Notes under the pieces: generated by a model
Database searches by the model: none
Seen by the model: the letters and a program-made list of their open reading frames with translations, nothing else
Told to the model about the DNA's origin: nothing
NCBI GenBank assembly: GCA_913774715.1
Contig: CAJYHS010000099.1
Location: 1 to 64,000, forward strand
Length of the DNA: 64,000 nt
Reading direction: 5' to 3'
From: an uncultured Siphonobacter sp.
GTDB lineage: Bacteria; Bacteroidota; Bacteroidia; Cytophagales; Spirosomataceae
Made by a program: the position numbers and the translations under genes
Shown: in pieces, positions 1 through 64,000 of the stretch
How positions within the stretch are numbered: the first letter of the stretch is position 1
Layout of the letters: each line of letters begins with the position of its first letter

Positions 1-299
1 GGATTCAGCGGCAGAGACTTTTCAACTAGATTTATAATCTCGAGAGCTTTACTGACTTTCATGGAACGCTCGGCCTCTTTAAGGGGTGGCTCCCAGAGCT
101 GCACAATGACTTCTGTCCAGCTGTTCATCTGTCCTCCGCAATCAACCGATACAATGGGGGCTTGCTTGATCTCGGTTATGTGAAACGAGGCATCCACGTA
201 CTGGCCGGGTTGATACTCAAAGGCCAGGTGTAAGTCTGGGTGGGCTTCCAGGTTGCTTTTAAACGCCTGCCAGGTCATCGGGCTGGTTTGGTTTGCCAT
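1..299 (-). CDS. DUF6428-like protein, partial (C-terminus beyond window start)
   Basis: Minus-strand reading from ATG at 299: MANQTSPMTWQAFKSNLEAHPDLHLAFEYQPGQYVDASFHITEIKQAPIVSVDCGGQMNSWTEVIVQLWEPP..., open to window edge; lies directly downstream of arsR. Confidence 0.7.
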   Translation of the reverse strand, partial: MANQTSPMTWQAFKSNLEAHPDLHLAFEYQPGQYVDASFHITEIKQAPIVSVDCGGQMNSWTEVIVQLWEPPLKEAERSMKVSKALEIINLVEKSLPLN

Positions 300-356
300 A
301 GAACTGATTGGTTTATTGTAATATTGCGATGAATAGATGCAAAAAAAGCCGCACTA

Positions 357-683
357 CTAGCAGCAGGAAACTTCGGTGACGGTTTCTAACAGGTTTCCAA
401 AGACTTGCTTGGCTTCCTGCCAGACTTCGGGGTTAATACAGTAACAAACGCGGGGCGGGTTGATTTCTCCCTGAATGATGCCAATGCGTTTGAGTTCCTT
501 GAGGTGCTGGGAAACCGTGGCCTGAGCCAGGTCCAATTCATCGACTAAATCCCCGCAAACGCACGCTTTTTTAGCCGCCAGTAGTTGCAGAATAGCCACG
601 CGGGCGGGATGGGAAAAGGCTTTGGCCAGATCCGCGATTCGGTTTTGCTGAGCAGTGAAACTCTCCTTTTTCGTAACTCCCAT
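357..683 (-). CDS. arsR: ArsR/SmtB family metalloregulator
   Basis: 108 aa winged-helix with CVCGDLVDELDLAQATVSQHLKELKRIGII; C-terminal CC. Confidence 0.9.
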   Translation of the reverse strand: MGVTKKESFTAQQNRIADLAKAFSHPARVAILQLLAAKKACVCGDLVDELDLAQATVSQHLKELKRIGIIQGEINPPRVCYCINPEVWQEAKQVFGNLLETVTEVSCC

Positions 684-697
684 GTAGCAAAGGTAAA

Positions 698-739
698 AAA
701 AGAAATATCTATCGTAATAGTACGATAGATATTTCTTTT
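698..739. promoter_or_regulatory. Perfect 19-bp inverted repeat (4-nt spacer) upstream of arsR; likely ArsR operator
   Basis: aaaagaaatatctatcgta-atag-tacgatagatatttctttt, 15 bp upstream of the arsR start. Confidence 0.75.
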
Positions 740-912
740 CGTAGGGGCAATTATATTAAGCTGTAATCACCTCTCTACTAGTGACTATATGATGGATTCA
801 GACGATATTCGCATGGACCTTGCTAGTATCTCTAAAGCATCAGCCCTAAGGGCCGCCCATTCAAATGAAGGCTCCTGTTTCTATAAGCCGCTGCTTGAAG
901 AAGTAGAAGCTT

Positions 913-1617
913 TTATCCTAATTGGCGGGCTACTACAAAAGCGGCCGCGGCAGCTGCCGCACCAGTAAACATGACTTTCAGGGCTCCTGCTAAAGGAGGC
1001 TGACCCGTTACTTTACTTTTAAAGTACCCAAAAATAAACAGGCATACTAAGGTAATCAAAGAGGAGACCGTGAGTGACTGGACTGGGGTTGGCAGAAAAA
1101 AATAGGGTAACAGGGGAATGAGTCCACCCAGTGCGTAGGAAAGACTAATCGTCCAGGCACTCTTGCCGGCCTGAGCCGGGTCAGGTTTTTGCAGGCCCAG
1201 TTCTAATTTCATCATGAAATTAATCCATTTTTCTTTGTCAGTTGCTAACTGTTCGACGGCCTGCAGTTGCAGCTCTGGACTCAGACCCATTTCTTCAAAA
1301 ATGAGTCGAACCTCTTGCTTTTCCTGTTCGGGCATGGTTTCCACCTCCTGGCTTTCTCGGCTTAATTCTGAGTTATAATGATCTATTTCGGTTTGGGCGG
1401 ATAAATAACCTCCCAAACCCATAGCTATTGAACCAGCTACAATCTCAGCTATACCCGCCGTGACAATTAAGCTGGAATCATGAACGGCTCCGGATAATCC
1501 CGCGGCCAGGGCAAACGGAACCGTCAAGCCGTCAGACATGCCAATGACGATATCGGCAATAAATACCGAACTGGTTAAATGATGCTCCGAGTGGCCACTC
1601 ATGCGTTCATTCTTCAT
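913..1617 (-). CDS. VIT1/CCC1-like transporter family protein
   Basis: 234 aa; FIADIVIGMSDGLTVPFALAAGLSGA N-terminal signature, Glu-rich cytosolic segment, C-terminal TM helices. Confidence 0.85.
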   Translation of the reverse strand: MKNERMSGHSEHHLTSSVFIADIVIGMSDGLTVPFALAAGLSGAVHDSSLIVTAGIAEIVAGSIAMGLGGYLSAQTEIDHYNSELSRESQEVETMPEQEKQEVRLIFEEMGLSPELQLQAVEQLATDKEKWINFMMKLELGLQKPDPAQAGKSAWTISLSYALGGLIPLLPYFFLPTPVQSLTVSSLITLVCLFIFGYFKSKVTGQPPLAGALKVMFTGAAAAAAAFVVARQLG

Positions 1618-2761
1618 TATTGTTGAGTTTAGAAACCAGGCTATAGGCTCCTTGAAGGGCTATAGTATTTTCCGAAAGATTGAAGGAAGTGGGCAGCTCA
1701 ATGGCAACAAAACCTTGATGACGAAGCCCCGTTTTAATTTCCTCTTGACGGAAAGTATAGCCCTGCTTTGGTGTTTTCTTTTCCAAAATGTAGATATAGT
1801 TTTTGCCCGAGAAATGCACGATTGCCGTTTCTGGCAATGCCCAGTGGAGTTGAGATTCCAGGGTAATTTGTGCCGTGACGTAACTACCGGCAATGAGCTC
1901 TTCTACCGGCCCTTGTGGTTTAGCTAGAACGGTGATGGTACGATCCGGATTGATAGATTTATTAAGGGAAGTAATCCAGCCTTGATGCGCCTGGTTGGGA
2001 TTGTCTCCAATGCCAAAGGTGATTTTTTGTCCTACTTTTAAAGATAAGATATCTTTTTCATAAACGCTTAACTCTACCCGAACCGAAGCTGGGTTTATGA
2101 TTTCTAAGATTACATCACTTGGATTGACGAAGCGTCCTTTATTGGCAGTAATGCGAGTGATAACGCCAGAAATAGGGGCGGGGATAAAAACGGATTTGAC
2201 AAAGGTAGCCGGCGAGAGTTGACGGGGGGTAATTTTTAAAAGCCGAAGGCGTTGATCCAGTCCAGCCAGCTGGGCCTCCAAACTATGAAGAGTGGATGAG
2301 GCTTGTTGAAGTACCCGACCGGCATTGATATTTTCCCGGCTTAACTCCTGTTCCCGGTCAAATTCCTGCTGGGCAAAGAGAACTTTGGCTTTTAAATCCA
2401 GGTAGTCCTGTTGCAGCTGGATGAACTCGGGGTTTTCCAGTTCAAAGAGGGGTTGCCCCTGACGAACGCTCATACCCGGCTCTAGCTTGATTTGTTTAAT
2501 ATAGCCCCCTAGGGGCGCAATGATCGAAACCAGATCATTAGCGGGCACTTGCAGGGTTCCGTTGACTTTTAGATTCCTGGGCATGGCTTGTTGACTTAGC
2601 TTGCCTAGTTGCAAGCCGGCCACCTGAGCCTGTTGAGTGGTAATACTTACTTGAGTGCTTACCTGAGCTGGGGCCGAATCCGTGGATGGTGCCTGAGGTT
2701 GTTCACAATTACTAAATAGTAGTACGAGTGAAACTAGAGCGATCAAAAAAGAGAATTTCAT
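1607..2761 (-). CDS. RND efflux periplasmic adaptor subunit (CusB/CzcB type), lipoprotein
   Basis: Lipobox-like LLFSNC; IIAPLGGYIKQIKLEPGMSVRQGQPLFELENPEFIQLQQDYLDLK; 384 aa, adjacent to RND pump. Confidence 0.9.
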   Translation of the reverse strand: MKFSFLIALVSLVLLFSNCEQPQAPSTDSAPAQVSTQVSITTQQAQVAGLQLGKLSQQAMPRNLKVNGTLQVPANDLVSIIAPLGGYIKQIKLEPGMSVRQGQPLFELENPEFIQLQQDYLDLKAKVLFAQQEFDREQELSRENINAGRVLQQASSTLHSLEAQLAGLDQRLRLLKITPRQLSPATFVKSVFIPAPISGVITRITANKGRFVNPSDVILEIINPASVRVELSVYEKDILSLKVGQKITFGIGDNPNQAHQGWITSLNKSINPDRTITVLAKPQGPVEELIAGSYVTAQITLESQLHWALPETAIVHFSGKNYIYILEKKTPKQGYTFRQEEIKTGLRHQGFVAIELPTSFNLSENTIALQGAYSLVSKLNNNEE

Positions 2762-2779
2762 AGCAAAACAGGGGATGGA

Positions 2780-5700
2780 TTAATGGCTAGGGCGTGAGGG
2801 TTGAGTCTCCAGATACGAGTAGAGAATGGGCAAGACGATGAGTGTAAGCAGAGTAGCCGTGAAGAGTCCACCCATGACAACGGTGGCCAGGGGCTTCTGA
2901 ACTTCGGCGCCCGCTGAGTTCGAAAGAGCCATGGGAAGAAAGCCAAAGGAAGCCACTAATGCCGTCATCACCACCGGTCTGAGTCGAATGGCTGTTCCCC
3001 GAACAATGACTTCGTTGATAGCCTGAATTCCTTCTTGGTCTCGGAGCCGATTAAACTCGGCAATAAGGACAATACCATTGAGCACGGCTACTCCGAACAG
3101 TGCAATAAAACCCACGCCTGCCGAAATGCTAAAGGGCATGCCTCTTAGGTAAAGCGCCGCGACCCCGCCAATGGCAGCCATGGGAATGGCCATGAAGATG
3201 AGTAGACTTTGACGGATGGATTTAAAGCTAAAGAACAAGAGTAGCAGAATAAGTCCCAGCGCAACGGGAACGGCAAAGAGAAGACGACTCTTGGCTTCCA
3301 CTAAGTTTTGAAACTGTCCTCCGTAAGTAATCGAGTAGCCGGCGGGAAAACCCACGTGCTGACTGATTTTTTGCTGGAGTTCAGCGATCATACTTTCGAC
3401 GTCACGGCCCCGAACGTTAAAACCCAGGGTAATGCGTCGGTGGGTGTTATCGCGTTGAATCTGATTGGGTGCTTGTTGGAGACTGATTTTAGCAATTTGG
3501 CCCAGCGGAAGTTGCTGACCCGTAGGCGTGGAAACATACACATTGCCTACATCTTCGATGCTTTGGCGTTTACTGGCCTCTAATCGAACCACGAGATCAA
3601 AGCGCTTTTCGCCCTCAAAGACCAGGCCAGCGGATTGCCCAGCAAAGGCAGTGTTGATGACCCGGTTGACATCTGATATGTTCATGCCATACTTAGCAAG
3701 TAAGTTTCGGTCTAATTCAATGAGAATCTGGCTCAAGCCCCCTACCTGTTCCTGATAGAGGTCCTGGGCTCCCGTGATGGTTTTGATTTGACTGCGTACT
3801 TGATGGGCTAGTCTTTCTAGCTGAGCGAGATCCTCTCCGTAAATTTTAATAACTACATCCTGACGGGCACCGGTCATGAGTTCGTTAAAGCGCATTTGGA
3901 CGGGTTGCTGAAATCCAAAGGTTACTCCGGGGATGACCGATAGAGCCCGGGCCATTTTTTCGGCTAATTCATCGCGCGTTGAGGCCGAAACCCATTCTGT
4001 TTTGGGTTTAAGAATGACCATTAAATCAGAGGCTTCAATGGGCATGGGATCCGTTGGAATTTCTCCGGATCCAATCTTTCCCACCACCTGCTCGACTTCC
4101 GGAAAAGATTTTAACAGGATGCGCTCAGCCATCAGCGTCGCATTGACGGTTTGGGAAAGCGAGCTTCCCGTTAAGGTTCGAGTATCGACGGCAAAATCGC
4201 CTTCGTCCAGCTGGGGAATGAATTCACCTCCCATTTGGCTAAAACCGTAAATTGATGCGACAAACAAACCCAGTGCGGTAAGCAAAATTAGACCCCGGTG
4301 GGCTAGTGATCGCCGCAAAAGGGGTTCATACCAGGTTTGTAAGCGCTCCATGAGTCGATCTGACCAGGTACGCTGGGGCTGACTTTGCTTGCTGAGAAAC
4401 AAAGCAGAAATCATCGGAACGTAGGTTAGCGATAGAATGAAAGCTCCCAGAATAGCAAAGGCAACGGTTAAGGCCATGGGTTTGAACATCTTGCCTTCGA
4501 TGCCTGAAAGCGCCAGGATGGGCAAATACACAATGAGAATGATGATCTCTCCAAAAGCGGCTGAGGAGCGAATGCGCGCGGCTGAGTGAAATACTTCTTC
4601 ATCCATTTGCAATTGGGTGAGTCGCTGAGAACGCTGATTCAAGGCCAGGTGATGAAGCGTCGCTTCGACAATGATCACGGCTCCGTCGACAATGAGGCCA
4701 AAGTCAATGGCGCCTAAACTCATGAGATTACCCGAGACGCCAAAGAGATTCATCAAGGCAATGGCAAACAAAAGCGAGAGCGGAATCACTGATGCGACAA
4801 TCAAGCCCGCCCGCACGTTTCCCAGCAGAATAACCAAGACTACGATAACGATGGTAGCTCCTTCCAATAGATTTCGCTCTACGGTACCAATGGCACTATT
4901 GACCATCTTCGTGCGGTCCAGGAAAGGGACAATTTCAACGCCCTGCGGCAGTGTTTTCTGAATTTGATTGATTTTTTCCTTGACGCGGGTAATGACGGCG
5001 GAAGAATTTTCACCTTTGACCATCATCACCACTGCACCGACGGTTTCTCCCTGGCCGTTTCGGGTGACGGCTCCGTAGCGTACGGCTGAGCCTATACGTA
5101 CGCTGGCTACATCGGATACGCGAATGGGAAGTCCTTGGTCATTCAATCGAATGACGATGTTGGCAATGTCTGTCTTGGAATTAATCAAGCCACTGGATCG
5201 AATGAAAAAGGCATTGGGCTGCTGATCAATGTAGGCTCCGCCCGTATTTTGATTATTCGTTTCCAGAGCCGTCAGCAGCTCCTGAACTGTAATGCCCATG
5301 CTGCGCAGGTGATCGGGATCCAGGGCAATCTCATACTGTTTGACCAGACCTCCGAAGCTACTCACATCGGCTACCCCCGGCGTACCCAGCAGACTGCGCC
5401 GGATCATCCAATCTTGAATGGTGCGCAACTCCGAAAGGCTATAGGTTCTTTCGTAGCCTTTTTTCGTCGCAAGCGTATATTGGAAAATTTCACCCAGACC
5501 CGTGGTAACCGGAGCCATACTGGGCGTGCCTACGTGGGGTGGAATCTGCGCGCTAATGCTTTGCAGGCGTTCGGCAATTTGTTGACGAGCCCAGTACACA
5601 TCCGTTGATTCGGAAAAAACGACGGTGACAATGGATAACCCAAAACGGGAAAAGGATCGCAGCTCGGTCAATCCCGCAATGGTAGATAAACTCACTTCAA

Positions 5701-5905
5701 CGGGAACGGTAACCAACCGCTCCATGTCTTCGGCCGCCAGTGAGGGGCTGCTGGTGATGACTTGAACCTGATTGTTGGTAATATCGGGTACGGCATCAAT
5801 GGGAAGCCTGGCAACCGAGTAGATGCCCCAGCTAATCCAGCCTAGTAAGGCCAAACCAATGATGAGCTTATTCTGAATAGAAAAGCGTATAATGGCATCA
5901 AGCAT
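2780..5905 (-). CDS. Heavy-metal efflux RND transporter (CusA/CzcA family)
   Basis: 1041 aa; MLDAIIRFSIQNKLIIGLALLGWISWGIYSVARLPIDAVPDITNNQVQVITSSPSLAAEDMERLVTVPVE, DFGLIVDGAVIIVE. Confidence 0.95.
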   Translation of the reverse strand: MLDAIIRFSIQNKLIIGLALLGWISWGIYSVARLPIDAVPDITNNQVQVITSSPSLAAEDMERLVTVPVEVSLSTIAGLTELRSFSRFGLSIVTVVFSESTDVYWARQQIAERLQSISAQIPPHVGTPSMAPVTTGLGEIFQYTLATKKGYERTYSLSELRTIQDWMIRRSLLGTPGVADVSSFGGLVKQYEIALDPDHLRSMGITVQELLTALETNNQNTGGAYIDQQPNAFFIRSSGLINSKTDIANIVIRLNDQGLPIRVSDVASVRIGSAVRYGAVTRNGQGETVGAVVMMVKGENSSAVITRVKEKINQIQKTLPQGVEIVPFLDRTKMVNSAIGTVERNLLEGATIVIVVLVILLGNVRAGLIVASVIPLSLLFAIALMNLFGVSGNLMSLGAIDFGLIVDGAVIIVEATLHHLALNQRSQRLTQLQMDEEVFHSAARIRSSAAFGEIIILIVYLPILALSGIEGKMFKPMALTVAFAILGAFILSLTYVPMISALFLSKQSQPQRTWSDRLMERLQTWYEPLLRRSLAHRGLILLTALGLFVASIYGFSQMGGEFIPQLDEGDFAVDTRTLTGSSLSQTVNATLMAERILLKSFPEVEQVVGKIGSGEIPTDPMPIEASDLMVILKPKTEWVSASTRDELAEKMARALSVIPGVTFGFQQPVQMRFNELMTGARQDVVIKIYGEDLAQLERLAHQVRSQIKTITGAQDLYQEQVGGLSQILIELDRNLLAKYGMNISDVNRVINTAFAGQSAGLVFEGEKRFDLVVRLEASKRQSIEDVGNVYVSTPTGQQLPLGQIAKISLQQAPNQIQRDNTHRRITLGFNVRGRDVESMIAELQQKISQHVGFPAGYSITYGGQFQNLVEAKSRLLFAVPVALGLILLLLFFSFKSIRQSLLIFMAIPMAAIGGVAALYLRGMPFSISAGVGFIALFGVAVLNGIVLIAEFNRLRDQEGIQAINEVIVRGTAIRLRPVVMTALVASFGFLPMALSNSAGAEVQKPLATVVMGGLFTATLLTLIVLPILYSYLETQPSRPSH

Positions 5906-6034
5906 AAAGCCGTAGCAATTAAAATATGAATAAATAGATGCACTTGCCAGACAGTTGATGACTGCCTAGGGCCAGGGAGTACAAAAAAGAGGAGGCATCT
6001 TCAACGAAAAGGCCTAACCCGGGGGAGAAGGATA

Positions 6035-6418
6035 TTAGCGGGGTGGATGAATAAGCGCCTGAATGATCTCAAAGCAGTAGAGATTCTTGACAATCCAGTT
6101 TTGGGAAGGCGCTTGTAAGCTAATCAGGATTGGTAAAGAGTAGACAAATGAATTAAAATGAGGGGCAGTGACAAGCAGAGAATGCGAGCCAGAGGGCAGG
6201 TGCTGATGACTGTGGTTAGGGTGTTTATGGTGTTCAGAGTCAGCCCGGTAGTGCATCCATAAAAAATCGCAAAAGTTTAAGTCTTTTTCTGTTTGCCGAT
6301 GGTCTTGAAAATGCTTTACTAGTTGATTAAGCTCAGCAGACTCCTCAATGCCTACACCAGGAAGAAGGCTTCCCAGCAGCGTCCAAGTCGCAAGCCATAT
6401 CGAAAGGAGTGTTCGCAT
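6035..6418 (-). CDS. Small exported His-rich protein, probable periplasmic metal-binding accessory
   Basis: Internal ATG at 6418 gives a signal-peptide-like N-terminus MRTLLSIWLATWTLLGSLLPGVG; HHKHPNHSHQHLPSGSH cluster; upstream of cusA/czcA on the same strand. Confidence 0.6.
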   Translation of the reverse strand: MRTLLSIWLATWTLLGSLLPGVGIEESAELNQLVKHFQDHRQTEKDLNFCDFLWMHYRADSEHHKHPNHSHQHLPSGSHSLLVTAPHFNSFVYSLPILISLQAPSQNWIVKNLYCFEIIQALIHPPR

Positions 6419-7259
6419 TTCAATTGCAGAAACCAGTAGGTCTTTCAACAAACATAACGTAGGAAATCGACATTTTTGCTTAAATGTCAAATTTGTAAGT
6501 AATCTAAAACTAATCAAGTTTACAAAAAAGGCCTTTGCTCATGAGCTACTAGTACGCTGCCGAAGTAGGGTAAGTGAAAGCTTAAAATTGGATCAAGAGT
6601 AGCCAGAAGAAAGGGGGGGGGCGGGTGTTTACCCAAGTTAGATTTTAAGGTAAGTTTATTTACCGCTTGCGCTGTATGCTAGTAAACTGCTAAAAGAGGC
6701 TACTGCTGCCACTGGTTAAGCCCCAAAAAAGCCCCGTGTTATTGAATAAAAGCATAGTACTGTAAAAAGGCTTTTTGCTAAGGGGCTGAGTCGTAGAAAT
6801 TAATTCAATTGGTAAGCAAGGGGTAATGGATTGTGGGCAACCCTTCAACCTACCCGGTGTTAGGGTGGGGGGCTCCTCCAAAATAAGCAGCCAAAGGAGT
6901 ATGCTCGCTTTGTTAAGGCTACATTAGAATTACCCTGGATACTACCCCGATGGGCTCTGATGTTACACAAGCCGGCACAGGCAAATGGGGCAACTTTTTT
7001 AACCAAGTTTCAGGGCAAGCAAGTCTCTATCACTTCTAAGGCTCGGTTTTCAAATCTTCTAAAAGGTGATTTACTATTCTTTAATAATAAAGCATAGATA
7101 AGTTAGTAACTCATTTGAATTTGTAATGAAGTGTAGCCGTTGCTATACCTATCCATTTGAATGGTTGAAGTATAGGTTAGTGAGAAAACCTTTAAATAAG
7201 AGTGATGGATTAGAGACAATGCTTGGAAAGTAAATGTTTAAGATTTGATCTTCATTGAG

Positions 7260-7315
7260 TTATTCGATAGTGCCCGAGTGTCTAAACCGTAAAACACTCA
7301 GGTGCTATCGAATAA
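7260..7315 (+). terminator. Strong hairpin followed by T5; candidate terminator or RNA element
   Basis: ttattcgatagtgcccgagtg / cactcaggtgctatcgaataa arms, then ttttt. Confidence 0.5.
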
Positions 7316-7650
7316 TTTTTAAACAGAGGTTGAAAGTCAAACCTAAACCCTAGTAGGAGGTGTAATCAATCATGCAATTATCTTGAGTAAGGTTAATGTT
7401 TTGTTTTCATTCATCCAAATCAATTTCATTAAAAGTATGATAAAAGATAATTGTTAGGATGACATACAAAATCTATCTAGTTATCTATACTTAATGAACT
7501 GGTAGGGCGTAGTTATTAATATTTAAAAAAAAGATTAGAAAGATTATAAATTAACATATACTAATTAGTGGTATTTTTTTTTAAATAGTCGTTGATATAT
7601 TTGCTACTCATAACCATTTTTGGCGGAATGGCTTGTATACTTTCATGTAC

Positions 7651-7679
7651 AACACCTGATTGGAAACCAATCAGGTGTT
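7651..7679. other. Perfect 13-bp inverted repeat hairpin in gene-poor region
   Basis: aacacctgattgg-aaa-ccaatcaggtgtt. Confidence 0.55.
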
Positions 7680-8835
7680 ACTGAGTAGTTCACTTCAAAG
7701 AATGCATCGCTTTAAGAATTGAAAGGAAACTTAACTCATTAAATGGTGTCTAGTAAGTCTATTAGTAAATACACTTAGTATAATATAAGCGAAATTACGA
7801 TGGCTTATTAATGAGTTACCATAGAATTATTAGTCTATCCAACCTGCTTATAACTAATCGAGCGAGGATTAATTAGAATTTATAAAAATTAATACATACG
7901 TAATCTTCTATGTGGCTCTCTTACTAGGTATGGAGCGTGATTGTCCGTAGCTATTTAAAAACTCAATTGAAGGGAAACCCTAAGGTAAGTTTTAGTTGTA
8001 AAATGGAATCTAGCACTTAGGGGTTGTAAAAGGTAATTGCGATCATTTGAACTGTAGTTTAGCTACGTTTAAGTTTCCCTATTCCCGCTCAGAAATATTT
8101 GATGAAGAGTTTGTAAATTTACTTGCTTACCACCTTACTATGCGCATGCATAGCGGATAGCTGCGTACTTGTGATAGTAGATACAAGCGATGAGAAGGGT
8201 CTCTAAGCCCTTTCAAGTGTAGGACTTCAAGCCGTCTTGACGACGCACTTGCTAAGCGTAAGCACGGGAGAGCGCTCAGCCAAGGGGATCGCAAAAAGGC
8301 CCCTGTGGGCAATAACACGTCTTCAAAACCCAACGCTTGCCCTAGTATTTAAAATTCGATGAGTGGAGGGGAATGTAAATTTGTTGGGCCGTGAGGTATA
8401 TACCTTTCGTGTACCATCTTAAATTTACAGGGATCCAATCAGGTAGTCAACCCATTGGATTAGTTTATCTATTAGGGTAAGCACATGCTGACGATAATTT
8501 CTTTACTTGATAAGAAATTATATTTTTATGTTTTGCTGCCTTAGAGGTAATACTTCAAATACAGTTTTTACAGTTGAGTGCTTGCGTATGAATTTTTACT
8601 GATATATGAAAATTTTTTGCTTAAAGTAAAAGTTAAGGTTTGATTGGCCAGTGTTAAAATGTAATAATCGTACTTATTTTATTCAGTAGTAGTTAGCATA
8701 AAATGCTATTTTTTAGCCTTTTATAAGTCTGGTATTTCGTAGAAAAAACGGATTTGCTTACGGGTTTAATTCAGGAAATGGTAGTTAAAGTTATTTATTA
8801 GATCTATTTTTTTCAGACGTTGTACTTTAATAGGT

Positions 8836-9132
8836 ATGATTTCTTTACTGGAGTTGGAGCAATCTCTAAGTGCACTAGTATCACTTTATATTGAATTTGA
8901 TTTTGAATTAGAGCTCCAATGCATTCGCCAAGATAATGCATGGGTGTCTGTCTATTCTAGTTCTATAGAAAGAGCTATTAATGCGCATCGAGCTATTAAA
9001 AAATATCCACAATTATACGAAGAAATTTATAATGATTTTCTTGATGAATTTATGAAACATCAAGAAGATATTGCTGAGATACTGGATGTGAGAAATCAAT
9101 GGAGAGATTACTTTAAAGAAAGGAAGAAGTAA
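8836..9132 (+). CDS. Hypothetical small acidic protein
   Basis: 98 aa ORF with coherent helical, charged composition; isolated in an otherwise ORF-poor region. Confidence 0.55.
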   Translation: MISLLELEQSLSALVSLYIEFDFELELQCIRQDNAWVSVYSSSIERAINAHRAIKKYPQLYEEIYNDFLDEFMKHQEDIAEILDVRNQWRDYFKERKK

Positions 9133-10509
9133 ACGATTGTGTGAAGTAGATAACTGCTTGGGCACAAAAATAACGACTTGGTTTATATAATGCCCTTTAA
9201 ATAAGCATAGGCTACTGCTCCTTTGGAGGGTAAGCCAGGATAATAGGAGTGATTAGCACTCAGATTTGTAGTTAGCTATACGATAGACTCTTGGCTAAAA
9301 AGTATCCTTACCTACCATTAGTTTGAAATCGGGCTCTCTACTAAATCGAATCGAAACCCAAGCATTCCATCAAGGAGGCTTATTTCTGGATACTTCCCCC
9401 ATAGACGATCGCTGTGATCATGCCGTCATAGTAAGAATCCCATCAGTCCTGTGCATACTACGCCGGAGGCGCTTGCAACAAAGTGGATCCTACTATTTCA
9501 GTTTTAGGATAAATAACGCACCTGTAAACCTTCAAGGCTAGCTAGCAAACGGCGGTAGTAATTGGCGTACGCCCAAAAATAGACCTTACCGGCCAAAGGC
9601 AATAAGGTCTACCAATCGCTACGCCTATGCAATAGAACGGTTAAGGTATTGTACCCTCTAGAATGTAGCTCACTCCTTTGCGGGTGGGGAGCTTGAGGAT
9701 ATAATAGCCTTGTTGACGCGTGGATTCAATACCCTGATGGCTAAAGGGAAAAGCACTTCGGATAAGACATTCTTCGCCCGTGAGATTATTTTTCCAGCTG
9801 CTACTGAAAATCAGTACATAAGCCAGGGTAATGAGTGGAATGGATATGGAAGAAGACGCAATCTTTAGAGTATTCAGTGGCACTCTAAAAGTAAGCTATC
9901 CTTCATATCTGCTTTGGAATTATGGATAGATCTCAACATTTCAGCCCCCAACGCAGGAGACTTTTCAACTATCTATTTCATAGAATAACATCCGGCCGGA
10001 ATAGTATTTGTATAAAAATAGATGTCAACAAATGTAAGAAAAGGCCTAAGTCCTTTGTTCGTTCAATTCCTCCTGAAAGGCAAACTCAGAATTAGAGCTT
10101 TGGGAAGAGCCTGCTAAGTTCTATAACTGTGTTGCAAAAACAAGCGACGGTAAAAGTTAGAAAACTAATAGAAATAATGGCACTGAGTTTACCCGGTGTT
10201 CGTTGGAAGAACGCCACTTGCAGGATACCAGGCTATCAAAAGATTTACCAATGCGTTGGCCGCTGACAATCGTATTGCACCGTCTTTAGTAAATACCCCG
10301 CGGGCAGTTTCCTTGTTAAATGCATAGCACGAAATGGAAACTAGCCCATTCAGGTATTCGCTCAAACGAATTGGTATAGCAGCAGATACCACAAACAGGG
10401 CAACGTTTTTCTTTTAGAGAAGACCGTTAGATGACCGGGTAAATTGTAAATGTTGATAGCGCAACGACACCATTAAAATATCCATGTAAGTACTATGTTC
10501 TTTTAAAAT

Positions 10510-11226
10510 ATGACCGATACGTTTTTATCAGCGAAGTGGGAAAATCTTATCATGGCTAACTATGCCGTAAGTCCAGAAGTATTAAAACCCTATTTGCCCC
10601 AAGGGGTTGAACTGGATTTTCACGATGGCAAAGTTTATGTAAGCCTCGTTGGTTTTATGTTCAAAGAAACCAGCCTGTTTAAAATTCCCATACCATTTTT
10701 TGGAACATTTGAAGAAATCAATCTCCGGTTTTACGTAAAGCGGATGGAAGAAGGAACTGAAAAACGGGGGGTGGTTTTTATCAATGAGTCCGTTCCGTAT
10801 AAATCAGTAGCCTGGCTGGCCAACAAATTATATAAAGAACACTACATTTCTATAGCTACAAAGCACTCCATTCAAGTAGGAAAAAGGGATAAGCAAATAA
10901 AATATGAATGGGAAATAAACAATACCTGGAATCACCTGGCTGTGAACGCTTCTACTGAAAAAAGTGAAATGTTAAGGGGCAGCATAGAAGAATTCATTTT
11001 TGAGCATTACTACGGATATACAAAAATTAATAACCGACTTTCTCAGGAATATAAAATTCATCATCCAAGGTGGCTGGTGAATAAAGTAACAGATTATTCT
11101 ATTTATTGTGACTTTGCATCCATGTATGGAAATGACTATGCCTTCTTGAATAATCAGAAACCTGATTCAGTTATTTTAGCCGAAGGATCGCCGGTTAATG
11201 TTAAATGGAAACGAACAAATTTCTAA
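10510..11226 (+). CDS. DUF2071 / YqjF-like family protein
   Basis: MTDTFLSAKWENLIMANYAVSPEVLKPYLPQGVELDFHDGKVYVSLVGFMF...; 238 aa. Confidence 0.85.
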   Translation: MTDTFLSAKWENLIMANYAVSPEVLKPYLPQGVELDFHDGKVYVSLVGFMFKETSLFKIPIPFFGTFEEINLRFYVKRMEEGTEKRGVVFINESVPYKSVAWLANKLYKEHYISIATKHSIQVGKRDKQIKYEWEINNTWNHLAVNASTEKSEMLRGSIEEFIFEHYYGYTKINNRLSQEYKIHHPRWLVNKVTDYSIYCDFASMYGNDYAFLNNQKPDSVILAEGSPVNVKWKRTNF

Positions 11227-11235
11227 ACGACGATA

Positions 11236-11505
11236 ATGGATCGAAAAGATATTGACAGGATAATAGAAATGGCCTGGGAAGACAGAACACCATTTGAAGC
11301 CATTGAAATACAATTCGGTATTTCGGAAGCTAATGTGGTTTCACTAATGCGAAAAGAGTTGAAACGCAGCAGTTTTAATTTGTGGCGAAAACGGGTAAAT
11401 AGCGGCATCAGTCAAAAGCATTCTAAAAAAAGAAATGCTGAAATAACACGGTTTAAATGCAATCTGCAAAAAACCATATCAATGAATAAAATAAGCAAGC
11501 GATAA
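11236..11505 (+). CDS. TIGR03643-like small conserved protein
   Basis: MDRKDIDRIIEMAWEDRTPFEAIEIQFGISEANVVSLMRKELKRSSFNLWRKRVNS; 89 aa, between DUF2071 and photolyase-like genes. Confidence 0.8.
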   Translation: MDRKDIDRIIEMAWEDRTPFEAIEIQFGISEANVVSLMRKELKRSSFNLWRKRVNSGISQKHSKKRNAEITRFKCNLQKTISMNKISKR

Positions 11506-11506
11506 A

Positions 11507-12607
11507 ATGAACGGGTCTTTTGAAACAGATTACGAAACCATACTCCGAAAGGTCGATGAGATTGATCCCCTTCAATATGCAAGAACCAGAAATTATATTA
11601 ACGGAGCAGTAACCCATTTATCACCTTACATTTCAAGGGGTGTTATCAGCACCAAACAGGTACTGAATAGTGTACTTGAAAAAGGATATGATTCACGACA
11701 AATTGAAATTTTTATAAAGGAGTTGTGCTGGCGTGACTATTTTCAAAGGGTAGCCCAGCACAAGAATCTAGACCAGGATATAAGGCAGCCGCAGCAACCC
11801 GTATCAAACTATGAAATACCTGTCAGCATAATAAAGGCAACCACGGGAATAGAGGGCATTGATGAGGCAATTAAGGAATTATACAATACGGGCTATATGC
11901 ACAATCATTGCAGAATGTATACGGCTTCCTTGGTTTGCAACATTGCCAAATCTTACTGGTATCAGCCGTCCCGATGGATGTACTATCATTTATTAGATGG
12001 TGACTGGGCCAGTAATTCGTGTAGCTGGCAATGGGTAGCTGGTAGCAACAGTAATAAAAAATATTATTTTAATCAGGAGAATATCAATAAATATACACAA
12101 ACAAGTCAGTCAAATACATTTTTAGATACCTCGTATGAAGCCATACAGTCTATGGAAACCCCTGCTTCATTAGTGTTTACACAAGAGTTTATTCCTGAAA
12201 TAAACCTGCCTTCATTCACCCCCATACACATTGATTCCTCACTACCAGCTTTTATTTACAATTATTATAACCTGGACCCAACCTGGCATAAAGAAGTACC
12301 GGGAAACAGGATATTATTAATCGAACCTGATTTTTTCTCGAAATATCCAGTTAGTAGACGGTGCATAGATTTTATGCTGTCACTAAGTAAAAATATTCCT
12401 GGTGTACAAGTATATACAGGTTCCTTTCAATCCCTGGTTAACGAGTATAAATTTGAAAGCATTTTCTACAAAGAACATCCGCTTAATACGGGTTATACAG
12501 GAACTGAAGAATCCAGAGATTGGATTTCCCATGAGACTACCGAGTACTATTCTTCTTTTTTTGGATACTGGAAAAAAATTGAAAAGCAGTTATTTAAGGC
12601 AAACTAA
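11507..12607 (+). CDS. Photolyase/cryptochrome-family FAD-binding domain protein with unusual architecture
   Basis: CWRDYFQRVAQHKN, YMHNHCRMYTASLVCNIAKSYWYQPSRWMYYHLLDGDWASNSCSWQWVAGSNSNKKYYFNQENINKY match photolyase FAD-domain motifs; no N-terminal antenna domain. Confidence 0.85.
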   Translation: MNGSFETDYETILRKVDEIDPLQYARTRNYINGAVTHLSPYISRGVISTKQVLNSVLEKGYDSRQIEIFIKELCWRDYFQRVAQHKNLDQDIRQPQQPVSNYEIPVSIIKATTGIEGIDEAIKELYNTGYMHNHCRMYTASLVCNIAKSYWYQPSRWMYYHLLDGDWASNSCSWQWVAGSNSNKKYYFNQENINKYTQTSQSNTFLDTSYEAIQSMETPASLVFTQEFIPEINLPSFTPIHIDSSLPAFIYNYYNLDPTWHKEVPGNRILLIEPDFFSKYPVSRRCIDFMLSLSKNIPGVQVYTGSFQSLVNEYKFESIFYKEHPLNTGYTGTEESRDWISHETTEYYSSFFGYWKKIEKQLFKAN

Positions 12608-12940
12608 TGAGATGCGTCTGAATAGAATAAACTTGAATAGCTATACACAGAAACTTTTTATCAATTGATTAGCGCTTTCTCGTCAGAGAGAATGGGTGGA
12701 CATTAAATCTAAAACAGATAAGCATAACGTAATAATATTTAATCGATCATTTGCTTAGTGTTATTTGACTTGGTATATCAAATAATCTGTACGATGGACG
12801 TATATTTTTTTCAATAAATCCGAAAAATATAGAAGAAATCACTACCATTTACTAAAAAAAACCTGTGCATAATATCACTGGTAACGCACAAAGGACATAC
12901 CAGATAAGCTGATTGATAAAATATTCTTTTTCAAGAAGTC

Positions 12941-13021
12941 ATGAAGAATCAATTATGGAACCGATCTTTAGGGGCAATGCTTTTACTGGCCTTATTGCTA
13001 GTATCAATGTTGCTGGTTTAA
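12941..13021 (+). CDS. Putative 26-aa single-pass membrane microprotein
   Basis: MKNQLWNRSLGAMLLLALLLVSMLLV*, followed by a terminator-like hairpin at 13072-13100. Confidence 0.3.
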   Translation: MKNQLWNRSLGAMLLLALLLVSMLLV

Positions 13022-13071
13022 TTTTTAAGTAAATAGCTTTATAGCGGCTATAGTTGAGTAGATTAACAAAG

Positions 13072-13100
13072 ATAGGCTACCTCCAAAGGGGGTAGCCTAT
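13072..13100. terminator. Hairpin, 10-bp perfect core plus flanking pairs
   Basis: ataggctacctcc-aaa-gggggtagcctat. Confidence 0.55.
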
Positions 13101-13135
13101 GCTGCCTTTAAACTAAATAAAAAAATCAACGGAGA

Positions 13136-13471
13136 CTATTTCTTTTTAGCTGCCAGGGAATTAATCCACTTGGCTATTTTTAAGGCATCCTCTTTAGGCA
13201 CCTGGGGCATGGGAGCCATGGGTGGATAGCCCGGCCAGTGCGAAGGATCGGGCTTATGTATCAAGGCTACGATCTGCTCAGGTTTGTATTTTTTCTTGGC
13301 TACTTCCTGGTAAGCCGGACCTACCAGCCGGGTTTCAATCTGATGGCATGCTAAACAGGCATGTTTTTGCAGAATTTTTTCAACGTCAGCGGGTGGCTTT
13401 TTCTGAGCTGTCGCTGCCAAGATCAGAGTAGTGAGCAAAAGGCTAGTGATTCCTAGAGAACGCATATGCAT
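13136..13471 (-). CDS. Monohaem class I c-type cytochrome
   Basis: Signal peptide, CLACHQIETRLVGPAYQEVAKKK, C-terminal YPPMAPMPQVPKEDALKIAKWINSL. Confidence 0.9.
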   Translation of the reverse strand: MHMRSLGITSLLLTTLILAATAQKKPPADVEKILQKHACLACHQIETRLVGPAYQEVAKKKYKPEQIVALIHKPDPSHWPGYPPMAPMPQVPKEDALKIAKWINSLAAKKK

Positions 13472-13659
13472 GGGATGATTGAGTTAAATTTTTTTGTCAA
13501 GTGAAAAGGGTTAAGTATCTAGGGCTTTTTAAAACGGATTTCTTTAAAGTTCTGCCACATCGACCAGGGTATATTCTCACTAGTTAGTAGGACTATTTTG
13601 AGCTGCTCATTACTGCTGGCTTCTGCCCAAGTAGGCGTTATTGAAAAGGTATTTAGCCG

Positions 13660-14712
13660 TCAAAAAGGATTTTGTAGCCTGGGGTTAGTGGTAAAAGAGT
13701 AGTCGGTTAAACTGTTGAGAAAGTGGATGATGTCTTGTTGCTCACTTTCACTCAGACGAACGCTTCTATTTTGAGTTAAGACAGCGTCCGTGCTTGGACT
13801 CGCTTTTACACCAGTTGCATAATGCTTTAAAACGGCTTCTAACGTTGGAAAGCGGCCGTCGTGCATGTAAGGCGCCGTCAGGGCAATATTGCGAAGGGTA
13901 GGGGTTTTGTATTTGCCCAAATCTACCGGGTTTCGGGTAATACGAAATCGCCCTTGGTACACCCCTTCTTTGGAGTCATCCGAAAAATCATCGTCTAACC
14001 CATTGTTATGAAAAAGGTTATCAGTAAACAAAGCCCCCTGATGACAGCGGCTGCAATGCGTTGTAAACAAAGCCAAACCCCGACGTTGGGCCGACGAAAG
14101 TGCTTGTTTCTTTTCAACGTAGGCATCGTAGGCCGATTGATAGGAAAGCAGGCTTCGCTGAAACTGGGCCAGTGCTCTGGCCACATAGGCCACTTTAATT
14201 TCTCCATCGAATACACGTTTGAAGGCCTGCACATAGGTGGGATCCGCCTTGAGCTCAGTTTCCAGCTCTACAAGATCCTGAGCCATTTCGTCGAGGTTCG
14301 TCAGCGGAGCAAAAGCCTGTGACTCCAGATTGGTAGCTCCTCCTTCCCAAAACAAACCGTTATTCATCCAAGCCAGATTCAGAAGTGCCGGCGAGTTACG
14401 ATCTAGCGGGCGTCCCGACACGCCAACCGTGGTGAAGGCAACGCCGTCAGAAAAGGCTTGGGCGGGCTCGTGACAGCTTGCGCAGCTAATTTGATTATTG
14501 CCAGACAAGCGCTTATCGTAGAATAGCCGCCGCCCCAGCTCAACGCCCTGCTGAGTCATGGGGTTGTCAGGTGTAGAGGGAAAGGCTGGAAAGTGAGTGG
14601 GAAGCTCCCTATCAAAGGGGGCCAGGGAAGGCGTGACCTCCCTTGGCTGAGGCTGACAGGCTACCAGTAGGAACAGCACGAATCCAAGCATCAAAAAAGA
14701 ACCCTTACCCAC
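13660..14712 (-). CDS. Di-haem cytochrome c peroxidase (CcpA/MauG/MbnH superfamily)
   Basis: Two CxxCH motifs (CASCH, CSRCH); GVELGRRLFYDKRLSGNNQISCASCHEPAQAFSDG; PYMHDGRFPTLEAVLKHY. Confidence 0.93.
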   Translation of the reverse strand: MGKGSFLMLGFVLFLLVACQPQPREVTPSLAPFDRELPTHFPAFPSTPDNPMTQQGVELGRRLFYDKRLSGNNQISCASCHEPAQAFSDGVAFTTVGVSGRPLDRNSPALLNLAWMNNGLFWEGGATNLESQAFAPLTNLDEMAQDLVELETELKADPTYVQAFKRVFDGEIKVAYVARALAQFQRSLLSYQSAYDAYVEKKQALSSAQRRGLALFTTHCSRCHQGALFTDNLFHNNGLDDDFSDDSKEGVYQGRFRITRNPVDLGKYKTPTLRNIALTAPYMHDGRFPTLEAVLKHYATGVKASPSTDAVLTQNRSVRLSESEQQDIIHFLNSLTDYSFTTNPRLQNPF

Positions 14713-14714
14713 GT

Positions 14715-15494
14715 TTAGTTGACGGATTTAACCGAGAATACCTTGCTGGAAAAGTTAGAAGCTACTTTGCTCATCACATCCCCCTGAGCGGCACCTACGC
14801 TGGGCGTAGTCATTACATCCACCCCTTCGGTAATGGCGGCTACATTGGTAGAAATGACGGCAGAAGCTGCCGCTGAGCTCACTTTTAACGCTTGAGGTAA
14901 TGTTAATTTTACCGACTTAAAATTGGTATTAAGACCCGTTTCTACCTTTAATGTTTTGGTGGTAGAATTCTGTTTTACACTTCCTTGTAAGGATGAGAAA
15001 ATATAGCTGGTATGCCACATCCAGGAAATGTTGGTCATGCCGTTAAGCTGGGAAAGCTCGCCGGCCTGTAAACTAAGATTATTATTATAAACGGAGTCAA
15101 CACCCACGGAGAATTCAAGTGAGGTATACTCTCCCACTGGGATATTGGTAAGTTGAATTTGTTCGCGTTTGCGGGCCGGGTATTTAAAAGATCCATCCTG
15201 CACGGAAATTTCCTTGGTTTCTTCCAGCAAATAATAGGAATTAGGTACGCTATAGGCTTCACCGTTCGCTTTGACGAGCTTGAGATTACTAACCCAGTAG
15301 CGGAGCGTGGAGAAGTTATAGGTGGTCCCGCTAATGGTAAAATCTTTACTTAAGGTAAAGTCCGCGTCATTGACAACGGCATCAAAGGTAAGATCAGCTG
15401 AACCACTAGTGACGGCTGGAGAGACTTCATTTTCTTGGGAACAAGAAGATAGCAAAGCCGCAGCGGCTAGTAAAGTAATGATGGAAGATTTCAT
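14715..15494 (-). CDS. MbnP-like family lipoprotein
   Basis: Start at 15494 (MKSSIITLLAAAALLSSCSQ); FSTLRYWVSNLKLVKANGEAYSVPNSYYLLE; GMTNISWMWHTSYIFSSLQGSV; ends 3 bp before the peroxidase start. Confidence 0.8.
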   Translation of the reverse strand: MKSSIITLLAAAALLSSCSQENEVSPAVTSGSADLTFDAVVNDADFTLSKDFTISGTTYNFSTLRYWVSNLKLVKANGEAYSVPNSYYLLEETKEISVQDGSFKYPARKREQIQLTNIPVGEYTSLEFSVGVDSVYNNNLSLQAGELSQLNGMTNISWMWHTSYIFSSLQGSVKQNSTTKTLKVETGLNTNFKSVKLTLPQALKVSSAAASAVISTNVAAITEGVDVMTTPSVGAAQGDVMSKVASNFSSKVFSVKSVN

Positions 15495-15733
15495 TTTAAA
15501 TATAGTAGGAAAATAAAAGAATAGTTGACTCGAAGCATGGCTTTGAGTGGATGACAAAAAAGGTAATACGAGTCGTTGAGCTCCCGGCAAAGTAAGCAGA
15601 GCAGATACCCGAAAATTTTTGAGCGTATCGCGTGAGTAATTGCCTTACGTAGATGTATATACGTAATGATGGGGCAATACGTTACCGGTAGCCTGACTAG
15701 GGTAGGCATACGCGCAAGAAAAAGCTTTGAAGG

Positions 15734-16126
15734 CTAAGGCCTGGGCGGGCGAAACAGGGAGAGTGCTTCAGCCGAAGGAAAGAAGCGATGATAGAAAAGA
15801 GGAGACTTGACGAGCGGGAACTCAAAGCTAGGAGCTTCGAAGCTAAATTCCCAGGGGCTAAGCTGGTCGGAAAGCTCCAGTACCTGAGAAAGTAACCGCT
15901 GACTGGTTTCTTTCTCCTGGGATTCCTGAGCGGCTTTGAGTTTTTTAGCCAGGTAACACTTCCCATCGCAATGCAGCTCCGGGCGGCTCTTGTTTTCGCA
16001 GTGATACTTGATGATATACTCCTTGCGAAGCTCAAAGTCCATTAAAATCGCAGGCACCACCAGCGATCTCACCAGCAATAGGCCAGTGAGAAAAAAGACG
16101 CTCATGGATTTGAGAAGTGGACTCAT
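15734..16126 (-). CDS. Hypothetical small membrane/exported protein with paired-Cys motif
   Basis: IIKYHCENKSRPELHCDGKCYLAKKLKAAQ; N-terminal hydrophobic segment; upstream of the MbnP-like gene on the same strand. Confidence 0.6.
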   Translation of the reverse strand: MSPLLKSMSVFFLTGLLLVRSLVVPAILMDFELRKEYIIKYHCENKSRPELHCDGKCYLAKKLKAAQESQEKETSQRLLSQVLELSDQLSPWEFSFEAPSFEFPLVKSPLFYHRFFPSAEALSLFRPPRP

Positions 16127-16586
16127 GCTGGCAAAAATAAAGTAGACTTTTGGTTTTCACTATAAAAATGTTGAAATGACTCTTAGCAGTAATAGCTTTC
16201 GGAAAAAAACAGATGTTAAGTTTAGGAAATATGAAGCTAATCGACTTTAACGGGGATTTCGCTATCGCAGAACAGCGCTCTACCTAATGGGCCGCTTTAA
16301 ATAAGCAGGGTATGGTAAGGTTAACTAAGGTATAGTTAACGTATAAAAGCTAGTCGCGCGCTATTTTAAGGCCGGTTATCCTTGCTCTGGGCAGGGCAAC
16401 AAGTAAACTAAGGTGGCTAAAATCCTTTTTTTCGACTGGATGACCTGTTAAAGGTAGGCTAGGCTTTTACTTTTATCTTTAATGGTCTGTTTTTACCGCT
16501 GCAAAAAACACCCGGGCGAATCTGCAGGGTGAGGGGTACTGGCTGAGTATCACGCGTGCCCAGTCGCTGACCTTTTTATTATCAAG

Positions 16587-17400
16587 CTAAAGGGAAGTCA
16601 AGGGACGGGGAAAGAAAACGTGAAAAGTAGCGCCTTTGCCTAGCGTAGAAGATGCCGTAATGGCTCCCCCCAGGCTGCTGATAATTTTTTCACAAATGGA
16701 AAGACCAATGCCACTGCCCCCAAAATCACCCTGTCCGTGTAAGCGTTGAAAAATTTGAAAAATGCGGGATACGTATTTTTCATCAAAGCCAATACCGTTA
16801 TCCGACACGTCAATGCGCAGGTAGGTATCTGCTTGCCTAGTGGGCTCAAGGCCAGTGGGTAAGTCCTGAGCCGCTAGCTATAAAAAGCTGATGTGAATAA
16901 TACTCCGCTGGGCACGCCCCGATAGGTCTAATCGGCTAAACTTAATGGCATTGGAAAGTAGGTTTTGAAAAAGTCGAATCAGTAGCGATTTATCTCCCCA
17001 AACCTGGGGTAATGCTTCGATGGTAATTTGAGGGGATGCTTCAGTAATGGCTACTTCCAGCAGAGATTTTACTTCTTCTAGCACCTGAGAAAGCGAAATG
17101 AGTTGGTAGTGAGGGGGCTGATCGCTAAGCCGGGAGAAGTCGAGTAGGGATTCTACCAGTGACGACATTCGCCGGGCGGAGACCTGGATGCGACCAATGT
17201 AGGTTAGGAGCTCAGGGTCAACTATCTTTTGACGGGCTAAATCACCAAACTGCTGAATTTTGCGAAGAGGCTCCTGTAAATCATGACTGGCTACGTAGGC
17301 AAAATTCTGTAAAAGTTCGTTGGATCGTTGCAGTTGCTGATTGACGAGAGTAAGCTCTTCGTTGTTGCGAGTTAAAGCTTCCGCCAGCGATAGCGTAGCC
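16587..17400 (-). pseudogene. Truncated sensor histidine kinase interrupted by in-frame TAG (16878-16880)
   Basis: [24 protein letters not shown] (HisKA) ... LLIRLFQNLLSNAIKF (N box) ... TAG ... VSDNGIGFDEKYVSRIFQIFQRLHGQGDFGGSGIGLSICEKII; both ORFs in the same frame; N-terminus missing. Confidence 0.8.
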
Positions 17401-17401
17401 C

Positions 17402-17947
17402 TGGCCTTGGTACGTAGCCGGGCCGCTGGTGGGCCTGACTGTACCCGCCTTATTGCTACTGGGCAATAAATCATTCGGAATTTCTTCTTCGCTGCGGCAC
17501 GTGTGTGCCGCTTGCCTGCCGGCCCAAATTCCCTTCTTTGCCTACGATTGGAAAAAAGAAGCCTGGAATTTAGTCTTCGTGGCCGGCGTGCTGCTGGGGG
17601 GAATGCTGGCCACGCAGTTTTTAGCCAATGCCCAGGCCTTTGCGGTAGCTCCGGCCACCCAGACGGCCCTGCGCGCCTACGGAATTTCGGATTTTTCCGG
17701 GCTCATGCCCCCTGAGCTTTTTGCCGGATCACATCTGTTTTCATTAAAAGGGATGATCTTTTTTGTAATGGGGGGCTTTTTAGTGGGATTTGGCACCCGC
17801 TGGGCTGGGGGGTGTACGTCGGGCCATGCCATTATGGGTTTGTCCAATCTACAGTGGCCTTCACTCGTAGCTACGTGCTGTTTTATGGCCGGGGGACTGG
17901 TCATGACCCATCTGCTGCTTCCTTCTATCTTTTTACTAGTTAACTAA
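17402..17947 (+). pseudogene. YeeE/YedE (sulfur transport) family protein, 5'-truncated at junction with the kinase fragment
   Basis: [57 protein letters not shown]; frame begins directly after a stop at the junction; only non-ATG start (GTG 17429). Confidence 0.75.
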
Positions 17948-17992
17948 GCCATGCGCTCACCCTTTCCTAGTTACAGTCACAATGCACTCCGA

Positions 17993-18039
17993 GTTGATTC
18001 ATCGCCTGCCCGCGAGTCGGGGGCAGGCGATGAATCAAC
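17993..18039. repeat. Perfect 19-bp inverted repeat with 9-nt loop
   Basis: gttgattcatcgcctgccc-gcgagtcgg-gggcaggcgatgaatcaac, between the two YeeE/YedE genes. Confidence 0.85.
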
Positions 18040-18042
18040 TAC

Positions 18043-18435
18043 GGAATCCTGGGTATTCTCTTTGGAATTGTCTTTGTGAAAGCTGAGATTATTTCCTGGT
18101 TTCGAATCCAGGAGATGTTTCGATTTGATTCGTTTCACATGTACGGCGTTATCGGCAGTGCCATTCTTACCGGCATGGTATCAATTGGACTCATCAAGCG
18201 TTTGGGTTTAAAAACCAAACAAAGCGAGCCCGTGCGCATTGCCGCTAAAACCTTCCACCGGGGACAGATATACGGAGGCTTACTCTTTGGTCTGGGCTGG
18301 GCTTTGACGGGGGCTTGCCCCGGTCCCTTGTTTGCTCAGATCGGTAGTGGCTTTCTACCCGTAAGTGTCACCCTGCTGAGTGCCATTGGCGGTACGTGGG
18401 TGTACGGCTATTTCAGAGCACGCTTGCCGCATTAA
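18043..18435 (+). CDS. YeeE/YedE family protein, second half; start displaced or lost
   Basis: GILGILFGIVFVKAEIISWFRIQEMFRFDSFHMYGVIGSAILTG...GLLFGLGWALTGACPGPLFAQIGSG; homologous-looking N-terminus precedes the GTG-start ORF at 18076. Confidence 0.7.
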   Translation, partial: GILGILFGIVFVKAEIISWFRIQEMFRFDSFHMYGVIGSAILTGMVSIGLIKRLGLKTKQSEPVRIAAKTFHRGQIYGGLLFGLGWALTGACPGPLFAQIGSGFLPVSVTLLSAIGGTWVYGYFRARLPH

Positions 18436-18660
18436 CGTAGTGAGAGTGAATGCGGTTTCAAAGGATCTCTAAGGGGTTAGAAAGATTCAAAGCCATTACT
18501 TAGGCTTCAGCTATTGCTAAGGCCTGCCCATGTTGTGAAAAAAGACTTGGCAGGCCTGCTTACAAGCCGGCGGATGAGGTATGATAGCAAAGCTCAGGGC
18601 AAGCTAAAGAGGCAGAGGAAAGACGTATGGGGGGACTGCTGGCAGTCGCGGGAGTGTTGA

Positions 18661-18700
18661 AAACCAGCCCGGCAAGAGCCTCTTGGCCGGGCTAGTTTTT
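18661..18700. terminator. GC-rich hairpin with T-tract
   Basis: aaaccagcccggcaagagcctcttggccgggctagttttt. Confidence 0.6.
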
Positions 18701-18866
18701 AGGTTTTAAAGGCGGGCCTGCTTTCCTAAGGGCGCAGCTCCGGCGAGCCAACTGCGTAGGAGATGCTGCTTGGCAAGGGCTAGGTAGACTCTGTTTAGGT
18801 TAGCTGGATGCCTCAGAGCAATCGCTTGCAGTGGAGCTTGACTTCTTAAGCCGGCCTAGCGTAGGG

Positions 18867-19322
18867 TTAGTAAATGCGCACGGTTCGGCTGTCCCGCCAG
18901 ACAATTTTAATATTTAGTTTTCCGTAACGCCGGCCTAGAATAAGGTAGAGCAGCAAAAGAGGAATGCCGGCTAGGCTGAGCAGGGCGGCTAGGTAAGTAC
19001 TCGCCTGGAGCCAGGTCAGGGTGTGGTGGTGGGGGAAAAAGCTTTTTTTATACCTTTTAACCGAGTAGTGATGCAATTTTAACCAGCTAATGATGTCCTG
19101 CTCAAGTCTAGAATCCAGGTGGTAAGAGCAACTGTATTTTCCCCGCTCAATGGCCCTGACAATGGCGTCCTGAAGGGTACTAAACTCTTGATCAAGCAGG
19201 GCTTGTTTTTGGATGCTGTTTAAAGCGGGTTTTTTCTTTTTACGTAAGGAATTAATGCTTTGAGTTTGGACGAGAGCTTCTTGGGCGGTAAGCATTCGAA
19301 TGGTTTTTAGTGAGTAAGGCAA
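18867..19322 (-). CDS. Hypothetical protein with C-terminal TM segment
   Basis: 151 aa; soluble N-terminus then LQASTYLAALLSLAGIPLLLLYLILGRRYGKL. Confidence 0.5.
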   Translation of the reverse strand: MPYSLKTIRMLTAQEALVQTQSINSLRKKKKPALNSIQKQALLDQEFSTLQDAIVRAIERGKYSCSYHLDSRLEQDIISWLKLHHYSVKRYKKSFFPHHHTLTWLQASTYLAALLSLAGIPLLLLYLILGRRYGKLNIKIVWRDSRTVRIY

Positions 19323-19585
19323 TGAGGCGCGAGAACAACCTGCAAGTATAGCACATGGAATAACTCCACTAAAGCAGCCCGGGCGATTAATTTTACGCCT
19401 TTAAGGGATTCTTGAGACTGCATTTATCGCATGCAATCCTTACAAAACAGCATCCTTTAAAAACAGGGTTTTTCTTATAAACTTCTATGGCAAGAAATGG
19501 ACCTGACTAACTTGAAAGGCCGGGATCCTCGGGGCTCATGTTCGATTGATCCGACGCTAGTTGAAGTTGCTAATTAGGGGGCCAC

Positions 19586-20617
19586 TTGAAGGCCCTAGCC
19601 GCCGTGGCCGTACTGCCCTTGCCGGAGGTAGGCAGTCATCAGGAAGCCTTGCTTTCTCATTTGGGAAATGTTACGGCCGGCTCCTGGCTTCGAACCTTTA
19701 TTTCTTTCGATGCGGTATTGGTCTTAAGTGGAGCGTTACTAACTTCTTACGTTGGGGTGAATGGGTTAATCAAGCGTATGACCTTAGACCGCATCCTGCC
19801 CCAATTGCTTTTGAAGGAAAACGCAAAGGGAAGTTCACCCAGGATTTTGCTTTTATTCTACTTCCTGTGCTTATCCGTTCTCATCATAACGCAAGGAAAG
19901 CTGGGCCCCTTGGCTGGCGTATACACCATTTCGTTCTTACTGGTGATGATCTACTTCGGGCTGGGAAATTTCCTGTTAAAAATAAAACGAAGTCAACTGC
20001 CCAGGCCCGAACGAGCCTCCGGATTTACGGTCGCCTTGGCCATCCTGGCCGTCATGATTGCTCTCTACGGCAACGTGAGAATGCATACGGAATACCTGAT
20101 TGTCTTCTTGCAGTACTTTCTACCCTCCATGGTAGTAGTTACGCTCTTACTCAATCGCAATGAACTGTTTAATTATTTACTAGTCGGGGTTGATCGCTTC
20201 TTTACCTCGGTTAAAAAATTAGCCGATGTGAGTAAATTTTACTTGACGCAGGCTTCCCTCAGACTAACCCAGCAAGAGTTCGTCTACTTTACCAAAGCCG
20301 ATGACGTTTCCATTTTAAATAAAGTCATGATTTATGTTCAAGAAAATGAAATCACTAGGAAACTAAAAATTGTTACCGTTCTAGCCGACGAAGACTTTGT
20401 AGGCGAGGACTTCCTGCGCGATTTGGAAGTGCTGGACCGGGCCTATCCGGACATTAAGATTGAGTTTTTACAAATTCGGGGCTCCTTTGGTCCTGAAATT
20501 ATTAACCGGCTCAGCAAAGAATGGAACATCCCCATCAACTTCATGTTCATCAGCTCGCCCAGTGATCGCTTCTCACACCGGGTTTCTGATTTGGGAGGGG
20601 TACGATTAATTATTTAA
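19586..20617 (+). pseudogene. APC-family permease, C-terminal part only
   Basis: SFDAVLVLSGALLTSYVGVNGLIKRMTLDRILPQLLL...; multiple TM helices plus a C-terminal cytosolic domain, but no N-terminal TM helices and a TTG as only start. Confidence 0.7.
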
Positions 20618-21724
20618 TTGATTCTGAAAAAATAAAAAACCTGACCTAGACGGCAGCGTAAAAAGCCGGGCGGCTTACGCAATGCAATAGTGCCTATAGA
20701 TCGATAGGGGTTAAGAAGTCCGCTTGGGGCCTGGAGTTAGGATATAAGAAAATAGCTCCTGGTCTAGTGGACAAGAGCGCTCTTAAAAACGCTCATGGGA
20801 TTGGACTACACCGGCAAAGACTGCTGGCTAAGTAAGGGGTTGAGTCGTACAGCCGGGCCGGTTATGCCCAATGAATGTATCAAGTTGGGACGATTCCGCG
20901 TGTTGCACGCTATAAAACAGTGCATTCTATCCATTAAAGAGTTAGAAATACTCTTGCCTTATAGAGTCGTAGGTAAAATCTTCGACTCATGCTTAATAGC
21001 AGGCAACTTCATTTCTTCATGGTTGGTGTATTTTCCTATCTACTGACATTGCCTTGTTTTGCTTGTCTGGCGGTACTATTCCGCCATTTATGAAAGTATT
21101 CCCATCAGCCGTAGCCGGCGACTTGGGAGTGGTAGGAGTGTTTGCTTTTTTCTACACGACTAGCAAGGACTATCCTTTTACGGGTTTTTGTCTTGGTAGA
21201 GAAATGGTTTGCCGGAAACCTAGGAGCCATCCAGCAGAGTAGTTTTCAGTTGTTTCGGGGCACTATGGTCTGGAGGGGTTTGCTGCTTTCAGGCGTAGCT
21301 ATGATGATTGCCAGGGTATTTGTTGCTTTTCACTAGTTCAGCTCGAACCCCAATCAATGAAAGCGAGTACAGGGAAAAAAGTAGAACCCGGCTCAACGGT
21401 TTTGCAGTATCTATTGCTTGGCAACTCCCCTGATGATCGCTCATCAGCATGAAATTATCGAAGAGATTAAAGGCCTGAGTTTAGACGCTCCAACACCGCT
21501 TTAAAAAATGGAATCTACCCGGCACCTTTCTTCGCATGCCCCCCGCTCGTTTTAGCCAATGCAGGCATGCCTAGTACCTTTTTTTCATCGTTCATCTTTG
21601 AGGGTTAAGACCTCAATGGGCTTTCTCTATTCTGAGCCCGTCGATGCCGCTACGGATGGTATGAAGCTGGCGTGGCTGGTTTTGGGCAAGGCATCAATGA
21701 GGCATCTACGGTTCATTTTAAAAG

Positions 21725-21760
21725 CTTAGTAAAAGCGCATATCCTCACGCTTTTACTAAG
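21725..21760. repeat. 13-bp inverted repeat hairpin
   Basis: cttagtaaaagcg ... cgcttttactaag. Confidence 0.6.
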
Positions 21761-22572
21761 GGATAGGTAAGATTTTGCAAGACAGGATCGGGCTAATTTT
21801 AAAGACGCCCTTTGCTAGGCCAGGGGCTTTGCTGAGGGGTGGAAGAAAAAAGTTGCGAAAAACTCCTGCTTTCCCAAAGGCATGAATCCAGTCGAGGGGG
21901 ATTTAGGCTTTAACTAAAAAAGGACACATTGAGCGCCGAGTAGTCCGGTTTACGTTTCCATTAAAGATACTAAGGCAACACTTGGATCTTTGATGAATAC
22001 TGGTAAATTTATCTATACGTCAGCCCTAGATAAGGCTGGTGGGCACTAGACGGCTTGGGTGCCGATTGCCACTAAAGTCCTGTTTTACTTGGTGGATGTT
22101 TACAAATAAATACATTTAATATTTCCTTGGTGCAGGGGATGGTTTGATCATGGATTTAAGGGTTTGGTACCTTTGTTAATACGGCAAGCAATGCTAATTT
22201 TACTAAGCAAGTAAACGACTTAGAATCGACCAGTCAGCGCTTGATTAACTACGAAAAATCACTTTGACATTCATTCGTAAACCAGGCACAAATAAAATCA
22301 ACTACTAACATGAATTCAATGGAGCTTTCGCTAGACAGGTCAGCACTTCTTGCGGGCTTTGCAGGGACAATATGCGCCTATTTACACGGGGCAGTAGAAG
22401 GCGAAATGGCTACTAGTCTTACCTCGGGATAGTACTTTTTTTAGTGCTTAGAGAGGAGCGTACATGGGGAGAAAAAAAAGGGTGAATTAAGGGATTGCTG
22501 ATTTTAACAAGATTTGCAAGGCTGAAGGCTAAGAAGCATTTATCAATGTTTTTGGCATGGACGATTATATAT

Positions 22573-25500
22573 ATGCATTACTTAAATAAGCAACTGCTTC
22601 ATTTGTTAGGGTCCGACACTCGTTTCTTTTCTTTTTTTCAAGAGTCCGGCCTTTGGATTTGGGATGTCATGCATCCAGAAAACTACTGGATGAGCCCTAA
22701 TTTCTGGCTGAAATTAGGGTACGGGGCCGAAGAAATTCCTAACCTTTTAGAGTACTGGAAAGGGCTAATCCATCCCGATGATGTGGACTTGCTTAGTCGT
22801 CAGTTGCAGGCGCATTTGCAAGATCCCGGTAGCAACTTTGATACCTCTATTCGCTACCTTCACAAACGGGGTCATGTGGTTTGGTTTCGCTGCCGGGGTA
22901 TGGCCCTGCGTAATGAGGAAGGCCAGCCCACGCTACTGGTGGTGAGTCATATTGACATTAGTAAAGAAAAAGAAGCCGAGCTGAAAGCCCGCCAGCAGTC
23001 CCTGCTCTACGAATACATTGTCGGTAGTGAGGTCTTGTACGTGGCTAAAATGGACGCATCGGGCTATTACAGCTTCGTTAGTGAGACCTACGCCCAATCC
23101 CTGGGCCAGTCCGTAAAGAGTCTGCTGGCTAGGCCGGCAAGCCTGGGCATCATTGAGGAAGATCTCCCGCTCTATGAGCAAACCATAGAAGCCTGTCTGG
23201 CTCATCCCTTGGTTTCCTATACGGTTCAAATTCGTCATCGTTTGCCGGGCCAGGCCCTGCAGGCCTACGAATGGAACTTGACCGGCCTGGAGGATCATCT
23301 GGGTAGGGTTAGTGAAATCCTGTGTCTGGGACGTAACGTTACGCAAACCCTGAAAACGGAGACCAATTTGGCCGTTCTGCTGATGACCATGAGCGATATG
23401 GTTTCCATCACCACTCCGCAGGGAAAAATTCTGTATTTATCCCCTGCCTGGACTACCATTCTGGATTACTCCGTCATGGATTGCCTCGGGCGAAACATGG
23501 AAGAGTTTATGCATCCCGATGATTTGCCCCAAGCCTTGGCCGTGATCAATCAGGTTAAAGAAAGGGGACAGGCTAGTTTTGAGCACCGCATCAGCCATGG
23601 CCAGGGACACTACCTTTGGATGGAAACCAAAGTCAGCTTTCAGCCCAATAGTGACGAAATCGTGTGGACGAGTCATGACATTGATCAGCGGAAAAAAGCC
23701 GAGGAGGAACTCCTAAAAACCAAACTTCTTTTGGAAGAAACCAGCCGCATTGCCAGGGTAGGTGCTTGGGAGTATGTCGTAGAAAGTCAACGCGTATACT
23801 GGTCGGAGGTAACCAAAGAAATTCACGGGCTGGACTGGAAAGATAGCCTTGAAACCGATGAGCTCCTGGCTTTTTTTGCCACTTCTCAGGCCCAGGAGCG
23901 CATAGTTAAGGTGTTTTGTGAGGCCATCGCTCAGGGACAGGCCTGGGACGTAGAAGAGCAGATTCTCACCCGGCAGGGACAGCTTCGATGGATACGCATG
24001 ATTGGGCAAGTCGAGTGGGCAGAGGGCAAAGCCCTTCGTTTATTTGGAACCATTCAGGATATCGATGATCGCAAAACGGCTCAGCTTCAAAGCGAGAACG
24101 CCCGCCAGCAGGCGGAAGATGCCAGCCGGGCCAAGTCGGAATTCCTGGCCAATATGAGCCACGAAATCAGAACTCCGCTCAACGGAGTGATTGGGTTTTC
24201 CGAACTTTTGCTTAAAACTCCACTCGACGAAACCCAGCATCTGTATCAGCAAACGGTCTATGAATCCGCCCACTCCTTACTGGGCATTATCAACGACATC
24301 CTTGAGTTTTCAAAGATTGAGGCCGGGAAACTATCCCTAGTCATTGAAAGAACGGATTTGGAGCTTTTGAGCCAACAGGCCCTGGCTTTAGTGTCGACCC
24401 AGGCTCAAAATAAAGGCCTGGAGGTCATTCTGGATATGGATGCAAATCTTCCCCAGTGGATTTGGACGGATGAGCTGCGTTTGCGACAGATTTTGGTAAA
24501 CCTTTTAGGCAATGCGGTTAAATTCACCCTGCAGGGAGAAATTGAATTAAAAGTACAACTCCTCAAGGCTGATGGGGAGCAGTCCGTGCTGGGCTTTTCA
24601 GTCCGGGATACGGGCGTTGGCATCGAACCAGAAAATCAGCAAAAAATCTATGAAGCCTTTACCCAGGAAGATTTTTCAGTAACTAAAAAATTTGGGGGTA
24701 CGGGCCTGGGACTGACCATTTCCAGTCGTTTGGTGGGCCTAATGGGAAGCCACTTTGAGCTGTCGAGTCAGGTAGGCAAAGGCAGCTGTTTTAGTTTTAG
24801 TTTGACCTTACCCGCTCAGTCCCGCAGCCAGGAGCTGGATTACCCTTATTTGAGCCGAATTAAGTCCGCACTCGTAGTGGATGATAACGAAACGAGTCGG
24901 CGGGTCTTAGAAAAAATGCTGGCCCAGCACCATATCGTTTGTCGCCTTGCTAAAGATGGATGGGAGGCCTTGGAGCTACTCCAAACCCAGGCCTTTGATG
25001 TCATCCTTATGGATTACGGTATGCCTGCGTTGAATGGGCTGGAAACCTTAGAGAAAATGCGTAGTCGGTTGGATTTTGGCCTGCCACCGGTGCTGCTGAT
25101 GAGCACTTCGGTGGACGGATTAAATCTGCAAAAAAGTGGCAGTACTTGGCTGCTCAAGCCCCTCAAGCGATCCGAGCTGCTGGCTGCACTTTCCAATCTT
25201 TTTGGGCAGGAACGCTCTTCACTTGGCATACCGGTGCCCCGCCTTGAGCAGAGTCAGTTGAACGAGCTGAAAAGTACGGCTTCGGTATTAGTGGTAGAGG
25301 ACAATGCCGTCAACCGTCTACTGGCCAGAAAACTCATTGCTTCCCTTCGACCAGAGCTCATGATCTACGAAGCTCAGGATGGCATTCAGGGTCTGGAAGC
25401 CTTTGAGCGGTATCACCCGGATCTCATCCTGATGGATATTCAAATGCCCGTTATGAATGGGTACGAGGCGGCTCAGCAGATTCGTAAAATAGAAAACCAG

Positions 25501-25656
25501 CACGTTCCCATCTTAGCCCTGACGGCGAGTATACTGCCCGGAGAAAAAGAAAAATGTTTGGCTGCCGGCATGGATGATTATCTAATAAAACCCATTTTGA
25601 GAAGTATGTTGGCAAAAGCGCTCGAAGAGTGGCTGCCTTACCCTACCCTTGAGTAG
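22573..25656 (+). CDS. Hybrid sensor histidine kinase/response regulator (four PAS, HisKA, HATPase, two REC)
   Basis: [79 protein letters not shown]...[20 protein letters not shown]...[16 protein letters not shown] at 22573 preferred by comparison with the paralog. Confidence 0.93.
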
Positions 25657-25710
25657 GTTCCTTAAACCCTTCAATGTCCTGGTTTAAGGCTGACTAGCAC
25701 TAACAGCGAG

Positions 25711-25740
25711 TGTCTGGGTACAACCTGTCTGGGTACAACC
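25711..25740. repeat. Tandem 15-bp duplication
   Basis: tgtctgggtacaacc x2. Confidence 0.9.
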
Positions 25741-25849
25741 AAAGAAGACCTTTTCTATTTGAGCAGACAGTAGAGCAAAGGGCAAACAAGCCTTTCTGGG
25801 CTAATAGAAGTTTAAACAGTCCGCTAAAGGGCAGGGCGTGGTCACTACT

Positions 25850-26233
25850 TTAAGATAAAATATTGCTAACCTCAAGTAAATTTTGATCGGGATCTCTGAA
25901 ATAAACTGAGTAGATTTTATGGGTAGCTCCGGTGCGCTCGATCGGACCTAGCTCAATGGGTATTTGATGATGGCGGAGTTCTGCAACAATCTCATCCATC
26001 GGCGTTTGACTAATGAAACACAAATCGCCGGCACCGGGGGTGGGTTGGTCGGCCTTGGGATCAATCTCTTGTCCTTTCTGGTGAAGATTGATTTTTTGCT
26101 GATTAAAACGCAAGGCTTTTCGCCCCTGGTTGAATTCTTCGATTTGCATGCCTAACACTTGGTGATAGAATTGCAAGGTTTTATCTACGTCAGCAACCGT
26201 GAGTACTATATGGTCGAGATGGTCTATAATCAT
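25850..26233 (-). CDS. VOC family (glyoxalase/bleomycin-resistance-like) protein
   Basis: IDHLDHIVLTVADVDKTLQFYHQVLGMQIEEF...YSVYFRDPDQNLLEVSN. Confidence 0.93.
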   Translation of the reverse strand: MIIDHLDHIVLTVADVDKTLQFYHQVLGMQIEEFNQGRKALRFNQQKINLHQKGQEIDPKADQPTPGAGDLCFISQTPMDEIVAELRHHQIPIELGPIERTGATHKIYSVYFRDPDQNLLEVSNILS

Positions 26234-26455
26234 TGGTGTAGCGAGTCAAGTCATTTAAATACGCTAAACAAGCGTGCTAAAGCGTTGGACTATTGACAAG
26301 AAAAGTCTTGCCTGTGCCTTTTTCTTCACACGTGATGCGCTCACCTAGCCCCCATTGCGGCACTACTTAGCAGTAGGGGCAATACCTCTGATTGTAAAAC
26401 GAAAGGCCCGTATGGCCTGGTTTTAGTCGCGCACTGGCCGTACTTGGTATTAGAT

Positions 26456-26501
26456 GCCAGGTTTGAGGGCCACCAATCAAAGGTTAGCCCTCAAACCTGG
26501 C
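26456..26501 (-). terminator. 15-bp stem hairpin just downstream of the ScyD/ScyE-like gene
   Basis: gccaggtttgagggc ... gccctcaaacctggc, adjacent to the stop at 26509. Confidence 0.6.
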
Positions 26502-26508
26502 CGTGGTC

Positions 26509-27489
26509 CTACCAGCTAAAGCGCTCTAAAAGGCCCTGACTCACACTGGTTACGTAATAACTATTACCCTTTCGTTCAACGGAAGCCGGGCCCCTTAAAT
26601 CACTTACTAGGGTAGTGCCCAGGGCATTGGCCAGGCGGCCCGAAGGTAAGGTCGGATTAAAAATACCGTCGGATACGAACTCTACCACGACAGGCTTATT
26701 GCCCTCTGAAAGGGTTAGATCCATAATCGTGGTATAGCCTGATTGGTAAACACTGACGACTCCCTGCGGAGTTACCTGGTAGATCACGGCTGAGCCTTTC
26801 GTGAAGGGACCGCCGGAAAGCGTGGAAACCAGAAAGTTAGTACCGTCAAAGACGATACCCGTGGGGACGGCTTCCTGGGCCGGAGTGACGTTAGGCAAAT
26901 GCGCTAGCAGCGTTAATTTACCCGTATTTTTTTCCCGTTTGATGACGGCATTCGTGCCCGCATCCACCAGGACAATGTTGCCACTAGCGTCGGATGTTAA
27001 GTTATAGGCATTGGAGTTCAGGGGAGTGACCAATTTCAGACTGTCAATGAAGGGACGCAAAGCCTGGCTTTTGAGATCACTAAGCTGTAAGGGCTGATTG
27101 GGATTGAGCTGGGAAGCCTTTACACTGTAGAGATTGCCCAGTGCTCCGTGTAAGAAATACAGGGAATCATTGGCAAAGAGTAAATGCGTAATGCCAATAA
27201 AAAAGGCCGGGCCGTCAGGCATGGAAGGCAGGCCCTGCACGACGGGTTTGACCTGATTGTTCTCGATGAGTGAAATCTGACTGTTGGATTGACCCGTACC
27301 GACTTCGGCGACAAAGAGTCTCTCCTGAGCATCAAATGCTATTCCGATGGGACCTTTCAATCCGCTAGCTATAATCTGCCTTTGCACGGAAGCGGGATCT
27401 GGCCCGGTGTGGTCGGTACAGCTAAGGGTAAAAACGGTGAGCGCGACCAAGGCCGTTAGGCCGAGAAGAATCGAACGTGGTTTCATCAT
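26509..27489 (-). CDS. ScyD/ScyE-like NHL/beta-propeller lipoprotein
   Basis: MMKPRSILLGLTALVALTVFTLSCTD; IIASGLKGPIGIAFDAQERLFVAEVGTGQSNSQISLIENNQVKPVVQGLPSM. Confidence 0.75.
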   Translation of the reverse strand: MMKPRSILLGLTALVALTVFTLSCTDHTGPDPASVQRQIIASGLKGPIGIAFDAQERLFVAEVGTGQSNSQISLIENNQVKPVVQGLPSMPDGPAFFIGITHLLFANDSLYFLHGALGNLYSVKASQLNPNQPLQLSDLKSQALRPFIDSLKLVTPLNSNAYNLTSDASGNIVLVDAGTNAVIKREKNTGKLTLLAHLPNVTPAQEAVPTGIVFDGTNFLVSTLSGGPFTKGSAVIYQVTPQGVVSVYQSGYTTIMDLTLSEGNKPVVVEFVSDGIFNPTLPSGRLANALGTTLVSDLRGPASVERKGNSYYVTSVSQGLLERFSW

Positions 27490-28963
27490 GAATTGATTGG
27501 ATAAAAATGAGTAGCCCGGCCATCGGTGCGCTTTACTCGAGCTCACGTAAGCCTACGACTGGTTTGGATGAAAAAGTACGCGGGTAATTAAGAACTGCAA
27601 AGAATGGGCAAGCTTTGTGAAATGATCTAACCCTGGGTTAGCCAGAGGGCCTGACAGGTAAAAATCATTGAAACGAAATCAAGAAGTATACAATTGATGA
27701 GCACAGTCCTGCGCTAACTCGCTTGTTAAGGGGTAGATAAAGATTACGCTAATAATCTGAATTACAGATAAAATGTATGTGAAACGTCTCTTTTTGAAAG
27801 TGAAACAGGCTTCTAAAGCAGTAAGCAAAAAAAAACAAGGCTATGGGCTGCCCAAAACCGGATCATACCGACTTTCTATCCTGAAGGCCAGCAGATTCAA
27901 TCGAGTTATTTTTAAGGGTTTTATTGATCCTCAATGCCTGACCCAAAGGCCTTTATTCACCTACCATCAGCCTGATCAGGCTATCTTGTGCACCTACTGT
28001 AGATTCCCACACTAGGCCCGTGCTATGAAAAGCTAACGCCCACTAGAATACGCTATAGGCAAAGCCAATAGAACATAAGCTGATTTTTGACTAGTGCTTA
28101 GCTAGGAATAGCAAGCCCACCTGCCGGATTATGACTAACCGTAGCGTTTAGCTTGATTAAATTTGCTTGCTAGGCTCGAAGTGAACTATTCGTGTGGGTT
28201 TAAAAATTGCTATTGCTGGCATTGGCACTAACCCGGCTGTGTTCAGCCAGTACTCACTTTCCATTTGTTTTCTTTTAAAGTGGAGATAAATACGCTTTTA
28301 CTTGCTCGCTCTGGCTAGGTTTAGCGATACCTACTTAAGCGGTAAAGTCAAACCAAACGTGAGGCACGAGCAATACGTTTAATGCTCGTTTTAGAGTGAT
28401 AAAGCTTAGGTGTATTACTGCTTTAAATAAAATTAAGTAAAGGAGAGAAATCTTATTGGTATTTAGGCTGCTTAACTACGGGTTACTACTTATATAAATT
28501 AATTTTAAACTCATTTTGTAGACATTTGATAATTGTAGATGAGGGCTTAAGTTCTTGAATTATCTTGCTATTGAAGTCTTTTAATTCATCTAATTAAAGT
28601 CGATATCTTCTGTCTTACTGGTTTGCATTTTCTTGTTCAATAGTGAGACTAGTTCCTTCAAAAATCAATGAAAAGATCATACAATGATCAATTGAAATTA
28701 GCCCTTGTTGAGCAGACTATTTTTAAATGGATGATTGCTTAAAAATGCACTTTCTAAAGAATTACTTTCAAAACTATATAAAGTTACCTGTATTTAGCTA
28801 TCAAGCAGGTTACATCGCCGCTATTGATTTGATTTAATACTGCTATAAAAGTCGATTGTATCTTATTATCTAAACCGAATTCTAGCGCTGATTAACACTC
28901 CATCTGCCGTATGATTAACGGCGTATGGTTCTTCCGTGCTACGTACTTTTTAAATTCATTTAA

Positions 28964-31201
28964 TTGCTCCAGACTATGAAATCACAACTACTCATGGATT
29001 GCAAGAGAATCATTCGATTCTTTACCCTGTTTTTCTTATGCTGGGCCGCTAGAGGAGGGCTTTACGCCCAACAAGTGCTCTGGCCTACGAATGTGGGTGA
29101 TGGATCATCTTCCATGATCTTTCAAAGAGATGCCGCTAACAAGGCCTTGGTTCGCTTCACAGTCGCTTCCGCCAATAATGCGACCATTACCTCGTGTCAG
29201 GTACGCTATAAGAAATATGCACTTTCGGGCGCGCTGGAATCCAACTACGTTGATCCAAGGCCCGGATCATCCTCTTTAACTAATGGCTACCTCAATGGGG
29301 TTAGCATGAGTGGAATGAATGCTTCTTGCCAGGTAAGCTTTACCTTGGAGATTCAGCAGGGCATGTACCAAATGGAAGCCTTAATCAACGGAAGTCAGAC
29401 CTACCGTGACTTTGGCGTTGGGGAAGTCTTTGCCATTGCCGGGCAGTCGAATGCCGCCGGCTATGCCAAAGATAATAATGGGGAGGCGGAAGTAAGCACG
29501 CCCAAATTTGTTCATTACAACAATACCAAAACCCAGTTTGATAGCAATGATCCTGGATCGGCGGGGGTAGGACGAACCTATTATAAATATTACTGGGGAA
29601 AACTGGGTTCGCAGTTGGCAACGGCGTTGAATGTACCCGTGGCTTTTTATCAGGCCGCCTGGTCGGGTACGTCGGTACATACCTGGTATTTGAGCAGTTT
29701 AGGCACCCCAACGGCGTATCCTACTGGTTATCCCTATCAAAACTTAAAAGCGGTTCTTCAAACGACGAAAAATCAGGTGGGACTTCGGGGCGTGCTTTGG
29801 CATCAGGGGGAGACCTATGATACAGGAAATTACAATGATGAACTAAACGCTCTGATTCAACAATCTCGAAACGATGTGGGAGCAGATATTGCCTGGGTGA
29901 TCGCGCGAACGTCTTATATCAATGGCAATGCCCAGCCCGCCATTATCAACGCCCAGAATCGTTTGCTGACTGCCAATATTTACGGCAATAATTTTGTCAT
30001 TAGCGCAAAAGCCTTTGGCGATAATACGGCAACGGTTTATAATAAAACGAACATCTTTTCGGGCCCTGAAACCGATGGATTTACGGGTGCAAGCCGCTTG
30101 TCGGATCAAACTCATTTGAGCGTGCAGGGGCAAGGGCAAGTCGCTAATGCCTGGTTTACGGCTTTGACTCAAAGTTATGGCGGGCAAAACTTCTTTAGCT
30201 ACCCTACGGCTTTGCTTAATTCTCAGGCCACGACGGTCAGTGCCCCGTCCTGTAATAACCCGACGCCCTGCGATCTTTCGAGTGCGGTTTCCATCGGAAA
30301 TTGGAATGGCTATGCCGTGGAGCTTAGAGCCTTGGGAGCCTACCGAGTGCTGGTTACGGTAGTACCCGGAGGGCCCAATGGAGCCCTCAAATACTTTCCA
30401 CGGGGGAAAAACTACTGGAATAGCATCAATCGTAATGCGGGCACGGATGCCTATTACAATTGTATCAATGTCGGGGAAACGGGCTACGGAGGATTGGTAT
30501 TTCCTTCGGAAGTAACCCTGCCAGCTGGTTATGCCGAAGGCTTCGAGCAGGATGGAGCCCGCTATTTTTATCAGAGCAATCAACCCATTGATATCTGCCA
30601 ATTAGATCAACCCCAAACCATTGGCAGTTGGAGTGGCTACAGCGTTCAGCTTCGCAAGTTTGATACCTATAAAGTGCTCGTAACGGTAGTGGCCGGAGGA
30701 CCCAATGGAGCCCTCAAATACTTTGCTCGGGGGAAAAACTACTGGAATAGCATCAATCGTAATGCGGGTACGGATGATTATTACAATTGCATCAACGTGG
30801 GAGAAACCGGCTACGGAGGGTTAGTGCTTCCCCTGGATGTGAATTATACGCCCTCGGGTTATTTAAAAGGCACTGAAAGCGACGGCGCGATCTATTACTA
30901 CCAGCCTAGTGGAGGACGCTTAGCCGCCACTCAGGGCGAAGGGGTAGCCCTAAAGCTGATGGCGATAGCTCCTAATCCTTCCACGGGTACATTCACAGTT
31001 CAGGTAAATGTGATTCAAGATCAACCTGCTGAGCTAGTGGTTAGAAGCATGCAGGGAGTCGTATGGTTTAGAAAAACATTGACGGAAAAAGGGACTCAGA
31101 CGCATCAAATTAATCTGGGTTCTTCGGCGAAAGGGACGGCATTAGTTTCTTTAGAAACAAAGGAAGGCATGATAACCCACCGGGTTATTCTTTTGCCTTA
31201 A
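28964..31201 (+). CDS. Secreted sialate O-acetylesterase-like/SGNH-type esterase with duplicated C-terminal domain and T9SS sorting domain
   Basis: GEVFAIAGQSNAAGYAKDN, GVLWHQGETY; two near-identical ~100-aa repeats; C-terminus MAIAPNPSTGTFTVQVNV...GTALVSLETKEGMITHRVILLP. Confidence 0.85.
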   Translation: MLQTMKSQLLMDCKRIIRFFTLFFLCWAARGGLYAQQVLWPTNVGDGSSSMIFQRDAANKALVRFTVASANNATITSCQVRYKKYALSGALESNYVDPRPGSSSLTNGYLNGVSMSGMNASCQVSFTLEIQQGMYQMEALINGSQTYRDFGVGEVFAIAGQSNAAGYAKDNNGEAEVSTPKFVHYNNTKTQFDSNDPGSAGVGRTYYKYYWGKLGSQLATALNVPVAFYQAAWSGTSVHTWYLSSLGTPTAYPTGYPYQNLKAVLQTTKNQVGLRGVLWHQGETYDTGNYNDELNALIQQSRNDVGADIAWVIARTSYINGNAQPAIINAQNRLLTANIYGNNFVISAKAFGDNTATVYNKTNIFSGPETDGFTGASRLSDQTHLSVQGQGQVANAWFTALTQSYGGQNFFSYPTALLNSQATTVSAPSCNNPTPCDLSSAVSIGNWNGYAVELRALGAYRVLVTVVPGGPNGALKYFPRGKNYWNSINRNAGTDAYYNCINVGETGYGGLVFPSEVTLPAGYAEGFEQDGARYFYQSNQPIDICQLDQPQTIGSWSGYSVQLRKFDTYKVLVTVVAGGPNGALKYFARGKNYWNSINRNAGTDDYYNCINVGETGYGGLVLPLDVNYTPSGYLKGTESDGAIYYYQPSGGRLAATQGEGVALKLMAIAPNPSTGTFTVQVNVIQDQPAELVVRSMQGVVWFRKTLTEKGTQTHQINLGSSAKGTALVSLETKEGMITHRVILLP
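30269..30906 (+). repeat. Intragenic tandem duplication of a ~100-aa domain (30269-30580 and 30596-30906)
   Basis: VLVTVVPGGPNGALKYFPRGKNYWNSINRNAGTDAYYNCINVGETGYGGLV vs VLVTVVAGGPNGALKYFARGKNYWNSINRNAGTDDYYNCINVGETGYGGLV; DNA nearly identical across the core. Confidence 0.95.
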
Positions 31202-32807
31202 ATAAGATCTTTAATGAGTCTTATGCTTTCAAGTAATTATCGACGCTATAAGGAAATAGTAGGTACTCCATAGCGGGATAGAAAGAAGCCTACGAAGGGA
31301 GAGATTGTACATGGTATTGAAAAGCAGTAGTTCAAAAGGATTGCTTTCAGATCATGTACAATCAACTCAACCCATTCTTGTAGGAGCATTTTCTAAAGTG
31401 TGGGAGGGGAATAGCTTTTATCTTGCCGCCAGTGAACTAGGCCTAGTTTCGCTAGAAGCAACCCTTTGTACACCCATCATTTTTCTGTTTTTAAAGCAGT
31501 CTCTTGTAAAGAGTTTTGCGCGGCTTATTCGCGCACTAGCTCTCACCATTCCCAAAAGGTACCCTGCCTACCTTTTACGCGTAGCTGAAGGGGATTCACC
31601 GGCTACCTAGTCTTTATAGTTTGATTGGATTTTGCTCTCCATTAGCAAATGATTAGAATGCCCCGCTGCATCATTCATGCGCATTTATCGGCCCGAATTA
31701 ATCCAGTTTCATATTAACAAGCCTTCCAAGGCGGTAGGTTTAAACTACCTTTAATTCCAGCCGCCCAAAGGCTGCTACTAATACTGATCAACAGATACGC
31801 TCAAAGGGGCATGAGGTTTTAAATTCTTTAAAAGAGCTAGCATAAAAAGAGCCTAAGGCTGGTAAGGACTATCTTTTCGGTGGCCGTCCCAGCAACTCTT
31901 TTCTTTGACTTGCCAGGAAAATCCAGTTCACTTCGCCGTTGAAAACAAACACCCCAACGCACTCTTTTCAAGGGGACTTGCCCTGAGAAGGTACTCGCTA
32001 AAAAAGTAGAAATACTTTTTCTGTGCTAGAGAATTCATTGCAATGACAAGCAGGCTGGTACTTGCCTAACCCGTGCCCTAGTTTTTTACCTTGCCTAAGG
32101 GATTAACTTAAAATATTTTAGAGAGAAATAGTCTCATTTTTGCCTATAAAATACTTATACACTTGTTTTAAGTTAGGGTGATACGTAAGTAAAAATATTG
32201 TTAAAAACCTTGGCTTTTTAGAGGCCAGGGCTCTCACTTGACTAACTTCACCCGTTTCTTTTTCTTTATTCTGCTCTTAGTTTAGACCACGGATTATCCG
32301 CTTCATAGCCTACCTAGGCATTAGCTAAGTTAACTAGAGAAAGTAGGCGTAGACGGCTATACTTAGTTTACAAAGGGCGGGGGCTAGGGACTTGTACCCG
32401 CTTAAGAGCTTTAAAACTAGTAATGTAGGTGAGTATAATTATAATCATCTAATGGTTAGGTGATTATGCGAGATAAGATAAAAATTTGTTGGATTTTATT
32501 TAAGTAAAAAAAGATAGTAACTTAATGTAGTTAATCTCTTTTAAAGGCATCTACAGACTAAAATCGGTTTACAGGAAGCCGCCAGAAGAGTAGCGTACCT
32601 ACAAGCGTGAAAAGAGAAAACAAAAGGCAGGTAAGTATTCGTAAATACAGTAGTTTAAAAACCAACACTAAACGATAGTAAATACTACTAACGATGGTAA
32701 TCGGATTTATTTAGGCCTTATTCATTACTACTTAAATTTAGGGGACTTAGCATAGTTTTTTTAATTTCTTGTTTTAACTGTCCGTTTGCATAGACCGCCA
32801 CACTCGT

Positions 32808-35800
32808 ATGCACCATTTAAAGCAAAAGCTTTTTACATTATTAGAAAGCGATGATCATTTTTTTTCCTTTTTCCAAGAGTCGGGATTGTGGATTTGGGAT
32901 GTTTTACACCCTGATCATCACTGGATGAGCCCTAATTTTTGGAAAAAGCTGGGCTATGAACTCAACGACACTCCGGACCTGCTTCAAGGCTGGCAACAGC
33001 TAATCCACCCCGATGATATTGCGTTTCTTACTGAGCAACTTCAAACGTATTTGACCGACCCAGAGGCCGTTTTTGACGTGCATGTAAGGTATTTGCATAG
33101 GCTAGGATCCATCGTCTGGTTTCGTTGCCGGGCTATAGCTATGCGTGATGAGCAAGGAAAGGCTACTTTATTAGCAATTAGTCATTTGGATGTTACTCAG
33201 GAGAAAGAAGCCGAGTTAAAAGCTCTACAACAATCATTACTCTATGAATACATTTTAAGCAGTCAGATCCTGTACGTAGCTAAAATGGATTTAAGGGGTC
33301 AGTATACGTTTGTAAGCCAAACCTACGCCGAGTCTTTAGAGGAGACCGGAGAGGTTCTACTTGGAAAACGGGCTATAGACTTAGTCATAGCCGAGGATGT
33401 AGCGCTTTGCCAGCAAACCCTGCAGGCTTGCCTTGATCATCCTTTGGTTTCCTATACCATCCAGGTTCGAAAACGAGCAGAGGGTAAATCCATTCAGACC
33501 TACGAGTGGAATTTGACGGGTCTGGAAGATAGTTCCGGTCAGGTGAGCGAAATTTTATGCCTGGAACGTGATGTCACGCAAAGCATAAAGACTCAAACTA
33601 ATTTATCGGTTTTGCTTTCCAGCATGAGTGATATTCTTTCCATGACTACGCCCGAGGGAATGATCACGTATTTATCACCCGCTTGGACGAAAATCCTGGG
33701 CTACTCGGTAGAAGAGTGTCTGGGAAAAACGATCGGAGATTTCTTGCACCCTGAGGATATGCCCCGGGCTTTTGAAACGGTTGAATTGGCTATGAATCAG
33801 CAAAAGGCCTGTTTTGAACATCGAATCAAACATGCTCAAGGCCATTATATCTGGATGGAAACCAAGGCTACTATTCCTAACGGCAATGAAGAAATTGTTT
33901 GGACGAGCCACGATATTCACCAGCGAAAAAAGGCCGAAGAGGAACTTTTAAAAACCAAGGCATTACTCGAAGAAACGAGTCGGTTAGCCAAAGTGGGAGC
34001 CTGGGAGATGATGATGGATAGTGACCAATTATACTGGTCAGAGGTAACTAAGGAAATTCACGAACTGCCCGCCGATTACATTCCTGAGCTTTCCCAAGGG
34101 ATTAACTTTTATGCTTCTCAAGAAGCCCGCGACCGCATTCAGGCGGTGGTAGAAAAAGCAATGATTGAGGGAACCTCCTGGGATTTAGAAGAGCAGATTC
34201 AAACCGCTAAAGGAAATCTTCGCTGGGTACGTACCATTGGGCAAGTAGAAATGGTAGACGGTAAGGCCGTACGCATGTTTGGTACGTTTCAGGATATCGA
34301 CGATCGGAAAAAAGCGGAACAGGAAACTCAGAAAGCCCGTCACCAGGCCGAAGCTGCCAGTAAGGCTAAGTCGGAGTTCATGGCCAATATGAGTCATGAA
34401 ATTCGAACGCCCTTGAACGGGGTCATTGGTTTTACCGAACTGCTTTTGAAGACGCCCCTGGATGAAAATCAGCGTCTTTATCAGAAAACCGTGTACGATT
34501 CGGCTAATTCACTGCTGAATATTCTCAATGATATTCTTGAGTTTTCTAAAATAGAAGCGGGTAAACTCTCGCTCGTGGCTGAAAAAACGGAACTTGAATT
34601 ACTCGGTCAACAGACGCTGGATCTTATTACGACTCAGGCTCAGAACAAGGGTCTGGAAGTACTCTTTTATAAAGAAAGCCAGGTGCCCCACTGGATTTGG
34701 GTGGATGAGCTGCGGCTGCGGCAAGTACTGGCTAATTTACTCAGTAATGCCGTTAAGTTTACTTTGCAGGGAGAAATAGAGTTGAAAATTAAAGTCCTTG
34801 AAAAAGGACATGGGGAGAGTCTGCTGCGCTTTTCCGTATGCGATACGGGAATTGGCATTGAAACGGAAAATCAGCGTAAAATTTTTGAAGCCTTCACCCA
34901 GGAAGATCTTTCGACGACCAAAAAGTTTGGAGGTACGGGTTTGGGTTTGACCATTTCCAATCGTTTGCTGGGCTTAATGGGAAGCCAGCTTTCGCTCAGT
35001 AGCGAAATAGGAAAGGGAAGCTGCTTTAGCTTTGATTTACGCTTGCCTACGGCTAGCGAGCCGCCTGAAGAGGCAAAAGACTGGCCGTATCTAGACCGGA
35101 TTAAATCCCTGCTCATTGTGGATGATAATGCTTCTCATCGGCGGGTTTTAGAGCAGATGCTTCTAGAGCAGGAAATTAGCTGTCGGCTGGCAAAAAATGG
35201 ATTAGAGGCCCTGGAACTCTTGAGTAGTGAATCTTTTGATGCGGTAGTGATGGACTATCAAATGCCCTATCTCAATGGATTGGAAACGCTTGAAAAAATG
35301 AGCGCTTTTACTTCAGTGCCGCCGGTGCTGTTGATGGTTACGATTTCGCAAGGCTTAGAGCTGGAAAAAAGCGGAAAACCTCTTTTAATGAAGCCTCTGA
35401 AGCGAAAGCAGCTTTTTACTTCCCTTTCCAATCTCTTTGAACCAGAGCAGCAGGCGATCACTCCGCAAGTAGCGGCAGTGGATGTGCCGCCCCAGAATTC
35501 AAACGGAAAAGAAGCAACGGCTTCCATTCTCATTGTGGAAGACAATGCCGTCAACCGCTTGCTTGCTAAAAAGCTCATTGGGTCGCTCAGGCCGGATCTT
35601 AGCGTACACGAAGCCCACGACGGCAAACAGGGCGTGCAGGCCTTTGTCGAGCATCAGCCCGATCTGATTCTCATGGATATTCAAATGCCGGAAATGAACG
35701 GCTATGAAGCCACGCAGGAAATTCGCAAGCTAGAGTCGGGCCATACGCCCATTTTGGCCCTTACGGCGAGTATTTTACCCGGTGAAAAAGAAAACTGCAT

Positions 35801-35897
35801 GGCCGCTGGTATGGATGACTATTTAACCAAGCCCATTGCCCGTACCGTACTCGAGCAGGCTCTGGTAAAATGGTTACCCGTGCATCTCCCTTTGTAA
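32808..35897 (+). CDS. Hybrid sensor histidine kinase/response regulator, paralog of 22573-25656
   Basis: Same four PAS-HisKA-HATPase-REC-REC layout; [88 protein letters not shown]. Confidence 0.94.
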   Translation: MHHLKQKLFTLLESDDHFFSFFQESGLWIWDVLHPDHHWMSPNFWKKLGYELNDTPDLLQGWQQLIHPDDIAFLTEQLQTYLTDPEAVFDVHVRYLHRLGSIVWFRCRAIAMRDEQGKATLLAISHLDVTQEKEAELKALQQSLLYEYILSSQILYVAKMDLRGQYTFVSQTYAESLEETGEVLLGKRAIDLVIAEDVALCQQTLQACLDHPLVSYTIQVRKRAEGKSIQTYEWNLTGLEDSSGQVSEILCLERDVTQSIKTQTNLSVLLSSMSDILSMTTPEGMITYLSPAWTKILGYSVEECLGKTIGDFLHPEDMPRAFETVELAMNQQKACFEHRIKHAQGHYIWMETKATIPNGNEEIVWTSHDIHQRKKAEEELLKTKALLEETSRLAKVGAWEMMMDSDQLYWSEVTKEIHELPADYIPELSQGINFYASQEARDRIQAVVEKAMIEGTSWDLEEQIQTAKGNLRWVRTIGQVEMVDGKAVRMFGTFQDIDDRKKAEQETQKARHQAEAASKAKSEFMANMSHEIRTPLNGVIGFTELLLKTPLDENQRLYQKTVYDSANSLLNILNDILEFSKIEAGKLSLVAEKTELELLGQQTLDLITTQAQNKGLEVLFYKESQVPHWIWVDELRLRQVLANLLSNAVKFTLQGEIELKIKVLEKGHGESLLRFSVCDTGIGIETENQRKIFEAFTQEDLSTTKKFGGTGLGLTISNRLLGLMGSQLSLSSEIGKGSCFSFDLRLPTASEPPEEAKDWPYLDRIKSLLIVDDNASHRRVLEQMLLEQEISCRLAKNGLEALELLSSESFDAVVMDYQMPYLNGLETLEKMSAFTSVPPVLLMVTISQGLELEKSGKPLLMKPLKRKQLFTSLSNLFEPEQQAITPQVAAVDVPPQNSNGKEATASILIVEDNAVNRLLAKKLIGSLRPDLSVHEAHDGKQGVQAFVEHQPDLILMDIQMPEMNGYEATQEIRKLESGHTPILALTASILPGEKENCMAAGMDDYLTKPIARTVLEQALVKWLPVHLPL

Positions 35898-35977
35898 ATA
35901 GAGCAGTACGCCACCAATTGAAGGGTAGCCTTGGCGTCTTAGTAAATGCAAATCAAGGTTACTAAAGGCAAACCAAC

Positions 35978-37354
35978 TTAAGTAGAACTGGTCTTTTTTA
36001 AGGGAAACTCCGGGGGCAGGGTTTGACTGCGACCATCGCTCAAATAAATGCGATTGTTCTTCTCGTCAAAGCTTTTGATGTGACGGGTATTGGCTAGAAT
36101 GTGGGGCAGGTACGGGCTTAGCAGGGTAAAATCATAGTTTTCCTGCAAAGCCAGACTTACTTTATCTAATACCGTATCCGATTCAATGCGGTTACCGTTG
36201 ATGAGATGAATCGTGTAGGGGGTGGCCAGAAACGAAATATTATCGACGGCAATGTATTCTCTTACTCCCTTTCGTACATCCACGTGCACCCGGTCACGAA
36301 CGATGAGTTCTTCTTCTTCGGATTCGGGTTCCAAGCGGTTGGAAAGCTCCCAGGTGCGGATGGTCTTGGTCATGAGTTCATTTTCAACCAAAAAACCATC
36401 GTGGCCGTAGAGAGAGTCAATTTCAGTTAATTCAGCCTGGGGAATATATCGGGCTAAAAACCGCTGCTCTTCGACAGGAAATAATACGTCCGACTGAATG
36501 CCGATAATAAGGGTCTGGGCTTTAATGCGGTTCAAGGCCGACATGGCTCCGCCGCGATTTCTGCCCACATCGTGCGAATCCATCATTCTCGACAGACTAT
36601 AATAGGAAAAGGCATTGAACCGGGTAGCAATTTTTTCTCCCTGATACCGCTGATACGAACTGGCCCTGAAATGCTCAAGCACAGATTCTTCGCGGGCCTG
36701 GGTATACTCGTACATGACTGCACTGCGATAACTCAGTAGAGCAGTGGCCCGGGCGGCTTTCATGCCCATGCTGCCCGCGTCCGCTCGCCGCTCCTGCCAG
36801 GTTTGATCAGCTTCAATGGCCATGCGCTGGGACTCATTAAAGGCAATACCCCAAGGCGACATGCGGGCATTGGTGGCAATTAGAATGAGCTGTTTAAACA
36901 GCTCCGGCTTTTGAATGGCCCACTCTAGAGCCTGCTGCCCGCCCAGGGAACCACCTACAAGCATACTAACGTGATGAATTTGTAAATACTCCCGCAACAG
37001 ATCCAGGCTTTTGACAACGTCACGAATGGTCACTAGAGGAAAATCCTGATAATAAGGCTCCTGCGTAAGCGGGTTAATCGAAAGAGCCGAGGTAGAACCG
37101 TAAGCCGAGCTAAGCACGTTAGCGCAAACAATAAAGTACTGCCTCGTATCGAGCAACTTTCCTTCACCCACCAGTCCACTCCACCAATCCGTCACGTCTG
37201 AATTACCCGTCAGGGCGTGACAAATCCAAACCACGTTATCCGCGGTAGCGTTTAACTTTCCAAAGGTGTGATAGGCTACCTCAATTTCGGGTAACGTCTC
37301 TCCGCATTCCAGGTCAAACGGCTGCGGATAGTGAAAAATCTGTAACTCAGACAA
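35978..37354 (-). CDS. metX: Homoserine O-acetyltransferase with a ~125-aa C-terminal extension
   Basis: [76 protein letters not shown]; 458 aa total. Confidence 0.93.
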
Positions 37355-37456
37355 CGTGTAATCTTTCAGTTAAGGACTTATTTTAACTAAGTCAGTATGC
37401 AACGTTAACTTATTAGGGCAGGGGCAAAGCTCAAGGCTTCGCCCCAGCTATACTTA

Positions 37457-38824
<1,368 letters not shown>

Positions 38825-38960
38825 TCAGGATGCAACCAACAACAAGAAGAGTCACCACCCTTGCGGGCGGAAGCCTTAAAAAGAAAACAAGGGATTGAAT
38901 AGGAGGGCAGAGTAGCAGCCCCCAAGAGAAGGGTCGTCCGGTGCATGAAAGTTCGCTTTA

Positions 38961-39076
38961 CTTATCTCCCCCCGAAGACCTTCTTCGGGGCAGGAATTAG
39001 CACCTTGTTTACGTGATGGTTCGTAAATAGGTTGCCAGCGGTTCACAGAGCCCGTCTCTCCCCGCTTCTCGATAAG
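38961..39076 (-). ncRNA. SAM-I (S-box) riboswitch upstream of metY-metX
   Basis: Minus strand: CTTATCGAGAAGCGGGGAGAGACGGGCTCTGTGAACCGCTGGCAACCTATTTACG...AAGGTGCTAATTCCTGCCCCGAAGAAGGTCTTCGGGGGGAGATAAG; P1 CTTATC/GATAAG and conserved GGTGCTAATTCC core. Confidence 0.95.
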
Positions 39077-39327
39077 TCAGCATGGTTCGGGCTGACTTTT
39101 CAAGAGCAAACTTAAAAAGGAATGCTCATATGTGGAAAGAAGCAGGATCGTTTTTTGCAGAGAAGGCGTTATAAAATCTTAAGAAGGAACCAGATTGCTT
39201 GTTTTAAAAGCAGGTCATCAACAACAAACCAGCCGGAAAAGCTTTACGAGGGAACATGAACTTTCCCGGTAAGGAAGCACTACTTTTGTAAAAACGTCAG
39301 CAGCTTAGACTGACTTTAGGATCACTT

Positions 39328-39960
39328 ATGGAAAATCCCGTCCTTATTTTTGGAGCCAAAGCGTTGGGTAAAACGGCTCTTGATATTTTTAACCGCAATC
39401 AGGTCATCGTCTACGGCTTTTTAGAGGATGACGCCAGCATGCAGGGTACCGAGATTGGTGAGGTCTCCGTGTTTTCAACCACGGATGATGAAAATTTTAC
39501 TAGTCTCATCGGTAATAAATGCGAAGCCTTTATCGCCCTGGAAGATCGCACGGAACGCAAAACTCTGGTCGAGTTCCTGCACGAAACTCGCCAGACGCAG
39601 CCCGTGAATGCCGTGCACCCTTCGGCTATCCTATCCGAAAACGCCCATATTGGCCACGGAAATCTCATTGCTGCCGGCGTCATTATTCAGACCTTTGCCA
39701 AAGTAAGCAACCACTGTGTTTTGCACGCGGGAGCTATTATTGACACGGAAACCGAAGTGGAGGACTTTGTACAAATCGGCGCGGGAAGTGTCATCGGAAT
39801 GGGGGCTAAGGTGCGGGAAAACGCATTCATTGGTTCGGGCGTAACCATTGTAGGGGGCGTTGAAATCGGGAAGAATGCCCGCATTGGAGCGGGCTCTGTC
39901 GTTGTTGAAAACGTTCCGGCGGGGGCTACAGTCTTTGGTAACCCGGCTAAAAAGGTATAA
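39328..39960 (+). CDS. NeuD/PglD-like sugar O-acyltransferase (left-handed beta-helix)
   Basis: N-terminal LIFGAKALGKTALDIF Rossmann start; hexapeptide repeats VSNHCVLHAGAIIDTETEVEDFVQIGAGSVIGMGAKV...GNPAKKV. Confidence 0.85.
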   Translation: MENPVLIFGAKALGKTALDIFNRNQVIVYGFLEDDASMQGTEIGEVSVFSTTDDENFTSLIGNKCEAFIALEDRTERKTLVEFLHETRQTQPVNAVHPSAILSENAHIGHGNLIAAGVIIQTFAKVSNHCVLHAGAIIDTETEVEDFVQIGAGSVIGMGAKVRENAFIGSGVTIVGGVEIGKNARIGAGSVVVENVPAGATVFGNPAKKV

Positions 39961-39976
39961 GTAACATTCTTTTTAC

Positions 39977-40019
39977 AAAAGCGGACTCGGTTTGAAACAT
40001 TCAAACCGAGTCCGCTTTT
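39977..40019 (+). terminator. Rho-independent-type terminator, 20-bp perfect stem
   Basis: aaaagcggactcggtttgaa-aca-ttcaaaccgagtccgctttt followed by gcttttt. Confidence 0.9.
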
Positions 40020-40707
40020 GCTTTTTATAGCCTGTAAATCTCTGGCTTAAGTGGAGGAATTGAAGATAAAGAGGCAGGGTACCATTAATTTTTTCTAATC
40101 TCAGGTAGGTATATGTCCGATCTCAACCCTCGAGAGAAAAGACCCAATAAAAATGGTAAGAAATCAATATGAGGCAGGTAGGTAGAAAAAATAGCTAATT
40201 GTACTATTTAAGTAATGATTATCAATCTACAAAAAATAGTAATGATTTAATTCTATATAAATAGCTACTAATGAGTAGTTTGTCTCTAGTTTAACAAGTG
40301 TGGGGAATTTTGTGTGGTATAAATTTTTAAGGAGATACAGGGCTTCTCTATTAGCATGAAAAATTGAATGATATTTGAATCTGAAAATTGCTTTTTTTTT
40401 CGATCAAATGTCTTGAAAGTGATCCAACCGGTAATTTTTTCCGTACTTATAGATCGGAGCCCCGTGTAGTGATTGTAAACAAGATCCATTCATTCGTAGG
40501 TGAATTCTATGTATAAGTCTTTAAAATGAATGGCCAAAATTGTTCATTTCAGAGCCATGACCAACCCTTCTATAGAATTTATTAGTATCTGAAATTTATG
40601 AAGTTTAATAGTCCGGACTCATCTTATTTTTTGTTTAGGATGTGGTTATTTATGAGTAAAAGGTCTCTTTTATTTGGGCTATTCCATCTTAATTCATTGG
40701 TACAATT

Positions 40708-41625
40708 ATGAATACGGAATTTGATGAACTAGTTTCGCTATCTGAAAAAGACGAAGTTCGTTTGCATACGGGTGCTCAGATTTTTGCAAAGACTACTCCT
40801 GAGCCAGACCATACCAGCGATTCCCCTGTTCGCACCACTATAAAGTCAATGAGTTCTACGAGTATATGGCAGCGTTTAAAAAACCGCTTTTTTACGGGTG
40901 CTGAACCCGAAACGCAAGAGCCGGTAAAAGACTGCTTCTGGAAGGTTGATATACACTCCCATCTGTTACCGGGAGTCGATGATGGAGTCTCTTCCTGGGA
41001 AGAAACTCTGGCCTGTTTACAACAGTTCTCGGAGTGGGGGATTAGTAAAGTTATTACGACTCCTCACGTTAGCCGGGACTGGTTCCCTAATAAATATCAG
41101 CAGTTACTGGAAGGACAGGAGCAGTTGCAAGCGCTGGTTCGGGAGCATAATCTGCCCCTTACCATTGAAGTAGCGGCTGAATACCTGCTGGATGATTTCT
41201 TTCTGGACTTACTCAACAGCCGCGAAGTGTTAACCTTTGGAGCGGAAAAGTATATACTAGTGGAAACGGCCTGGTCCTCGGCTCCTTTGCACTTATCAGA
41301 TTTGATTTTTCGGATTCAGTCGGCGGGGTATACGCCCATTTTAGCTCACCCCGAGCGCTACAAATACTATAAGAATTTTGAAGCCGAATTATCGCATCAC
41401 CGCGATGCGGGTTGTTTGCTCCAGCTTAACGCCATGTCTCTTTCAGGTAAGTACGGAGAGCAGGCTCGTCGGCAGGGAAAAATCCTCCTGCAAAAGGGAT
41501 GGGTAGACTTTATTGGCAGTGATTTGCACCGTCCGGGCGATTTACCCCGCTTTGAAAAGATTTTTTCTTTGCCAGAATTCAAGGAATTAGCCAAGCAACC
41601 CCTGCGAAATTCGAAGTTATTATAA
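40708..41625 (+). CDS. CpsB/YwqE-like PHP-domain tyrosine-protein phosphatase
   Basis: VDIHSHLLPGVDDGVSSWEETLACLQQFSEWGISKVITTPHVSRDWFPN; LAHPERYKYY; FIGSDLHRPGD. Confidence 0.9.
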   Translation: MNTEFDELVSLSEKDEVRLHTGAQIFAKTTPEPDHTSDSPVRTTIKSMSSTSIWQRLKNRFFTGAEPETQEPVKDCFWKVDIHSHLLPGVDDGVSSWEETLACLQQFSEWGISKVITTPHVSRDWFPNKYQQLLEGQEQLQALVREHNLPLTIEVAAEYLLDDFFLDLLNSREVLTFGAEKYILVETAWSSAPLHLSDLIFRIQSAGYTPILAHPERYKYYKNFEAELSHHRDAGCLLQLNAMSLSGKYGEQARRQGKILLQKGWVDFIGSDLHRPGDLPRFEKIFSLPEFKELAKQPLRNSKLL

Positions 41626-41854
41626 TTATAACAAGAAATTGGATTTTGCTAAGTTAGTGTTATTCCAAGTCATTCTTCTTGCCGGGAGTGTTATGTAAAT
41701 GTTGTGTTATCGTTACATTTATTTTGCATGTTTCTGAAATAGTAGTTGAAAATGCCTGAGTATTTCTTAAGTACTATTGTGTTTTGATAGTAAATTTTAT
41801 TTTTTTGAAGATTACCCGTTCTAAATTAGTTGTTCACGAAAAATTGTACTTTCT

Positions 41855-42733
41855 TTGAAAAAGAGTTCAGAGTTCGCCAGCTTTTTGCACTATTTTAAGC
41901 TTTATATGTTCGCCAGATCAGTCCGCCAGGATCGGGTAGCCATAGTGAAGAATGTTGCTTCATTATTCGTTCTTGCCCTCTTGCTTTCTAGTTGTGTATC
42001 CTCGAAAAACTTAGCACTTTTCCAGGACGGCCCTAATACAACGATTGACAGCTTAAGTATAGCGAAGCAATATACACCGACCATTCAGGTAGGGGATGTA
42101 CTAAACATAAGTGTTACGAGTTTAAATCCGGAAGCGTCCGCTGTTTTCAATTTACCTGAAAACATGTCGATGGTGCAGGGACAAGGCCTGATGGCCTCGG
42201 CTAACCCCTTAGCGTATCAACCCGGTTACGTTGTAAGTAAAGATGGGACGATTGAGTTTCCGATGCTGGGTAAGATCAATGTGTTAGGACAGGCTTCTTC
42301 TCAAATTGCTACAACGATTAAGGAAAAACTGAAGGTATATCTGAAAGAGCCCTCGGTTAATGTTCGGAACGTAAACTTCCGGATCTCGGTATTGGGTGAA
42401 GTGAACCATCCTTCGTTGTTTTTGATCAACAACGAACAGGTAACGATCCTTCAGGCCTTAAGTATGGCTAATGACCTGACGATTTTTGGCAAACGCGAGA
42501 ATGTGTTAGTCATCCGGGAAGAAAATGGAAAGAAAACGTTTGCCCGTATTGATTTAACGAAGCGGGATGTATTTAGCTCTCCTTATTATTATTTACATCC
42601 CAATGATGTAGTATACGTAGAACCCAACCAAGCTCGTGCGGCATCAACGGACAATACCTATCGTGTAGCTCCCATTGTGATCAGTGCGGCTTCAGCTGTT
42701 CTAGTCCTAGTAAGTGTGTTAGTTCGTAGATAA
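41855..42733 (+). CDS. Polysaccharide export outer-membrane lipoprotein (Wza-like)
   Basis: VLALLLSSCVSSKNLALFQD; IQVGDVLNISVTSLNPEASAVFN; KDGTIEFPMLGKINVLG; alternative ATG at 41906. Confidence 0.9.
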   Translation: MKKSSEFASFLHYFKLYMFARSVRQDRVAIVKNVASLFVLALLLSSCVSSKNLALFQDGPNTTIDSLSIAKQYTPTIQVGDVLNISVTSLNPEASAVFNLPENMSMVQGQGLMASANPLAYQPGYVVSKDGTIEFPMLGKINVLGQASSQIATTIKEKLKVYLKEPSVNVRNVNFRISVLGEVNHPSLFLINNEQVTILQALSMANDLTIFGKRENVLVIREENGKKTFARIDLTKRDVFSSPYYYLHPNDVVYVEPNQARAASTDNTYRVAPIVISAASAVLVLVSVLVRR

Positions 42734-42784
42734 GTACGGAGTTACAACGAAATCTAATCAAGGCAATCCACTCTTTTTAATTAT

Positions 42785-45100
42785 ATGGCAACGAATAACC
42801 CCTATACTTCTTACGTCCCTTATCAGGTCGTTGAGACAGATCAAACGAACATTCGGGCAATTCTTCTTCGCTACGTTCGCAACTGGCCCTGGTTTCTGGT
42901 TTCAGTGGCAGTAGCCTTAGGCGGAGCTTATGTCTATTTATTATATCAGCAGCCGATTTATCGTACCCAGGCCAGCCTTTTAATCAAGGATGAGAAAAAG
43001 GGGGCAGCCGATGCGGGCGAGCTTATGAAGCAGCTGGATATTTTTGGTCAGCAGAAACTGGTTGATAATGAAATTGAGATCCTGAAATCTTATACGTTAA
43101 TGAATAAGATTGTGGGAGATCTCAATCTGGATGTTAAATTCTTTGAGCCGACTACCTTTGGAAAGCGGGAGGTATACGGAGATGTTCCTATTAAATTCAT
43201 TATTGAGCAGCCCAAACCCGAACTTTACAAAGAGAAACTAACAATTAGTTTCCCCGAGAACAATATCGTTCGTATCAATGATCATAATTATCCGGTGAAC
43301 CAAAGTGTAGAAACGCCTTATGGCCGTCTTCGCTTTTTTGCTTCAAGGCCAATAATTAAAGGTGAACAGCAGTTCATTGCTCAAGTTTCTCCGAGAGCAC
43401 AAACGGTAGAAAGTTATTTAAAAAATCTAAAGACAGAAACTACTAGTAAACAGTCAACGGTTATTCTGTTAACTCTGGAAGATGCTGTTCCTGCCAAAGG
43501 CGAAGCAATCTTGAACCGTTTAATTGATGAATATAATTCAGCGGCTGTAGAAGACAAAAATAAAACGGCGGCTAATACTCTTAAATTTTTGGAAGAACGC
43601 CTCGGTTTAGTTTCCGGCGAATTACAAAACGTAGAGAAAAACGTTGCTCAGTACAAAACTTCACAGGGCATTACGGATTTGAGTGCTCAGGCTCAGAGTT
43701 TCCTGCAAACGGTTCAACAGAACGATGCCCAATTAAGCGAGGTAAATATCAAGCTTGGGGCGATTGATGATGTTGATAGATATATCAATTCTAGAAGTTC
43801 TGAACGTACTGGTGCACCTTCTACGGCCGGTTTGAATGACCCCGTTTTATTAGGGCTTATTACAAAAGTATCTGAGTTAGAACTGGAACGTGAACGTTTG
43901 GCTCGCACTACTTCAGAACAAAATCCAATGCTCCAAACTTTGGAAAGTCAAATCAAGTCTATCAAGTCTAATATTCGTGAAAATGTGCAAACAACTAAGG
44001 CAATCTTAACGACTTCGAAGAATCAATTGACCGCTACCAATCGTAAAATGGAAGGAGTCATTCGGAGTATTCCTCAGAAAGAACGTTCATTAATTGACAT
44101 TTCTCGTCAACAGGCTATTAAAAATGATCAGTATACGTTTTTGCTGCAAAAACGTGAAGAAACAGCCGTTTCGTATGCTTCTACCATTGCCGATAGTCGT
44201 ACGGTAGACGCGGCACGTAGTTCAAATGAACCCGTGAAACCCGTGGGTAAAATGATTTTTGCCTTATTTGGACTGGTAGGGTTAGTTATTCCCGTAGGGG
44301 TGATGGCTGGCAAAGATGCCATGAATAACCGAGTAATGCGTCGGACGGATGTAGAAGAACTCACTAACGTACCTATTCTGGGTGAAGTAGTGAAGAGTAA
44401 AGATGCCGATCGTCTGATTATGGCTCCGCAAAACCGTTCGGTCATTTCAGAACAGATTCGTACCATTCGTACCAACCTACAATTCCTGAAAGCGGCTTCT
44501 GACAGTCAGGTACTTCTATTCACTTCTAGTATTTCAGGTGAAGGAAAATCATTTGTTTCATTAAACCTGGGTGCAAGTTTAGCTTTAGTAGATCGTCCTA
44601 CCGTAATTTTAGAAATGGATTTACGCAAACCCAAACTTCGCGAAGCATTGGGTATGCAAAATGGTGTAGGTATTAGTAATTACCTAATTGGAGAATGTAC
44701 ATTGGACGAAGCTCTGCAACCCATTCCTGGATATGATAATTACTTTCTGATGCCAAGTGGACCTATTCCGCCGAACCCTTCAGAGTTATTGAGTAGCCCA
44801 CGTCTAGAGCAGATGATGAATGAATTACGCGAACGCTTTAGCTATGTGCTCGTCGATTCACCTCCAATTGGTTTGGTGACCGATGCTCAGTTGATCGCTC
44901 CATTTGCCGATACAACAATGTATATGGTTCGTCATGATGTGACGCCTAAGCATTACTTAAAGATGATTGATACGCTGTATAAAGAACAACGTTTCCAGAA
45001 ATTGAATATCATCCTTAACGGGGTAGGCGAAGGCGAAGCGTATTACTATAGCTATAGCTACGGATATTACGGAGAAGATGAGAAGAAAAAACTGAATTAA
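42785..45100 (+). CDS. Polysaccharide co-polymerase with tyrosine autokinase domain (Wzc-like)
   Basis: N-terminal Wzz domain; VLLFTSSISGEGKSFVSLNLGASLALVDRPTVILEMDLRKPKL (Walker A/A'); Tyr-rich tail AYYYSYSYGYYGEDEKKK. Confidence 0.93.
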   Translation: MATNNPYTSYVPYQVVETDQTNIRAILLRYVRNWPWFLVSVAVALGGAYVYLLYQQPIYRTQASLLIKDEKKGAADAGELMKQLDIFGQQKLVDNEIEILKSYTLMNKIVGDLNLDVKFFEPTTFGKREVYGDVPIKFIIEQPKPELYKEKLTISFPENNIVRINDHNYPVNQSVETPYGRLRFFASRPIIKGEQQFIAQVSPRAQTVESYLKNLKTETTSKQSTVILLTLEDAVPAKGEAILNRLIDEYNSAAVEDKNKTAANTLKFLEERLGLVSGELQNVEKNVAQYKTSQGITDLSAQAQSFLQTVQQNDAQLSEVNIKLGAIDDVDRYINSRSSERTGAPSTAGLNDPVLLGLITKVSELELERERLARTTSEQNPMLQTLESQIKSIKSNIRENVQTTKAILTTSKNQLTATNRKMEGVIRSIPQKERSLIDISRQQAIKNDQYTFLLQKREETAVSYASTIADSRTVDAARSSNEPVKPVGKMIFALFGLVGLVIPVGVMAGKDAMNNRVMRRTDVEELTNVPILGEVVKSKDADRLIMAPQNRSVISEQIRTIRTNLQFLKAASDSQVLLFTSSISGEGKSFVSLNLGASLALVDRPTVILEMDLRKPKLREALGMQNGVGISNYLIGECTLDEALQPIPGYDNYFLMPSGPIPPNPSELLSSPRLEQMMNELRERFSYVLVDSPPIGLVTDAQLIAPFADTTMYMVRHDVTPKHYLKMIDTLYKEQRFQKLNIILNGVGEGEAYYYSYSYGYYGEDEKKKLN

Positions 45101-45103
45101 TAT

Positions 45104-45138
45104 ATAGCGGGGAGCAATCGCCCATTGCTCCCCGCTAT
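45104..45138. terminator. 15-bp perfect stem hairpin after wzc
   Basis: atagcggggagcaat-cgccc-attgctccccgctat; no T-tract. Confidence 0.6.
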
Positions 45139-45453
45139 GGAATGCTGAGTTCTTAATTAACCCGTTTAGTAAAATGCTGATTACTAAACTACCTGAAACT
45201 TATATTTTTAATCGAAACCGCCACACGATTATGAACCTTCGGTTGAGTAAATCGCCCCCTCACCAGCCATGATTTTATGAGAATTAATCTCGTCCAAAGA
45301 TTAGTTCGTTTGCCCTGAATAGAATTTCAAACGCTGGAATTACTTACTGTTAATGTTTTAACAGTCAGGGCTCGTATGGAAGAAACAAGGGAGTTTGTTT
45401 CACTCATGCCGGTCATTCCCCACCATTCAGATCATAAAATCCGCCTGATAGTT

Positions 45454-46152
45454 ATGAAATACTCAACAGAAACACTTCAACTGGATCCCAGCTTTTTTGA
45501 GTCCAAAGAAGCATCAACTTATGTGAATAAAAAGCCGACCTTACTGCTTAGTAATCCTACGGCTACCCCTTTTGGCAAACGCTGTTTTGACGTCATTATG
45601 TCCAGTTTTGTTGCCCTAACGGTACTGATATGGTTAGTACCCATTATTGGCCTTCTCGTTAAACTTTCTTCCCCGGGTCCTGTCTTTTTTATCCAATGGC
45701 GGACGGGCCGTAATGGCCGCCGGTTTCGTTGCTTAAAGTTTCGCACCATGCGAAATGATATGGTAGCTCCTTTCAAACAGGCTTCAGCCAACGACCCTCG
45801 GATCACCAAAATTGGTGCGTTTCTTCGGAAGACTAATCTTGACGAAATGCCTCAGTTCTTAAACGTGCTTTGGGGTGATATGAGCATTGTAGGTCCTCGT
45901 CCGCATGCAGTAGAACATGATGCTCAATACTGGAGCGTCGTTCCTAATTTCCCTGCTCGTTATTTGGTTAAACCAGGTATTACAGGCTTAGCTCAGACTC
46001 GTGGACTCCGGGGTGAGGCGGGTTTGAGAGATATGGAACAGCGTCTCAAATTAGACCAATGGTATATCAGAAGAAGATCTGCTGTGCTAGATGCTAAAAT
46101 CTGCTGGTGGACAGTTGAGAAAATGATTAAGGGCGACGAAAAAGCCTATTAA
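45454..46152 (+). CDS. Initiating sugar-phosphate transferase (WcaJ/WbaP-like)
   Basis: [89 protein letters not shown]. Confidence 0.92.
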
Positions 46153-46207
46153 TCAACGCTCCATGTTTTCATCAGCCCCAATTCCCCATTTGACAGAAAC
46201 TCTCATC

Positions 46208-47155
46208 ATGAATATTTCCAGCAAAATCTACATTGCCGGTCACCGGGGTATGGTGGGCGGAGCCATCAAACGTTACCTGGAAAATCAGGGCTACTCCAAC
46301 ATTCTGGTTCGTAGTTCTACCGAACTGGACTTACGGAATCAACAAGCCGTGGCTGATTTTTTCGAAACAGAAAAACCAGAATATGTTTTTCTGGCAGCAG
46401 CTAAAGTAGGAGGAATCGTAGCGAATAATACGTACCGAGCGGAGTTCCTGTACGATAACCTGATGATTGAAAGTAATATCATACATTCGGCTTATCAGAA
46501 CGGTGTAACGAAATTATTGTTCTTAGGCAGTAGCTGCATCTATCCTAAAATGGCTCCTCAGCCTTTAAAGGAAGAATATTTATTGACAGGAGCACTGGAA
46601 CCTACCAACGAACCTTACGCTATTGCCAAGATTGCTGGAATCAAGCTTTGCGAGGCTTACCGCGATCAATACGGAGCTAACTTCATTTCAGCGATGCCTA
46701 CAAATTTATACGGCATTGGCGATAATTACCATCCCCAAAATTCACACGTCTTACCAGCCCTGATTCGCAAGTTTCATGAAGCTAAAGAATCCGGTCAACC
46801 TAAGGTAACGATCTGGGGTACAGGTTCTCCCATGCGAGAATTCCTGTATGCAGATGACTTAGCAGAAGCCTGTGTATTTTTAATGAATACATACGAGGGC
46901 CGAGAGCTGGTTAATATCGGAACGGGAGAAGATTTAACCATTAAAGAACTGGCTCAAACGGTTCAACAAGTAGTGGGTTTTGAGGGTAGTCTGGAATTTG
47001 ATACCTCAAAGCCCGACGGCACCCCTCGTAAGCTGATGGATGTTAGTAAACTACACAGTCTGGGCTGGAAGCATACGGTAGAGCTAACCGAAGGCATAAC
47101 TAAGGCCTATGCGGATTTTCTTGCTAAGGAAGAATTCGTAGCGGCTCAAAATTAA
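46208..47155 (+). CDS. fcl: GDP-L-fucose synthase
   Basis: [96 protein letters not shown]. Confidence 0.95.
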
Positions 47156-47267
47156 GTATACAATACCCTTCTATAAATCTTACCAAATCCAGTGGCCTAG
47201 TATTCGGCATAAGAAGACTGAACACAGAGAACCGCAGTAGCGGCCGCTGAAACAAAAAAACTAAAAG

Positions 47268-48365
47268 ATGAAAACGGCATTAATTACCGGCGTCAATGGT
47301 CAGGACGGAGCCTATCTGTCAGAATTATTATTAGAAAAAGGCTACATGGTACACGGCGTGAAACGCCGGGCATCCTTAATTAATACCGAACGGATTGACC
47401 ATTTGTATCAGGATCCTCACGAAAATGACGTTCGCTTTAAATTACACTATGGTGACATGACGGATTCTACGAACCTGATTCGTATCATTCAGGAAACGCA
47501 GCCCGACGAGATTTATAACCTGGCGGCGATGTCACACGTAAAAGTAAGTTTCGATACACCAGAATATACGGCTAACGCGGATGGCATAGGAACACTTCGC
47601 ATTCTGGAAGCTGTTCGTATCTTGGGTTTAGAGAAAAAGACGAAAATCTATCAGGCTTCAACTTCAGAATTATATGGTTTAGTTCAGGCTGTACCTCAAA
47701 AAGAAGATACGCCATTCTACCCACGCTCTCCTTATGCCGTTGCTAAATTATACGGATACTGGATTACAGTTAACTACAGAGAAGCCTATGGTATGTATGC
47801 TTGCAACGGTATTCTGTTTAACCACGAGTCTCCCTTACGCGGGGAAACCTTTGTGACACGTAAAATCACGCGGGCGGTAGCGGCGATTGGTTTAAGTTTA
47901 CAAAACTGTTTGTACCTAGGTAACCTAGACGCACAACGGGACTGGGGCCATGCGAAAGATTATGTGGAAGCTATGTGGCGTATTCTGCAACAAGAGCAAC
48001 CCGAAGATTACGTAATTGCTACGGGAGTAACCACTCGCGTACGCGAATTCGTAAAAATGGCTTTTGCTGAAATCGGTGTGACGGTAGAATTCAAAGGCGA
48101 AGGGGTAGAAGAGAAGGGTTACGTAGTAAGCTGTTCGAATGAAGACTTCCAATTAGAAGAAGGAAAATGCGTGGTAGCCGTTGATCCTGCCTATTTCCGT
48201 CCAACAGAAGTAGAATTATTGATTGGTGATCCTACCAAATCAAAAACTAAATTAGGCTGGGAGCCTAAGTATGATTTACCTATGCTTGTTAAAGAGATGG
48301 TAGAGAAAGATGTGGAAGTGTTCCGTCGCTCAGGTAAGACTCAGTTTGAGCATTTAATAGGATAG
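47268..48365 (+). CDS. gmd: GDP-mannose 4,6-dehydratase
   Basis: [95 protein letters not shown]. Confidence 0.96.
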
Positions 48366-48377
48366 ATATAAATAGAT

Positions 48378-48409
48378 AAACCCTTACATGTATTTTCATG
48401 TAAGGGTTT
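48378..48409. terminator. 13-bp perfect stem hairpin at the edge of the AT-rich island
   Basis: aaacccttacatg-tatttt-catgtaagggttt, 13 bp after the gmd stop. Confidence 0.65.
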
Positions 48410-48424
48410 ACTAATAAAAGAAGT

Positions 48425-49063
48425 ATGATACAAATAATGAAGTTTTTGTATAAGTGTAATGTTTTTAAAACACTAGTTTATAATCTTATAATAAAAGGAA
48501 ATAAAGGTTTAGTAAAGAATAGTATAATTCTGTATGGTAATTTAAGGATAAGTGTTCATAAAAAATCGAAAATAAATATATATAAAGGATACTTACACTT
48601 AAATCAAGGGACAAGTACATATGAACCATTTATTGGTATGCTTGAAATGCATGAGAATTCAGAAATTAGTGTCATGAATAGCTTTATCATTAAATCTGGG
48701 TGTCATATTATAGTAGCAAGAAATGGAAAACTAATATTAGGTAACGGTTATATTAATAGAAATGTAAAAATTAAATGTTTTTCAAGAATTGAAATAGGTA
48801 ATGGAGTAGCGATTTCAGAGAATGTTACAATTTGGGATAGTGATGCACATAGATTAAAATATGATGGCTATGAAATGACAAAACCAATTAAGATTGAAGA
48901 TAATGTTTGGATTGGGACAAATGTAACAATTTTAAAAGGCGTGACAATAGGGGAAGGAGCAGTGATAGCAGCAGGCTCATTAGTAAACAAATCTGTACCT
49001 GCTAGAAGTTTAGTTGGAGGTGTACCAGCAAGAGTTATTAAAGAAAATGTAAGTTGGGAGTAA
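48425..49063 (+). CDS. Hexapeptide-repeat acyltransferase
   Basis: WIGTNVTILKGVTIGEGAVIAAGSLVNKSVPARSLVGGVPARVIKE. Confidence 0.88.
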   Translation: MIQIMKFLYKCNVFKTLVYNLIIKGNKGLVKNSIILYGNLRISVHKKSKINIYKGYLHLNQGTSTYEPFIGMLEMHENSEISVMNSFIIKSGCHIIVARNGKLILGNGYINRNVKIKCFSRIEIGNGVAISENVTIWDSDAHRLKYDGYEMTKPIKIEDNVWIGTNVTILKGVTIGEGAVIAAGSLVNKSVPARSLVGGVPARVIKENVSWE

Positions 49064-49078
49064 AAAAAGTAAAAATTA

Positions 49079-50539
49079 ATGGCATCTTATAAAGAAGTGT
49101 TAAAATCTAGTGGAATTGTTGCATCTGTACAAATATTTCAACTTGGTTTCGGGCTTATAAGGAATAAATTTATAGCGTATTTATTAGGTAGTACTGGCTT
49201 TGGAATATGGGGGTTATATCAAACTTATGTTGAATTAGCCTCAAATTTTTCTACTCTAGGAGTGGATCAAAGTGGTGTAAGAGAAATTGCAAATCCTGAT
49301 GTAGTACGAAAGGATAAATTTATAAGTTCTTTTAATAAAATTATATTACTAATTTCTTTATTGTTTTTCACAATTACAGCATATTTCTCAGATTATATAA
49401 GTTATTCAATGTTTAAAACATCAGATAGAAGTTTAGAAATAAAAATAGTATCTATTGCAGTAATATTAAACTCTATTTCTAGAGGTCAAAAATCTATTTT
49501 AAATGGATTAAGAAATATTAAATATTTAGCTATTAGTCAAATATACGCAGCAATTACTGGTACAATTTTAACTATTATAAGTGTATGGATCTTTGGATTA
49601 AATGCTTTAGTATGGGGAATATTTTCTATTTCATTAACAGCTTTATTGTTTTCTTGGATATATGTAAATAAGGGTAATATTAAATCATCAACCTCAACCT
49701 TAAGTGAGGATTTTATATTATTTAAAAAATTATTATATGTAGGCCTAGGATTTAGTGTTAGCGGCCTAATATCGTCTTTAGCTACTTATTTTTCAAGAAT
49801 ATATTTAAGTTCTGAATTTAGTTTAAGTGCAGTAGGCATATATCAAGCAAGTTGGACGATTTCAAATTTATATATAGGTATAATTCTAGCAGCAATGGGC
49901 GTAGATTTTATGCCAAGATTGATGAAAGTAAAGAATGATAATGTTGCAATGACAAAAATAGTGAACGAACAAATGGAATTCGGTGCACTAGTTTCTAGTA
50001 TAGGAGTAGTAGGAATAATTTATTTTTCTCCTTTAGTATTAGAATTGTTATATGCAAAAGAGTTCATCATAGGACAAAATATAATACATTGGCAAGTATT
50101 AGGCGTATCTTTAAGGATATTGGGATTTCCGTTTAGCTATTCAATAATGGCGAAAAACAAACCAGTTTTATATATAATTGTTCAGGCAGTATTCTGGTTA
50201 ACTGATTATGGATTATTAATATTTTTTTCAAAATGGATGGGATTTGATGGATTAGGCATTAACTATTTTTTTTCTTATTTAATTTATTTAGTGCTAACAT
50301 GGACCATAGCAGTAAAGATTTTTGAATTCAAAAGTTCAGCTTTATTAAGGAAAATAACTTTTATCTCATATTTATTTATCGGCATTTCGTGGATATTAGC
50401 TATTACTCTTGATGGAATAAGCCACCAAATTTGTGGAGTGATCACAATATTAATAATGTTATATTGGATAAACATATATTTAAGTAAATATATGGGTATT
50501 ACAATATCAAAATTTTTAATCTCAAAGTTTAAAAAATAA
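49079..50539 (+). CDS. Wzx-type oligosaccharide flippase (MATE/MOP)
   Basis: 486 aa polytopic; KSSGIVASVQIFQLGFGLIRNKFIAYLLGSTGFGIWGLYQTYVELASNFSTLGVDQSGVREIA. Confidence 0.88.
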   Translation: MASYKEVLKSSGIVASVQIFQLGFGLIRNKFIAYLLGSTGFGIWGLYQTYVELASNFSTLGVDQSGVREIANPDVVRKDKFISSFNKIILLISLLFFTITAYFSDYISYSMFKTSDRSLEIKIVSIAVILNSISRGQKSILNGLRNIKYLAISQIYAAITGTILTIISVWIFGLNALVWGIFSISLTALLFSWIYVNKGNIKSSTSTLSEDFILFKKLLYVGLGFSVSGLISSLATYFSRIYLSSEFSLSAVGIYQASWTISNLYIGIILAAMGVDFMPRLMKVKNDNVAMTKIVNEQMEFGALVSSIGVVGIIYFSPLVLELLYAKEFIIGQNIIHWQVLGVSLRILGFPFSYSIMAKNKPVLYIIVQAVFWLTDYGLLIFFSKWMGFDGLGINYFFSYLIYLVLTWTIAVKIFEFKSSALLRKITFISYLFIGISWILAITLDGISHQICGVITILIMLYWINIYLSKYMGITISKFLISKFKK

Positions 50540-51543
50540 TGGTTAAGAAAGTTAAGAAATACGTACCTAGATTTGTCTTGATTTGGATTAGAACCCAAAT
50601 TGAAAGATATAAGTTTGCAAAAGCTTACTTATATGACTTTAGAAAAAACATTAAATTCTCTTCAGCAATACGATATGATGATACACAATTAAAACTTGTA
50701 TCTACAATTATAAGAAATTATCATGTAGTAGAAAAAGGTCTGACTATGCCTGAAACTAGATTAGGTTTTGGAAAAGACAGAATTAATATACTATGTGATG
50801 ACATAATCTTATACATTAAAAAATACGGTTTAGATAATGATCAAATACATCATGCAATAGGAGTTCTATTAGAATATGATCATTTGCACAGACAAAATAA
50901 TTTTATTCTCAGTGATAATATTCAATCTAAAATTAATAAACTGAAACAACAAATCCCTGTAGTTGAACCAACGCCGCAATTGATTAAAACAAGGAACGAA
51001 TATTTTAAATCTGTTAAAAGTGATTTTAAAGAATTTTCTAACTCTAGAGCAAGTATAAGAAACTTTTCAACAGAAGAAATCTCAGTAGACAAAATATTAA
51101 ATGCTTTAGAATTAGCAAGAAATACTCCATCTGCTTGTAATAGACAAACTTCAAGACCTTATGTATATAATAATAAAGAGGAAATAAAGGAAATTTTGCA
51201 AGTTCAAGGTGGAAATAGAGGATTTGGACACCTGGCAAATAAGTTATTAATTGTTACGGCAGATTTATCAGTGTATAATAGTGTAGCAGAAAGAAATCAG
51301 GCATTTATAGATGGTGGAATGTATGCAATGAATGTATTATATAGCCTGCATCATAATGAAATAGCTGCATGTATATTAAACTGTAGTCATACACCAGAAA
51401 AAGATAAGAAATTAAGGAAGTTGTGTAACATAAAAGAATCAGAAGTATTTATAGCTATGATTGCTTGTGGAATACCACCTGAAAAGTTCAATGTAGCTAT
51501 TTCAAAAAGACATAGCCTTTCGGCCATAGTTACTGTTAATTAA
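50539..51543 (+). CDS. Nitroreductase-family protein in polysaccharide cluster
   Basis: SRASIRNFSTEEISVDKILNALELARNTPSACNRQTSRPYVY...GMYAMNVLYSLHHNEIAACILN; start overlaps the flippase stop (TAATG). Confidence 0.82.
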   Translation: MVKKVKKYVPRFVLIWIRTQIERYKFAKAYLYDFRKNIKFSSAIRYDDTQLKLVSTIIRNYHVVEKGLTMPETRLGFGKDRINILCDDIILYIKKYGLDNDQIHHAIGVLLEYDHLHRQNNFILSDNIQSKINKLKQQIPVVEPTPQLIKTRNEYFKSVKSDFKEFSNSRASIRNFSTEEISVDKILNALELARNTPSACNRQTSRPYVYNNKEEIKEILQVQGGNRGFGHLANKLLIVTADLSVYNSVAERNQAFIDGGMYAMNVLYSLHHNEIAACILNCSHTPEKDKKLRKLCNIKESEVFIAMIACGIPPEKFNVAISKRHSLSAIVTVN

Positions 51544-51554
51544 CTAAACACTAT

Positions 51555-52778
51555 ATGGGCTCTAGAAAAAATCAAGTATTAATATCTATTTTATGTTCAG
51601 TTCATATTTTTGGTCTTTATTATAGTATAGGTGATTTTGTATATTTCATTTTAGATGGAATAGGGTTATTAATAATTTTTAAAAATTATTTGGAATTTAC
51701 ATATTCAAAAAACCAGAATGATTCATTTAAAGGTCCAATTTATTTGCTATTTATTTGTTTAATAGTGAATTCTATCTCATGTTTAATATATCATGATCAA
51801 GATATTGTAGCTACCTTAGTAGCAATGAGATATTTCTTATACTTAGGGATATATTTCGTATTAAGCAATGCTAAACTGTCTAAGTTTTATTTAGAAAAAA
51901 TTATTGTATATGGAGCTACTATATATCTAATTGTGTTTCTAATACAAGTCGTGATATTTCCTTTAAAAATTGTGCCTACTGGACGTATTGATGGGTTAGA
52001 TAGAGGTTTGCTAAGATTCAGAATTGAAGGAGCTGGATTCCTAATGCTTGCAGGCTTCTTGTTTTTAAATAGGTTTATTTTATATAAACATAAATTGCAA
52101 CTAATTAAATATTTTATTTGCTTAGCTGGACTATTTATGTTGGGATTTAGAACCTTATTAATAGTAGCAATACTTTGTTCTGTGGTTTTGATTTTCAGAA
52201 CATTAAATAAACCCCTTAAAATAGTGCCGTATTTGATCTTTATATCTGTTGCTCTATATTTCATATATAATGTACCATTCGTTAACGACTTTATAAATAA
52301 TAGTTCAGAAGAAACCTCAAATCAATTAGAGGCAGGAAATGATTACATTAGATTTCAAACGTTTGATTTCTATTTTAATAAAGTGAATGTAGACGAATTG
52401 TCATTAATTTTTGGTAACGGATTCCCTCAGGAAGATAGTGGTTATGGTAAAATGGTTACTTCTCAAGGAGTTGAAAGTAATGGGTATATATTTGCTGATA
52501 TTGGGTTGATCGGTTTTGCAATAATATATGGAATTCTATCATTAGTTGCCCTATTATGGATTTCTTTTAAAGCCATTTTTTATAAGCTACCTAAGGATTC
52601 AATCTACTTGAGTATTTATTTTTTATATCTATTGTTATCTTCAATTACCACAGTTGAAATTTACAGAATAGGTATTTTTGGAATAGAAGCCTTAGCCTTA
52701 TACCTTATAAATGTTTCAAAATATTCAAACTTATTCATTCATGAAAGTAAATATTTTAACGTTCCATTACGCCAATAA
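51555..52778 (+). CDS. Polytopic membrane protein, probable O-antigen/EPS polymerase (Wzy-like)
   Basis: 407 aa, about ten hydrophobic segments; position in cluster. Confidence 0.7.
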   Translation: MGSRKNQVLISILCSVHIFGLYYSIGDFVYFILDGIGLLIIFKNYLEFTYSKNQNDSFKGPIYLLFICLIVNSISCLIYHDQDIVATLVAMRYFLYLGIYFVLSNAKLSKFYLEKIIVYGATIYLIVFLIQVVIFPLKIVPTGRIDGLDRGLLRFRIEGAGFLMLAGFLFLNRFILYKHKLQLIKYFICLAGLFMLGFRTLLIVAILCSVVLIFRTLNKPLKIVPYLIFISVALYFIYNVPFVNDFINNSSEETSNQLEAGNDYIRFQTFDFYFNKVNVDELSLIFGNGFPQEDSGYGKMVTSQGVESNGYIFADIGLIGFAIIYGILSLVALLWISFKAIFYKLPKDSIYLSIYFLYLLLSSITTVEIYRIGIFGIEALALYLINVSKYSNLFIHESKYFNVPLRQ

Positions 52779-53793
52779 TTATGGAGCGGTGCTTCAATGT
52801 TATGGTCTTTCTTCTACGTTGATAAATTTGGGTTATGAAGTAGAGATTATAAACTTAAGACCTAAGACTGATGATCAATCTTTTAAGCAAAAAATTAGTA
52901 ATTATATACTTTCTAGGCAATTTGTTATTTTCAATTCGAAATATCTTCCTTCTTTTACCAAAGAATTTAATTCATTTGAAGATTTAAGTTCATATAATTT
53001 CGAAGCAGATATTTATATAGTTGGAAGTGATCAAGTATGGAATTTAGATATTACGAAAGAAAAGTTCTTAGCATATTTTTTTGAATTTTTAAAAGAAGAC
53101 CAGTTTAGAATTTCTTATGCTGCCAGTTTTGGTAATTCGAATTGGGATTGGTCCAGCGAAACAAACCGAGTTAAAAATAGTCTTTTAAAGTTTAATGCTG
53201 TTGGTATAAGGGAAGAGCAGGGAGTTAAGATTGCACGAGATACGTTTGAAATTCAAGCTACTCAAGTACTTGATCCTACACTTCTTTTAAATTCATCAGA
53301 TTACAATAAGCTAGTCTCGTCTAGTAAAATTGGTATTGATAGAATAGTTACTTATAAATTTAATAAACCTAAAGAGTGGTATTCAACTCTTTTTAAATTA
53401 CAAGATTTAACTAATTATAGAGTTATATGTTTGAATGATAATAAGTTAATCAGAGGTTTAAAGTTTTCTTATTTTACTAGTGTAAATAATTGGTTAGCTG
53501 CAATAAAAAATTCTTCTTTAGTTATAACTGATTCTTTTCATTGTATGGTTTTTGCGATAATTTTCAAAAAGCAATTTATCGCTATGCCAGCCAATGCTAA
53601 AAGAACTAGTAGAATGTTATCTTTATTAAAACAGTTAGGTTTAGAATCTAGGTATTTGACAGATTTTAGTGAATTACTAGAATTAGATATATTATTTAAT
53701 AAAATTGATTATGATCAAGTTCATTTAAAAATAAATGATCTAAGAATTATATCTAAGGATTTTCTTAAAAATGCTATAAGTAGTAAGAATTAA
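52741..53793 (+). CDS. Polysaccharide pyruvyl transferase family protein
   Basis: MKVNILTFHYANNYGAVLQCYGLSSTLINLGYEVEIINLRP; DIYIVGSDQVWNLDIT; LVITDSFHCMVFAIIFKKQFI; overlaps the previous ORF by 38 nt. Confidence 0.88.
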   Translation: MKVNILTFHYANNYGAVLQCYGLSSTLINLGYEVEIINLRPKTDDQSFKQKISNYILSRQFVIFNSKYLPSFTKEFNSFEDLSSYNFEADIYIVGSDQVWNLDITKEKFLAYFFEFLKEDQFRISYAASFGNSNWDWSSETNRVKNSLLKFNAVGIREEQGVKIARDTFEIQATQVLDPTLLLNSSDYNKLVSSSKIGIDRIVTYKFNKPKEWYSTLFKLQDLTNYRVICLNDNKLIRGLKFSYFTSVNNWLAAIKNSSLVITDSFHCMVFAIIFKKQFIAMPANAKRTSRMLSLLKQLGLESRYLTDFSELLELDILFNKIDYDQVHLKINDLRIISKDFLKNAISSKN

Positions 53794-53960
53794 TTTCACT
53801 ACTTAATCAGTCTCTTATATAAGAATTGATTTTAACATTAGATTGATTCTTATATGACATTTGTCAATTCAAGTATACCGTACTTTATTATAAATATTAG
53901 TCATAACTAGTGACATAATTTATATTTTTTGAATTTGATTGATTTAATTTTTTGAAAGTT

Positions 53961-55136
53961 ATGAATCCAAAAGTTTTAGTTCTTCCATCTTTTTATCCAA
54001 TTGAGATGGATTTTCCTAGAGGTGTTTTTTTTAAGGAACAAACTGAACTAATTAATAAGTATGGTGGAGACGCTACTATATTGTATAATGAAGCAAGATC
54101 AATTACATCTTTAAGTTTTAAAAAATTAATTAAATTCCATTTTCAAAAAAGTTCTAAATATGAAAATAATATTTTTGTTTTAAGAAGACATAGTTGGAAT
54201 GTAGTACCAACCAGATTTCAGTTAGGTAAGAATATCTGGATAAAACAATCATTAGATTTGTTTGATAGATATGTTAGTAATTTTGGAAGACCAGACTTAT
54301 TGCATGTACATTGTGCATTACATGCGGGTAGCGTAGCTAAAATTATTAAAGAAAAATACAATATACCATATCTGGTAACTGAGCATTCTACTTTTTTCGC
54401 TACTAGAGAAATTGATCCAATAGTTGAAAAAGAAATATCAGATATCTACAACAATGCTAATAAATTAATAACTGTAAGTAATCCTTTTAAAGAATTAATA
54501 TTAAAAAAAATTAGAGGCATTAATACTGATGTTTCAGTGATTCCAAATTTTATAGATACTGATTTTTTTGATCCATATAGTGATTCTATTATTTATGATA
54601 AACAAGAAATTGTTTTATTTTGTACCTGCTATCATGAGCCTAAAAAGAATTTGTATAGGTTAATTGATGCATTTAAAGAAGCTTTTAGAGTCCATAACAA
54701 TTTGCGTTTAATACTAGGGGGAGAAGGATCAGAAACAATAAATTTAAAAAAATATGTAAAGGACAAAGGATTAGATTCAGTAATAGAGTTCCCTGGGTTC
54801 TTAGATAGAGTGCAAATAAGAGATTATTTAAATAATAGCGATCTATTTGTTCTATCTAGTGATTATGAAACGTTTGGAGTAGTTCTAATAGAGGCTATGT
54901 CTATGGGCGTTCCTGTTTTAAGTACAGACAGTGGAGGACCTGAAGATTTTATAAATGCCGAAGTTGGATATGTATCTAGTAAAGACACAAATAAATTTGC
55001 AGATTGTATTTTAGATTTTATAATACGTAGGAATACTTTTAATAAAAAAAATATTAGAAATTATGCTATAAGTAATTTTAGTGGTAAAGCAGTAGCTAAA
55101 AAGTATGTTGAGCTGTATAAAGATTTACTTTATTAG
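53961..55136 (+). CDS. Glycosyltransferase family 4
   Basis: LLHVHCALHAGSVAKIIKEKYNIPYLVTEHSTFF; YNNANKLITVSNPFKELI; DLFVLSSDYETFGVVLIEAMSMGVPVLSTDSGGPEDFI. Confidence 0.92.
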   Translation: MNPKVLVLPSFYPIEMDFPRGVFFKEQTELINKYGGDATILYNEARSITSLSFKKLIKFHFQKSSKYENNIFVLRRHSWNVVPTRFQLGKNIWIKQSLDLFDRYVSNFGRPDLLHVHCALHAGSVAKIIKEKYNIPYLVTEHSTFFATREIDPIVEKEISDIYNNANKLITVSNPFKELILKKIRGINTDVSVIPNFIDTDFFDPYSDSIIYDKQEIVLFCTCYHEPKKNLYRLIDAFKEAFRVHNNLRLILGGEGSETINLKKYVKDKGLDSVIEFPGFLDRVQIRDYLNNSDLFVLSSDYETFGVVLIEAMSMGVPVLSTDSGGPEDFINAEVGYVSSKDTNKFADCILDFIIRRNTFNKKNIRNYAISNFSGKAVAKKYVELYKDLLY

Positions 55137-55175
55137 AGGAATCTACTTTTCACGGTCAATTTTAAATTTTAATCA

Positions 55176-56078
55176 ATGAATAATTTAGCACCAATAGTTT
55201 ACTTTACATATAATCGTCTTGATACTTTACAACGATCTGTAAAGTCATTACAGGCTAATGATTTATCTAAGGATAGTGTATTATATATATATTCAGATGC
55301 TCCTAAAAGTGAAAGGGACTTTGATGCTGTGCAGAGAGTAAGAACTTTTTTAAAAGATATATCTGGATTTAAAGATATCATAATATTTGAAGCTTCGACT
55401 AATAAAGGCTTAGCTAAATCTATCATTGAAGGTGTAACACATGTTATTAATAAACATGGAAAGATAATTGTATTAGAGGACGATTTATTATTAGCACCTA
55501 ATTTTTTATCTTTTATGAACAAGTCTTTAATTAAGTATATTGATAACCCTAAAGTTTTTTCAATATCAGGATTTATGTTTGATATTAAGCATAAAAAAGA
55601 TTATCCTTATGATGTATTTTTCACTAAAAGACATTGTTCATGGGGTTGGGCGATGTGGAAAGATAGATGGAATGAAATAGATTGGGAAGTCAAAGATTTT
55701 GCTGAGTTTATTAAGGATACTTCTAAGCGAAAAGCTTTTAATGATATCGGTGCAGATTTGACTTATTCTTTGATTAAACAGCAAAAAGGTAAAATTAATT
55801 CTTGGGCTATTCGCTGCAATTATCATCAATTTAAAAAACAAACATTTACTGTTTACCCTTTAATAAGTAAAATTGATAATTTAGGTTTTGGTAATGATGC
55901 GACTCATACGAAACAAAGATTTAATAAGTATAAAACAACAATTGATACTAAAAAAACAGAAGATTTTATATTTCCTAATGAAGTTGTTATTGATAATACA
56001 TTAATTAATAGATTTAAAATGAAATATTCAAATCTTAATCGACTATATTATATCATTCTAAATACTATATTTAAATAA
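55176..56078 (+). CDS. Glycosyltransferase family 2-like protein
   Basis: APIVYFTYNRLDTLQRSVKSLQANDLSKDSVLYIYSDAPKSE...IIVLEDDLLLAPNFLSFMN...CSWGWAMWKDRW. Confidence 0.87.
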   Translation: MNNLAPIVYFTYNRLDTLQRSVKSLQANDLSKDSVLYIYSDAPKSERDFDAVQRVRTFLKDISGFKDIIIFEASTNKGLAKSIIEGVTHVINKHGKIIVLEDDLLLAPNFLSFMNKSLIKYIDNPKVFSISGFMFDIKHKKDYPYDVFFTKRHCSWGWAMWKDRWNEIDWEVKDFAEFIKDTSKRKAFNDIGADLTYSLIKQQKGKINSWAIRCNYHQFKKQTFTVYPLISKIDNLGFGNDATHTKQRFNKYKTTIDTKKTEDFIFPNEVVIDNTLINRFKMKYSNLNRLYYIILNTIFK

Positions 56079-56081
56079 CTC

Positions 56082-56567
56082 ATGAATTCAATTTTTTGTG
56101 ATTGGGAAAGAAACTCTAAGAATCTAAAAGGTAGAGTGATTTTATTTAGTTTTCGTTTAGCTCATTTAGCTACAAGAAATAGAATTCTTTTCCTTATTCT
56201 TTTGCCACATTTAGTTACACATAGAATATTTATTGAGTGGCTTCTTGGTGTAGAAATTCCTTGGAAAACTTCCATTGGTGAGGGACTAATTATATACCAT
56301 GGGCATGCTTTAGTGATAAATGATGCATCGAAAATAGGTAAAAATTGTACTTTAAGACATTGTACTACTATTGGAAATAAACAACTATCTGATTTATCAT
56401 TCTCAGATTGTCCTATTATAGGCGACAATGTTGATATTGGATCTAATGTTTGTATTATTGGGCCTATCACCATAGGTGATAATGTTAAAATTGGTGCTGG
56501 ATCAGTAGTGGTTAAAAGTATTCCTTCAAATAGTATTGCTGTTGGTAATCCTGCCAGAATAATCTAA
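56082..56567 (+). CDS. Serine acetyltransferase-like hexapeptide acetyltransferase
   Basis: IPWKTSIGEGLIIYHGHALVINDASKIGKNCTLRHCTTIGNKQ...VKIGAGSVVVKSIPSNSIAVGNPARII. Confidence 0.87.
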   Translation: MNSIFCDWERNSKNLKGRVILFSFRLAHLATRNRILFLILLPHLVTHRIFIEWLLGVEIPWKTSIGEGLIIYHGHALVINDASKIGKNCTLRHCTTIGNKQLSDLSFSDCPIIGDNVDIGSNVCIIGPITIGDNVKIGAGSVVVKSIPSNSIAVGNPARII

Positions 56568-56585
56568 TTAAATAACATCATTATT

Positions 56586-57731
56586 TTGAAAGTCTTATAT
56601 ATTCATAGTTTTTATCAGCACAAAGGTGGCGAGGAATCTGTTTTAGAGCAAGAGATTGAATTATTGAAGAGCGATTTAGATATTCGCTTATTTTCTTTGA
56701 GTAACAAACAGGGTATATATGGGGCAATCCAATTTTTGCTTTCTATTTGGAATTTTAAAGTTTCAAAAAAATTAAAAAAAGAAATCCACGATTTTTCTCC
56801 AGACGTAGTTCATATACATAACTGGCATTTTTCTGTAGGTCCTATCGTAGTAAGAACTGCTAAAAAATTTAATATCCCAGTTATTATAACTCTACATAAC
56901 TATAGATTAATTTGCCCTAGTGCTACATTCTTAATTGATAACAAGATTAATATAAATAGTATTTATCAATATTTTCCTTGGAATGCAGTTCTAAAAAAAG
57001 CTTACAGAAACTCTTTTTTCCAAACCTTTTGGCTTTCTTTTATAATTTGGTTTCATAAGCTTATAGGAACGTGGAAGCTCGTCGATAAATATATTGCATT
57101 AACTACTTTTTCTAAAGATCTTTTTTTAAAATCATCCTTAGGTCTCACAGATAATCAAATTTTAGTTAAACCAAATTTTGTTAAAGATAAAGGCTTCGTC
57201 TGTAATCAAAGGAGTAGCCATTTTTTATTTGTAGGCCGATTAAGTCCTGAGAAGGGCATCAATATACTGGTTGAAGCATTTATTCGTAGTGGTTTACCTA
57301 TTAAAATCGTTGGAGATGGACCATTGAAAAACTTCGTTAATAATATTTCTAATCAGTACGAGAATATTCAGTATCTTGGTTCTATGACTAATGATAAGAT
57401 ACTTGAACAGATGTCTTTAGCTTCTGCTCTAGTGTTCCCTTCTATTTGGTTTGAAGGGATGCCGATGACTCTAGTTGAAGCCTTCTCAACTGGTACACCT
57501 GTAATAGCTTCAGATATAGGTGCTATGAAATCTATGGTAATCGATCATTTTAATGGCATGCTTTTTGAAGCATCATGTACTGATGACTTGGTAAAGCATC
57601 TGCAGGAGTGGAACTGTATTTCTACAGAATCTAAAAATGATTATAGCTATAATTGTCGTAGAGTTTATGAACAACAGTATACCCCCGAGATTAATAGGGA
57701 TGTATTGTTAAAGCTTTACGAGAAAATTTAG
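56586..57731 (+). CDS. Glycosyltransferase family 4
   Basis: YIHSFYQHKGGEESVLEQEIELLKS; VVHIHNWHFSVGPIVVRTAKKFNIPVIITLHNYRLICPSATFL; ALVFPSIWFEGMPMTLVEAFSTGTPVIASDIGAMKSMV; TTG start. Confidence 0.92.
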   Translation: MKVLYIHSFYQHKGGEESVLEQEIELLKSDLDIRLFSLSNKQGIYGAIQFLLSIWNFKVSKKLKKEIHDFSPDVVHIHNWHFSVGPIVVRTAKKFNIPVIITLHNYRLICPSATFLIDNKININSIYQYFPWNAVLKKAYRNSFFQTFWLSFIIWFHKLIGTWKLVDKYIALTTFSKDLFLKSSLGLTDNQILVKPNFVKDKGFVCNQRSSHFLFVGRLSPEKGINILVEAFIRSGLPIKIVGDGPLKNFVNNISNQYENIQYLGSMTNDKILEQMSLASALVFPSIWFEGMPMTLVEAFSTGTPVIASDIGAMKSMVIDHFNGMLFEASCTDDLVKHLQEWNCISTESKNDYSYNCRRVYEQQYTPEINRDVLLKLYEKI

Positions 57732-57749
57732 ACTAATATCTTTAAATAT

Positions 57750-59891
57750 ATGGTAATTCAAAGATTGGCTGTTGTGATGTTATTTTGTTTCATTACAACG
57801 TTCGCTTTAGCCCAGAAAGTTAACCAGATCTATGTTAGTAATGCTGGTGCAGATAGTAACTCTGGTTCAATAGATTCTCCTGTTAAAACTTTAAGTAAGG
57901 CTATTGCTATCGCAAAACAATATAATGGAAATACATCTATTTATGTAAGAGGTGGATACTATTCATTAATTAATTCTGTAGAGATTTCAAATATTAAAAA
58001 TGTATCTATTAGTGCTTACAAAAAGGAGAAAGTTATAATTAGTGGTGGTAAGAAAATTGATCCAAGGTTTATAAATTCGTTAAAAGATTCAAATATTTTA
58101 GATCGCCTTACTTCTGTTGCTCGTAGTAATGTATATCAAATTGATTTAAAGGAAGCTGATATAACTAATTACGGAAACATTGTAAAGCATGGTTATACTT
58201 GGATAAGTCCCTCTCAACTTGAGTTATTCATTGATGACAAACCTTTCATTCTTTCCAGATGGCCAAATAATGATTATGTAGATCTAGGAGAAGTCTTAGA
58301 TACTGGTTCTATACCTAGAAATGGACAAAATGATAACAGGGGTGCTACAATTAGATTCGGATTTGATCAGCCCTTAAAATGGAAGAATTCCCAATCTGTA
58401 TGGGTTCATGGAGTTTTCGCAAATGGATATTCTGATGATAATTTGAAAATTAAAGAGATAGATAATTCCTCTAAAACAATAACTTTCTTACAGCCTAGTA
58501 TATATGGAGTTCAAGGTGATAATAAAGATAAAATAAATTATAGAAGATATTTTTTTTATAATATACTTGAAGAGCTAGATTCTGCTGGTGAATACTTTAT
58601 AGATTCTACTAATAATATGATATATTTTTGTGCTAATAATGATATAAAAAATTTAGATATTAATGTTTCTATTTTGGACAAACCCTTAATTGTATTGAAG
58701 AATTCTGAAAATATTTCTATTGAAGGAATTATCTTTGGATATTCTAGAGGAATGGGTATTTATCTTCAATCTAATAAGAATGTGAGAATACATAAATGTG
58801 ATTTTAAAAATTTAGGTACAGTAGGTATTAGTCTTAATAATCCTTTGTCTAAATCTAACACAGATTATAGAAATACATTAATTAGTGATTCTAACGAAAG
58901 TAATCTTAATGTAGAAATTAACTCATGCAATATTGTTAATACAGGAACAGGAGGAATAATATTGTCTGGAGGTGATAGAAAGAATTTAATTGAAGCAAAT
59001 AATGTTATTAGTAACTGTAACTTAGATAATTTTTCGCGTTTAAATATGTTCGGATGTCCCGCTGTAACTATAGATGGTGTTGGTAATAAAGTGCTTAATT
59101 GTGATATCACAAACTCTACAGGTCAGGCTATTACGTATTTAGGAAATAATCATGAAATTGCTTTTAACAATATAAAACATGTAGTTTCTGAAGTTAGTGA
59201 CCAAGGTGCTGTTTATACGGGAAGAGATCCTTCTTCTGCGGGTACAAAAATTCATGATAATTTTTTCGATGATATTAAGAGTAAATATGGTTCAGCTGCA
59301 GCCCTCTATATTGATGATGGAAGTGGAGGAATTTATGTTTATAACAATATTTTCTCTGATTGTGGATCTGTAGGAGAATATCCATTTGGTGCTATACATA
59401 TAAATGGGGGAGGTAATAATTCTTTTGATAATAACTATTTTGTAAACTGTGACAGAGCATTTTCAATGTCTTCTTGGAGTAATGAGAAGTGGAAGCAAGT
59501 GATGTTTAATGATGTGATGAAGAAGAAACTTACATCGGATGTAAACATCACTTCGAAAGTTTATTTAGACCAATATCCATTTTTGAATAATTTTTTTAAT
59601 ACAAGTAATATTAGTCCTAGAATTAATAAAATTTCTAATACCATTGCATATAAAGTAAAGGATTTTGCTTCTAATAAAGTAGGTTTAAAGCAAAGTAATA
59701 CTGTTATTACAGATTCTGACCCAGGTTTTAAAGATTTGTCTAATAAAAACTTTAATTTAATTATTAAAAAAAATACTAACGTTAAAAGATTTCAAAATTC
59801 TCAAAGTGTAACTTCTGATAAGGGTAATCTAGATAACATTCGTCCAATTGATTTTAATAAAATTGGATTTAGAAAACTGAAAAATGAATAA
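57750..59891 (+). CDS. Secreted right-handed parallel beta-helix protein (putative glycan-active)
   Basis: Signal peptide; NQIYVSNAGADSNSGSIDSPVKTLSKAIAIAKQYNGNTSIYVRGGYYSL; internal beta-helix repeats with GNNHEIAFNNI, KIHDNFFDDI, YVYNNIFSDCG. Confidence 0.82.
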   Translation: MVIQRLAVVMLFCFITTFALAQKVNQIYVSNAGADSNSGSIDSPVKTLSKAIAIAKQYNGNTSIYVRGGYYSLINSVEISNIKNVSISAYKKEKVIISGGKKIDPRFINSLKDSNILDRLTSVARSNVYQIDLKEADITNYGNIVKHGYTWISPSQLELFIDDKPFILSRWPNNDYVDLGEVLDTGSIPRNGQNDNRGATIRFGFDQPLKWKNSQSVWVHGVFANGYSDDNLKIKEIDNSSKTITFLQPSIYGVQGDNKDKINYRRYFFYNILEELDSAGEYFIDSTNNMIYFCANNDIKNLDINVSILDKPLIVLKNSENISIEGIIFGYSRGMGIYLQSNKNVRIHKCDFKNLGTVGISLNNPLSKSNTDYRNTLISDSNESNLNVEINSCNIVNTGTGGIILSGGDRKNLIEANNVISNCNLDNFSRLNMFGCPAVTIDGVGNKVLNCDITNSTGQAITYLGNNHEIAFNNIKHVVSEVSDQGAVYTGRDPSSAGTKIHDNFFDDIKSKYGSAAALYIDDGSGGIYVYNNIFSDCGSVGEYPFGAIHINGGGNNSFDNNYFVNCDRAFSMSSWSNEKWKQVMFNDVMKKKLTSDVNITSKVYLDQYPFLNNFFNTSNISPRINKISNTIAYKVKDFASNKVGLKQSNTVITDSDPGFKDLSNKNFNLIIKKNTNVKRFQNSQSVTSDKGNLDNIRPIDFNKIGFRKLKNE

Positions 59892-60627
59892 GCGTCTTAT
59901 TAGTATTGATGTTACAACGGGAATTTACAGTGAATTTATTGATAGGTGGGTTGCTATGTCTCAATTGAAAACATCCTCCTATACATGTGTTGCTAATGTA
60001 CATATGTTGGTTGAAGCTCATAACGATCCTGATTTTGCAAAAATTGTTAATGAAGCAGATATAGTTACTCCTGATGGAATGCCATTAACGTGGGGTTTAA
60101 AACTTATTTATGGTATAGATCAACAAAGAGTTGCGGGAATGGACTTATTACCTGATTTACTAAGAAAAGCTGAAAATACAGGTATATCTGTTTTCTTCTA
60201 TGGCGGAACACAGAATATGTTAGCTCAAACAGAGAAGTTTCTTATTGAAAAATTCCCTTCTTTGAAAATATCTGGTATGATTAGTCCGCCATTTAGATCA
60301 CTTCTAGAACATGAGGAAATTGAAATTATTGAAAAAATTAATCAAAGTGGTGCCCAGTTAGTATTTGTAGCACTTGGGTGTCCAAAGCAAGAAAAATGGA
60401 TGGCTTCTATGAGAGGGCGTATCCATGCTACCATGATAGGTATTGGAGGAGCTTTACCCGTTATGGTAGGTATGCAGAAGAGAGCTCCCGAATGGATGCA
60501 AAAAGCAAGTTTAGAATGGCTATATCGTTTGGTTCAGGAGCCTAAACGCTTATTCAAACGGTATGCGGTTACAAACACTACCTATTTATGGCTTCTAGCA
60601 AGAGCAGTAGTAGCTAAAAAGGTATAA
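59884..60627 (+). CDS. WecB/TagA/CpsF family glycosyltransferase
   Basis: VANVHMLVEAHNDPDFAKIVNEADIVTPDGMPLTWGLKLIYG; VFVALGCPKQEKWMASMRGRIHATMIGIGGALPVMVG; 8-nt overlap with the previous gene. Confidence 0.94.
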   Translation: MNKRLISIDVTTGIYSEFIDRWVAMSQLKTSSYTCVANVHMLVEAHNDPDFAKIVNEADIVTPDGMPLTWGLKLIYGIDQQRVAGMDLLPDLLRKAENTGISVFFYGGTQNMLAQTEKFLIEKFPSLKISGMISPPFRSLLEHEEIEIIEKINQSGAQLVFVALGCPKQEKWMASMRGRIHATMIGIGGALPVMVGMQKRAPEWMQKASLEWLYRLVQEPKRLFKRYAVTNTTYLWLLARAVVAKKV

Positions 60628-60646
60628 AAATCAGCATAAGCTTATA

Positions 60647-62146
60647 TTACAACCAACCTGATTTACGAATGGTTAACATTCCAGCAATGGAGGATGTTAA
60701 CCATTCTCCTTTATCTAATGCTAAAGTAGCTTTCCATTCTATACCTCCCCATTTTCCTTGAGGAACCACTACTTCAATCAAACCAGAAAATTGTTTTGCT
60801 CCTCCGGGTAGGGGAGAGGCACTATAGGGGCGACCTGAGTTCCAACTTTGTGAAGCTAATGCTCTTAAGCTTATCCCTGATGAGAATTGCCCAACAGCGG
60901 CTACGTGTATTAATTGCACTCGGTTATTACTAATCATAGAGAAACCTTTGAAGGGGCCTCTTAGACTATTCCATCTCGAAGATGCATCCATCCAACGCGT
61001 GATAAATGGCGTACCTACCACTCTTTGCTGATGTGTCCATCCATCAATGTATTGGTAATTATGAAAGTAATCATCATTCCCTTTTGGATACTTGGGGCCG
61101 CTTTGATTCATAGTTGTCATGAATTCAGCTGTGAATTGAGCAATTTTAAATCCTGATTGCGGTTCTATAGAATGATTTTTCCAGCGGAGTCCATATAATC
61201 CATCAGGTAAGTTTCCAAATACAACGCCTGACATATCTTCCCATGGTCGCTGTACGTACAATAGAAAATTTGATTTTGATAGGTTTATTTCTAAAGCCAA
61301 ATCAATAGAACCTAAGTGATTACCCGATCGGTTTGCTGTATCAAAGGCTGTAAAGCCTCCTGTATTTTTATTATCTACAGCACTAGGCCATAAAGCTTTT
61401 TTATAGGCATTCCAGTCAGAAGGAAGATGCCCCTTATTTGATAAACTATTATTTAAATAAGGTGAATACCCACCCCATTGCACGTAATGAGACATACCTC
61501 CATAAAAGCGTACTTTCCAGTTGGGTTTGCCAATGCGGATGTATAATGCTTTCGCATGTAAATACACATTTTGTAAGGAATCCGTGTTAGCAAACCAACC
61601 ATGACTAAAAAAGGCATTAACGGAAATAACGTCTTTCGTGAATTTCAGTGGAGCGTAATCTTTTGTACCGATGCGAACCTGGGTAATAGGTACTGCATTA
61701 CCCGACCAGGCATACGAACCAGAGGTAAGCAGGGTATCCGTGATTCCGTTGATTTCCTTGCGTCGGCCTACGTATAGTTCGCCATGGCCCAGACGCACCG
61801 CAGCGTAAGCTTCAGGTAATACAAAGCGGGAGTTACGGGTGGCATTCCCTACGGCTTCAACGCTGGCTTTGAAATAGGGTTTTCGGTTTTGTGTAGCATC
61901 GCCCCATAGTCCGGTAGCCTCTACGGAAACGATACCGGCAGGGGATTCCAGAGGAATGGTTCCAAATTGATTGGAACGTAACCAGAAGGGGGTACGGCTA
62001 CTGGTAGAGGCAATTCCGCTGAGTTCGGCTTTGTATCGAATGCCCTGGGTAGTTACCGTATCGTAAACGGGACGATTGAACTGAGCCCGAAGCGTAGCCG
62101 TATTGCACAGAAATACGATCAAAAAACCGAAAAGCCTTACTTGCAT
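60647..62146 (-). CDS. Capsule assembly Wzi-family protein
   Basis: SGIASTSSRTPFWLRSNQFGTIPLESPAGIVSVEATGLWG; LPEAYAAVRLGHGELYVGRRKEINGITDTLLTSGSYAWSGNAVPITQVRIG. Confidence 0.88.
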   Translation of the reverse strand: MQVRLFGFLIVFLCNTATLRAQFNRPVYDTVTTQGIRYKAELSGIASTSSRTPFWLRSNQFGTIPLESPAGIVSVEATGLWGDATQNRKPYFKASVEAVGNATRNSRFVLPEAYAAVRLGHGELYVGRRKEINGITDTLLTSGSYAWSGNAVPITQVRIGTKDYAPLKFTKDVISVNAFFSHGWFANTDSLQNVYLHAKALYIRIGKPNWKVRFYGGMSHYVQWGGYSPYLNNSLSNKGHLPSDWNAYKKALWPSAVDNKNTGGFTAFDTANRSGNHLGSIDLALEINLSKSNFLLYVQRPWEDMSGVVFGNLPDGLYGLRWKNHSIEPQSGFKIAQFTAEFMTTMNQSGPKYPKGNDDYFHNYQYIDGWTHQQRVVGTPFITRWMDASSRWNSLRGPFKGFSMISNNRVQLIHVAAVGQFSSGISLRALASQSWNSGRPYSASPLPGGAKQFSGLIEVVVPQGKWGGIEWKATLALDKGEWLTSSIAGMLTIRKSGWL

Positions 62147-62166
62147 AGAGTGATGAGGTTGAATAG

Positions 62167-62196
62167 AGGGATGCTATCCTAAACGATAGCATCCCT
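62167..62196 (-). terminator. 12-bp perfect stem hairpin after ugd
   Basis: agggatgctatc-ctaaac-gatagcatccct just downstream of the ugd stop at 62204. Confidence 0.7.
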
Positions 62197-62203
62197 ATTA
62201 CTA

Positions 62204-63520
62204 TTAATTAATTTTCTGACGGCCAATGGAATAATAAGTGTAGCCCCTTTCCTGCATGTCCTCAAGCTCGTAGACGTTACGACCATCGAAGATCACCTTG
62301 TTCTTCAACCGAGCTTCGAGCTTCTCGAAATCCGGCGTTCTGAACTGCGGCCACTCCGTCATGATCATCAACGCATCGGCATCCACCAGGGCCGAATAGG
62401 CATCCTTGGTAAACGTCACCTTCGAGCCCAGATCCTCCAGATTGGCTACGTTCTCCATCGCCTCGGGATCGTACGCCTTCACGTGTGCTCCCGCCGCCAG
62501 CAGCTCCCGGATGTTATACAGAGCCGGAGCTTCCCGGATGTCATCGGTATAGGGCTTAAACGCCAGTCCCCACACGGCAATCGTCTTACCCTTGACGTCT
62601 CCACCGAAGTACTCCAGCACCGAAGGCAACAACCGCGTCTTCTGCTCTTCGTTGACTTTCATCACCGAATCCAGAATCTGGAAGTTGTAGTTATGCTCGC
62701 CACTGGTCTTGGATAAGGCCCACACGTCTTTGGGGAAACATGAACCGCCGTAACCAATCCCGGCAAAGAGAAACCGCTTGCCAATGCGGCTGTCGGTGCC
62801 AATCCCCCGGCGAATGTCGTCGACGTTGGCTCCCACTTTCTCGCAAAGGTTGGCAATCTCGTTCATGAAGGTAATCTTCACGGCCAGAAACGCATTGGCC
62901 GCGTACTTGGTCATCTCCGCTGAACGCTCGTCCATGAAGATGATGGGATTACCCTGCCGCACCAGCGGAGCGTAGAGCCGGTTCATCGAAGCCTTGGCTT
63001 TCTCTGACGTCGTGCCAATCACCACGCGGTCGGGTTTCATGAAATCTTCTACCGCTACGCCTTCCCGCAAGAATTCAGGGTTGGAGATCACGTCGAACTC
63101 TACCTGAGCATTGGCAGCGATGGCCGCTCTCACTTTTTCGGCCGTGCCCACGGGAACGGTCGACTTATCGATGATGACGGTGTATTGCTTGAGTAAAGGG
63201 CCCAGATCCTTGGCTACGCCGAGAATGTACTTGAGATCGGCCGAGCCGTCTTCGCCCGGAGGCGTGGGCAGGGCTAAAAAGATCACTTCGGCTCCTTCGA
63301 TGCCTTCGGCCAGGGAAGTCGTGAAGGAAAGCCGGCCTTCGGCGGTATTGCGTAAGAATAATTCTTCCAGACCGGGTTCGTAGATGGGGATGACCCCACT
63401 CTTCATCTTCTCGACTTTGCGGGCGTCGATGTCCACGCAAACCACCTGGTTTCCTGTTTCGGCAAAGCACGTGCCCGTGACTAATCCCACGTATCCAGTG
63501 CCTACGACGGCTAATTTCAT
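62204..63520 (-). CDS. ugd: UDP-glucose 6-dehydrogenase
   Basis: MKLAVVGTGYVGLVTGTCFAETGNQVVCVDIDARKVEKMKSGVIPIYEPGLEEL; GYGGSCFPKDVWAL; WGLAFKPYTDDIREAPAL. Confidence 0.97.
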   Translation of the reverse strand: MKLAVVGTGYVGLVTGTCFAETGNQVVCVDIDARKVEKMKSGVIPIYEPGLEELFLRNTAEGRLSFTTSLAEGIEGAEVIFLALPTPPGEDGSADLKYILGVAKDLGPLLKQYTVIIDKSTVPVGTAEKVRAAIAANAQVEFDVISNPEFLREGVAVEDFMKPDRVVIGTTSEKAKASMNRLYAPLVRQGNPIIFMDERSAEMTKYAANAFLAVKITFMNEIANLCEKVGANVDDIRRGIGTDSRIGKRFLFAGIGYGGSCFPKDVWALSKTSGEHNYNFQILDSVMKVNEEQKTRLLPSVLEYFGGDVKGKTIAVWGLAFKPYTDDIREAPALYNIRELLAAGAHVKAYDPEAMENVANLEDLGSKVTFTKDAYSALVDADALMIMTEWPQFRTPDFEKLEARLKNKVIFDGRNVYELEDMQERGYTYYSIGRQKIN

Positions 63521-63954
63521 ACTATTGACAGTGTGTTGAAATAGTTATAATGATATTGACTTGGCGGAATAATATTCATGTAAAATAAGACCCACAAAAA
63601 TATATTTTTTCGGACAAAGCTTTATACTACATACATAATTTGACAATGTGGTTAACAGAATATTTATATCTTTCTATTTATTATAAAAATTATTTAAAAT
63701 AAGCTTTTTGTTCCTACTAAAACAGAACAACATTCAGTACTAAACGGTATTCAATCAAAATTGTTTGGCTGTATAATCGCTGAATTATCTTCTGTATTTC
63801 TTCTTTACATAATAGAATAAAAGAAGATCTCATCTGCTTGGCATTGGACTAAAAACTAACCCGATCCACCTACAATCCCAAGCAGCAAATTCATTCAGTA
63901 AAAAAGGAAAAACAGGTTTAGAGCTTTATCTTTCCCAAAAAAATTGCCTGTCTC

Positions 63955-64000
63955 GTGACGAACGAAGAAATAGTTGAAATTTTCGAACTGACTACCAAGC
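63955..64000 (+). CDS. Possible N-terminus of a CDS cut by the window end (PolX-like start)
   Basis: GTG ACG AAC GAA GAA ATA GTT GAA ATT TTC GAA CTG ACT ACC AAG = (M)TNEEIVEIFELTTK; short, so tentative. Confidence 0.3.
   Translation, partial: MTNEEIVEIFELTTK

Follow-up and report, generated by a model that had tools for sequence, protein, structure and literature searches.

The window, by which we mean the whole 64,000-nucleotide stretch of DNA analysed from an uncultured Siphonobacter sp., carries a methionine biosynthesis locus on its minus strand. A SAM-I riboswitch (RF00162, 79.7 bits) was found at 38959-39078 (-), and this bears out the claim of the original prediction that such an element lies upstream of the operon. 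Positioned 200 nt downstream of it is metY (37457-38758, -), a gene of the Cys/Met metabolism PLP enzymes (PF01053, E 2.7e-130), which by family and context probably encodes O-acetylhomoserine sulfhydrylase. The metX gene (35978-37354, -) follows on the same strand after a gap of 102 nt. We observed that the SAM-I element was present at the metY-metX locus of relatives both with and without the MetX tail described below. The riboswitch is therefore not specific to the fusion, and does not account for the tail. A large hybrid histidine kinase gene with several PAS and two receiver domains (32808-35897) runs toward metX, and ends 80 nt away from it.

The metX frame encodes 458 residues, the length originally given for it. 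It begins with a TTG codon, which has no ATG upstream of it and is preceded, a few codons away, by a stop in the same frame. This start (TTGTCTG) was common to the metX copies of 6/6 Siphonobacter genomes. MetX was by far the best matching family for this protein, with TIGR01392 covering residues 11-334 (E 5.6e-105), although the scores lay below the reference values (351 bits for TIGR01392 against an NCBI curated cut-off of 500, and 321.7 for PRK00175 against 331). The predicted catalytic triad, Ser136 (in GGSLGGQQ), Asp289 (SDVLF) and His318 (YGHDGF), was intact, aligned with that of solved MetX enzymes, and was invariant in the six species. Identity to other homologues from Bacteroidota was about 55-65% over residues 1-340. 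By family match and triad, the window protein is a probable MetX homoserine O-acetyltransferase. The second MetX-like gene of the genome was only 26% identical to it, which indicates that this genome has no true MetX other than the tailed protein.

The catalytic part could be delimited to residues 1-335 (36350-37354, -) from three sources: the NCBIfam MetX models, which stop at residue 334-335; the solved MetX structures, whose alignment to the window protein ends at residue 327-343; and the ends of the tail-less homologues in sister genera. What remains is an extension of 123 residues (336-458; 35981-36349, -), in agreement with the "about 125" residues predicted beyond the catalytic end. It opens with an acidic linker of 17 residues (336-352; 36299-36349, -), whose length and acidity are kept in the six species. 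The LytTR-derived domain (353-452; 35999-36298, -) comes next, supported by its profile alignment to stand-alone LytTR proteins and by the enrichment of LytTR among its weak genome matches. The extension as originally quoted had the right length, but the quoted sequence skipped the acidic linker, a run of 20 letters.

We examined the distribution of the tail among the genomes of relatives. It was found in 6/6 Siphonobacter genomes searched (that of the window and five others), while the MetX of 44 other relatives ended without it. When the tail alone was used as the query, the six Siphonobacter genomes were the only ones to match among 59 relatives, and all 217 genomes outside Siphonobacter lacked it in a set of 223 from the family. 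In 395 genomes of the class, just three matches were seen outside Siphonobacter, all partial or broken, and none of them LytTR. Among 329 genomes of the order with a MetX, no match listed from outside Siphonobacter spanned the tail; a survey of Cytophagales MetX homologues of this kind had been suggested in the original prediction. A scan of a collection of 84,980 species yielded four Siphonobacter loci as the only ones aligning through the tail. Its occurrence in six genomes, at 67-94% identity to the window copy, shows that the tail does not stem from an error in a single assembly.

Five longer MetX frames of other genera were also checked. Four of them were explained by open frame 5' of the start or had normal ends. 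The fifth, from another family of the order (G206:C1:4727600-4730400), encodes a MetX with an unrelated C-terminal extension of about 150 residues, mostly helical-looking, which matched RiboL-PSP-HEPN below threshold (E 0.003). The MetX frame of a second genome of that genus is just 361 residues long.

The tail alone was not recognised by any Pfam or NCBIfam model. The Pfam LytTR model (PF04397) gave no match to it up to E 10, and the gathering score was not reached. For profile-profile comparison, we used 20 stand-alone LytTR proteins gathered by the Pfam LytTR model from the window genome and related ones, with three proteins found by the tail profile itself left out. With hhalign, the tail profile aligned to this set end to end over 79 columns, with a score of 36.5 (P = 7e-6). 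The maximum was 25.0 in 300 column shuffles and 26.6 in 200 block shuffles, and the reversed tail scored 15.8. Response-regulator-type LytTR domains on their own gave a score of 14.0, which was not significant (P 0.07), and both kinds pooled gave 29.2 (P 1.6e-4). The scores of 36.5 and 14.0 place the tail closest to the stand-alone kind of LytTR.

As an open-ended test, a profile built from the six tails was run over the genomes of the relatives. The two best matches outside Siphonobacter were LytTR proteins, with two further LytTR proteins among the weaker ones, and all four were confirmed by Pfam (E 1.6e-7 to 1.9e-18). In the family-wide search, 10 of the 43 matches examined sat in LytTR open reading frames, against an expected 0.5-1% or so (each genome has 19-45 LytTR matches among some 5,000 genes). 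The binomial chance of this at an assumed 1% is 1e-11, or 1e-7 when near-duplicates are discounted to 7/40; since related genomes are not independent, these figures are a guide only. Taken individually, the genome matches were at E 0.003 and worse and not significant, and in a class-wide sample the three best were not LytTR. The closest single protein was a stand-alone LytTR of a sister genus (L229:6179-6532; E 2.6e-4 in a set of 52 sequences). Together, the controlled profile comparison and the nature of the weak genome matches support the LytTR-like reading of the original prediction, and the derivation of the tail from LytTR by a remote homology that lies below Pfam detection.

The gene of this closest protein lies ~2.4 kb from an S-adenosylhomocysteine hydrolase-like gene (8890-10284), probably by chance. 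Stand-alone LytTR genes are few in Siphonobacter genomes, with one found in the window genome (G000:C155:123234-123515, L191). A sister-genus genome (G006) has more than 10 of them, and another genome (G001) carries two LytTR frames with internal stops. A LytTR gene next to metX in the relatives was considered as a local source of the tail, and none was found within flanks of 1.5-4 kb. PDB sequences were searched with the tail profile, which gave two matches, both due to chance.

Structure prediction was of low confidence. AlphaFold, given six close sequences, reached a pLDDT of 44 for the tail and 39 for the full-length protein. The order of elements in this low-confidence tail model, E-E-E-E-E-H-E-E-E, is what a LytTR domain would give. 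When the same model was compared with the PDB using Foldseek, AgrA LytTR structures ranked 2, 4 and 7, but their E-values were about 1 and their TM-scores low, so that the model lends the LytTR reading weak support.

We further estimated the selection acting on the tail. Identity to the window copy across Siphonobacter was 67-94% for the tail and 80-94% for the core. In the pairs with an estimable dS, the tail had a Nei-Gojobori dN/dS of about 0.01-0.15 and the core one of 0.02-0.06; these values are rough, since dS was saturated or undefined in many pairs. The low ratio indicates that the tail is a translated, constrained protein segment. It was kept at full length and without stops in the six species, with about half of its columns invariant. 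The dN of the tail exceeded that of the core (0.246 against 0.137 for the window copy and locus L012, and 0.187 against 0.074 for the window copy and L093). As judged from these substitution rates, the tail is under purifying selection, which in the more distant pairs is weaker than that acting on the core. These observations bear on the idea that a LytTR gene was joined to metX by accident, and has persisted mainly because it is harmless to the enzyme. The faster evolution of the tail would fit such a relic, as would the lack of a known partner or ligand. However, the low dN/dS (where estimable), the intact length and the invariant columns argue against it, and we regard it as rather unlikely.

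We then compared the tail with LytTR at the place of the DNA-contact motif. The FFRCHNS motif of AgrA makes its DNA contacts via R198, N201 and S202, and H200 is also required for binding, while F196 and N206 are among the residues whose change to alanine destabilises the protein (PMC4227749). In joint alignments, the motif of the stand-alone relatives reads F-x-R-(I/V)-H-(R/K)-x-(Y/F)-(L/I)-(I/V)-N, and the segment at this place in the tail is the 14 residues F409-N422 (36089-36130, -). The first Phe and the last Asn are kept, but the contact residues between them are replaced and there is a 3-residue insertion. The stretch F409-TLLSPYLPH lacks the F-h-R-h-H-R-S motif, of which Phe alone is retained, and the positions equivalent to AgrA R198, H200, N201 and S202 have all been replaced. 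The original prediction was correct in stating that the RxHRS segment is replaced; the segment is, in addition, broken by the insertion. By motif order, the kept Phe and Asn correspond to AgrA F196 and N206, so that the tail retains fold positions and has lost contact positions. The SRRRK that ends the stand-alone LytTR proteins is LPPEF in the tail; AgrA R233 sits in this terminal region. The net charge of the tail is 0 to +2, as compared with a median of +8 (range +4 to +12) for stand-alone LytTR.

The replaced contact segment, the missing SRRRK and the fall in charge together make DNA binding by the tail unlikely, and the tail is best described as degenerate for this function. This weighs directly on the trigger-enzyme-type regulator offered as an option in the original prediction, in which the tail would bind DNA and the full-length MetX would regulate its own operon or other genes. 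LytTR ancestry speaks for it, as does the default expectation of a DNA-binding ancestor in this family. Nevertheless, with every DNA-contact region checked and the positive charge lost, and with a SAM-I riboswitch already serving the operon, as it does in the tail-less relatives, we consider such a regulator improbable. Equally improbable is a tail unrelated to LytTR, be it another small beta domain such as PRC-barrel or a new Siphonobacter-specific domain: the absence of a Pfam match and one weak tail-profile match in a PRC-barrel protein (E 0.1) would favour it, but the LytTR alignment runs the whole 79 columns, whereas PRC-barrel (PF05239) gave an hhalign score of 13.4 over 17 columns, within the shuffled background and far from the 36.5 of stand-alone LytTR.

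The reading that we prefer, with a probability of roughly 60%, is that the tail derives from LytTR, has degenerated with respect to DNA binding, and is retained by purifying selection to serve the sole MetX as an accessory module. In the Siphonobacter ancestor, a single fusion would have attached a stand-alone-type LytTR domain, via the acidic linker, to the C-terminus of its only genuine MetX. The domain would afterwards have lost its DNA-contact segment, its basic C-terminal motif and its net positive charge, with the fold-core positions retained across the genus. The tail would then act in the protein and not on DNA, by stabilising the MetX assembly, contacting a partner or tuning activity allosterically; MetY, encoded next door, would be the obvious partner candidate. 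What was observed is the fusion, with its conservation, its confinement to the genus, its profile likeness to LytTR and the lost DNA-contact features; a single origin, a LytTR fold and a role in protein contact or allostery are what we infer. Known MetX enzymes form dimers through the lid domain (PMC6937278), and the tail should therefore not be needed for that dimer. Of the two options originally put forward, an allosteric or accessory module would be the better one, on the residues compared here, as against a trigger-enzyme regulator. A more specific version, in which the former transcription-factor domain has become an allosteric sensor on the first committed methionine enzyme, responding for example to methionine, SAM or the state of MetY, is rather unlikely; if true, it would mean a control at the enzyme level working beside the riboswitch.

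If the preferred reading of a retained accessory module is true, a DNA-binding regulator domain without its DNA-binding surface has been reused within a core metabolic enzyme. The time window of the fusion would be the stem of Siphonobacter, and the tail-less enzymes of sister genera provide ready controls. Decayed domains such as this tail are missed by annotation pipelines.

LytTR domains are known in fusions with sensor and with receiver domains, and some archaea have a MetX fused to CBS domains. To our knowledge, there is no known case of a LytTR-MetX pairing, and we found no work in the literature searched that links LytTR with homoserine acetyltransferase, or LytTR with Cytophagales. In its order of strands and helix and its length of about 100 residues, the tail resembles the stand-alone kind of LytTR (PF04397), with which it shares the same positions (I-x-x-x-(D/N)-I, YT, H-L-x-N-G, F and (I/L)-x-N). 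It differs in the replacement of RxHR(S/A) with the 3-residue insertion, in the absence of SRRRK and in its near-neutral charge, and it is fused to an enzyme, whereas LytTR occurs free or together with a receiver domain in one protein. The AgrA LytTR structures (PDB 3bs1, 4xqj) were matched at E about 2e-8 by a profile of the tail combined with ordinary LytTR, made up mostly of ordinary rows; AgrA retains the DNA contacts R198, N201 and S202 (PMC4227749), and the tail does not. The window enzyme is like other Bacteroidota MetX (TIGR01392) in its catalytic triad, its metY operon and its SAM-I riboswitch, and those outside Siphonobacter are without this tail among the homologues listed. Domain fusion in which the ancestral activity is lost is a known phenomenon; the LytTR-MetX pair would be a new instance of it, in one genus.
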